Below are positions 1 through 32,459 of a stretch of DNA of 32,459 nucleotides, in pieces. The notes beneath the pieces were generated by a model. It made no database searches. It had not been told where the DNA came from and was given only the letters and a program-made list of their open reading frames with translations. Position 1 is the stretch's first letter; each line of letters starts with the position of its first letter. The translations under genes and the position numbers were made by a program. The DNA is from Myxococcota bacterium (lineage in GTDB: Bacteria; Myxococcota_A; UBA9160; UBA4427), in contig JAQWNI010000088.1 in NCBI GenBank assembly GCA_029268645.1, positions 1-32,459 on the forward strand, written 5' to 3'.

Positions 1-533
1 TCTGGCTGGTTGAGGACGATCGCATGACCGCCATGGCGCTTGACCTCGCCGGTGTTTCCCCCGTGCCTCTTCCCATCGCAGATGTTTACACGGCCCTTCA
101 AACAGGCTTAATCGAGACCGTGGCGGCGCCGCCTCAGGGAGCGATTGCGTTTCAGTGGCACACCAAAGTCGATTACTTGACCGATGTCCCGGTTATGTAC
201 CTGGTCGGTGTCGTAGCGATTGAGAAGAAGGCTTTTTCTAAGCTGGCCCCGGCCGACCAGAAAGTGGTTCGCGAAGTGATCGCAGAGGCCAGTCGGCGGT
301 TGGACGAAGAGAATCGTATCGGAGAAGCCAATGCCCGCGAGGCGCTCCAGAACCAAGGCGTCGAGTTCGTTACGGCAAACTCGGACGCAGAGGTTGAACG
401 GTGGTATCAGATCAGCGATGAAGCGACTCAGCGCTTACTCGAGCAGGACATCTACTCCCAGGAGACGATCCAGGAGATCCTGAGCTTGCTTGAGGAATAT
501 CGATCTGCCCAGGAGACCGAAGCCTCTCCATGA
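1..533 (+). CDS. dctP: TRAP transporter substrate-binding protein, DctP family (C-terminal part)
   Basis: This is the 3' end of a gene that begins before the window; the frame is open from base 3. The protein is the periplasmic solute receptor of a tripartite ATP-independent (TRAP) transporter, which binds a carboxylate-type ligand and delivers it to the membrane pair. About 176 residues are visible. They include the family's typical block with LPIADVYTALQTGLIET followed by an aromatic YL-TD stretch, then a helical C-terminus rich in Glu and Arg with an RLDEENR segment. The stop codon overlaps the start of the next gene as ATGA, and the dctQ and dctM genes that follow make the assignment firm. 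The ligand cannot be read from the sequence because the conserved ligand-contacting Arg region lies mostly upstream of the window. Confidence 0.9.
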   Translation, partial: WLVEDDRMTAMALDLAGVSPVPLPIADVYTALQTGLIETVAAPPQGAIAFQWHTKVDYLTDVPVMYLVGVVAIEKKAFSKLAPADQKVVREVIAEASRRLDEENRIGEANAREALQNQGVEFVTANSDAEVERWYQISDEATQRLLEQDIYSQETIQEILSLLEEYRSAQETEASP

Positions 534-1060
534 GCGGAACGGTCGTCTCCGGGTTCACTCGGGTCGTCAGCTTCCTGCATCGGGCGGAAGACGCCGCCTT
601 GACTCTTCTGTTGGGCACGATGGTGGTCCTGGCCCCCCTGCAGATTTTTCTGCGCCTCTTCTTTGATGCTGGGCTGCCTTGGGCGGACCCAATGATCCGA
701 GTGCTGGTTCTGTGGGTGGGGCTGTTCGGTGCGATTTCAGCGAGTCGAGGCGATCGCCATATTACGATCGATGTCTTGCCGCGCCTTCTCCCCCCCCGCG
801 CTCGGGCGGCCTTGGCGGTGCTGATTCACATTTTCACCGTGTGGGTTTGTGCGCTTCTCGCGTGGCATTCCGGCCGCTTCGTTCAGAGTGAGCAAGAGTT
901 TGGCGGGGACGCTTTCTTGGGCATTCCGGCCTGGGCCCTTGAGTCGGTGATGCCCTTCGCGTTTGCCGTGATCGCTCTCCGCTACGCCTGGGGAATCATC
1001 CCCCTAGTGGCTGTGGCGCTCGGTCAGCGACCGCCTGAAACCGAGGAGTCGGCTGCATGA
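530..1060 (+). CDS. dctQ: TRAP transporter small permease, DctQ family
   Basis: A 176-residue polytopic inner-membrane protein, the usual size for DctQ. It forms the four-helix small subunit that pairs with DctM to move substrate using the sodium gradient. Visible hydrophobic segments lie near residues 20-42, 55-70, 90-112 and 130-155. The ETKEGAHI-like region of the family is represented by SASRGDRHITIDVLPRLL around residues 71-88. The start codon overlaps the dctP stop (ATGA), and the stop overlaps the dctM start in the same way, so the three genes are translationally coupled in one operon. Nothing is unusual in it. Confidence 0.93.
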   Translation: MSGTVVSGFTRVVSFLHRAEDAALTLLLGTMVVLAPLQIFLRLFFDAGLPWADPMIRVLVLWVGLFGAISASRGDRHITIDVLPRLLPPRARAALAVLIHIFTVWVCALLAWHSGRFVQSEQEFGGDAFLGIPAWALESVMPFAFAVIALRYAWGIIPLVAVALGQRPPETEESAA

Positions 1061-2334
1061 GTGCCAGCTTGCTTCTCGTCTTGGCGGCGCTCGCTGGAGC
1101 CCCCTTGTTTGCCGTGATCGCGGCGAGTGCCATGCTGGGCTTCGCGCGGGAAGATGTCGACCTCTCGGTGGTCGCCATCGAGATTTATCGCCTAGCCGAG
1201 ATGCCGGTGCTCTTGGCGATCCCGCTGTTTACTTTTGCGGGTTACTTGCTGGGCGAGAGCCAAGCACCCGGCCGGCTGGTTCGTCTAACCCATGCCCTGC
1301 TCGGTTGGTTATCCGGAGGATTGGCCATTGTTTCTCTGGCGGCCTGCGCGCTCTTTACTGCCTTTACGGGTGCATCGGGGGTGACCATTGTGGCGTTGGG
1401 GGCGCTCCTTTACCCGGCCCTTAAGGAAGCCCATTACCCCGACCGCTTCAGTCTCGGCTTGATTACAACTTCCGGCAGCTTAGGGCTGCTCTTCGCCCCG
1501 GCCTTGCCGTTGATTCTTTATGGCGTGGTCGCGCAGCAGATGAACCTCGATCCACCGGTAAAAATCGATGATTTGTTCGCCGCGGGTTTACTGCCAGGTC
1601 TCTTGATGGTGGTGCTGCTTTCGGTCTACAGCATCTGGCGAGTGCGGGGTGAGGTCAGGACTTCCAGTGAATTTTCCTTCGCGGAGGCCGGTCGAGCTCT
1701 CCGTGAATCGGCGTGGGAGATTCCCTTGCCCTTGGTGGTGCTGGGAGGCATCTACAGCGGCTTCTTTGCCCTGTCTGAAGCGGCGGCTGTCACGGCGCTT
1801 TATGTGCTGGTCGTTGAGGTGGGTATCCGTCGGGAGATTCCGCTTAAGAAGCTGCCTTCGGTCATGCGAGAGTCGATGGTCCTGGTGGGCGCCATTCTAA
1901 TCATCCTGGGAGTCTCCCTGGCTTCGACCAATTATCTGATCGATGCGGAAGTCCCGACCCAGCTCTTCGAACTGATTCGTGAGCGGATCCAGAGCAAACT
2001 GACTTTCCTGATCTTGCTGAATATCTTCTTGCTGGTGCTGGGCATGATGCTCGACATTTTTTCGGCGCTGGTGATCGTCGTTCCGATCATTTTGCCGATC
2101 GCCATCGGATATGGGATCCACCCGGTTCATCTCGGCATTATTTTCCTGGCCAATATGCAAATTGGTTACATCACGCCTCCAGTGGGGATGAACCTCTTCA
2201 TCTCCAGCTATCGCTTCGACCGCAGCGTGCTAGACGTCTACCGCGCGACGGTGCCGTTTTTTCTGATTTTGCTCTTTGCCGTACTGGTCATTACGTACTG
2301 GCCGGGTCTTAGCCTTTTTCTCGTCTCCTCCTGA
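1057..2334 (+). CDS. dctM: TRAP transporter large permease, DctM family
   Basis: A 425-residue, roughly twelve-helix membrane protein, the normal length for the large TRAP subunit that forms the transport path. Family hallmarks are visible: the GASGVTIVALG and LGLLFAPALPLILYG segments in the first half (residues about 105-155) and the TPPVGMNLFISS motif near residue 375. It closes the dctPQM operon, overlapping dctQ by ATGA. A 7-bp hairpin (AAGGGGC/GCCCCTT) lies 30 bases after the stop but has no T-run. Substrate is unknown; TRAP systems of this class usually carry C4-dicarboxylates, sugar acids or related organic anions. Confidence 0.93.
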   Translation: MSASLLLVLAALAGAPLFAVIAASAMLGFAREDVDLSVVAIEIYRLAEMPVLLAIPLFTFAGYLLGESQAPGRLVRLTHALLGWLSGGLAIVSLAACALFTAFTGASGVTIVALGALLYPALKEAHYPDRFSLGLITTSGSLGLLFAPALPLILYGVVAQQMNLDPPVKIDDLFAAGLLPGLLMVVLLSVYSIWRVRGEVRTSSEFSFAEAGRALRESAWEIPLPLVVLGGIYSGFFALSEAAAVTALYVLVVEVGIRREIPLKKLPSVMRESMVLVGAILIILGVSLASTNYLIDAEVPTQLFELIRERIQSKLTFLILLNIFLLVLGMMLDIFSALVIVVPIILPIAIGYGIHPVHLGIIFLANMQIGYITPPVGMNLFISSYRFDRSVLDVYRATVPFFLILLFAVLVITYWPGLSLFLVSS

Positions 2335-2363
2335 TCGTTGGAAAGTCTGTCGGGGGACGGCAG

Positions 2364-2386
2364 AAGGGGCGTTGGGTCGGCCCCTT
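2364..2386 (+). terminator. Hairpin downstream of dctM
   Basis: A perfect 7-bp inverted repeat (AAGGGGC and GCCCCTT) with a 9-base loop follows the dctM stop by 30 bases. It could mark the end of the TRAP operon, but no U-tract follows, so intrinsic termination is not well supported. Confidence 0.3.
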
Positions 2387-2468
2387 ACAGGCCGCATGCG
2401 TCCCTCGGGGAAAATCGAACGCAGGGGGCAGAAACGCGCCGCGAAATCGGTATGTTGTGCGGCCGCGC

Positions 2469-2556
2469 GGAGAGGTGGCCGAGTGGCTGAAGGCGCGCCC
2501 CTGCTAAGGGTGTATAGGGCAACCTATCGTGGGTTCGAATCCCACCCTCTCCGCCA
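2469..2556 (+). tRNA. tRNA-Ser(GCT)
   Basis: A class II tRNA with an acceptor stem GGAGAGG pairing with CCTCTCC, discriminator G and an encoded CCA end. The D-arm begins TGGCCGAGTGGC. The anticodon loop CTGCTAA gives anticodon GCT, read as Ser (AGC/AGU). A long variable arm (TATAGGGCAACCTATC) and the T-arm GGGTTCGAATCCC follow. The long variable arm and the anticodon both indicate serine. Confidence 0.97.
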
Positions 2557-2597
2557 GTTCCGACCGCGCGGCCTCGCCGCATGGGCCGGTGAACGCA

Positions 2598-2685
2598 GGA
2601 GAGATGGCCGAGTGGCTTAAGGCTCACGCTTGGAAAGCGTGTGTAGGGCAACCTACCGTGGGTTCGAATCCCACTCTCTCCGCCA
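2598..2685 (+). tRNA. tRNA-Ser(GGA)
   Basis: A second class II tRNA, 41 bases after the first. Acceptor stem GGAGAGA pairs with TCTCTCC, and CCA is encoded. The anticodon stem CACGC/GCGTG encloses loop TTGGAAA, giving anticodon GGA (Ser, UCC/UCU). The variable arm (TGTAGGGCAACCTACC) and T-arm are nearly the same as those of the neighbouring tRNA-Ser(GCT), so the pair probably arose by duplication and is likely co-transcribed. Confidence 0.97.
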
Positions 2686-2921
2686 TCCCGCCCGCCCTAG
2701 GGTCGCTCTATACCGCATAGGGATTGGATTCGGGCTGATTTCTCAACCCTCCGATGGGCCAGCGCGTGACCCGAGTCAAGCAGGCCGTCGAGGCGAACGG
2801 AGGACTGCGAGAACCCGCGTACCGACCGGAGTGACCCGCTTTCAATTCGCTCTACTTCTGGCGGAGCGAGGGCATTCTGAGTGGTCGTCGCATTCGGCCA
2901 ATCAGCTAAGAGATTGGCTCA
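2686..2921. other. Intergenic region between tRNA-Ser pair and methyltransferase gene
   Basis: I see no supported gene here. Reading frames crossing it extend from the tRNAs or oppose the methyltransferase and look non-coding. It holds the 3' ends of the tRNA transcript and of the minus-strand methyltransferase transcript. Confidence 0.5.
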
Positions 2922-3782
2922 CTACCGCTTACGGAGCAGGAAAGCGAAGGGGCGCTTGTGGCCTGCAGGAACTTCCCCACCTGTGTTTCTGGACTCCTGG
3001 AGGATTTCCTCACTGAAAGGCTCTGGTTGCACGACCTCCATGTCGAACTGATCGAAGACAGGCAACCAAACGTTTTCAACTTCTTCCAGGCTGTATCCCG
3101 TCGTGACGCGTGGCTCTTCCGGTTGTTCCTCGATCGCTTTGATCAGAACATCGCTCGTGATGTAGACGAGGCCGCCCTGCTTACAGACCCGACACATTTC
3201 GCTCAGAGCGATGCGAGTTCGTTCGAGAAAGACTTTGCCAGTGACCGTAAGCCAGCTTGCATCATGGAGTTCCCAGTTCAAGTGCTCGATGACTGAAATA
3301 CATGTCACCAAGTCCCAGGAGCCAGTCTCGTACGGCAGGGCAAGCATATCCCCAATATCGCGTCGAACATTCCATTTCTTGTACTGACGTTGCGACCACC
3401 AAAGGGGCAGTGCGTTGGGGATCGGTAAATCGAATGAGACTGCATTGGCTCCACAGCGCGCTTTGAGGAAGACGGGAAAAGTGCTGTTGCCGCTTCCGAT
3501 ATCGAGGACATCTTGGCCGGACAAATCGTGTGCGTACGTACAAATGAGACCTATTTCCCAGGCTTTTTGGAAAGCCTGCCCTCCGCCCAGAAACTCAGTC
3601 GCCCATAGGAGGTGGGGGTCGAAAGCGCGGACTCGTTCCAATGTGGGCCGCATGAGGTCTACTTCGCTCCGTCGAAAAATTCCCGAGTAACGAGATAAGA
3701 GCGCTGGATCGGCGGGTTCGCCGTTTGGCTTCAAGCTAAGAGAAACCATCCGCCACAGCATATGGGGCAAACTGCGCGCCAT
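2922..3782 (-). CDS. SAM-dependent class I methyltransferase
   Basis: The protein has the Rossmann-type SAM-binding motif I as DVLDIGSGNSTFP, an acidic motif II (VSFDLPI) and the post-motif region DLVTCISVIEHL, which is typical of class I methyltransferases of the Methyltransf_11/25 type. These enzymes transfer a methyl group from S-adenosylmethionine; the acceptor cannot be inferred. I chose the ATG at 3782 (286 aa) because a GGAAAG Shine-Dalgarno-like sequence lies just upstream and the protein then reads MARSLPHML. The frame stays open to an ATG at 3980, which would add 66 residues of unconserved-looking sequence. The C-terminus ends in a basic LLRKR. It stands alone between a tRNA pair and the RegA-like gene, so context gives no pathway. 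Confidence 0.8.
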   Translation of the reverse strand: MARSLPHMLWRMVSLSLKPNGEPADPALLSRYSGIFRRSEVDLMRPTLERVRAFDPHLLWATEFLGGGQAFQKAWEIGLICTYAHDLSGQDVLDIGSGNSTFPVFLKARCGANAVSFDLPIPNALPLWWSQRQYKKWNVRRDIGDMLALPYETGSWDLVTCISVIEHLNWELHDASWLTVTGKVFLERTRIALSEMCRVCKQGGLVYITSDVLIKAIEEQPEEPRVTTGYSLEEVENVWLPVFDQFDMEVVQPEPFSEEILQESRNTGGEVPAGHKRPFAFLLRKR

Positions 3783-4024
3783 GATCTTTCCATTGACCCA
3801 GCGCCCCTTGAGGGAGACGAGCCGTGTCGATTTCGCGTTATTCGCCAACTGAGTTCCCCTGCTCGCCACCATGGGCGGCCCGGTGGCCGCCGCATCGGTC
3901 AATGCAAACTTCCTAATTGCGAAAGATATCTTGGTCGATCGAGAAGCCGCAAGTGCAGAATCGAGGCCACTCTCGAACAAGCGGCCTTAGAAGAGAAACT
4001 TCACCTCTTCCCGTTCAGGTTGAC

Positions 4025-4045
4025 AGAATCAGGAATGATGATTCT
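4025..4045. repeat. Perfect 7-bp inverted repeat (AGAATCA/TGATTCT)
   Basis: Arms AGAATCA and TGATTCT are separated by 7 bases, downstream of the RegA-like gene and upstream of the methyltransferase gene. It could be a dyad operator or part of a termination structure. No T-run follows on either strand. Confidence 0.35.
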
Positions 4046-4052
4046 CTCGGGA

Positions 4053-4091
4053 CGAAGTAATCTTCACGTCGACGCACACCCCCTTACTTCG
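4053..4091. repeat. Perfect 8-bp inverted repeat (CGAAGTAA/TTACTTCG)
   Basis: Arms at 4053-4060 and 4084-4091 enclose 23 bases, about 25 bases past the stop of the RegA-like gene. It is a candidate hairpin at the end of the peroxidase-regBA transcript. No U-tract follows. Confidence 0.35.
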
Positions 4092-4115
4092 CCGCTTGGG
4101 CTGACGGTGTTGCAT

Positions 4116-4694
4116 TTACCGCTGCGGGGGAAAGCTGTTGAGTTTTCGTTGTAGTGTGCGGCGGTGCAGGCCTAGCCTCCTGGCGGCTTCCGAGATATTG
4201 CCGTCGCATTCCGCGAGCACGCGTTGAATGTGTTCCCACTCGATCCGGGCCAGGGATGGGGCTTCGTACTCGTCGGGATCGACGCTGCCCTCGAGCGGGT
4301 CGTTGTGGTCGAAGGCTGCCAGTACGACGTCGGCATCGGTCGGTTTGGAGAGATAGTGGATCGCGCCCAGTCGGCCGGCGTCCACGGCCGTGGTGACGCT
4401 CCCGTATCCAGTGAGCATCACGATCTGAACCCCGGGATGCAGGTCGCAAAGGTCGTGGATGACCTGAAGGCCCGATTCGTCAGGCAGCTTCAAGTCGACC
4501 ACCGCCCAGCTCACCGGAGCCTCGCGGGCGAGCGTGACGGCTTCCGCGTGGCTATAAGCGAGCCGCGCCGCGAATCCGCGATCGCGAAAAGCTCGGGCCA
4601 AGCGTCCAGCAAAGCGTTCGTCATCGTCGACGACGAGAATTTCATCGCCGGATTTCGGACCTTTCGACCGAGCCCGCACCGGCGATTCACTCAT
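4116..4694 (-). CDS. regA: RegA/ActR-type response regulator with Fis-like HTH
   Basis: A 192-residue two-domain regulator. The receiver domain has acidic residues D23-D25 in VVDDD, phospho-acceptor D67 in VVDLKLPDE, T95 in MLTGYGS and K117 in LSKPTDAD. The C-terminal Fis-type helix-turn-helix (about 166-184) reads NISEAARRLGLHRRTLQRKL, nearly the signature of RegA/PrrA/ActR. That family, with RegB, controls respiration, photosynthesis and carbon or nitrogen fixation genes in response to redox state. I chose the ATG at 4694, which overlaps the kinase stop by 8 bases (ATGAGTGA); an ATG at 4718 would run further into the kinase gene. The short linker with no AAA+ domain agrees with RegA rather than an NtrC-type activator. 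Acting on the neighbouring cytochrome genes is an inference from position. Confidence 0.92.
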   Translation of the reverse strand: MSESPVRARSKGPKSGDEILVVDDDERFAGRLARAFRDRGFAARLAYSHAEAVTLAREAPVSWAVVDLKLPDESGLQVIHDLCDLHPGVQIVMLTGYGSVTTAVDAGRLGAIHYLSKPTDADVVLAAFDHNDPLEGSVDPDEYEAPSLARIEWEHIQRVLAECDGNISEAARRLGLHRRTLQRKLNSFPPQR

Positions 4695-5967
4695 GCTGGG
4701 CTCCCCATGGCATTTCAACCGTCACCGTGGTGCCTTGTCCCGGTGCGGATTGGAGATCCATTGCGCCGCCGAGCTGTTCGAAGACCGAGCGGGCAAAGAA
4801 GAGGCCGAGTCCCATACCCTGGCCAGTGACTTTCGTGGTAAAAAATGGCTCGCCGGCGCGCTCTCGAACCGCAGCGGCCATTCCGCTGCCTTGGTCGGCG
4901 ATCGCAATCGCGAGGCACCCGGGCCTTTCTTCTACCCGAATCTCTATGGCTTGTTCGCTGGACGAGGCCTGACGGGCATTCTTCACCAAACCCCGCATGG
5001 CGCGAACACATAAGCGTCGCGGGAGAGTGATGGGGCGAGTCTCCAGTGCGTGGGGGATCTGGATGCGCGCATGGGCCTCGTTTTGAGTGACTTCGTTCAT
5101 CAGCTCAATGACCGAGGTGGGTTCGGCGGCTTCCCCGGTTCCCGCTCCGGCATCCACCGCCAGCTGGGAAAGGATCTCCGAGCAACGGTCGATTTCTTCG
5201 CGCACCATGCGAGCGTCTTCGGTCAAGTCTGGATCCGTACTGCGCCGCTCCAGTTCTCGCGAGATGACCGCGATGGTGGCCAGGGGCGTCGCGAGTTCGT
5301 GAGCGGCTCCCGCCGACAAGGTCGCGAGTGCGGCCAGCTTTTCGGCCTGGGTCCGTCGCAGCTGTGACTCGGCCAGTCGTTCTTCTGCATCCGCGATGGT
5401 TTGTCGCAAGCGCGTGATCGCGTAGGCCATCATCGGGCCCACCAGGACAAAGGCTACCCACATCCCGAGCAGATGAAGGTTCATCGCTTCTTGCCCGTGA
5501 CCGGCGTGGGGGTCGCCGAGCCAGTAGAGGCCGCTGTAGGCGACGACGGCTACGGCCACAATCCAGAAAGCCCAGCGCGGGGGCAACAAGAGGGCCGCGA
5601 CCGCCAGGGGAATCAAATAAGCGCTGCTGAAGGGGTTCGAGGCGCCCCCGGTGAGCGCCAGCACATAGGTGAGGACGCCAATATCAAGGGCTAACAAAGT
5701 AGTGAGCCAGCTCGGAGTCAGATGCTCTTGAGACCGCACCCAACGGGTGAGAAGGAGATTGCCCACCAGCAAGATGATGAGACCCAGAAGCAGAGGGGGC
5801 GAGGGCCAATCGAAGCCGCCGAGAAGTCCGGCGGCCAATGCGACCGCTGAACCGCCGAGGATTAACACCGAGCGTAGCCGCAGCAGCCAGGCTTGCCCGA
5901 CGAGGTCGGAGGCCCTGTCGATTGAGAGGTTGGGTGCGAGGCCCAGATTCTCCGGAGTGGGTTTCAT
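4687..5967 (-). CDS. regB: RegB/PrrB-type redox sensor histidine kinase
   Basis: A 426-residue membrane kinase. The N-terminal half has about six hydrophobic segments (residues 30-185) and contains GGASNPF at 107-113, matching the GGxxNPF heptapeptide known as the ubiquinone-sensing site of RegB. The H-box AAHELATPLATI places the phosphorylated His at 223. C262 in DRCSEIL corresponds to the redox-active Cys of Rhodobacter RegB (Cys265). The ATP-binding lid shows N330 (LVKNARQAS), DQGSGM at 358-363 and GQGMGLGLFF from 382. Both known redox-sensing features are thus kept. The gene starts 22 bases after the stop of the diheme cytochrome gene and overlaps regA, which suggests co-transcription. 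A TATAAT hexamer six bases before the ATG could also drive a leaderless transcript. Confidence 0.93.
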   Translation of the reverse strand: MKPTPENLGLAPNLSIDRASDLVGQAWLLRLRSVLILGGSAVALAAGLLGGFDWPSPPLLLGLIILLVGNLLLTRWVRSQEHLTPSWLTTLLALDIGVLTYVLALTGGASNPFSSAYLIPLAVAALLLPPRWAFWIVAVAVVAYSGLYWLGDPHAGHGQEAMNLHLLGMWVAFVLVGPMMAYAITRLRQTIADAEERLAESQLRRTQAEKLAALATLSAGAAHELATPLATIAVISRELERRSTDPDLTEDARMVREEIDRCSEILSQLAVDAGAGTGEAAEPTSVIELMNEVTQNEAHARIQIPHALETRPITLPRRLCVRAMRGLVKNARQASSSEQAIEIRVEERPGCLAIAIADQGSGMAAAVRERAGEPFFTTKVTGQGMGLGLFFARSVFEQLGGAMDLQSAPGQGTTVTVEMPWGAQHE

Positions 5968-5973
5968 CTCTTT

Positions 5974-5979
5974 ATTATA
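5974..5979 (-). promoter_or_regulatory. TATAAT hexamer just upstream of the regB-like start
   Basis: On the minus strand the order is TATAAT, then AAAGAG, then ATG. A perfect -10 consensus this close would begin transcription at or next to the start codon, giving a leaderless mRNA. At 17-bp spacing the -35 position reads GCAAAC, which is poor, so the call is tentative. Confidence 0.3.
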
Positions 5980-5989
5980 GAGGGATCGA

Positions 5990-8329
5990 TCAGAGGGTTT
6001 GCGGTGGGCGGAGGCGATGGCGTCGACGCGCGAGGGAGACCAAGATGAACAACCCAGAGCTCAGCAGGGCTGTCGCGCCGGGTTCTGGCACGAGGCGAGC
6101 CTGGAAGGTTGGCGCTGACTCATTTCGGCCTCCGGCTCCGACCGCTGGAACCCAGAGGAAGTGATCCTCCGCCAGAGTGGCTTCGAGGGGATTTCCTGCC
6201 GTCACCACTTCAGCGTCACCGGAATGGCCGTGGGGAACGAGCAGCTCTGGATGATCGAAGGGGGCCTGTTCGTAGCGGACCCGGTCGTCGGTCAGGCTGA
6301 GGAGAAAATCGAGCAGGGCCTGTCGCAGGCTTGGATCAAACCTCAAGTCGAGTTGAGGGAAGACGGTTCCGAAGTGTTTGCCAGTGGTCTCGTGATTTCC
6401 GCCTCGCGTGTAGAACTCGATGACTTGCTCCAGTGTCGCCATGCTGCCGTCATGCATATAGGGTGCGGTCAGCTCAACGTTTCGCAGAGTGGGGATCTTG
6501 AAGGCATGTGTGGCGGCCTCTCGCATTCGGGCGTTGCTCGGGCTCTCCAGCTCCGCGAGGGCTGCCGCGGGAATCGGCACATAAGCGCCGTCCGGAAAGA
6601 AGCAGTCAGTGGAACTTTGGCTCTGAGGCTGAAGACCTTCCGCCTCGGTGAAATAGATGGGGTGGGGACCGGGTTCGTTCCGTGCAATAGGGAGGTCGAG
6701 GTCACAGGGGCGCACCTCAAGAACCGAGGGGTCTACCACTTCATTGGTCTGTCCGGCGAGAAGCTGAAGGTATTGGGCGGAGAAGGAAAGCGGGTGGCCA
6801 AAGGGATCCGTTCCCCCAAGTCCTGGGTCAGCGCCATCTGGGGTGACGCCGGTGGCGGCAAACCCAGTATCCACAAATGCGCTTCCACCGAGCAAGGAAA
6901 GGCGAGTCAATACATTCGAGCTGGTGCTTACCGCAAAAGTCTCGTTTCCGAATGCTTCCGGATCCTGTTCCACCAAAAAGGCGTTCGTCTCCACGGCGGC
7001 GGAAGTGAACACGGGGCCGATGTGGCAAAGGTTGCAGTGGGCCGTCCGAAAGACTTCAAAGCCGGCCTGGGCCGATTCGCTGAGATCCGTCGGGGACCCG
7101 TTTTCGTCCTTGGTGCTGAGGTCGAAAGGAGACTGATCGCTTACCAGGGTCTCGATATAGAGCTGAATGGAAAGTCCGAAGAACATGGCGAAATTGGCTT
7201 CGATCTGTGTGTAGGGCTCCGTGTCCCCTGTGCTGGGCGCTCCAAAATCACCCGTGCCAGTGTGAGACCAGTACCTTGCATCAAAAGATTCTCGGATGAG
7301 ATCGCCATACGAGGTATTTAGGCCGGGCTTTGATTTTCCCGGTGCGCTGAGTGCGTCGTCGCCGAGCACGCTGTCGTTCCAATGGACTCTTTGTTGAGCC
7401 AGCGGCATCCGGTGGAGTAGTTTGCGTCCGATATCCTTGAATGTCCGCGAAGTGCAACTCATCTCGATATTGCTGATGCCTGGAGACACGGCTTGGGAGG
7501 CCAGCGAGCTATTTTCGAGTTCGAGGCTTTGGTGCTCGACTTCGGCTGGCCCTGTGACGACCCATACCCCCGCATGAGGATCTCTTGGGCCCCATGGACT
7601 GCTGCCATTGAAAATGTTGTTGGCCGCTCCATCCCAGAGTTGGCGGTATGAAAACGCTGCGTTGATCACAGTCGGGGCATGGCGATTCATCACTCTGCGC
7701 GTCCCCGTTCCTTCAACATGAAAAATCGCATCGGGTTCGCGATCGCATACATCATCAGTGGCGCTGATCACGGAGGTTAAGAAGTCGCCGCCGAAACTCC
7801 CCGATGAAGAGACGACGTCATCACTTTCGTAGAGAACCGGAGAAACCGGGTTCAAGGGGTCGGTTCGTTGATGAAAGGGAAAGTCTTCGGGCTGAAGCGT
7901 GTAGTTGGGTCCGCGCAGCCCGCCGGTCGGCGAAACATCGAAGGCCACAGTGGGGATGACCGGATCTCGACCACTTGGTGCGAGCTGGTTTCGGATTCTT
8001 CCATCTGCTCCGGCTTGGAAGTGGCAGCTCGCGCAGGCGATGCCATCGCTGCCCACCGTTTGATCCCAGAAAAGCGACTTGCCCAGTACGGTGGCCCGTT
8101 GAGCATTGGTCACGATCGGTTCCGGTCCATCGAGGAGACCGGGGACGGCCGGAGGCGTGATGCCCTGTAAGGAGACCGGCTTGGGTCCGAAGTGGGCCCA
8201 GGCCGGTGTCAAAACGAGAAACCCACTTCCCAGCGCTGCCGCAGCAGCGAGGGCGGATTGAAGACCCGGGCGCCGAGGTCGCGCTTTTCGGGCGTCGTCG
8301 TTCCTGTTCCCGTGGATCAAGCGGATCAC
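5990..8329 (-). CDS. Diheme cytochrome c peroxidase-like protein with PEP-CTERM anchor
   Basis: A 779-residue exported protein with two c-type heme motifs: CASCH (C99, C102, H103) and CNLCH (C432, C435, H436). The neighbouring text [26 protein letters not shown] is characteristic of the diheme cytochrome c peroxidase/MauG superfamily, whose members reduce H2O2 or oxidise protein substrates in the periplasm. A signal peptide ends near residue 45 (AWA). The C-terminus (from 747) has [10 protein letters not shown], a hydrophobic stretch, then ARRRHR, a PEP-CTERM signal processed by exosortase; no exosortase gene is in the window. It is far longer than classical CcpA (about 320-350 aa), with roughly 300 residues inserted between the hemes. 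It lies 32 bases after the other PEP-CTERM gene and 22 before the RegB-like kinase, which suggests a redox-regulated operon. Confidence 0.88.
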
Positions 8330-8361
8330 GGTCTTGAAGGCACGAATCTGAAAGTCGGGTT

Positions 8362-9186
8362 TCAGGGTTTTTGCCGCACTGTGGCGAGTGCAGACAACCC
8401 GAGGCCGATCATGAGCAACGTTGAGGGCTCGGGCACCGAAGTCACCGTCACGTCAAACAATCCGCCCGGGAGCCCTGGTTGGGTGCCACCGACGAAGATT
8501 GTGTAGTGGCCCCCGCTCACCCCGCTGAGCACGACTTCGGCGGTTCCGCTGCTCGCGCTCCCCGAAAACCCCGAAACGTAGATATTCGAGAGTCGGGCAT
8601 CGTGGGCCCCGGTCAAAATTGTCTCCCCCCAACCTGTGGGGGCGCTGACTGAAGGCCCGGAGATCGAGTATCCCAAGGTCTCCAACATGTTTCCCCCCTG
8701 GCCATTTTGCATCCAGAGGGTGCCGCTGTTTCCAAGCGGGCCATAGGCGTTGAACGAATGGGGCGTGCCATTTCCGGTGGAGGAGGTTTCTCCCGCATAG
8801 CCGGTGGTGCCGCCGTCGAAGAGATTCGCTCCACTGGTCCAGACGCTCAGGCCCGGGGCAAATTGAGAGGGGTCATCGGCGGTGACCCGAATTGTGACCT
8901 GCGGGCTGGCACCGAGTTGGATATTCCACCAATCGCCGGCGTGGGCCCAGGCCGAACCGTTCAAAGAGGGGTTTCCAGCCATCGTGGCGCCGCCGCCGCT
9001 CTCCGACGCGTTGGCACTTTCTCCCGGGTTAACCGTGACCGTGCCACCGCTCCAGCTTTTGGGGGCGATCGCGCCCGCTGCGAAAACAGAGGACGAAACC
9101 CCGAATCCGCTCAGGATCCAGAGGGCCAACAAAAGGGTCTTGCTCAAGGGGCCACCGCGAAAGCGAATGGACAGGGTCTGGGACAT
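8362..9186 (-). CDS. PEP-CTERM sorting domain protein of unknown function
   Basis: A 274-residue secreted protein. A signal peptide (about 1-36) ends near SSVFAAGA. The middle is rich in Gly, Ser, Thr and Asn with few charges, looks beta-rich, and has no domain I recognise. The tail [18 protein letters not shown] followed by a basic end is a textbook PEP-CTERM signal beginning at about residue 251, which targets the protein to exosortase for cell-surface or exopolysaccharide-associated anchoring. A GGAG sits 7 bases before the ATG. It is the first gene of the minus-strand run that continues with the PEP-CTERM diheme protein and the RegBA pair, so the two surface proteins may work together. 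Function is unknown. Confidence 0.85.
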
Positions 9187-9496
9187 GACGGCTCCGAATT
9201 GATTGGGTGGTCCGGAATGAAAACATTACGCATTTTCAGACCTTTCCACGGATCAGAAATAAGAATCAGATTGCCAGAATGCGTGGCCGCTCCAATGCGG
9301 TGCATTGTCGCAGGGCGAGAAACTGGGAAGATTCGGGCCCTCCGTTCCGATGGACGCGAGCGGGCTCGACGCTCCCGGCGGGGAAGTGCGACAACTCGCC
9401 GCAGTCCAAGCCGTCTTCCTCTTTTACACTGAGGGCGGGTCCACAGTCCGAGCCTCCCGGATTCAATTGGGTCGCCGCGCGGAACCAGGGAGAGTC
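9187..9496. other. Divergent intergenic region
   Basis: About 310 bases separate the divergent PEP-CTERM gene (minus) and the secreted-protein pair (plus), so it should hold both promoters. The part next to the minus-strand gene (about 9215-9270) is visibly richer in A and T. I see no convincing -35/-10 pair, binding-site repeat or small gene. Confidence 0.45.
9488..9494 (+). promoter_or_regulatory. Ribosome binding site fixing the start at 9497
   Basis: GGGAGAG lies just upstream of the ATG at 9497. It supports this start over an in-frame ATG at 9305, whose extra 64 residues look non-coding. Confidence 0.6.
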
Positions 9497-10114
9497 ATGC
9501 ATCATCGAAAACTGGGCGCAGCGGAAAAGAGCCCCGCCGATCGCTCAAAGCGCCGGCGGCGAGTGGGTCGATTTCATCGCGGCGAATTGATTGTTGGACT
9601 GGTGAATCTCGTTTTTGCAAGCACTGCCGCGGCGGTGACCGGGACCGGCACACTCCCAAGCGATGCGTCCGTGGCCGAGTTGATCCAGGTCGAATGTTTT
9701 GACGACGGTTCCGGGAGCCCCGCTTCGCTCTCGGCACAGCTTGAAGATCTGGCCCCGGCCCTGGCGCCCTTCGTCAGCGTTCAAATTGTCCGGGGAAGCG
9801 CGGCGACCAATGGGACCGATCCGGTGGACGGGGACGGCGTCGCGAGCCCTCAGGTTTTTGTCGACGGCGGGCCGGGGGATTACGACGTCTTTGTGGATAA
9901 AAGCGGCCCCGGTGAGGAAGACTGGCGCCTGACCCTCTCTTGCTGGACGGGCGCCGGTGGAACGGGGGTCGAAACGGGCACGCTGGTGGAGGGCTGGGTG
10001 GATCCCGTGCCTCTCACGGGTCCGTGGACGGGATGGGTGCTCGGTTCAGGGTTGATGGCGCTCGGAGCTGGGCTGCTGGATCGGCGGCGTTGGAAAAGAG
10101 GAGAGAGGCGATGA
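9497..10114 (+). CDS. Secreted CFDDGSGSP-type protein with C-terminal membrane anchor
   Basis: A 205-residue protein that I do not recognise by name. A basic N-terminus leads into a hydrophobic signal segment ending near AAAVTG. The globular part carries ECFDDGSGSPASLSAQLED and, later, GGPGDYDVFVDKSG and LSCWTGAGGTG. It has one conserved Cys near each end of the domain, which may form a disulfide in the periplasm. The C-terminus has PVPLTGPWTG, a Gly/Leu-rich helix, then DRRRWKRGERR. This motif-helix-basic arrangement resembles bacterial C-terminal sorting or anchoring signals, but the motif is not PEP. Its stop overlaps the next gene by ATGA, and that gene encodes a clear paralog, so the two are made together. 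Confidence 0.75.
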   Translation: MHHRKLGAAEKSPADRSKRRRRVGRFHRGELIVGLVNLVFASTAAAVTGTGTLPSDASVAELIQVECFDDGSGSPASLSAQLEDLAPALAPFVSVQIVRGSAATNGTDPVDGDGVASPQVFVDGGPGDYDVFVDKSGPGEEDWRLTLSCWTGAGGTGVETGTLVEGWVDPVPLTGPWTGWVLGSGLMALGAGLLDRRRWKRGERR

Positions 10115-10587
10115 GTTCTTCGGCTCCCACACGCCTGCTGTCACTGGGTCGGGCAGGCTGGTTCGGATTGGTTTTCCTTTTGTCGGCTGGCGCCGGGGGC
10201 TTGGCGGCAGCCCACACTCAGAACGGAACGCTCGGCTCGGTGGCCTCGGCCACCGACCACTACGAAGTGACGTGTTACGACGACGGGAGCGGCTCTCCGC
10301 AGTCGCTTTCTGTCGAGATACGGGACAGTTCGCCCGGAGCACTGCCCCAGGTGAGCGCCCACGTACAACGCAATGAGACCGTGGCCAGCACGAGTGATGA
10401 CACTGCAGCCAATGGCAGCCCTGGGCCTGAGATCCACATAAATGAGGGCCCGGGTGTCTACCGCGTGTTGGTGACGAAGACGGGCAGTGGCACCAAGTTT
10501 TATTCTGTGAGCTTTCACTGCAACGTCGGCCTAAACGGAACGGGCGCCCACGCAGGCTCGGTGATCTCGGTTTTGCAGTCGCAATAA
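10111..10587 (+). CDS. Secreted CYDDGSGSP-type protein, paralog of the upstream gene
   Basis: A 158-residue exported protein with a signal peptide ending around GGLAAAHT. The mature domain reads TCYDDGSGSPQSLSVEIRD and later EGPGVYRVLVTKTGSG and FHCNVGLNGTG, aligning block for block with the preceding protein and keeping the same two Cys. Unlike its neighbour it has no C-terminal hydrophobic anchor and ends at VLQSQ, so it is probably free in the periplasm or released. The start ATG at 10111 overlaps the upstream stop (ATGA) and follows a GAGGAGAGAGG Shine-Dalgarno region. An in-frame ATG at 9940 lies inside the previous gene and is rejected. The role is unknown; the pair sits between a heme-peroxidase cluster and a flavin-transferase operon, which suggests an envelope redox role. 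Confidence 0.78.
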   Translation: MSSSAPTRLLSLGRAGWFGLVFLLSAGAGGLAAAHTQNGTLGSVASATDHYEVTCYDDGSGSPQSLSVEIRDSSPGALPQVSAHVQRNETVASTSDDTAANGSPGPEIHINEGPGVYRVLVTKTGSGTKFYSVSFHCNVGLNGTGAHAGSVISVLQSQ

Positions 10588-10606
10588 GGCGGCTCGACCT
10601 CCTCGG

Positions 10607-11506
10607 TCAAGTTGCCTGAAGGCTTCCGCCGGTTTGGCCGTGGACGTCGACATAGAAGTGAGGAAGCCCCATCTCTTCAAGCCAACTCGGTCCGCTGGTT
10701 TCGCGGAGGAGTGCGATTGTTGCGGTGCTGCCCGCCACCAAACAGAAATCGGCGGCGACACTAACCGACGCCAGATGAGCCACGGGCCAGCCCGTCCGGG
10801 GCGAGAGAACGTGTCCGTAGCGAACCCCGTTGATCGTGATGCAGCGCTCGTAGTCGCCGCTGCTCGCCAGGGCGCCCGATCGCATCGGTAGCGTGCCCGC
10901 AAGCTGTTTGGGATTCTTCGGATCTCGGATCCCGATTCGCCACGCCTCGCCATTGGCCCGCGGTCCGATGACGCGGATGTCGCCGCCTAAATTCACCATG
11001 CCGTGGACCAGTCCCGCTTCGACGCAGAGGGCGGCCACGCGGTCCGCCGCGTACTCCTTCACGACTCCCCCAAGGTCGAGTTCGAGCCCTGCTTGATCGA
11101 AATGCAGATGGGGGCGTGCCCAACGCAATTTCCGCCAGCCGACTCTGTCGAGCAGGGCGGCAATCGACTTGGCTTCGGGAAGCCGGTTACTGTCGAACTT
11201 CCAGGCCCGGCGCAGAATGCCCGAGGTCAGATCAAACAAACCTTCGCTCTGCACGAAGCAAGCTTCCGCGTAGTCAAGTAGGGAAGCGGTTTCGTCGTCG
11301 ACCTCGTAGGTCCCCCCCCGTTCAGCGATGCGATTGATTTTGGAGAGTAGGCTTGAGGCTCGGTAGCGCGAATACCGGGCCTCAAGTCTTTCGACCTCTC
11401 GCAAGGTGATTTCGATCCCTCGACGTGCCTGCTCAGGGGAGATCCCGTCGAGCTGCAGCTCGCAGGGGGAACCCATCGCTTTAAATCCGTGTCGTAAGGT
11501 CTTCAT
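10607..11506 (-). CDS. apbE: FAD:protein FMN transferase (ApbE family)
   Basis: A 299-residue enzyme that uses FAD and Mg2+ to attach FMN through a phosphoester bond to Thr or Ser of target proteins outside the cytoplasm. Family motifs appear in order: GSPCELQL near the N-terminus, SRYRASSLLSKIN, FDLTSGILRRAW, LDLGGVVKEYAADRV, MVNLGGDIRVIG, ALASSGDYER, GHVLSPRTGWPV and AGSTATIALL. The last motif has AGS where many ApbE proteins have the metal-binding ADA, a variant worth noting. No clear signal peptide or lipobox is visible, so export may use an atypical N-terminus or a missed start. I chose the ATG at 11506; the frame stays open to 11683 inside the upstream gene. It lies 17 bases after the DUF3570-fusion gene and is the last gene of the operon. 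Confidence 0.92.
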   Translation of the reverse strand: MKTLRHGFKAMGSPCELQLDGISPEQARRGIEITLREVERLEARYSRYRASSLLSKINRIAERGGTYEVDDETASLLDYAEACFVQSEGLFDLTSGILRRAWKFDSNRLPEAKSIAALLDRVGWRKLRWARPHLHFDQAGLELDLGGVVKEYAADRVAALCVEAGLVHGMVNLGGDIRVIGPRANGEAWRIGIRDPKNPKQLAGTLPMRSGALASSGDYERCITINGVRYGHVLSPRTGWPVAHLASVSVAADFCLVAGSTATIALLRETSGPSWLEEMGLPHFYVDVHGQTGGSLQAT

Positions 11507-11523
11507 GCCTTGGCCGAGGTTCG

Positions 11524-14103
11524 TTAAAAGGTCAACTGGGTCGTCACAAAGAGGCTCCCGGTTCGCTCGAGTTGGAAACCATTGAAGTCGCTGGCCAGAG
11601 GCTGGAGCCATTCGATGGCGAAGGACTGACCGCGAAACAAGCCCGTCGGTACCGTGGCTCGGAGTCCGATCCCAAGATCCCAAAAGTGTCCACCGTAATT
11701 TTCGGGAAAGTCGGGTGGAGTGGTGGTGGAGTGGGGGCCGTTGTATTCGCCTTCAATGGCCCCTTGATAGGAGTAAACGCCCCGTAAGGTGCCGGTCAAC
11801 CAAGGGAGGACAGCGAATCCCCCCCAGCCCTGTGCCCGCGCCACGTTTCCGAGTCGATAGCCCGAAGCATTTCGATCCTGCATGCGAATCACGCCGCCGA
11901 TTTGAGCGCCCCAAGAAAATCGTTTCCAGGCACCAAGATAGGTGAGGCTTGGTAATGCATCCCAGGTGCCACTGCCGAGCTGCATGCCGTAGTGAATGTA
12001 ACCGAGGTCTTCTTGATGGCTGCGTCGGAATTTCTCCGAGACCGATCCGGTGGGTGCACTGAAGCCAACCCCCAGATGGACGTGTTGCTGGCCGTATTCA
12101 AGGAGTCTCACCAAGGCGAAGAAAGGCAGGTCTCCCCAGCCTCCGGTCGCATGCCGAAGGTGCTGAGCATGGACGTCGGGGATGCCCCCTTCGAGGGGCC
12201 GGAGGCTCATTTCCGTATCGACGTAGCTGGGCATGACCATCAAGGTCAGCCAGTCCGTGGCGGCCACCATCAGCTCAAACATGTGTCGATTCATCGTCAT
12301 CGAGCTCGGTGCTGTGCTGCAGCCTGCCGGCGGACAGGCGGAGTTGACGAGCGTGGTGTCCGAAGCCACCCGATTTCCTTCGACCATCGACCCTCCGGAG
12401 AACATCGTGGCGAAGCGATACCCGAGCATGAAGTCCCCAGGCTGGTCGAGCATGTGGGCCGCCATAACCCCCGCTGGTGCGAAGCCACCGATGTGGTGGG
12501 CGTGGGCTCCGTGCTGACCGGATTGGCTCAACGACAGCGCGGCGAGATCGATCACGATCGCCCCACTCGCCGTCCAACCATCGAAGTCAGTAAAAGCACC
12601 CTCGCCCCCTCCACCGAGTTTGAAATCCCCTGCGTGGGCGAAGTAGTCGAAGCCGGCCTCAAGAGTGATTCCTTTGCCGAGGGAGCGTGAGAGACTGACT
12701 CCGCCCCCAAGGCTTCCAAAGGCCGAAAGTCGTGGGTCGCTGCTGTAGGAGCTGGGGAGTAGGTTGGGGTTCCAGGGAGTGATCACGACTTCTCCCCCCA
12801 CGACCGAGACCGTCCGAAAGGCCTGGTCAGAGATGAGGTAGTTGACATAGAAATCAGCAGCCGATTGCGAGTAGTAACGAAAGCGAGGCTGCAGCAGAAA
12901 GCCCAATCCGATGGGCTGACCCACTTGCAGGTCGAAGGTGTGAGCATTGATTCCCCAGTCGTCATGCCCATAGGAGTAACCGAGCCGAACCGCGGTGTCC
13001 GTCAAGTCGAGATGGCGCGTGACGCTGGCGCCGATCGCCAGTTCGTTGCGTTGATCGGGGCGTCGTTCGAGCAAGGCATGAACATTGCCGTAATAGCCTC
13101 CCGGTGGAGCGAGGCCCTGTTGGGCCGGGTCGAGGAAGGCGACTTCGACGACTCGGTAGGGGTTGGCTAGGTATCCGGTGGCGTAGCGGTAGGCGATAGA
13201 AGCCTCAAGGCTCGTGCTGCGGTCAAGGAGATGACTCAAACCGAGACTGACTTGAACGTCGTCGCGGTTCCCCCGCAGCGTACGATTCCCTGATGGATCG
13301 ACATAGATCAGACTCGCATAGCTGCTGGCGTCGATGTAGGGCGAGGCATCGTGATCGAAGATCGCGTGGGTCTCGCTATGCGCGTAGCCGAGATCGAGAG
13401 AGAGTGTCGTGCTTTGTGCGTTGAAATCGAGACTGCTGCCGAGATCGAGAAAAAGAGAGGTGTAGTCGGGCTCCCAGGAGGCCCCGCCGCCCAGACGGAC
13501 GGCACCTGACTCAAGGTCTTGTCCGATTGAGAGGTCGATTTCTCGGCGTGTTTCAGGGGAGGCCGAAGCAATGGTGTGCACGAGGCGGTTGTCGGTTCCG
13601 CCGGTCAGATTTCCAAATCCATCGGTTGCCAGAACTGAAAAGTCGGAATCGAAGTAGAGGCTGCCTTCGAGATAGGGGGTGGCCCCTGAGACGCCATCCG
13701 GCTCGGTTGGTCGATTTCCGCGCAACTCCCACGGTGCTGTGGCGATGGGGGTCGCCCCGGACCAAGTGTCTTGAAGGAAAGCGAGATCGAAGCGCAGGGT
13801 GTCCGAGAATGTGGCTCCTCCCGAGACTTCGAATGTATCGACAGCAATCGGCTCGAAGGCGCTGAAAATCCCATCCAGATTACGAGCACCTTCTTGATAG
13901 TGTCCGATCTGAAGCGCGCTGCCTCCCTGAAGAGATGAAGCCTGCACGACTGAACTGGCGAGGAGTGGCAAAGCGAGGGCAGCCTGGGTCAGGGCCCGCA
14001 GGCCACCGTGAGAACCTCGGCTTCGGGGAGAGAGCGCTTCGAGGGCGAGGGTGTGAGAGGTGGGGTCGGATGAACGACGCCGGAAAAAGCTAGTAACAGC
14101 CAC
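11524..14103 (-). CDS. DUF3570-type outer-membrane protein fused to a second barrel-like domain
   Basis: An 859-residue exported protein with a GTG start that overlaps the DUF4266 gene by 14 bases. A signal region ends near residue 55. Residues about 60-525 look like a DUF3570 barrel: GGSALQIGHYQEG, then IAVDTFEVSGGATFSDTL, then many alternating strands. Residues about 530-859 resemble the His/Met-rich family with GVMAAHML, a MLGYRFATMF block and a C-terminal TTQLTF, whose final Phe suits outer-membrane insertion. Two SGAT tetrapeptides, at 115-118 (WSGATP) and 136-142 (DGVSGATP), match the Thr-flavinylation consensus used by ApbE, whose gene follows. I infer that this protein may carry covalent FMN. 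The domain fusion and SGAT motifs are seen in the sequence; the FMN link is a prediction. Confidence 0.82.
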   Translation of the reverse strand: MAVTSFFRRRSSDPTSHTLALEALSPRSRGSHGGLRALTQAALALPLLASSVVQASSLQGGSALQIGHYQEGARNLDGIFSAFEPIAVDTFEVSGGATFSDTLRFDLAFLQDTWSGATPIATAPWELRGNRPTEPDGVSGATPYLEGSLYFDSDFSVLATDGFGNLTGGTDNRLVHTIASASPETRREIDLSIGQDLESGAVRLGGGASWEPDYTSLFLDLGSSLDFNAQSTTLSLDLGYAHSETHAIFDHDASPYIDASSYASLIYVDPSGNRTLRGNRDDVQVSLGLSHLLDRSTSLEASIAYRYATGYLANPYRVVEVAFLDPAQQGLAPPGGYYGNVHALLERRPDQRNELAIGASVTRHLDLTDTAVRLGYSYGHDDWGINAHTFDLQVGQPIGLGFLLQPRFRYYSQSAADFYVNYLISDQAFRTVSVVGGEVVITPWNPNLLPSSYSSDPRLSAFGSLGGGVSLSRSLGKGITLEAGFDYFAHAGDFKLGGGGEGAFTDFDGWTASGAIVIDLAALSLSQSGQHGAHAHHIGGFAPAGVMAAHMLDQPGDFMLGYRFATMFSGGSMVEGNRVASDTTLVNSACPPAGCSTAPSSMTMNRHMFELMVAATDWLTLMVMPSYVDTEMSLRPLEGGIPDVHAQHLRHATGGWGDLPFFALVRLLEYGQQHVHLGVGFSAPTGSVSEKFRRSHQEDLGYIHYGMQLGSGTWDALPSLTYLGAWKRFSWGAQIGGVIRMQDRNASGYRLGNVARAQGWGGFAVLPWLTGTLRGVYSYQGAIEGEYNGPHSTTTPPDFPENYGGHFWDLGIGLRATVPTGLFRGQSFAIEWLQPLASDFNGFQLERTGSLFVTTQLTF

Positions 14104-14323
14104 AGCCTCCTCCGCCGCTCCGCTCTCTCGGCGTTGAGCCCTCTCGACTCCGGTTCACGTGGGTGCGCAGGCGAGTGCTGGGCTCTTCGGCGCTCTCGCT
14201 CATTTGCGGTTTGGCGAACACTTCGCGTTGCCAGGGCTTCGGACTCGCGCACCCACCGGCTGAACCGATGACCCAGAGCGTGACGAGGGCCAGGAAAATT
14301 CTAGCTGGACAGCAAGGCATCAT
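14090..14323 (-). CDS. DUF4266 small lipoprotein-like protein with GGGGCGC tail
   Basis: A 77-residue protein. A hydrophobic N-terminus leads to GSAGGCASPKPWQRE, where C25 is the probable lipidated Cys (the lipobox is imperfect, A-G-G before Cys). The text PWQREVFAKPQMS, THVNRSREG and the very end SGGGGCGCY are the marks of the DUF4266 family, which has no established function. The two Cys of the tail could bind metal, form a disulfide or receive electrons. The start overlaps the thioredoxin stop by ATGA and the stop lies inside the start of the DUF3570-fusion gene, so production is coupled in this four-gene operon. The thioredoxin neighbour makes a redox role for the Cys tail plausible. Confidence 0.85.
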   Translation of the reverse strand: MMPCCPARIFLALVTLWVIGSAGGCASPKPWQREVFAKPQMSESAEEPSTRLRTHVNRSREGSTPRERSGGGGCGCY

Positions 14324-14919
14324 GGCTGATGAGAATCCGTTTTCTGAGTTTCCGCCAACAGGGCCTCGACCTCGGCCCGAATCTGCTGCTGAACAGCGGG
14401 TCGAAAACCTCGATGGATGAAACGCACAACTCCGTTGTGATCAATCAGAAAGCTGGACGGCATTCCGGGTAGATCAAAGGCCGCCGGGCATTCTCCCGTC
14501 GGGTCGACGGCCACCGTAAAGTCGACAGGATGCCGAGACAGGAAATCGATCGCATCCGGGCGATTTTCATCGACGTTGATCGCCACCACTTGGAAGCCGT
14601 GTTCTTCCAAACTGTGTTCAAGGGTGTCGAGGAAAGGAAAGGCGTGGGCACAGGGGGCACACCAAGACGCCCAAAAATCAACCAGGGTGACCGGCCCCCA
14701 GGCCATCTTTTCGGAGTGAAAACGAGACCCGTCTCGCAATAATTCGAGAGAACAGGCTGGGGCCGGCTCGCCAACTTGGACAGCGAGGCTCGGTGAGGCC
14801 GATCCGACCAGGCAGGCGAGGGCAAGCCCCCGGGCGACTCGCCGTGCAGTGGATCCAACGCCCCTCCTCCTCTTGGACGAGGCGATCGTGGGTTTCAGGG
14901 ACTGGATGCAGCGGCTCAA
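14320..14919 (-). CDS. TlpA-like periplasmic thioredoxin
   Basis: A 199-residue exported thiol-disulfide protein. After a basic N-terminus and a hydrophobic segment (about 29-46, ending SLAVQ) comes a thioredoxin fold with the active site WCAPC (C87, C90) in DFWASWCAPC, and the cis-Pro at about 153 in GMPSSF. The central insertion with VVAINVDENR is typical of the TlpA/ResA/AhpC-TSA group. Such proteins reduce or isomerise disulfides in the periplasm, often for cytochrome or metalloprotein assembly. It is the first gene of the operon leading to DUF4266, DUF3570-fusion and ApbE, and overlaps the second gene by ATGA. The likely partner is the Cys-tailed DUF4266 product, but that is inference. 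Confidence 0.9.
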   Translation of the reverse strand: MSRCIQSLKPTIASSKRRRGVGSTARRVARGLALACLVGSASPSLAVQVGEPAPACSLELLRDGSRFHSEKMAWGPVTLVDFWASWCAPCAHAFPFLDTLEHSLEEHGFQVVAINVDENRPDAIDFLSRHPVDFTVAVDPTGECPAAFDLPGMPSSFLIDHNGVVRFIHRGFRPAVQQQIRAEVEALLAETQKTDSHQP

Positions 14920-15153
14920 AATGGAGTTCTCCCGTACAGCACATTCTGGGATGCAGGCATCAAGAGGCCGATGATAGGGATCGGATGACGCTCTTAGGCC
15001 CGTGCCCGGGTCCTGCGTCGAATTGCCGCACCTCCAGACCGCCGCGCCCGTCAGGGCGTGTCCCTTTCCTCGCCCGGCGGGGGGGCCTGCGGGGGCTTGG
15101 GCGCCCGCTGGGGGATTGGTTAGCTTTCGCCTCCCGAATTCATATCCACAGCC

Positions 15154-15159
15154 AAGGAG
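15154..15159 (+). promoter_or_regulatory. Ribosome binding site fixing the thiolase start
   Basis: AAGGAG lies 8 bases before the ATG at 15168. It supports this start over an in-frame ATG at 14793, which would add 125 unrelated residues overlapping the divergent thioredoxin gene. Confidence 0.75.
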
Positions 15160-15167
15160 CCTTCATC

Positions 15168-16391
15168 ATGCCGGACGCTTTCATTATCGATGCCTGTCGA
15201 ACTCCCCGAGGAATTGGCAAGCAGGGCAAAGGCGCTTTGGCGCATCTGCACCCTCAGCACCTGGGGGCCACCGTGCTTCGGGGGCTCCAGGAGCGCAACG
15301 GTTTCGAGACCGCCGATGTGGACGACATTGTGTGGGGCACCAGTTCTCAGGTCAGTGAACAATCCGGTGATCTCGGTCGCATGGCGGCGCTTGATGCAGG
15401 CTATGACATCAAGGCCAGCGGTGTGACGCTGGATCGGTTTTGCGGTTCGGGAATCACCAGCACGAATATCGCGGCGAATGCCGTGATGGCAGGAATGGAA
15501 GATCTCGTCATTTCCGGGGGAACCGAAATGATGTCTCTTCCCAAGAAGGGCATGCTTCCGATGGGGGCCAACAATGCGCACCTTCAGGATCTCCACCCCC
15601 AACCTCATCAGGGCGTTTGCGCTGATGCCATTGCGACCTTGGAGGGGATTTCGCGCGAAGCCCTCGACGCTCATGCGGCGGAGTCGCAGCGCCGTGCAGC
15701 CGTGGCCATTAAAGAAGGGCGTTTCGATCAAAGCCTTGTGCCGGTTCACAACCTTGATGGCACACTTGCCCTAGACCGAGAGGAGTTTCCGCGGCCGGGA
15801 ACGACGGCGGAATCTCTCGCGCAATTGCCGCCTAGTTTCCCCAAAATCGCCGATTACCGGCATTCGGAAGATACGCCGACCTATCGAGAATTAGTGAAAC
15901 GAAAGTTTCCGGATCTCGACATCATCCACGTCCACCATGCGGGGAACTCTTCGGGCGTCGTTGATGGGGCCGCGGCGATTCTGATAGCCAGTGGGGATTA
16001 CGCCAAGGCACACGGTCTCAAGCCTAGAGCCCGAGTCGTGGCGACGGCCAACATGGGGGATGATCCGACATTGATGCTGAACGCTCCGGTGCCCGCTGCC
16101 CGCAAAGTGCTTGCCCGCGCGGGTCTCAGCCTCGAAGACATCGATTTGTTCGAGGTCAATGAGGCCTTTGCGACGGTTTCCGAAAAGTTCATGCGGGATC
16201 TCGATCTCGATCGAGAAAAGGTCAACGTCAACGGCGGCGCAATGGCCTTGGGGCACCCGATTGGGGCGACGGGTTCGATCCTGATCGGGACCGCACTCGA
16301 CGAGCTCGAACGCCGTGATCAGCAGCGTGCCTTGATCACCATGTGTGCGGGAGGCGGGATGGCCCCGGCGATCATTATCGAGCGCGTCTAG
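15168..16391 (+). CDS. Thiolase family acetyl-CoA acetyltransferase
   Basis: A 407-residue cytoplasmic enzyme of normal thiolase length. All catalytic motifs are present: the nucleophile C92 in RFCGSGITS, VNEAFA, H363 in GGAMALGHPIGATGS and C393 in CAGGGMAPA. Thiolases either cleave 3-ketoacyl-CoA in beta-oxidation or condense two acyl-CoAs; the sequence alone does not decide which. The N-terminus FIIDACRTPRGIGKQGKG is typical of FadA-like degradative enzymes. It is divergent from the thioredoxin operon, with 248 bases between them, and convergent with a PhyH dioxygenase gene, sharing a bidirectional terminator. An acyl-CoA dehydrogenase gene lies close by, consistent with fatty-acid or isoprenoid acyl-CoA breakdown. 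Confidence 0.93.
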   Translation: MPDAFIIDACRTPRGIGKQGKGALAHLHPQHLGATVLRGLQERNGFETADVDDIVWGTSSQVSEQSGDLGRMAALDAGYDIKASGVTLDRFCGSGITSTNIAANAVMAGMEDLVISGGTEMMSLPKKGMLPMGANNAHLQDLHPQPHQGVCADAIATLEGISREALDAHAAESQRRAAVAIKEGRFDQSLVPVHNLDGTLALDREEFPRPGTTAESLAQLPPSFPKIADYRHSEDTPTYRELVKRKFPDLDIIHVHHAGNSSGVVDGAAAILIASGDYAKAHGLKPRARVVATANMGDDPTLMLNAPVPAARKVLARAGLSLEDIDLFEVNEAFATVSEKFMRDLDLDREKVNVNGGAMALGHPIGATGSILIGTALDELERRDQQRALITMCAGGGMAPAIIIERV

Positions 16392-16422
16392 CCCAGTCAA
16401 CGCCGAGGTTCTTTTAAAAAGG

Positions 16423-16454
16423 CTCGGGGAAGGGTTTCCTTCCTCGAGTTTTTT
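16423..16454 (+). terminator. Rho-independent terminator between convergent thiolase and PhyH genes
   Basis: An 11-bp stem (CTCGGGGAAGG with CCTTCCTCGAG, one G-T pair) and a GTTT loop are followed by TTTTTT on the plus strand. On the minus strand the stem is followed by CCTTTTTAAAAG, so it may work in both directions. It overlaps the stop codon of the minus-strand PhyH gene. Confidence 0.85.
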
Positions 16455-17646
16455 ATTTGGACGCGCGACGGCGGGCTTGTTCGGTGACCGATCGCAGTGT
16501 GAAGGGCTGATCCAAGGTTTCTAGAGAAGAATCTGGAGAAAGCTCTCCGACTCGGAGATAGCTGCCGTCATCGGCCGCCTCTCGGAAAGGGCGTGTGTCT
16601 CCAACGGCTTCCCCCACACGCCCCCGGGCCCCAAGGCCAAATCCCTCCACGGTTGCGCCGTAGGTGAGGGCCTGCATGCCGATCCGGTGCAGCAACTTTG
16701 GACTGGCCGAGGCTAGGACTGCCGGATCGACTGAGAGAGCCCAGTTTTCTTGAGTCCGCATCCAAGGTTTCACGTTGCTCATGGTGGCGACGAAACGAAG
16801 TTCGGAGCTTCGATTGACACCGGTACCATGGAGCAAGCGGCCGTCAAAGAGCATGATGGTTCCCGCCGGTGCTTCGAGCTGGATCGTGGGCGGCATCTTG
16901 CCGACGGGGCCGCCTGAGCCGGCTTCGATGAGGATTTGATGGGAGCCCGGGATGAGTAAGGTTCCGCCGTTGCCCTCATGAATGTCTTGCGGGATAAACA
17001 TGGTGTTGACGAGGGCCGGAGCCTCTTCGGTGATCCAGGGCATGAGAGGCCCTTGGTCGATGTGGAGAATTTGGGGCTGGCCACCTGGGTCTGCACCGTT
17101 TGCCAGGAAACTGTGGCAAATCCAGCCGCGTCCTAGAGTTTCATTTAGAAAGTGTTCGATCAATGGCCCGGCCTGCACAGCCTCGGGATCTTGTTCGATG
17201 CACTGAGCAAAGATCTGACCCTTGTTGATCAGTGTATTGACGTATTGCCCGGTGGGTGTGCGTTGCTCGACGCCGGCCAGCCGCTCTCCCTCTGCTTGGT
17301 CAAAAAGGCGAGCCCGGAATCGATCGCATTGAGCAGCGGAGAGGCCGTCTTGGATCAGACAGAATCCCCAGTTGACGAAATCTCGTCGCATCTGATGGAG
17401 ATCCCGGGTGGGGACAGGCAGCTCGATCTTTTTCCAATGTGGGTGCTTGCGCGCGACAGTGGTATCCCAATACGCCCCCGAGCCCCATTCGAGAGGCTTG
17501 CCGGCATCCGGGGGGATGAGCCAGGGATTGTTTCGAAAGAGCGACGTATAGGGCTCACCGGATTGAAGAAACGACTGAAAGAGTTGTTCTTCGGGTGGCG
17601 AATGATCTTTGATGAATTGAGAGCTGAATTCGATCGGGATTGTCAT
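16453..17646 (-). CDS. Phytanoyl-CoA dioxygenase (PhyH) family protein
   Basis: A 397-residue Fe(II)/2-oxoglutarate-dependent oxygenase. The metal-binding triad is visible as H195 and D197 in LHIDQG and the distal H273 in GRLLHGTGVNRS, with R284 in ELRFV a likely 2-oxoglutarate contact. A GNGGTLLIPGSH strand (about 226-236) and the AGTIMLFDG block are typical of PhyH. Known members hydroxylate branched acyl-CoAs or small natural products; the substrate here is unknown. It follows the acyl-CoA dehydrogenase gene by 75 bases on the same strand, so an operon acting on acyl-CoA or branched lipids is plausible. The C-terminal 90 residues extend past the core fold and end in a basic RRRASK. Confidence 0.87.
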   Translation of the reverse strand: MTIPIEFSSQFIKDHSPPEEQLFQSFLQSGEPYTSLFRNNPWLIPPDAGKPLEWGSGAYWDTTVARKHPHWKKIELPVPTRDLHQMRRDFVNWGFCLIQDGLSAAQCDRFRARLFDQAEGERLAGVEQRTPTGQYVNTLINKGQIFAQCIEQDPEAVQAGPLIEHFLNETLGRGWICHSFLANGADPGGQPQILHIDQGPLMPWITEEAPALVNTMFIPQDIHEGNGGTLLIPGSHQILIEAGSGGPVGKMPPTIQLEAPAGTIMLFDGRLLHGTGVNRSSELRFVATMSNVKPWMRTQENWALSVDPAVLASASPKLLHRIGMQALTYGATVEGFGLGARGRVGEAVGDTRPFREAADDGSYLRVGELSPDSSLETLDQPFTLRSVTEQARRRASK

Positions 17647-17721
17647 GATTTTTCGGCTCCGTTGGGCGACGAATTCCAGATTGCGATTCCGACCTCGGCG
17701 TTTTGAAAAGATCGTTTCTCG

Positions 17722-18864
17722 TTACAGCCCCATTTGACGAACGGCGAGATCCCGCATGATTTCCTGTGAGCCACCGCCGATCGACATCACCTTTGTCTCG
17801 CGGTAAATCCGCTCCACTGGGTTGCCGCGGAGATAAGCGGCTCCCCCTAGGATTTGCATCGCTTCATTGGCGACGTACTCAAGCTCTCTCGAACAAAATA
17901 GTTTCAATTTCGCGATGTCAGCGACTGTTTTTTCACCGGCTTCGATCAGCCAGCAGATCTGATAGATGTAGCTCTCCATGGCATCCAACTTGGAAGACAT
18001 GTCTGCGATCTTATGTCGAATCGCCTGGTGTTGAATTAGTGGGCGACCGAAGGTTTCTCGTTGTTGTGCATAAGCGATGCTTTGTTCGAGACAACACTTC
18101 GCCATGCCGAGCATCGAAGCCGCGAGCCCCAGTCTCTCAAAATTAAAATTTTCCATGATGGCGATGAAACCCTCGCCTTCCTGCCCCATCAGCCTCGATT
18201 CTTCCACCAGACAATGGTCGAAGTGAAGGGTGGCGGTGTCGGAAGACCACCATCCCATCTTGGGCCCCACGCTTTCCCTCGAAAAGCCCGGTGCATTCGA
18301 TTCGACGAAAAAAAGCGATATGCCCTTGAGTCCGTGGCCGCCGGTGCGTGCACCCACGACGTAATAGGAAGCTTTCAGTCCGCCGGTGATGAAAGTCTTC
18401 GTGCCGTCGATAATCCAATGAGATCCTTCGCGTCGGGCCACCGTTGACATGTTGGCGACGTCTGAGCCGCCTGACGGCTCAGTGATCGCTAACGCACCGC
18501 CTTTTCTCCCGGAGACAATTTCGGGGAGAGCCTCTTGCTTGATTGCATCGCAAGCAAGCGCCTGAATGGGCCCCGTCATGATGTTGCGAGCACTGAGGCT
18601 CGCGGCGACGCCGCCTGGGGCCCCGCGCCCCAGCTCTTCCCACGCGACCGCCCGCATGAATGCGTTCTCGAAACCCAAGCCGCCGTACTCCTCGTCGATA
18701 CCCAAACCGAAGAGTCCTAATTCGCCGGCTCGCTCGTGAAGGGACCACGGAAAGTCGCCGGCTTCATCCCACGCGTGAGCATGGGGGGCGATCTCCTCTT
18801 CGACGAATCGTCGAAGGGCAGAGCGGAAGGTGGTGATCTCGGGCGTTTCGAAGGGGTTTCTCAT
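17722..18864 (-). CDS. Acyl-CoA dehydrogenase
   Basis: A 380-residue flavoenzyme of the usual length for the family; it oxidises acyl-CoA to trans-2-enoyl-CoA and passes electrons to ETF. Seen are the N-terminal helical domain, the FAD/substrate motif LAITEPSGGSDVANM (about 125-139), the DGTKTFITGG strand and the C-terminal YRETKVMSIGGGSQEIM. The usual Glu of the C-terminal EGTSEI motif is replaced by Gly. The catalytic base is therefore probably E243 in NFNFERLGLAAS, the position used by isovaleryl-CoA and long-chain dehydrogenases. That suggests branched or long-chain substrates. It is followed by the PhyH gene and preceded by the fused multi-TM protein gene, all on the minus strand. Confidence 0.92.
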   Translation of the reverse strand: MRNPFETPEITTFRSALRRFVEEEIAPHAHAWDEAGDFPWSLHERAGELGLFGLGIDEEYGGLGFENAFMRAVAWEELGRGAPGGVAASLSARNIMTGPIQALACDAIKQEALPEIVSGRKGGALAITEPSGGSDVANMSTVARREGSHWIIDGTKTFITGGLKASYYVVGARTGGHGLKGISLFFVESNAPGFSRESVGPKMGWWSSDTATLHFDHCLVEESRLMGQEGEGFIAIMENFNFERLGLAASMLGMAKCCLEQSIAYAQQRETFGRPLIQHQAIRHKIADMSSKLDAMESYIYQICWLIEAGEKTVADIAKLKLFCSRELEYVANEAMQILGGAAYLRGNPVERIYRETKVMSIGGGSQEIMRDLAVRQMGL

Positions 18865-18942
18865 GACTCCATTATGAAACGATTTAACGCGTCTCGAAAC
18901 CGCTTTCCGCCGTCCACGAATCGCGTCAAAGGGAGAAGCTCC

Positions 18943-21939
18943 TCAGTCGCTTGCAGTCGGTCGGGAAGTCCGGGGATAGAGGCGCGAGCGAACATCCGCG
19001 GCCGACGGATCGTCAGGTAGTTGGCCCGCTAGCGCGCGGGCTCTTGAGAGAGCCTCAGCGTTGCGCCGTGGTGCGGTCAATAACTTGTCGAGGGCTTGAT
19101 CAAGCGTCACCCAAGCTTCATTTGGCCGGCCTGCTTGAGCGGCGGCTCGGGCCCGCTCGATTTGAGCCTCCCCTTTTGACGAATAGGCAAGTCGCTCGTC
19201 GATGAACGCAATGGCTTCCTCGATCCTTTGGGGATCATGTCGTTCGACGCGCCAAAGCGCTCTCAACCGCAAGGCCTCATCATAGAGCGTTTCACTGGGT
19301 TCGATCCGGGCGAGTTCCGAATCGAGTTCCGCGAGAGCAGCCCACTGCTGGCGCTCGGCTCGCTCGCGTGCGCGATGGATGGCGCGGGCCGAATCGGACG
19401 CCGATGGCGGCTCCGGGAACGGCATTTCCAAGAGCTCGGCGATCTCTTCCACCGCGGGTGAATCCGGCACAAGGACATGGGCTTGTTCGAGCCTTCGGCG
19501 GGCCCGGCCTGCTTCACCTCGCATCGTCGCGATGAGCGCGAGGGCAAGAGGTTGATCAACGCCATCGAGCTCTCGGGCAACGGCCGTTGCTCTTTCGTTT
19601 TCTCCTCTCTGCGCGAGCGATAGAATGAGCGGGAGCGCATCCCCAGTTTGGGGACGGGCTCTGAGTGGATCGTGCCTGCGGACCAAGGCATTGAATTGCG
19701 GCACGGTCAGCGCCCCTTGCTCGAGCCTCGATGAGCGTGTTGCGAGCTGGTTCCAATCATCGGTGTTGGGCGCTGCGCCTTGGGCGAGCGCGCGAGCGCC
19801 GTCTGTGTCCAAAACCCAGGCTGCGGCGATCTCTGAAGGGCTTCGGATGCCGAGTTGCTTGAAGTGCAGAGGATCCTGTTCGATGGCGCGCGCACTCTGG
19901 TTGAGGTCGAGGGGTGTATTCGAGGCAATAAACACCAAAGCCGGGCCATGGGGACGGTAAATCTGGACTTCGGGAAAAACGGCCGTCAGCGTCGCGAGGA
20001 GAGATCGAAGGAGCGGCGCATCGATGAAGCCGAGTCCGATCCACTGCACGAACACACCATCGGGTGTGAGGCGGTTTTCGACCAGTTCAAAAAATTCTTG
20101 GGTGTAAAGGTGCGAAGCGCCCGCCGTCCATGGATGAGAGGGCTGGGAGATAATCATGTCATAGGGTTCTTGAGCCAGCGTGAGGGCACCACGGGCGTCA
20201 TTTTGGATAAATCGGAAACGAGGATCCGAGAGCGGGTCTCGCAGCCGGGTTTCGCCGACGCGGCGGTTTGCGGTCACCACCTCGGGTTCGAGTTCGATGA
20301 CATCCACCGAATCGATGGAAGGGGGGATCCCCTCAAGGGCCACCGCTCCGCCCAGCCCAATCACCAGTCCACGCTTCGCCTCGGGCCGGAGCGCAGCGGG
20401 CAGCCAGCCCAGCGCCCGGGCTTCGGCCCCGCGTTCCGGGGTGCTGGAATAACGAACGATGCGAGATTCGGGTAGTCCGTTGGTGTAAAGGGTGAAGCCG
20501 CTGGGCTCCTCGAGGAGGACCACCGTTGAGGAGCGGCCGGCGGCTTGAAAGTGAATTTGTTCAGGGTCCGTTTTGCTTTGATAGAACGGCGAAGTCAGCA
20601 AAAGATTCCAGGGATTCGTGAGTGGCACAAAGAGAAGAACCAAGGCGAGTCCGCCCACACAGGCCAGCACGGCCACCGAGCGAGGCTGTGCGCGCCAGGC
20701 TGCGAAAGCGGCCAATCCGAGGCTGAGCGTAGTGCCGAGCAGAGCCGTTCCCGCGAAGTGCAGCGTAGGAATCAGGAAGAAGCCCGTGGCAACGGAGCCC
20801 ACGATGCCGCCGACTGTGTTCCAAGCGTAAACGCGTGCGGTGGCCCCGGCGCTTTCCTCAGGGTTGGGAGTCAACAGCCGGACCGCGAAAGGGAAGGTGG
20901 CGCCGAGACACAAAGCCACCGGCAGCAAAACGACCGCGGCCAGCGGCGCATTGGTCCAAAGCGACGCTCGCCAGCCCGCCCCGAGCGCTTGGCCGAGGGC
21001 AGGCAGTTGGTCGGCGGCGAGGAATGCGGCCAGTCCGCAAGCAGCCACCCCCAGCTCGGCGATCGCAAGCCCGATGGCGGCTCGTCCGGCCCGCCGTGCG
21101 ACGGCGCCGCCGACCGCAGAGCCCACCGCAATCCCGAGCAGAAAGCTTGAAAGCATTGTTGTGAAGGCGAAAAGGCTGCCCCCCAGAATCTGGGAGAGCA
21201 GTCGCGTCCACATCACTTCATACGAAAAGGAAACGGCCCCCGACAGCAACATCAAGGGCAGAACCCAGCGGTGCTCAAGGCGGCTCGTCAAAGGAGGAGA
21301 GGCCAGCGGGGCCGCGGCGCTTCGCGAAAGGGCGGCTGCGGCCAAGAAGACGAGGAGGTTTCCGAGGGCGCCCACGTAGACGGTTTGGCGAAGGCCGATT
21401 TGCGGAAGAAGGAGAAAGCCCGCGATCAGCGTCCCCGCAATGGCCCCGGCGGTATTGATGGCGTAGAGGCCGCCGACCCGGGGACCAATTTCCTCGTGTC
21501 GTCGAATGGCGTGACGGGCGAGGAGGGGAAGCGTGGCCCCCATCAGGCCGGTGGGAATCATCATCAGCACAAAGGCGGAGACAAAACGGAAAAGGGTGGC
21601 GGCGGTCCCGGGTTCCGCCGGAACGGCCTGAGCGAACATCGCGACGTAGGCCGCAGTCAGGCCTTCTAGACCGAAGGGCAGGGCCAAGGCCGACCCCGCG
21701 ATGCCCAATTCAAGGGCGCCGTAGACCCAAATCGGCCGGGTCACTTTGGGCGCGAAGCGGGCGGCCGCAGCCGAACCCAGGGCCAAGCCCCCCATGTAGC
21801 CGGCGAGGACCACCGCGACGGCAATTTCGGAAGTTCCGAAGACAAAGGAGAATTCGCGGGTCCAGGCTGTTTGGTACAGCAGCGCGGAGAACCCCGAGAG
21901 GAAGAAGCAGAGGAGGATCACGAAAAAGCGGAGGTCCAT
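18943..21939 (-). CDS. Fused multi-TM / spermidine synthase-like protein with TPR-like tail
   Basis: A 998-residue inner-membrane protein of the class called fused MFS/spermidine synthase. The first 440 residues have many hydrophobic helices, beginning FFLSGFSALLYQTAWTRE, a family hallmark. Then comes a soluble methyltransferase-fold domain with GLVIGLGGAVALEG (near 521), DVIELEPEVV and NDARGAL. In true spermidine synthases a conserved Asp follows (VDSSDP); here the site near 597 reads ISQPSHPWTAG, lacking both Asp. Aminopropyl transfer is therefore doubtful. The last 300 residues are Ala/Arg/Glu-rich helices suggestive of TPR-like repeats. The biological role of this fused class is unclear. 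It lies upstream of the acyl-CoA dehydrogenase gene by 78 bases on the same strand. Confidence 0.88.
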   Translation of the reverse strand: MDLRFFVILLCFFLSGFSALLYQTAWTREFSFVFGTSEIAVAVVLAGYMGGLALGSAAAARFAPKVTRPIWVYGALELGIAGSALALPFGLEGLTAAYVAMFAQAVPAEPGTAATLFRFVSAFVLMMIPTGLMGATLPLLARHAIRRHEEIGPRVGGLYAINTAGAIAGTLIAGFLLLPQIGLRQTVYVGALGNLLVFLAAAALSRSAAAPLASPPLTSRLEHRWVLPLMLLSGAVSFSYEVMWTRLLSQILGGSLFAFTTMLSSFLLGIAVGSAVGGAVARRAGRAAIGLAIAELGVAACGLAAFLAADQLPALGQALGAGWRASLWTNAPLAAVVLLPVALCLGATFPFAVRLLTPNPEESAGATARVYAWNTVGGIVGSVATGFFLIPTLHFAGTALLGTTLSLGLAAFAAWRAQPRSVAVLACVGGLALVLLFVPLTNPWNLLLTSPFYQSKTDPEQIHFQAAGRSSTVVLLEEPSGFTLYTNGLPESRIVRYSSTPERGAEARALGWLPAALRPEAKRGLVIGLGGAVALEGIPPSIDSVDVIELEPEVVTANRRVGETRLRDPLSDPRFRFIQNDARGALTLAQEPYDMIISQPSHPWTAGASHLYTQEFFELVENRLTPDGVFVQWIGLGFIDAPLLRSLLATLTAVFPEVQIYRPHGPALVFIASNTPLDLNQSARAIEQDPLHFKQLGIRSPSEIAAAWVLDTDGARALAQGAAPNTDDWNQLATRSSRLEQGALTVPQFNALVRRHDPLRARPQTGDALPLILSLAQRGENERATAVARELDGVDQPLALALIATMRGEAGRARRRLEQAHVLVPDSPAVEEIAELLEMPFPEPPSASDSARAIHRARERAERQQWAALAELDSELARIEPSETLYDEALRLRALWRVERHDPQRIEEAIAFIDERLAYSSKGEAQIERARAAAQAGRPNEAWVTLDQALDKLLTAPRRNAEALSRARALAGQLPDDPSAADVRSRLYPRTSRPTASD

Positions 21940-22144
21940 CAGGACTCAGTCTCGCATCCCTGGCGAGAGGCCGCATGGCGGCCCTTCCACGTTCTCTTTG
22001 AATCGCCGGAGCGCGGTGTCCGAGGGTGACCTGTCCGACGAGGCCCCGGCTTGTCGGAACGGGGGCCTTCTCCCAATTGCCGGGGATTGCGCTAGATTGC
22101 GGCCCCGCGCGGTGAGGGTCTCGCTCAGCGTCCGTCACCGCCGC

Positions 22145-22221
22145 GCGCCCGTAGCTCAGTTGGATAGAGCATCAGCTTGCGGAGCTGAGGGTCGTACGTT
22201 CGAGTCGTACCGGGCGCGCCA
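22145..22221 (+). tRNA. tRNA-Arg(GCG)
   Basis: A 77-base cloverleaf: acceptor GCGCCCG pairing with CGGGCGC, discriminator G and encoded CCA. The D-arm is GCTCAGTTGGATAGAGC. The anticodon stem TCAGC/GCTGA encloses loop TTGCGGA, and the T-arm is GTACGTTCGAGTCGTAC. The anticodon is GCG (Arg, CGC), and the A in the D-loop plus C35 and G36 fit arginine identity. Bacteria more often decode CGC with an ACG anticodon edited to inosine. Confidence 0.93.
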
Positions 22222-22419
22222 TGATGGTCTCCGCGTTGCAGCCCCGTTCCGGTGTTCTCGTGGCCGGCCTAAGGAAGACGATGCAAGGCGGCGCAGCCGC
22301 CCAGCTCTGCATGGCATGGCCCACGCGCACGCGGCCTTCAGGCCCGAGCCGAGCCACTCCGGAGCTGGGGCGCGTCTTTGAAACCCCGACGTCGAGGCCG
22401 ATGACTTCCGGTTGGCCGA

Positions 22420-22866
22420 TCAGGGGCTGGACTGCGTGCGGGTGTAGTTGACGGTGGCTCCCGAGGCGGGTACGCACGTTACGGTTGGTGCGAGTGCAAT
22501 CACGATTTCACTGAACTCCACTGTCTCGGCGGTGAGAGAGGGAATTGTCATGGTGACGGGTGCCTGAACCGCGACGCCATTCGTGATGGGGATGGAGTCA
22601 GCGGTGCTTGTCCCGATCCGCTGCGTGTCCGGGTTGGCGCAGTAGCAGGTCGTCATCTGTGGGCCGGCTTCGTCACAAGACCATTGCTGGAGCGCGCTCG
22701 CATTTTCGTAGAGCACGTACCCCTCCGTGCATGAATCACCACGGCAGGTTTGAGGGACGCCCACGAAATCAAAATCATCCTCTTCGCCATTGCTTCCGCT
22801 GTTGTGGCTGTCCGAGCAGCCCGCAAGCAAAGCGATGGCCATCAGTGCGATCAGTCGCGCTTTCAT
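22420..22866 (-). CDS. Small Cys-containing lipoprotein of unknown function
   Basis: A 148-residue protein with a clear lipoprotein signal: a short basic start, a hydrophobic run and lipobox LLAGC with the lipidated Cys at 16. The mature part begins with an acidic Ser/Asn/Gly/Glu linker, then TCRGDSCTEGY, WSCDEAG and TTCYCANPD. These are five Cys within about 60 residues, suggesting two disulfides or a metal site. The C-terminal half looks like a beta-rich domain with one further Cys near the end. I do not recognise a family. AGAGGGGA lies just upstream of the ATG as a ribosome site. It stands alone between tRNA-Arg and gene-poor DNA. Confidence 0.75.
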   Translation of the reverse strand: MKARLIALMAIALLAGCSDSHNSGSNGEEDDFDFVGVPQTCRGDSCTEGYVLYENASALQQWSCDEAGPQMTTCYCANPDTQRIGTSTADSIPITNGVAVQAPVTMTIPSLTAETVEFSEIVIALAPTVTCVPASGATVNYTRTQSSP

Positions 22867-23162
22867 TCGGTCCCCTCTTTCTTCTTTCTAACTTCTTCTA
22901 CCCGTCAGTGGCCTGCATGCGGCGAGCGTAGGCTTTCGCTCTTCACTTCTCGTCTCGCGCCTTGAGAAGTGCCTGCTCTTATTCTCTCACGAGAGCAGAG
23001 TGAGAGTAGCGACACAGAGGTTGGGATCAATTCAGTTCGCTTGGAGTGGAGAACGAAGGGCTCCTCTCCGGGAAGCAGGCGCTATACCCGAAAGCCAAAG
23101 ACGGGCCGGCCGCGGTTAATGCGGGGTCGCGTGACGGGCGGACTCAAGAGCGAGGCTGGAAA

Positions 23163-23420
23163 CTACTCGGGGTGGTTTCCGAGCGGGTCGATGAAGGTGA
23201 AGCGAAAGGGGCCGTCCATTGAGTTGTGCCAGAGTGTGCTGAAGTTGGTGGGGCGCGTGATGGCCGCAACCGGGGCAATGGCGACAAATCTCACAAATCC
23301 TCCGACAACACTGACAAGACCCGCGGGCCTGAGCACACAGGCATCAAAGAGAACGGGCACGGAGTCCTGCATCTCCTGATCCGTTTCAAGGGAAAACGCA
23401 CGCTGACGGACCTCGGCCAT
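23163..23420 (-). CDS. Small membrane protein, hypothetical
   Basis: An 85-residue protein. After a polar N-terminus comes a hydrophobic stretch of about 30 residues, ACVLRPAGLVSVVGGFVRFV and on to AIAPVAAI, then ITRPTNF and a tail ending FRFTFIDPLGNHPE. The arrangement LRP-hydrophobic-TRP and a closing F-T-F-x-D-P-L-G is like small proteobacterial membrane proteins I have seen, although I cannot name a family with confidence. No strong ribosome site precedes the ATG. It is isolated in gene-poor DNA, just before the first copy of the direct repeat. It may be a real small gene or a remnant. Confidence 0.5.
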   Translation of the reverse strand: MAEVRQRAFSLETDQEMQDSVPVLFDACVLRPAGLVSVVGGFVRFVAIAPVAAITRPTNFSTLWHNSMDGPFRFTFIDPLGNHPE

Positions 23421-24025
23421 CTCTAGAGGGCCGCCGGATCCCCTCTTGTTACGTCCTCCTCTACATGCCCAAATGTCTAGAATGGCCCTTTGAAATTCCT
23501 ATCCGCGCCTTGAGTGCTTTGCCGCTGCCGAGCGGCTTGACCTCTTGAATGCGGTGGGACAGCCGGTTCCCTTGAGTGGGCCGGGGGGGCGTTGGCTTCT
23601 CGTTGTCGCGCTGGGGGCAACCGCGGGCGGGTTAGCGAGCCTCCGGTATCAAGCCCGAAAGGGGGATGAACCGGCTTCGTCACGGGCCGCTTCAAGCCAT
23701 TCTGGAGGCGCTGAAAGAGCGCAGCACGTCCTGAGAAATCCCGTCACTGTCGCGAGTTTGAAACGGAAACATGTTTGGGTGTAATTTGGCTCTTCTTCGT
23801 CTTTCTTGGGCGCCACCCCTCCATTTGGACGGCCTAGTGTAGGTGCTTCTCTGGAAAGCACCGGCTCACTTTCGTTGTCGCGTAATGACTTTTCCGATTT
23901 CTCCTCCCAAAAAAATCGCGATGACTGATTGACCGATCGCTGTTCTCTGTGGCAGCGTGGTCACTCACCGTATTTTTTGCGGTGAGCACTCTACTTGGAT
24001 CGCTACTGATGAAGAGGATCGAAAA
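23421..24025. other. Gene-poor region carrying repeat copy 1
   Basis: About 600 bases without a convincing gene. It contains the first 47-bp repeat copy (23458-23504). A 79-codon frame at 23545-23784 has a hydrophobic patch but no ribosome site. The promoter of the secreted protein gene at 24026 should lie at its right end. Confidence 0.5.
23458..23504 (+). repeat. Direct repeat, copy 1 (full 47 bp)
   Basis: It starts CCTCTACATGCCC and ends TTGAAATTCCTATCC, and matches copy 2 at 46 of 47 positions. It contains the small inverted repeat ACAT/ATGT and an imperfect TAGAAT/ATTCCTA pairing. It lies between the small membrane protein gene and the secreted protein gene. Confidence 0.9.
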
Positions 24026-24604
24026 ATGTCCCGAATGAAATGGCTGGCCACCGGCTGCTTCTGTCTCATGCTCTGCTCCGCTGCGCACGCCTCAGATGCG
24101 CAGCCTCGGAAATCCCCTCGAGCATCCGCGCGTGCGGACCGAATCGGTGCGATCACCGCGAACAACATGCAGAAACTTTTGAATCGCCTCGACGAATCGG
24201 CGTGGTGCGCTGTTGAAGAGCACACCCGTTTGGACGTTGATGCGTATGGCGCAACCTCCACCAAAGAGGGTAAGAACGTATGCGTCAGCTTTACCCGCGA
24301 GGGTGACCAGCTCTTGATCGTTGTTGAATGGTGGAATCTAGATCGAAATATTTATGTCAGGGAGTATGCGATTGGAGTCCCTTCGAGTCGCAATCGTCTC
24401 GAATATATCGAGGTCCGTCATTCTGAAGATTCGGGCTTTCCCGGTGTCTCGGGTCGCGGAACGATGACAGTCTATGGGTCGACCCTACACATGACCCAGC
24501 TGGGCCACTTGGCTGACGGCACGGCTTCAGGTTTTAGTAACGCTTTAGTTCGTGTACAAGAGCTACCCGAAATCCCGATCCCTTTGACCTATCCAACCCA
24601 ATAG
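24026..24604 (+). CDS. Secreted protein of unknown function
   Basis: A 192-residue exported protein. The signal peptide reads MKWLATGCFCLMLCSAAHA with cleavage likely after AHA. The mature part starts with a basic, Ala/Ser-rich region, then NMQKLLNRLDESAWCAVEE, VCVSFTREGDQLLIVVEWW, a stretch of beta-strand-like sequence and LTYPTQ at the end. Cys in AWCAVE and NVCVSF could form a disulfide. No domain is recognised. I chose the ATG at 24026 because GAAGAGGA lies 7 bases upstream; the frame is open to 23957, but that extension precedes the signal peptide. The gene is bracketed by repeat copies 1 and 2, like a discrete module. Confidence 0.7.
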   Translation: MSRMKWLATGCFCLMLCSAAHASDAQPRKSPRASARADRIGAITANNMQKLLNRLDESAWCAVEEHTRLDVDAYGATSTKEGKNVCVSFTREGDQLLIVVEWWNLDRNIYVREYAIGVPSSRNRLEYIEVRHSEDSGFPGVSGRGTMTVYGSTLHMTQLGHLADGTASGFSNALVRVQELPEIPIPLTYPTQ

Positions 24605-24700
24605 CGAAGGCAGTCGCCACCTGACTTGTCGGGACGTTTTCGAGCCTCCCGCTCAGAAGTAGGGCATTGCACAGATTCTGAGATCAAAACTCTTCTGGTT

Positions 24701-24740
24701 GAAGTCAACCGTTAAGCTGATTTTTTTTGGGGTTGACTTC
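24701..24740. repeat. Perfect 10-bp inverted repeat
   Basis: GAAGTCAACC (24701-24710) and GGTTGACTTC (24731-24740) enclose 20 bases that include a run of T. It lies about 100 bases after the secreted protein gene and may be a terminator-like hairpin or a protein-binding dyad. Confidence 0.6.
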
Positions 24741-24987
24741 GAGACGCGCTTGACTCGGGTTGTGTGTGGAGTGACGAGGTGGGTCTAGGCTCAGCTGGGT
24801 TAGTCCACGCTTCCTGTGGTCTGAGGCGGCACCGCCTTCTTAGGCTCGCTCGATCCTTATACTGGTCACCCAGGTTGGGGTTTTGATTCATCGTGATCTC
24901 TCTTTGGGGGTGGTGCCCGCGCCGATCCCAGCGCCCATAATCACATAGCCGTCGAGCGATATCATGAGTGCGCTAAGTTGCCCCCCC

Positions 24988-25034
24988 CCTCTACATGCCC
25001 AAATGTCTAGAATGGGCCTTTGAAATTCCTATCC
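24988..25034 (+). repeat. Direct repeat, copy 2 (full 47 bp)
   Basis: It differs from copy 1 by one base (GGG for GGC in the middle) and has the same orientation. It lies 91 bases before the cupin gene start and is preceded by nine C. Confidence 0.9.
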
Positions 25035-25125
25035 TCCCCATCTCGGCTGAGGCGCGGCCGACGCGAGAGCGAACCAGGGGCTAGTTGGATCTGACCACGC
25101 TCAACCAAGAAAAAGGGAAGTCCCC

Positions 25126-25584
25126 ATGAATCTGTTGAATCACGATGACCTCCGTTGGAAGCATTTTGTCGGCGAGGCGCAGTTCGATCACCCGATCAGC
25201 TACTGGGGCGCGGTCCTCGACGCACGCGAAGATGGTCACGTGGATCTTCTGTACCGCTGGGACCCGCATAGCGCTTGCCATCTCCACCGACACACGGCGG
25301 CCATCTCGTCGCTCGTGCTCGAAGGTGAGCTCACCGTCATCGACATCGACCTCGAAACGGGCAAGGAGACGGGCCGCGTCGTCAAGCCCGCAGGTACCTG
25401 GGTCCACAAGGCACCAGGCGACGTCCACGTGGAGATCGGGGGGCCGGAAGGTGCGCTTGTGCTCTTCAACCTGTACGCACCAGAGGGGAGTCTCGTCGAG
25501 GGGTTGGCGAAGGACGGCCGCGTGCTCGATCACCAGACCATGGAACCAATTCTGAAGAGCAAGGCGCGCCGCGAGGCAAGCTGA
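25126..25584 (+). CDS. Cupin-domain protein (ChrR/acetylacetone-dioxygenase-like)
   Basis: A 152-residue single-domain cupin. The metal-site motif is HLHRHTAAISSLVLEGEL, with H52, H54 and H56 where the first cupin motif has its His pair; the usual Glu is not obvious. The second motif has H94 in WVHKAPGD and H101. The pattern WDPHSACHLHRH and the following WVHKAPGDVHVEI resemble ChrR-type cupins and the acetylacetone-cleaving or dihydroxyacetophenone dioxygenase-like group, which are small Fe or Zn proteins. A specific reaction cannot be assigned. AAAAAGGGAAG precedes the ATG at 25126. The gene alone is flanked by repeat copies 2 and 3 in the same orientation, like a mobile or exchangeable unit. 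Confidence 0.85.
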   Translation: MNLLNHDDLRWKHFVGEAQFDHPISYWGAVLDAREDGHVDLLYRWDPHSACHLHRHTAAISSLVLEGELTVIDIDLETGKETGRVVKPAGTWVHKAPGDVHVEIGGPEGALVLFNLYAPEGSLVEGLAKDGRVLDHQTMEPILKSKARREAS

Positions 25585-25637
25585 GTGGCCTCACGTCGCA
25601 GGGTGCATTGAGCCTCGGGCCATGCCGAGGGTGCACC

Positions 25638-25660
25638 ATGGGCCTTTGAAATTCCTATCC
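25638..25660 (+). repeat. Direct repeat, copy 3 (23-bp core)
   Basis: It keeps the last 23 bases of copy 2 exactly (ATGGGCCTTTGAAAT and on to CTATCC), 54 bases after the cupin stop. The left half seen in copies 1 and 2 is absent. Confidence 0.85.
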
Positions 25661-25681
25661 GCTACGACGCATAGGAGCGGG

Positions 25682-25774
25682 ATGACAAAACGATTGATTT
25701 TGCTTCTAGCGGCCCGAGGACCAAGCCTCAGCCGAGTTCAGGTCCCGGTGTCCCCTCCGATGCGGGGGTTGTGA
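25682..25774 (+). pseudogene. Tiny frame with signal-peptide-like start
   Basis: Thirty codons begin MTKRLILLLAARG after a GGAGCGGG ribosome-site-like sequence, 21 bases past repeat copy 3. The start looks like the beginning of an exported protein but it stops soon after, so it may be the decayed 5' end of a lost gene, or chance. Confidence 0.2.
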
Positions 25775-25945
25775 CGTGCCATCGGCCTAGCCGACCTCTT
25801 CTGGACCGGCTCTGATCCAAGGGCCTCCTGCATCATCAAAGCGTGAGCACGCCGATGGCCCGACCGAATGACATCGTGGGCCTCTTCTTTGTCGTCCGTC
25901 GACGCAGTGAATGGAAGTGGACGGGCTGTGGGCAGGGCTTGGCTT

Positions 25946-27046
25946 TTAGGGCGCCGGGATCAATCCTTGGAGTAATTCTTGCCGTTCGAGCCACTCGCTC
26001 TTGCTCCCGATGGGCTCCACCAAACAGCCTGGCCCACTGGGGTCGTCGCAGCACTTCTGCAAAGCTTCCACATGTTCGTAGTATTCGGTCCACAGATCCG
26101 AGTTGGGATCCGGTAGGCGATCGCCCATCCACCCATGGGGGGAGGCCCCCCAGGCTGTGGTGACGCGGTTCTGGTCTTCGACTGTTCCAGGCTGAGCGCC
26201 GAAGCGACCATGGGCCGCCATGCCAACGGATTGCATCATCTTGGCCGGCTGTTCGCCGAAGGTGGGAATATCCTGGGTCAGGCACGTATTCAGATTGCCG
26301 ATTCTGTGGCAGCCCGTGCAGGAGTTGCCGCGGGTCGAAATGCTAAGCGGTTTCGGCCACGCATCGAAGGGGCCGCCCACGTCCACCGAGTGGAATCCAC
26401 GCGGGTCCGCAGGCAACTGTTCCGTCTGCATGATCCAGGGCGTATGCATCCAGGGGTCGCTGTCGTGGCAATAGATGCAGCCTTCGTTTGCGATTTGTTG
26501 AGGGGATGCCCAGATTTCCCGCGCGGAGGGAAAGCCTTCCGGTGGAGTTTCTTCGTGGGGTGGGGGCACGCGAAGTCCGTACTCACCCTTCGGGTCTTGG
26601 CCGAAGTTCTTCGAAATAAAGAAGCAAGTGCTCCCCGTAACTACATTGTGCATGATCATTTCTAGCGAATCGAAATAGGGGTCATCCTTCGGTCGGATGT
26701 ACATTCTTCGGCAGTACTGGAGGATCTGTACATCGTCATCCCGAACGGTTTGTACTCTGGTCCACGGAGTGCACTGGCCATCCGTTTCCTCCGGATAGGG
26801 CAGGTAGGCCGGCTTGTCACACGTCATGTGGCGTGTGTATTTCTTCGGCTCCTTGCCGTCGACCGTGATGGGAATCGTGTCGAAGTCAAGGCAATTGAAA
26901 GGGGGTGCTTCGGCGATGAGTTCCGCGCAATCCTTGGCGTATTGAATGATGTCGTACTCGTCGTCGTTGCTCGAGTCGGCTGCCTGGGACGGCAGCGCCA
27001 ATAGAAGAGTCGCCAGGAAGATGAAGATTGGATGGAAGACTCGCAT
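25946..27046 (-). CDS. Periplasmic diheme cytochrome c, likely electron acceptor of the Moco dehydrogenase
   Basis: A 366-residue exported protein. The signal peptide ends at SQAAD (about residue 23). Two heme-binding motifs are visible: CIYCH (C190, C193, H194) and CTGCH (C243, C246, H247), each in an otherwise unusual, Pro- and Trp-rich context. The N-terminal half before the hemes has several more Cys (C40, C52, C76, C92, C112, C141) and no domain I recognise. It is the third gene of the operon, 12 bases after the 2Fe-2S subunit. Molybdenum hydroxylases lacking a FAD subunit commonly pass electrons to a c-type cytochrome, so that role is likely here. It is larger than the usual cytochrome subunits of such enzymes. 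Confidence 0.8.
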   Translation of the reverse strand: MRVFHPIFIFLATLLLALPSQAADSSNDDEYDIIQYAKDCAELIAEAPPFNCLDFDTIPITVDGKEPKKYTRHMTCDKPAYLPYPEETDGQCTPWTRVQTVRDDDVQILQYCRRMYIRPKDDPYFDSLEMIMHNVVTGSTCFFISKNFGQDPKGEYGLRVPPPHEETPPEGFPSAREIWASPQQIANEGCIYCHDSDPWMHTPWIMQTEQLPADPRGFHSVDVGGPFDAWPKPLSISTRGNSCTGCHRIGNLNTCLTQDIPTFGEQPAKMMQSVGMAAHGRFGAQPGTVEDQNRVTTAWGASPHGWMGDRLPDPNSDLWTEYYEHVEALQKCCDDPSGPGCLVEPIGSKSEWLERQELLQGLIPAP

Positions 27047-27058
27047 CGCTTTCTCCTG

Positions 27059-27580
27059 CTAGACCGTGAGGCCTGGTGTGGCCAAGACGACTTGCTTGAT
27101 GGCTCGCCTGTATCGGACATAGCCTGTGCAGCGGCAGATATGCTCCCCGACTGCATCCTCGATCGCTGCATCGATATCGGCTTTGGGAACCGGGCTCCGT
27201 GAAAGCTTGTCCAAAAGACAATAGGCCCCCATCAGGAATCCGGGTGCCGAGTAGCCACACTGGAATGCGAAGTTGTCAAGAAAAGACTTCTGCAAGGGGT
27301 GGAGTTCGTTTCCCTCCGGAAGGCCCTCGACGCTCTTGATTTCGGTTCCGTTCAGGTATTCGATGGTTGTGGAGCAAGACCGAATGGCCTCCCAGTGAGA
27401 GTCCGGCACCCGCCGCCAAGCGACCGTGCAGACGCGGCACACCGATATGCCACAACAGAATTTGGTTCCGGTTAGGCCGAGATCTTCGCGCAGGAAGTCG
27501 TTCAGCCATTTGGATCCATCGATTTTTTTGCGGTGGACTTTTTGGTTATTGATGGTGAGATCAAGATCAATCATGCTCAT
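27059..27580 (-). CDS. 2Fe-2S subunit of molybdenum hydroxylase (xanthine dehydrogenase family)
   Basis: A 173-residue iron-sulfur protein of the IorA/CoxS type. The plant-type cluster has C43, C48 and C51 in CGISVCRVC and C69 in RSCSTT. The second, alpha-helical cluster normally has CGxC and CxC: here C149 and C151 in ICRCTGYVRY are present, but the first pair reads QCGYSAPGF, with S111 in place of the usual second Cys. Either Ser is a ligand or the cluster is altered. The N-terminus has no signal peptide, so export would depend on the Tat-bearing large subunit. It starts 3 bases after the large-subunit stop and is followed by the diheme cytochrome gene, so electrons would flow Moco to 2Fe-2S to cytochrome c. 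Confidence 0.9.
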   Translation of the reverse strand: MSMIDLDLTINNQKVHRKKIDGSKWLNDFLREDLGLTGTKFCCGISVCRVCTVAWRRVPDSHWEAIRSCSTTIEYLNGTEIKSVEGLPEGNELHPLQKSFLDNFAFQCGYSAPGFLMGAYCLLDKLSRSPVPKADIDAAIEDAVGEHICRCTGYVRYRRAIKQVVLATPGLTV

Positions 27581-27583
27581 CGC

Positions 27584-30283
27584 TCAACTCCACTTTGCCC
27601 GAATTTTTTCGGCGGTGATGGGCAGGCTGCGAAAACGATGTCCCGTGGCGTGTGCGATCGCGTTAGCGATGGAGGGTGCGACCGGCAAAAGGGGAACTTC
27701 CCCCATGCCTCGTGCGGGAGCATCCGGCGATTCCGGTGGGAGGAGGACCTTTTCTGTTGATTCGATCGCGCAGTCTCGTGCGAGCGGGACAAAGTATCGA
27801 TTGAGATTCCAAGTACCGTTGGCAGCTCCGTCCGCCGAGTTGGGTAAGTCTTCCAGGAGCGCGTGGCCGATTCCCATGGCCCACTGACCGTCCATCTGAC
27901 CTTCGACAAGATCCCTCTGGATTATCTTGCCCGGAGCGGCATAGTGGACCCCCCCCACGACTCTCGGTTCACCGGTTCTTCGATTCACCATCACCGAAGC
28001 AAGGGCGCCGGTGGAGCCGAGCGTCTGGCCATCTTTCATCCAGAGGTCTTCAACGGTGTAGAGCTTGGGGTTTTTGCGATCGATCAATTTCCATTCAGCC
28101 TGACCGCCAAGTTGCACGGCGAGCGCATCGATTTCCCATCGATCCGTTACGTCTCCGACTGTGTAGTCGGCACTGACCCACACCCCACTGTGGAATGCAT
28201 GGATCATGCTTGATACTGGAAAATCTTTCTCGTGCATTCTCTTTGCGAGATCGCGAAGAGGGATGGGCGCAAAACCTGAAGCGCTGAGCTGGCCTTGCTT
28301 CCACCGAATGTCCTTCGGCTTGATCCCCGCAGCTCCGCGGCCCCACAATGAGCGAGCAGCCGGCAGCATGCCGGTTGCCAGTAAGACTTGGCTGGCTTGC
28401 TCCACCGCGTGAGCCCATCGAGAGGATCCCGAAGAGGCTTTCGTCGAGTTCCAGATCACAGGGGTCCAGCGTGGGTTGTCCTTCTGCATCTTGAAGCCAT
28501 CGACGAGCTTGAGGTTTTCGAATAGGGCCACCTCTCCGGTCTCGATCTCGTCGGCATTCTTCCCGAGAGAATCCGCGGTCGAGAGGGCCAGGGCTGTCGC
28601 GAGCCCCTGGCCCATGTCGATCGAATTGGTCGTCAGGATGAGTTTCCCCGTTGGGTCCAGCGAGACAGCCGCCATGACGGCATCGGCGCCGGTTCCGTAG
28701 TTCTTCATAGCGAGGGCGAAGCCGACTCCAAAGGAAAACTCGTCGGAGGAGAGATCTCTCTTGAGGATCTCTCGATCTCGCCAGAGCTCGTGGTTCTTTG
28801 CGCTTTCGCAGATTTCGCGAAGGCCGGTCGGTGCCACCGGGGCCCCCGTCGAGATGGGCGTGCCTTTTTTGAGGAGGTTTTGAATACGAAGGTCGATGGG
28901 GTCGAGCCCCTTTTGGACGGCGATCTCGTCAACGAGGGATTCCACGGCAAAAAACGATTGGAAGGCCCCGAAGCCGCGCATGGAACCGGCAACGACGGCG
29001 GTCGTATGTTGAGGGCGAGACCAAATGTCGGCGTAATCGAAGTTGTAAGGGCCCGTTCCCAGGATTCCGGCCACGCTTGCTACATAGGAACTGACGTTGA
29101 TTCGGCCACCGCCATTAAGCACCGTGTAGTTGCGAATTACCTTGAAGGTATTGTCTTCTTCTAGGCCGAAGCTGAGGTCTATTTTAGACGCATGGCGCTT
29201 CACGCCGGATTGGAACTGTTGAAAACGATCGTGTGCGATTCGAATTGGTTGGTCGGAGTAGGCGGCGGCCAATGAGAGCCAAAGGCAGAGGATCGAAGTG
29301 TCACGGCCACCGAATCCGCCACCGGGATAGGCGGCGTAGAGGTGGACCGTGTCTACGTCGATCTTGCAATCGTCTGGCTCGAATAGTTCTCGTGATGAGT
29401 TGACGTCGTAACCCGGTGATTGGGTGCCGATCAAGAGATGCATGGTCTTGGTTTTCGGGTCTAGCCAGCCCAGCCCGTTTTCTGGTTCCATGAACATGGG
29501 GTCAGTGATCTGGGTGCTGTAGCTTCCCTGAAATACCTCGAGATCTCCGCTTTCAAGCATGGCGTCGATCTGCTCGACATATTCCATGGCCTCAGCATTA
29601 CGCTTCCCCGGTTCGCTCGGATGAACCGGCCCACCCAGGGTCTGCGCGAATTCTTGGTCGCCATTTTTTTGGGTGACGTGGATGATGCTTGTTTCCGGCG
29701 AATAAAATCCCAAATCCGGCACAGGAACGCGCTTTCCTTTGCGAGCTCCCTTTTCCTCATACAGAAGGATCCTTCGAGCCTCTTCGAGTGCCTCGCGTTC
29801 GTCGAAGAGAAGAATCGCGGCCTCTTGACCAAAATATCTGGGCCGTTCGCCTTTGCGCAGCAGGTAGTTTCCGCCGGGATAGTCGGGCCTTGCGACTCCG
29901 ATCCCGTCCCGAGCCAGGTCTTCACCGGTGATCACGATGGTTGGGCGGATGGCCTTGGGGAGTGCCTTTAGATTCACGCCCTCAAAAAGGTGATCGACGA
30001 AGTCGGTTCGCAGTACGAAGGCGTGCCGGTACTGGGTGGGCCAGCCTGGCATGTCCCGGGGATGGAAGTCTCGCGCGTAGATTTTTTGCCCTGTGACCTT
30101 GGCCAGTCCATCAATTCGGTAGTGTGCTTCGCCGGGCGGGCCACTCCAGGCGTTCGGCGGATCCATGACGGCTGCCTGGGCTGTGCCACTCGCCAAAGCA
30201 CCGAAAGGCACCAGTCTTGAGACCAACACGGCGGTTCCACCGCCGACCGTAGACTTGATGAATTCGCGCCTTGTTTGCCACAT
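27584..30283 (-). CDS. Tat-exported molybdopterin-binding large subunit of molybdenum hydroxylase
   Basis: An 899-residue catalytic subunit of the xanthine dehydrogenase/IorB type. Such enzymes hydroxylate aldehydes or N-heterocycles with water as oxygen source. A Tat signal TRREFIKST opens the protein (R5, R6) and ends near TAQAA, so it acts in the periplasm. Moco-binding motifs seen are GGGFGGRD (321-328), AGSMRGFGAFQ, and DMGQGLATALA. The catalytic Glu is probably E862 in GMGEVPLLPVAPS. It is longer than typical large subunits (about 700-770). A GGGGAG ribosome site precedes the ATG. No FAD subunit gene is nearby. The small subunit and cytochrome genes follow within a few bases. The substrate cannot be inferred; a porin gene is divergent. 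Confidence 0.92.
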   Translation of the reverse strand: MWQTRREFIKSTVGGGTAVLVSRLVPFGALASGTAQAAVMDPPNAWSGPPGEAHYRIDGLAKVTGQKIYARDFHPRDMPGWPTQYRHAFVLRTDFVDHLFEGVNLKALPKAIRPTIVITGEDLARDGIGVARPDYPGGNYLLRKGERPRYFGQEAAILLFDEREALEEARRILLYEEKGARKGKRVPVPDLGFYSPETSIIHVTQKNGDQEFAQTLGGPVHPSEPGKRNAEAMEYVEQIDAMLESGDLEVFQGSYSTQITDPMFMEPENGLGWLDPKTKTMHLLIGTQSPGYDVNSSRELFEPDDCKIDVDTVHLYAAYPGGGFGGRDTSILCLWLSLAAAYSDQPIRIAHDRFQQFQSGVKRHASKIDLSFGLEEDNTFKVIRNYTVLNGGGRINVSSYVASVAGILGTGPYNFDYADIWSRPQHTTAVVAGSMRGFGAFQSFFAVESLVDEIAVQKGLDPIDLRIQNLLKKGTPISTGAPVAPTGLREICESAKNHELWRDREILKRDLSSDEFSFGVGFALAMKNYGTGADAVMAAVSLDPTGKLILTTNSIDMGQGLATALALSTADSLGKNADEIETGEVALFENLKLVDGFKMQKDNPRWTPVIWNSTKASSGSSRWAHAVEQASQVLLATGMLPAARSLWGRGAAGIKPKDIRWKQGQLSASGFAPIPLRDLAKRMHEKDFPVSSMIHAFHSGVWVSADYTVGDVTDRWEIDALAVQLGGQAEWKLIDRKNPKLYTVEDLWMKDGQTLGSTGALASVMVNRRTGEPRVVGGVHYAAPGKIIQRDLVEGQMDGQWAMGIGHALLEDLPNSADGAANGTWNLNRYFVPLARDCAIESTEKVLLPPESPDAPARGMGEVPLLPVAPSIANAIAHATGHRFRSLPITAEKIRAKWS

Positions 30284-30507
30284 GGGCTCCCCTTACGGTT
30301 CATCACAATTTGATCATCAGTTTGAATCCAGCTTTGATCTCAGTATCGATCAGGCCGTATGCGGGCAGGCCAAATCGCGAACAGGAAGTCCAGATGTAGC
30401 GTCGTGTGATTGTGTGATTTTTTTATTCTATTCTGTTCCCGCGCCAAAATACAAGAGCTGATTATGCAGAGCAGGGCGCCCTAGCCCAGGGAAATGGGGT
30501 CGGTTGA
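30284..30507. other. Divergent promoter region between Moco dehydrogenase operon and porin gene
   Basis: About 220 bases, visibly richer in A and T than neighbours (for example 30410-30435). It should hold both promoters. No clear -35/-10 pair or repeated operator is visible. Confidence 0.45.
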
Positions 30508-32016
30508 GTGGCAGCCGCCTACGGTCAAAATCGAACCGAATCGCGGCACCAAAAGGCGCTGTTTTTTGCCATTTGGCTTGTGGCCAGCGTGACGCTCCTG
30601 AACTCTCCCGTGAGCGCTCAGGTTGCTCCATGGATTGCGCCCACTCTATTTGAGCCCAGTGTTTGGGATAGTTCAGGGCCTTATGCGGACTCGCCGTGGT
30701 ATCACGCGCCGCCCCAGGCCCCGGGCGATGATTGGGGGCTTTTCTCACCCAACGTTTGGGGAGATGGGTCCTGGAAGGAGCAGTCGACCCTCACCGGAAA
30801 TTGGGGAGGTGCGCGCAGCACTCTTTTTTCTCGATATGGCGTGGCTCTTGTGGCGGGCTACGGCGGACAAATCTCGGGAAACCCGGTGGGCGGGAAACAA
30901 CAGGGCGAGACTTATATTCAGCGAGTTGGCGCGGGTCTTTTCATTGATCTGAATCGAATGATGGGTTGGCGAGGGGGGTATTTCGTTGCTTCGATGAATG
31001 CGAATTGGGGTGACAGCCTCTCCACGGACTATGTCGGAAACTTCTTTCAAGTTCAGTACGCACAGGGAAATCCCTCGGCCCGTCTCGTTGATCTGGCCTT
31101 GGTTCAGAGTCTGGGCCGCTTTGTTGAGGTGGCCCTCGGACGGCTTGTGATGGCCAACGACTTCGGCGGTGGGGCCGCTTTTTGTGCCTCGGTCAATCAG
31201 GCGGTCTGTTCAACGCCGATTAACGCGACGTCTGCGGTGAGCTTCGGGACTTTTCCGTATGCGACTTGGGGTGGTCGTGTCAAAGTGAAGCCATCGGCGA
31301 GTTGGTATTTGCAGGCGGGTGTGTATGCCACGTATCCGACTTTCAGGGATCCGGATGATCACGGCGTGAATTTTGGTTTACCGGATGGCTCGGGACCCAT
31401 GCTGTTGGTCGAGGCTGGATGGATTCATGGCGCGTGGCGCCTCTTCAAGGATGTGGAAGGCTCCGGGCCTCCCGAGGCTGATGTTTCCGGCTATGGCGGA
31501 AAGATTAAGTTTGGGGGGTACGCGAGTTGGGAGGCTCTGACGGATCTAAGGACGCAGCAACCGTACAACGGGGCCGGATGGGGCCTCTATGTTATTTTTG
31601 AACAGGATCTCTATCTGGAAGACAATACGCCCACATATGACGGTGCGTTTGGTCTAGGGCGAGGGCAGGGACTCGATGGTTTTCTCAGCATCAGCTACGC
31701 GTCGGAAGAAACGAGTCCGATGCCCTGGATGGTTTCGGGTGGGTTGATTTATCAAGGTTTGCTTCCCGGTCGCGACAACGACGTCACAACCTTTGTGGCC
31801 GTCTGGGGCAGGTTCAGTGATGACCTTCGCGCGTACCAGCAGGCGATGAATCAAGCTGTGAAGGACTATGAAGTCGTGCTTGAAATGAATTACCGTTTTA
31901 ATGTCACCGGGGGGTTCTTCCTTCAGCCGGACATTCAAGGGGTGATTCGACCCGGTGGTCTTTCGGGCGTTCCCGACGCGCTGGTCCTGAGTCTTAATTT
32001 CGGGTTTGCGCTCTAA
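30508..32016 (+). CDS. OprB-family carbohydrate-selective porin-like outer-membrane protein
   Basis: A 502-residue barrel protein. A signal segment of about 38 residues ends at VSAQ. The mature part contains LTGNWGGARSTLFSRYGV (near 90-108), the hallmark of OprB porins, followed by repeated aromatic beta-strands and a terminal LSLNFGFAL. Such porins let sugars or other small polar substrates through the outer membrane. The start is GTG at 30508: the codon before it is TGA, and no in-frame ATG lies earlier than the mature region. It is divergent from the Moco dehydrogenase operon, and repeat copies 3 and 4 bracket both, so it may bring in the substrate. That link is inference. Confidence 0.85.
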   Translation: MAAAYGQNRTESRHQKALFFAIWLVASVTLLNSPVSAQVAPWIAPTLFEPSVWDSSGPYADSPWYHAPPQAPGDDWGLFSPNVWGDGSWKEQSTLTGNWGGARSTLFSRYGVALVAGYGGQISGNPVGGKQQGETYIQRVGAGLFIDLNRMMGWRGGYFVASMNANWGDSLSTDYVGNFFQVQYAQGNPSARLVDLALVQSLGRFVEVALGRLVMANDFGGGAAFCASVNQAVCSTPINATSAVSFGTFPYATWGGRVKVKPSASWYLQAGVYATYPTFRDPDDHGVNFGLPDGSGPMLLVEAGWIHGAWRLFKDVEGSGPPEADVSGYGGKIKFGGYASWEALTDLRTQQPYNGAGWGLYVIFEQDLYLEDNTPTYDGAFGLGRGQGLDGFLSISYASEETSPMPWMVSGGLIYQGLLPGRDNDVTTFVAVWGRFSDDLRAYQQAMNQAVKDYEVVLEMNYRFNVTGGFFLQPDIQGVIRPGGLSGVPDALVLSLNFGFAL

Positions 32017-32187
32017 TCCCCTTTGGAGGCCTTTCGTTCGGCGATTGCCCTCAGCTCGTCGAATGTCAGCTCACCATTGAAATTCCTATCCGCCGAGCGT
32101 GCAGGGCAGGGCACTCCCGCAACGGGCTCCGCATTCCGCGAGAGGCCCCAGTGTCCTCGTGGTATTCTCCACCACACGGAGGTGTTC
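32017..32187. other. Intergenic region with repeat copy 4
   Basis: Holds repeat copy 4 (32077-32091) and the leader of the last gene. No gene is seen. Confidence 0.5.
32077..32091 (+). repeat. Direct repeat, copy 4 (15-bp core)
   Basis: TTGAAATTCCTATCC, the right end of the other copies, in the same orientation, 61 bases after the porin stop. The next two bases GC also match copies 1 and 3. Confidence 0.7.
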
Positions 32188-32459
32188 ATGCTGTCTGGGG
32201 TTCAGTGCCTTTGGCTTTGCCTCCTCGTACTGACGCCCCTTCTCTTTTCGGGCCCTGCGGGTGCCCAGGAGAGGGCAGCCACGTTGGTCAGTCCAGCGTT
32301 CGACGCGGACGGCGACACCCCGTCGCAGGCTTTGTCGGGAACGGGTTCGCCCGCGCTCGCCTCGAGCCCATTCGCGACGCCCGCGCGCAACCTCTGGCTC
32401 GCCGATGGCCCCTACCCGATGTCGCATCACAACCCAGCGCAGACCGATGTTTCGACGGA
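32188..32459 (+). CDS. Secreted protein, N-terminal part (runs off the window)
   Basis: Ninety codons are visible and the frame is open to the end of the window. GGAGGTG lies just before the ATG at 32188, a strong ribosome site. The protein has a signal peptide ending at GPAGAQE (about residue 27), then a low-complexity Ala/Ser/Pro/Thr linker and NLWLADGPYPMSHHNPAQTD, which looks like the start of a folded domain. Its family cannot be told from this part. It follows repeat copy 4. Confidence 0.75.
   Translation, partial: MLSGVQCLWLCLLVLTPLLFSGPAGAQERAATLVSPAFDADGDTPSQALSGTGSPALASSPFATPARNLWLADGPYPMSHHNPAQTDVST

Follow-up and report, generated by a model that had tools for sequence, protein, structure and literature searches.

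Which protein is modified by the FAD:protein FMN transferase (ApbE) of a compact four-gene operon, and what function might the modified protein serve? These questions are raised by a stretch of 32,459 nucleotides from a bacterium of the phylum Myxococcota, referred to below as the window, which contains the following genes and motifs:

14320..14919, minus strand: TlpA/ResA-like periplasmic thioredoxin-fold protein of 199 aa with a probable signal peptide (Redoxin, 1e-23)
14650-14661, minus strand: C87 and C90 of its TlpA-like active site WCAPC
14090..14323, minus strand: small DUF4266 lipoprotein of 77 aa with a lipobox-like GSAGGC (PF14086, E 3.1e-14)
14096-14104, minus strand: CGC in the Gly-rich C-terminal tail of the DUF4266 protein, which ends in ...GGGGCGCY
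11524..14103, minus strand: DUF3570 protein fused to a predicted COG4313-like barrel, 859 aa, with a probable signal peptide (PF12094, E 1.3e-84)
10607..11506, minus strand: ApbE of 299 aa, no signal peptide (PF02424, E 3.7e-67)

The genes are tightly packed: the TlpA-like and DUF4266 genes overlap by 4 bp, the DUF4266 and DUF3570 genes overlap by 14 bp, and 17 bp separate the latter from apbE. This layout, described earlier in a sequence-only reading, is borne out by the ORF positions and the Pfam families. The apbE reading frame is listed from 11683, and its true start is most likely the ATG at 11506, where the catalytic domain begins. The same gene order recurs in most of the 20 operons taken from related genomes and in at least 61/80 loci of other bacteria, and therefore the arrangement is not a matter of chance.

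It is known from the work of Méheust et al. (2021; PMC8238504) that DUF3570 proteins occur among orphan apbE clusters and carry two conserved [ST]GA[ST] motifs, and in the Chlorobium luteolum protein flavinylation at both sites was demonstrated experimentally. The same study reported gene clusters in which ApbE and DUF3570 are accompanied by a thioredoxin-like protein and DUF4266. It pointed out the CxC in DUF4266, while the function of these clusters was left open. The window's TlpA-like protein matches Redoxin and not PF13899, the family named there. The sequence-only reading had proposed the DUF3570 protein as the substrate of ApbE, served by a CxC lipoprotein and a thioredoxin, which agrees with both the published flavinylation and the published clusters; its central inference is therefore correct, and not new. 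Its statement that the window holds no known flavinylated partner was wrong, since DUF3570 is itself a demonstrated ApbE substrate. The neighbourhood of the operon's apbE showed no partner of the FMN_bind, NqrB/C or RnfG kind; another contig carries FMN_bind genes, beside a second ApbE. The operon also contains no DsbD gene (two DsbD_TM genes are found elsewhere in the genome), and since 316 of the published clusters are likewise devoid of DsbD, this absence leaves membership of the broader system unaffected. What is new is the fused subtype and its context. The earlier reading had missed the prior publication, the identity of the second barrel, the wider copper-linked context and the ApbE without a signal peptide.

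Three positions of the DUF3570 barrel are relevant to the attachment of FMN:

13750..13770, minus strand: flavinylation site 1, D112-T-W-S-G-A-T118 (by alignment, the canonical first site of DUF3570 proteins)
13678..13698, minus strand: motif 2, D136-G-V-S-G-A-T142, within an insertion specific to the fused subtype
13546..13569, minus strand: ASASPETR, residues 179-186, at the position of canonical site 2, with Ser182 kept and the motif Gly lost

The motifs WSGATP (T118) and DGVSGATP (T142) had been recognized previously, and the second had been singled out as close to D-x-x-SGAT; in fact both fit the full flavinylation signature D-x-x-[ST]-G-A-[ST] given in a 2025 review of ApbE (PMC12052999). 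Conservation had been suggested as a check on these sites, and for T118 it came out clearly: site 1 is kept in 21/21 apbE-linked DUF3570 proteins, that of the window included, and in Myxococcota copies found by protein search, i.e. independently of the contig-scan pattern. Within the contig-scan set its invariance is partly the product of selection, because one of the two scan patterns contains QDTWSGAT. For T142 the outcome was mixed: GA[ST]P is invariant in 69/69 aligned fused-type proteins, but the preceding S and D vary, and this is not the canonical second site. The latter reads [ST]GA[ST] in 15/17 unfused proteins and SxASPETR in the fused ones, in which the residues corresponding to Ala181 and Ser182 are invariant (69/69). 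In one model protein, replacing the Gly of the motif by Ala reduces flavinylation by half (PMC12052999), and thus S182 may or may not be modified. Judging from a barrel geometry derived from the secondary structure and hydrophobic alternation of a structural model, T118 and S182 would be placed on adjacent strands, pointing into the barrel interior, beyond the lipid-facing belt on the side of the long loops, which is presumably extracellular.

The cellular location of ApbE is the next point. A hydrophobicity scan (not SignalP) found no hydrophobic N-terminus in 91/95 ApbEs, a set in which a few loci are counted twice; the enzyme of the window operon is among the 91. Of the four exceptions, two serve as controls: the second ApbE of the window genome (G000) and that of its relative G019. 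Because this ApbE is signal-less and the barrel is exported, modification would take place before export. Cytosolic ApbE is known in Klebsiella, where it acts on a cytosolic substrate. A signal-less DUF3570 protein made in Escherichia coli was flavinylated, mostly as insoluble protein (PMC8238504), and by analogy this suggests that pre-export flavinylation is possible. The locus thereby raises the more general question of the route by which a signal-less ApbE modifies an outer-membrane protein. The ApbEs of fused operons (34 proteobacterial and four from the window and its relatives) form a single clade (SH-aLRT 100) that excludes their counterparts from 17 unfused operons, even where both kinds of operon reside in the same genome. 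On this evidence, the fusion defines one operon subtype.

The DUF3570 Pfam domain spans only residues 36-507 of the 859, and no Pfam family, Phenol_MetA_deg included, was matched by window residues 505-859. The predicted organization of the protein is as follows:

12547..13938, minus strand: N-terminal DUF3570 barrel, residues 56-519 (16 strands by our count)
12433..12546, minus strand: His-rich linker, residues 520-557 (low-confidence part 526-539)
11527..12432, minus strand: C-terminal Met-rich barrel, whose closest single-barrel PDB match is the COG4313 channel 4rl8

An AlphaFold model of residues 56-859, built from a 69-row alignment (pLDDT 89.9, pTM 0.85), contains two sets of strands joined by the His-rich linker. 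Foldseek placed about 320 columns on 4rl8 (E 2e-13, TM 0.71-0.72 by target length) and also on FapF; for the whole fused chain, matches to large barrels reached a TM, by query length, of no more than about 0.3. Our reading is that one chain forms two barrels, of which the C-terminal one is COG4313-like. The second barrel contains 5.9% Met, as opposed to 0.9% in the first, with one stretch reaching 24% in the alternate-residue spacing MxMxMxM, and 17% of the linker residues are His. Columns corresponding to window residues 602, 604, 608, 612, 622, 624, 632 and 707 are 97-100% Met, and residues 606 and 630 are conserved Met columns too. Strong constraint acts on positions of the second barrel. 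A Cys pair of this barrel (CxxxxC, residues 590 and 595), 99% conserved in fused proteins, is a possible partner for the thiol proteins of the operon. Among 148 related genomes, relatives of the second barrel that stand alone are frequent; their surroundings were uninformative, with no conserved copper neighbours. A related architecture was observed on plasmid pMSC49c of Methylosinus sp. C49 (L154:5126-13008), where a Met-rich barrel is fused through a His-rich linker to a different outer-membrane barrel.

The full fusion is present in 3/148 related genomes: apart from the window genome, G019 has one copy of it and G082 has two. Both of these relatives carry an unfused operon as well, and the coexistence of two fused and one unfused DUF3570 operons in G082 (L032, L033, L034) suggests distinct roles. 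A contig scan revealed 186 related stretches; the 80 of them that were listed belong almost entirely to Methylococcales and Nitrosomonas, in addition to the record of G019 (Myxococcota). Of 369 gammaproteobacterial genomes surveyed with profiles, 131 matched one or other domain and four contained the full-length fusion. All four fall within the 11 genomes of this set that encode PF02461 (PmoA/AmoA), a co-occurrence with a naive p of 4e-7 (1.5e-5 without the query genome), the counts not being phylogenetically independent. PF02461 was found in 10/12 named fusion genomes, and one of the remaining two is a Nitrosomonas draft. No PmoA/AmoA was detectable in the window genome (about 83% complete), G019 or G082, and hence particulate methane or ammonia monooxygenase as a requirement for the fusion was rejected for Myxococcota.

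Two gene families, c2 and c5, accompany the fused subtype: c2 is present in 74/80 and c5 in 61/80 of the fused loci listed among the 186 stretches, and both are absent from all 17 unfused operons. In the window the first is represented by two genes:

10111..10587, plus strand: small secreted c2 protein within a long ORF from 9940, convergent with apbE
9305..10114, plus strand: second c2 homologue with a C-terminal membrane/sorting-like tail, true start uncertain

Between the stop codon of the second homologue and the likely ATG of the gene that follows there is a 4-bp overlap. These homologues (E 5e-43 and 1e-37) end 20 bp from the end of apbE; elsewhere, their relatives sit just upstream of TlpA in fused operons. 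No c5 homologue was found in the window genome, at its completeness of about 83%. The c5 gene adjoins a fused operon in G082, lies elsewhere in G019, and occurs in no other of the 148 relatives (naive p 3e-4).

The secreted c5 protein has a mature N-terminal His (H1) and W152 in 40/40 sequences, an invariant Cys25, and His23 in 39/40. By sequence it has no PDB or Pfam match (DUF1775 in 0/31 members). Its likeness to YcnI was predicted from the motif before the fold search; the top five PDB matches of the c5 model (pLDDT 95.3) were then all YcnI (E 2e-4 to 5e-4, TM 0.72-0.75 by target length), at 6-8% identity, i.e. a match at the level of fold only. In YcnI, the N-terminal His and a Glu bind Cu(II) together with a Trp close by (PMC8424229).

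Several other neighbours were recorded. In 29/80 fused loci, secreted HEAT-repeat proteins (family c8, L072-L151) are encoded between c5 and c2, some with an N-terminal region resembling the secretin/TonB short domain. Window positions 18943-21939 (minus strand) encode a protein of 998 aa that combines spermidine-synthase and MFS-like parts; proteins of this kind occur near fused operons in 30/80 loci, but the family is broad and we treat the proximity as probably coincidental. The region 5990-9186 (minus strand) encodes a MauG/cytochrome c peroxidase-like protein of 779 aa, whose tail is PEP-CTERM-like, and, adjoining it, a 274-aa PEP-CTERM protein with a sub-threshold match to copper-binding CorA. 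In methanotrophs, the CCP/CorA pair handles copper. Gene 8362-9186 was considered as a CorA copper protein and rejected (Pfam E 0.024, below the cut-off, and no PDB match). Subunits of a molybdopterin-type dehydrogenase (Fer2_2, MoCoBD) are encoded at 27059-30283 (minus strand).

Our observations comprise gene content, motif conservation, the fusion, co-inheritance, co-occurrence and predicted folds, and FMN attachment has been shown by others for a relative only (the C. luteolum protein; PMC8238504). From these we infer an electron route, an order of flavinylation and export, an orientation, and copper as the metal. We give about an even chance to the conclusion that the operon belongs, as a fused subtype, to the DUF3570 flavinylation system already known and is most likely devoted to copper. 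In the mechanism that we propose, the signal-less ApbE would attach FMN to Thr118 of the DUF3570 barrel and possibly also to Thr142 or Ser182; this would probably happen ahead of export, while the precursor is still unfolded. Electrons would pass from a DsbD-type inner-membrane donor to the TlpA thiols, to the CxC tail of DUF4266 and then to the FMN, which would sit in the outer-membrane DUF3570 barrel, in its extracellular half. The flavin would reduce Cu(II) at the cell surface, Cu(I) would then enter through the covalently linked, Met-lined second barrel, and the secreted His1/YcnI-like and c2 proteins, where present, would bring Cu(II). In its most complete form the hypothesis describes an outer-membrane flavin cupric reductase, i.e. 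one polypeptide combining an FMN barrel that reduces surface Cu(II) with a Met-lined barrel that imports Cu(I), which receives its FMN in the cytoplasm before export, serves the copper monooxygenases of methanotrophs and ammonia oxidisers, and has been exchanged with Myxococcota; this combination we put forward only tentatively, as possible rather than probable.

Copper is favoured by the co-occurrence with monooxygenases, the partner with a predicted YcnI fold, the array of conserved Met residues and the His-rich linker, which bring it to roughly an even balance. Counting against it, metal binding, reduction and transport are all predicted, PmoA/AmoA was not found in the three related fusion genomes, nor a YcnI-like homologue in the window genome (about 83% complete), the YcnI match is one of fold only, and stand-alone copies of the second barrel have no conserved copper neighbours. 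Moreover, on a Methylosinus plasmid a relative of the second barrel is flanked by a PepSY_TM protein and FeoB, and the FeoB neighbour points to iron as much as to copper. The same flavinylated electron transfer could indeed serve ferric iron or extracellular acceptors in general, with the second barrel passing Fe(II) or a chelate, and 25 published clusters of the DUF3570 type include the ferrous transporter VIT1, for which iron assimilation was proposed (PMC8238504). We nevertheless regard this as unlikely, though worth keeping in view: the fused subtype tracks genomes with copper monooxygenases and the YcnI-fold partner, conserved Met arrays fit Cu(I) better than Fe(II), and no iron transporter was recognized among the most recurrent neighbours of the 80 fused operons. 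The presence of two thiol proteins in the operon and of invariant Cys residues in its partners would also be explained if TlpA, the DUF4266 CxC and the flavin barrel reduced Cys-containing surface proteins (the YcnI-fold protein with its four invariant Cys, the c2 proteins, the CxxxxC loop of the second barrel), in disulfide upkeep instead of metal reduction. This seems improbable, as it leaves the copper-monooxygenase association, the Met array and the invariant N-terminal His unaccounted for.

The remaining alternatives concern the fusion itself. Taking into account the fold match to 4rl8 (TM 0.72 by target length) and the Phenol_MetA_deg match of a stand-alone relative (2.5e-7), the second barrel might take up hydrophobic or aromatic compounds through its channel, a role that has been proposed for COG4313 proteins, with the flavin barrel performing a redox step on the compound; Met and His arrays would be unusual in such a channel and no catabolic neighbours recur, which makes this quite improbable. 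Slightly less credence still is given to an ordinary DUF3570 system without any fusion-specific function, whose distribution in methanotrophs and nitrifiers would reflect ancestry and gene transfer between them. The occurrence of the fusion in Myxococcota without detectable PmoA/AmoA is consistent with that explanation, while the two extra gene families, absent from the 17 unfused operons, and the strong constraint on the second barrel argue against it.

To our knowledge, the passage of copper across the outer membrane is poorly understood in methane and ammonia oxidisers without methanobactin. Should the dedication to copper be correct, this step could be assigned to a concrete, conserved operon with predicted chemistry that is amenable to deletion in tractable strains. 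A function would also be gained for one branch of the DUF3570 flavoproteins, to which no role had been assigned in 2021. Our search of the copper literature found no paper naming the fused operon, and MEALZ_0810-0811, which are induced by copper limitation, could not be tied to it.

Compared with known systems, the window operon shares with the published DUF3570/DUF4266/thioredoxin-like/ApbE clusters (PMC8238504) its four families, the CxC tail of DUF4266 and DUF3570 site 1, but differs in (i) the fusion to a second barrel, (ii) the degenerate canonical site 2, (iii) the new GA[ST]P motif within an insertion, and (iv) the linkage of fused operons to c2 genes and, elsewhere than in the window, to YcnI-fold genes; the word 'fusion' does not appear in the main text of that paper. 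The C-terminal barrel is predicted to have the fold of the COG4313/Phenol_MetA_deg channels (PDB 4rl8), from which it is distinguished by its Met content, the lack of a Pfam match and its covalent attachment to a barrel of the flavinylated type. The c5 protein, known from fused operons elsewhere and not from the window, shares with YcnI/DUF1775 (PDB 7me6, 7mek; PMC8424229) the predicted fold, the mature N-terminal His and the Trp, but has no DUF1775 match and carries His23/Cys25 near the position of the YcnI Glu (23 residues after the His). CorA of methanotrophs (PMC3912023) has the common theme of surface copper binding in bacteria with copper monooxygenases, and no recognizable relation to the proteins of the fused operon. 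Finally, CrpH and other PepSY_TM periplasmic metal reductases (PMC13038864) resemble the proposed system in extracytoplasmic copper reduction supporting cuproenzymes; they are haem-based proteins of the inner membrane, whereas the fused operon is predicted to place covalently bound FMN in an outer-membrane barrel.
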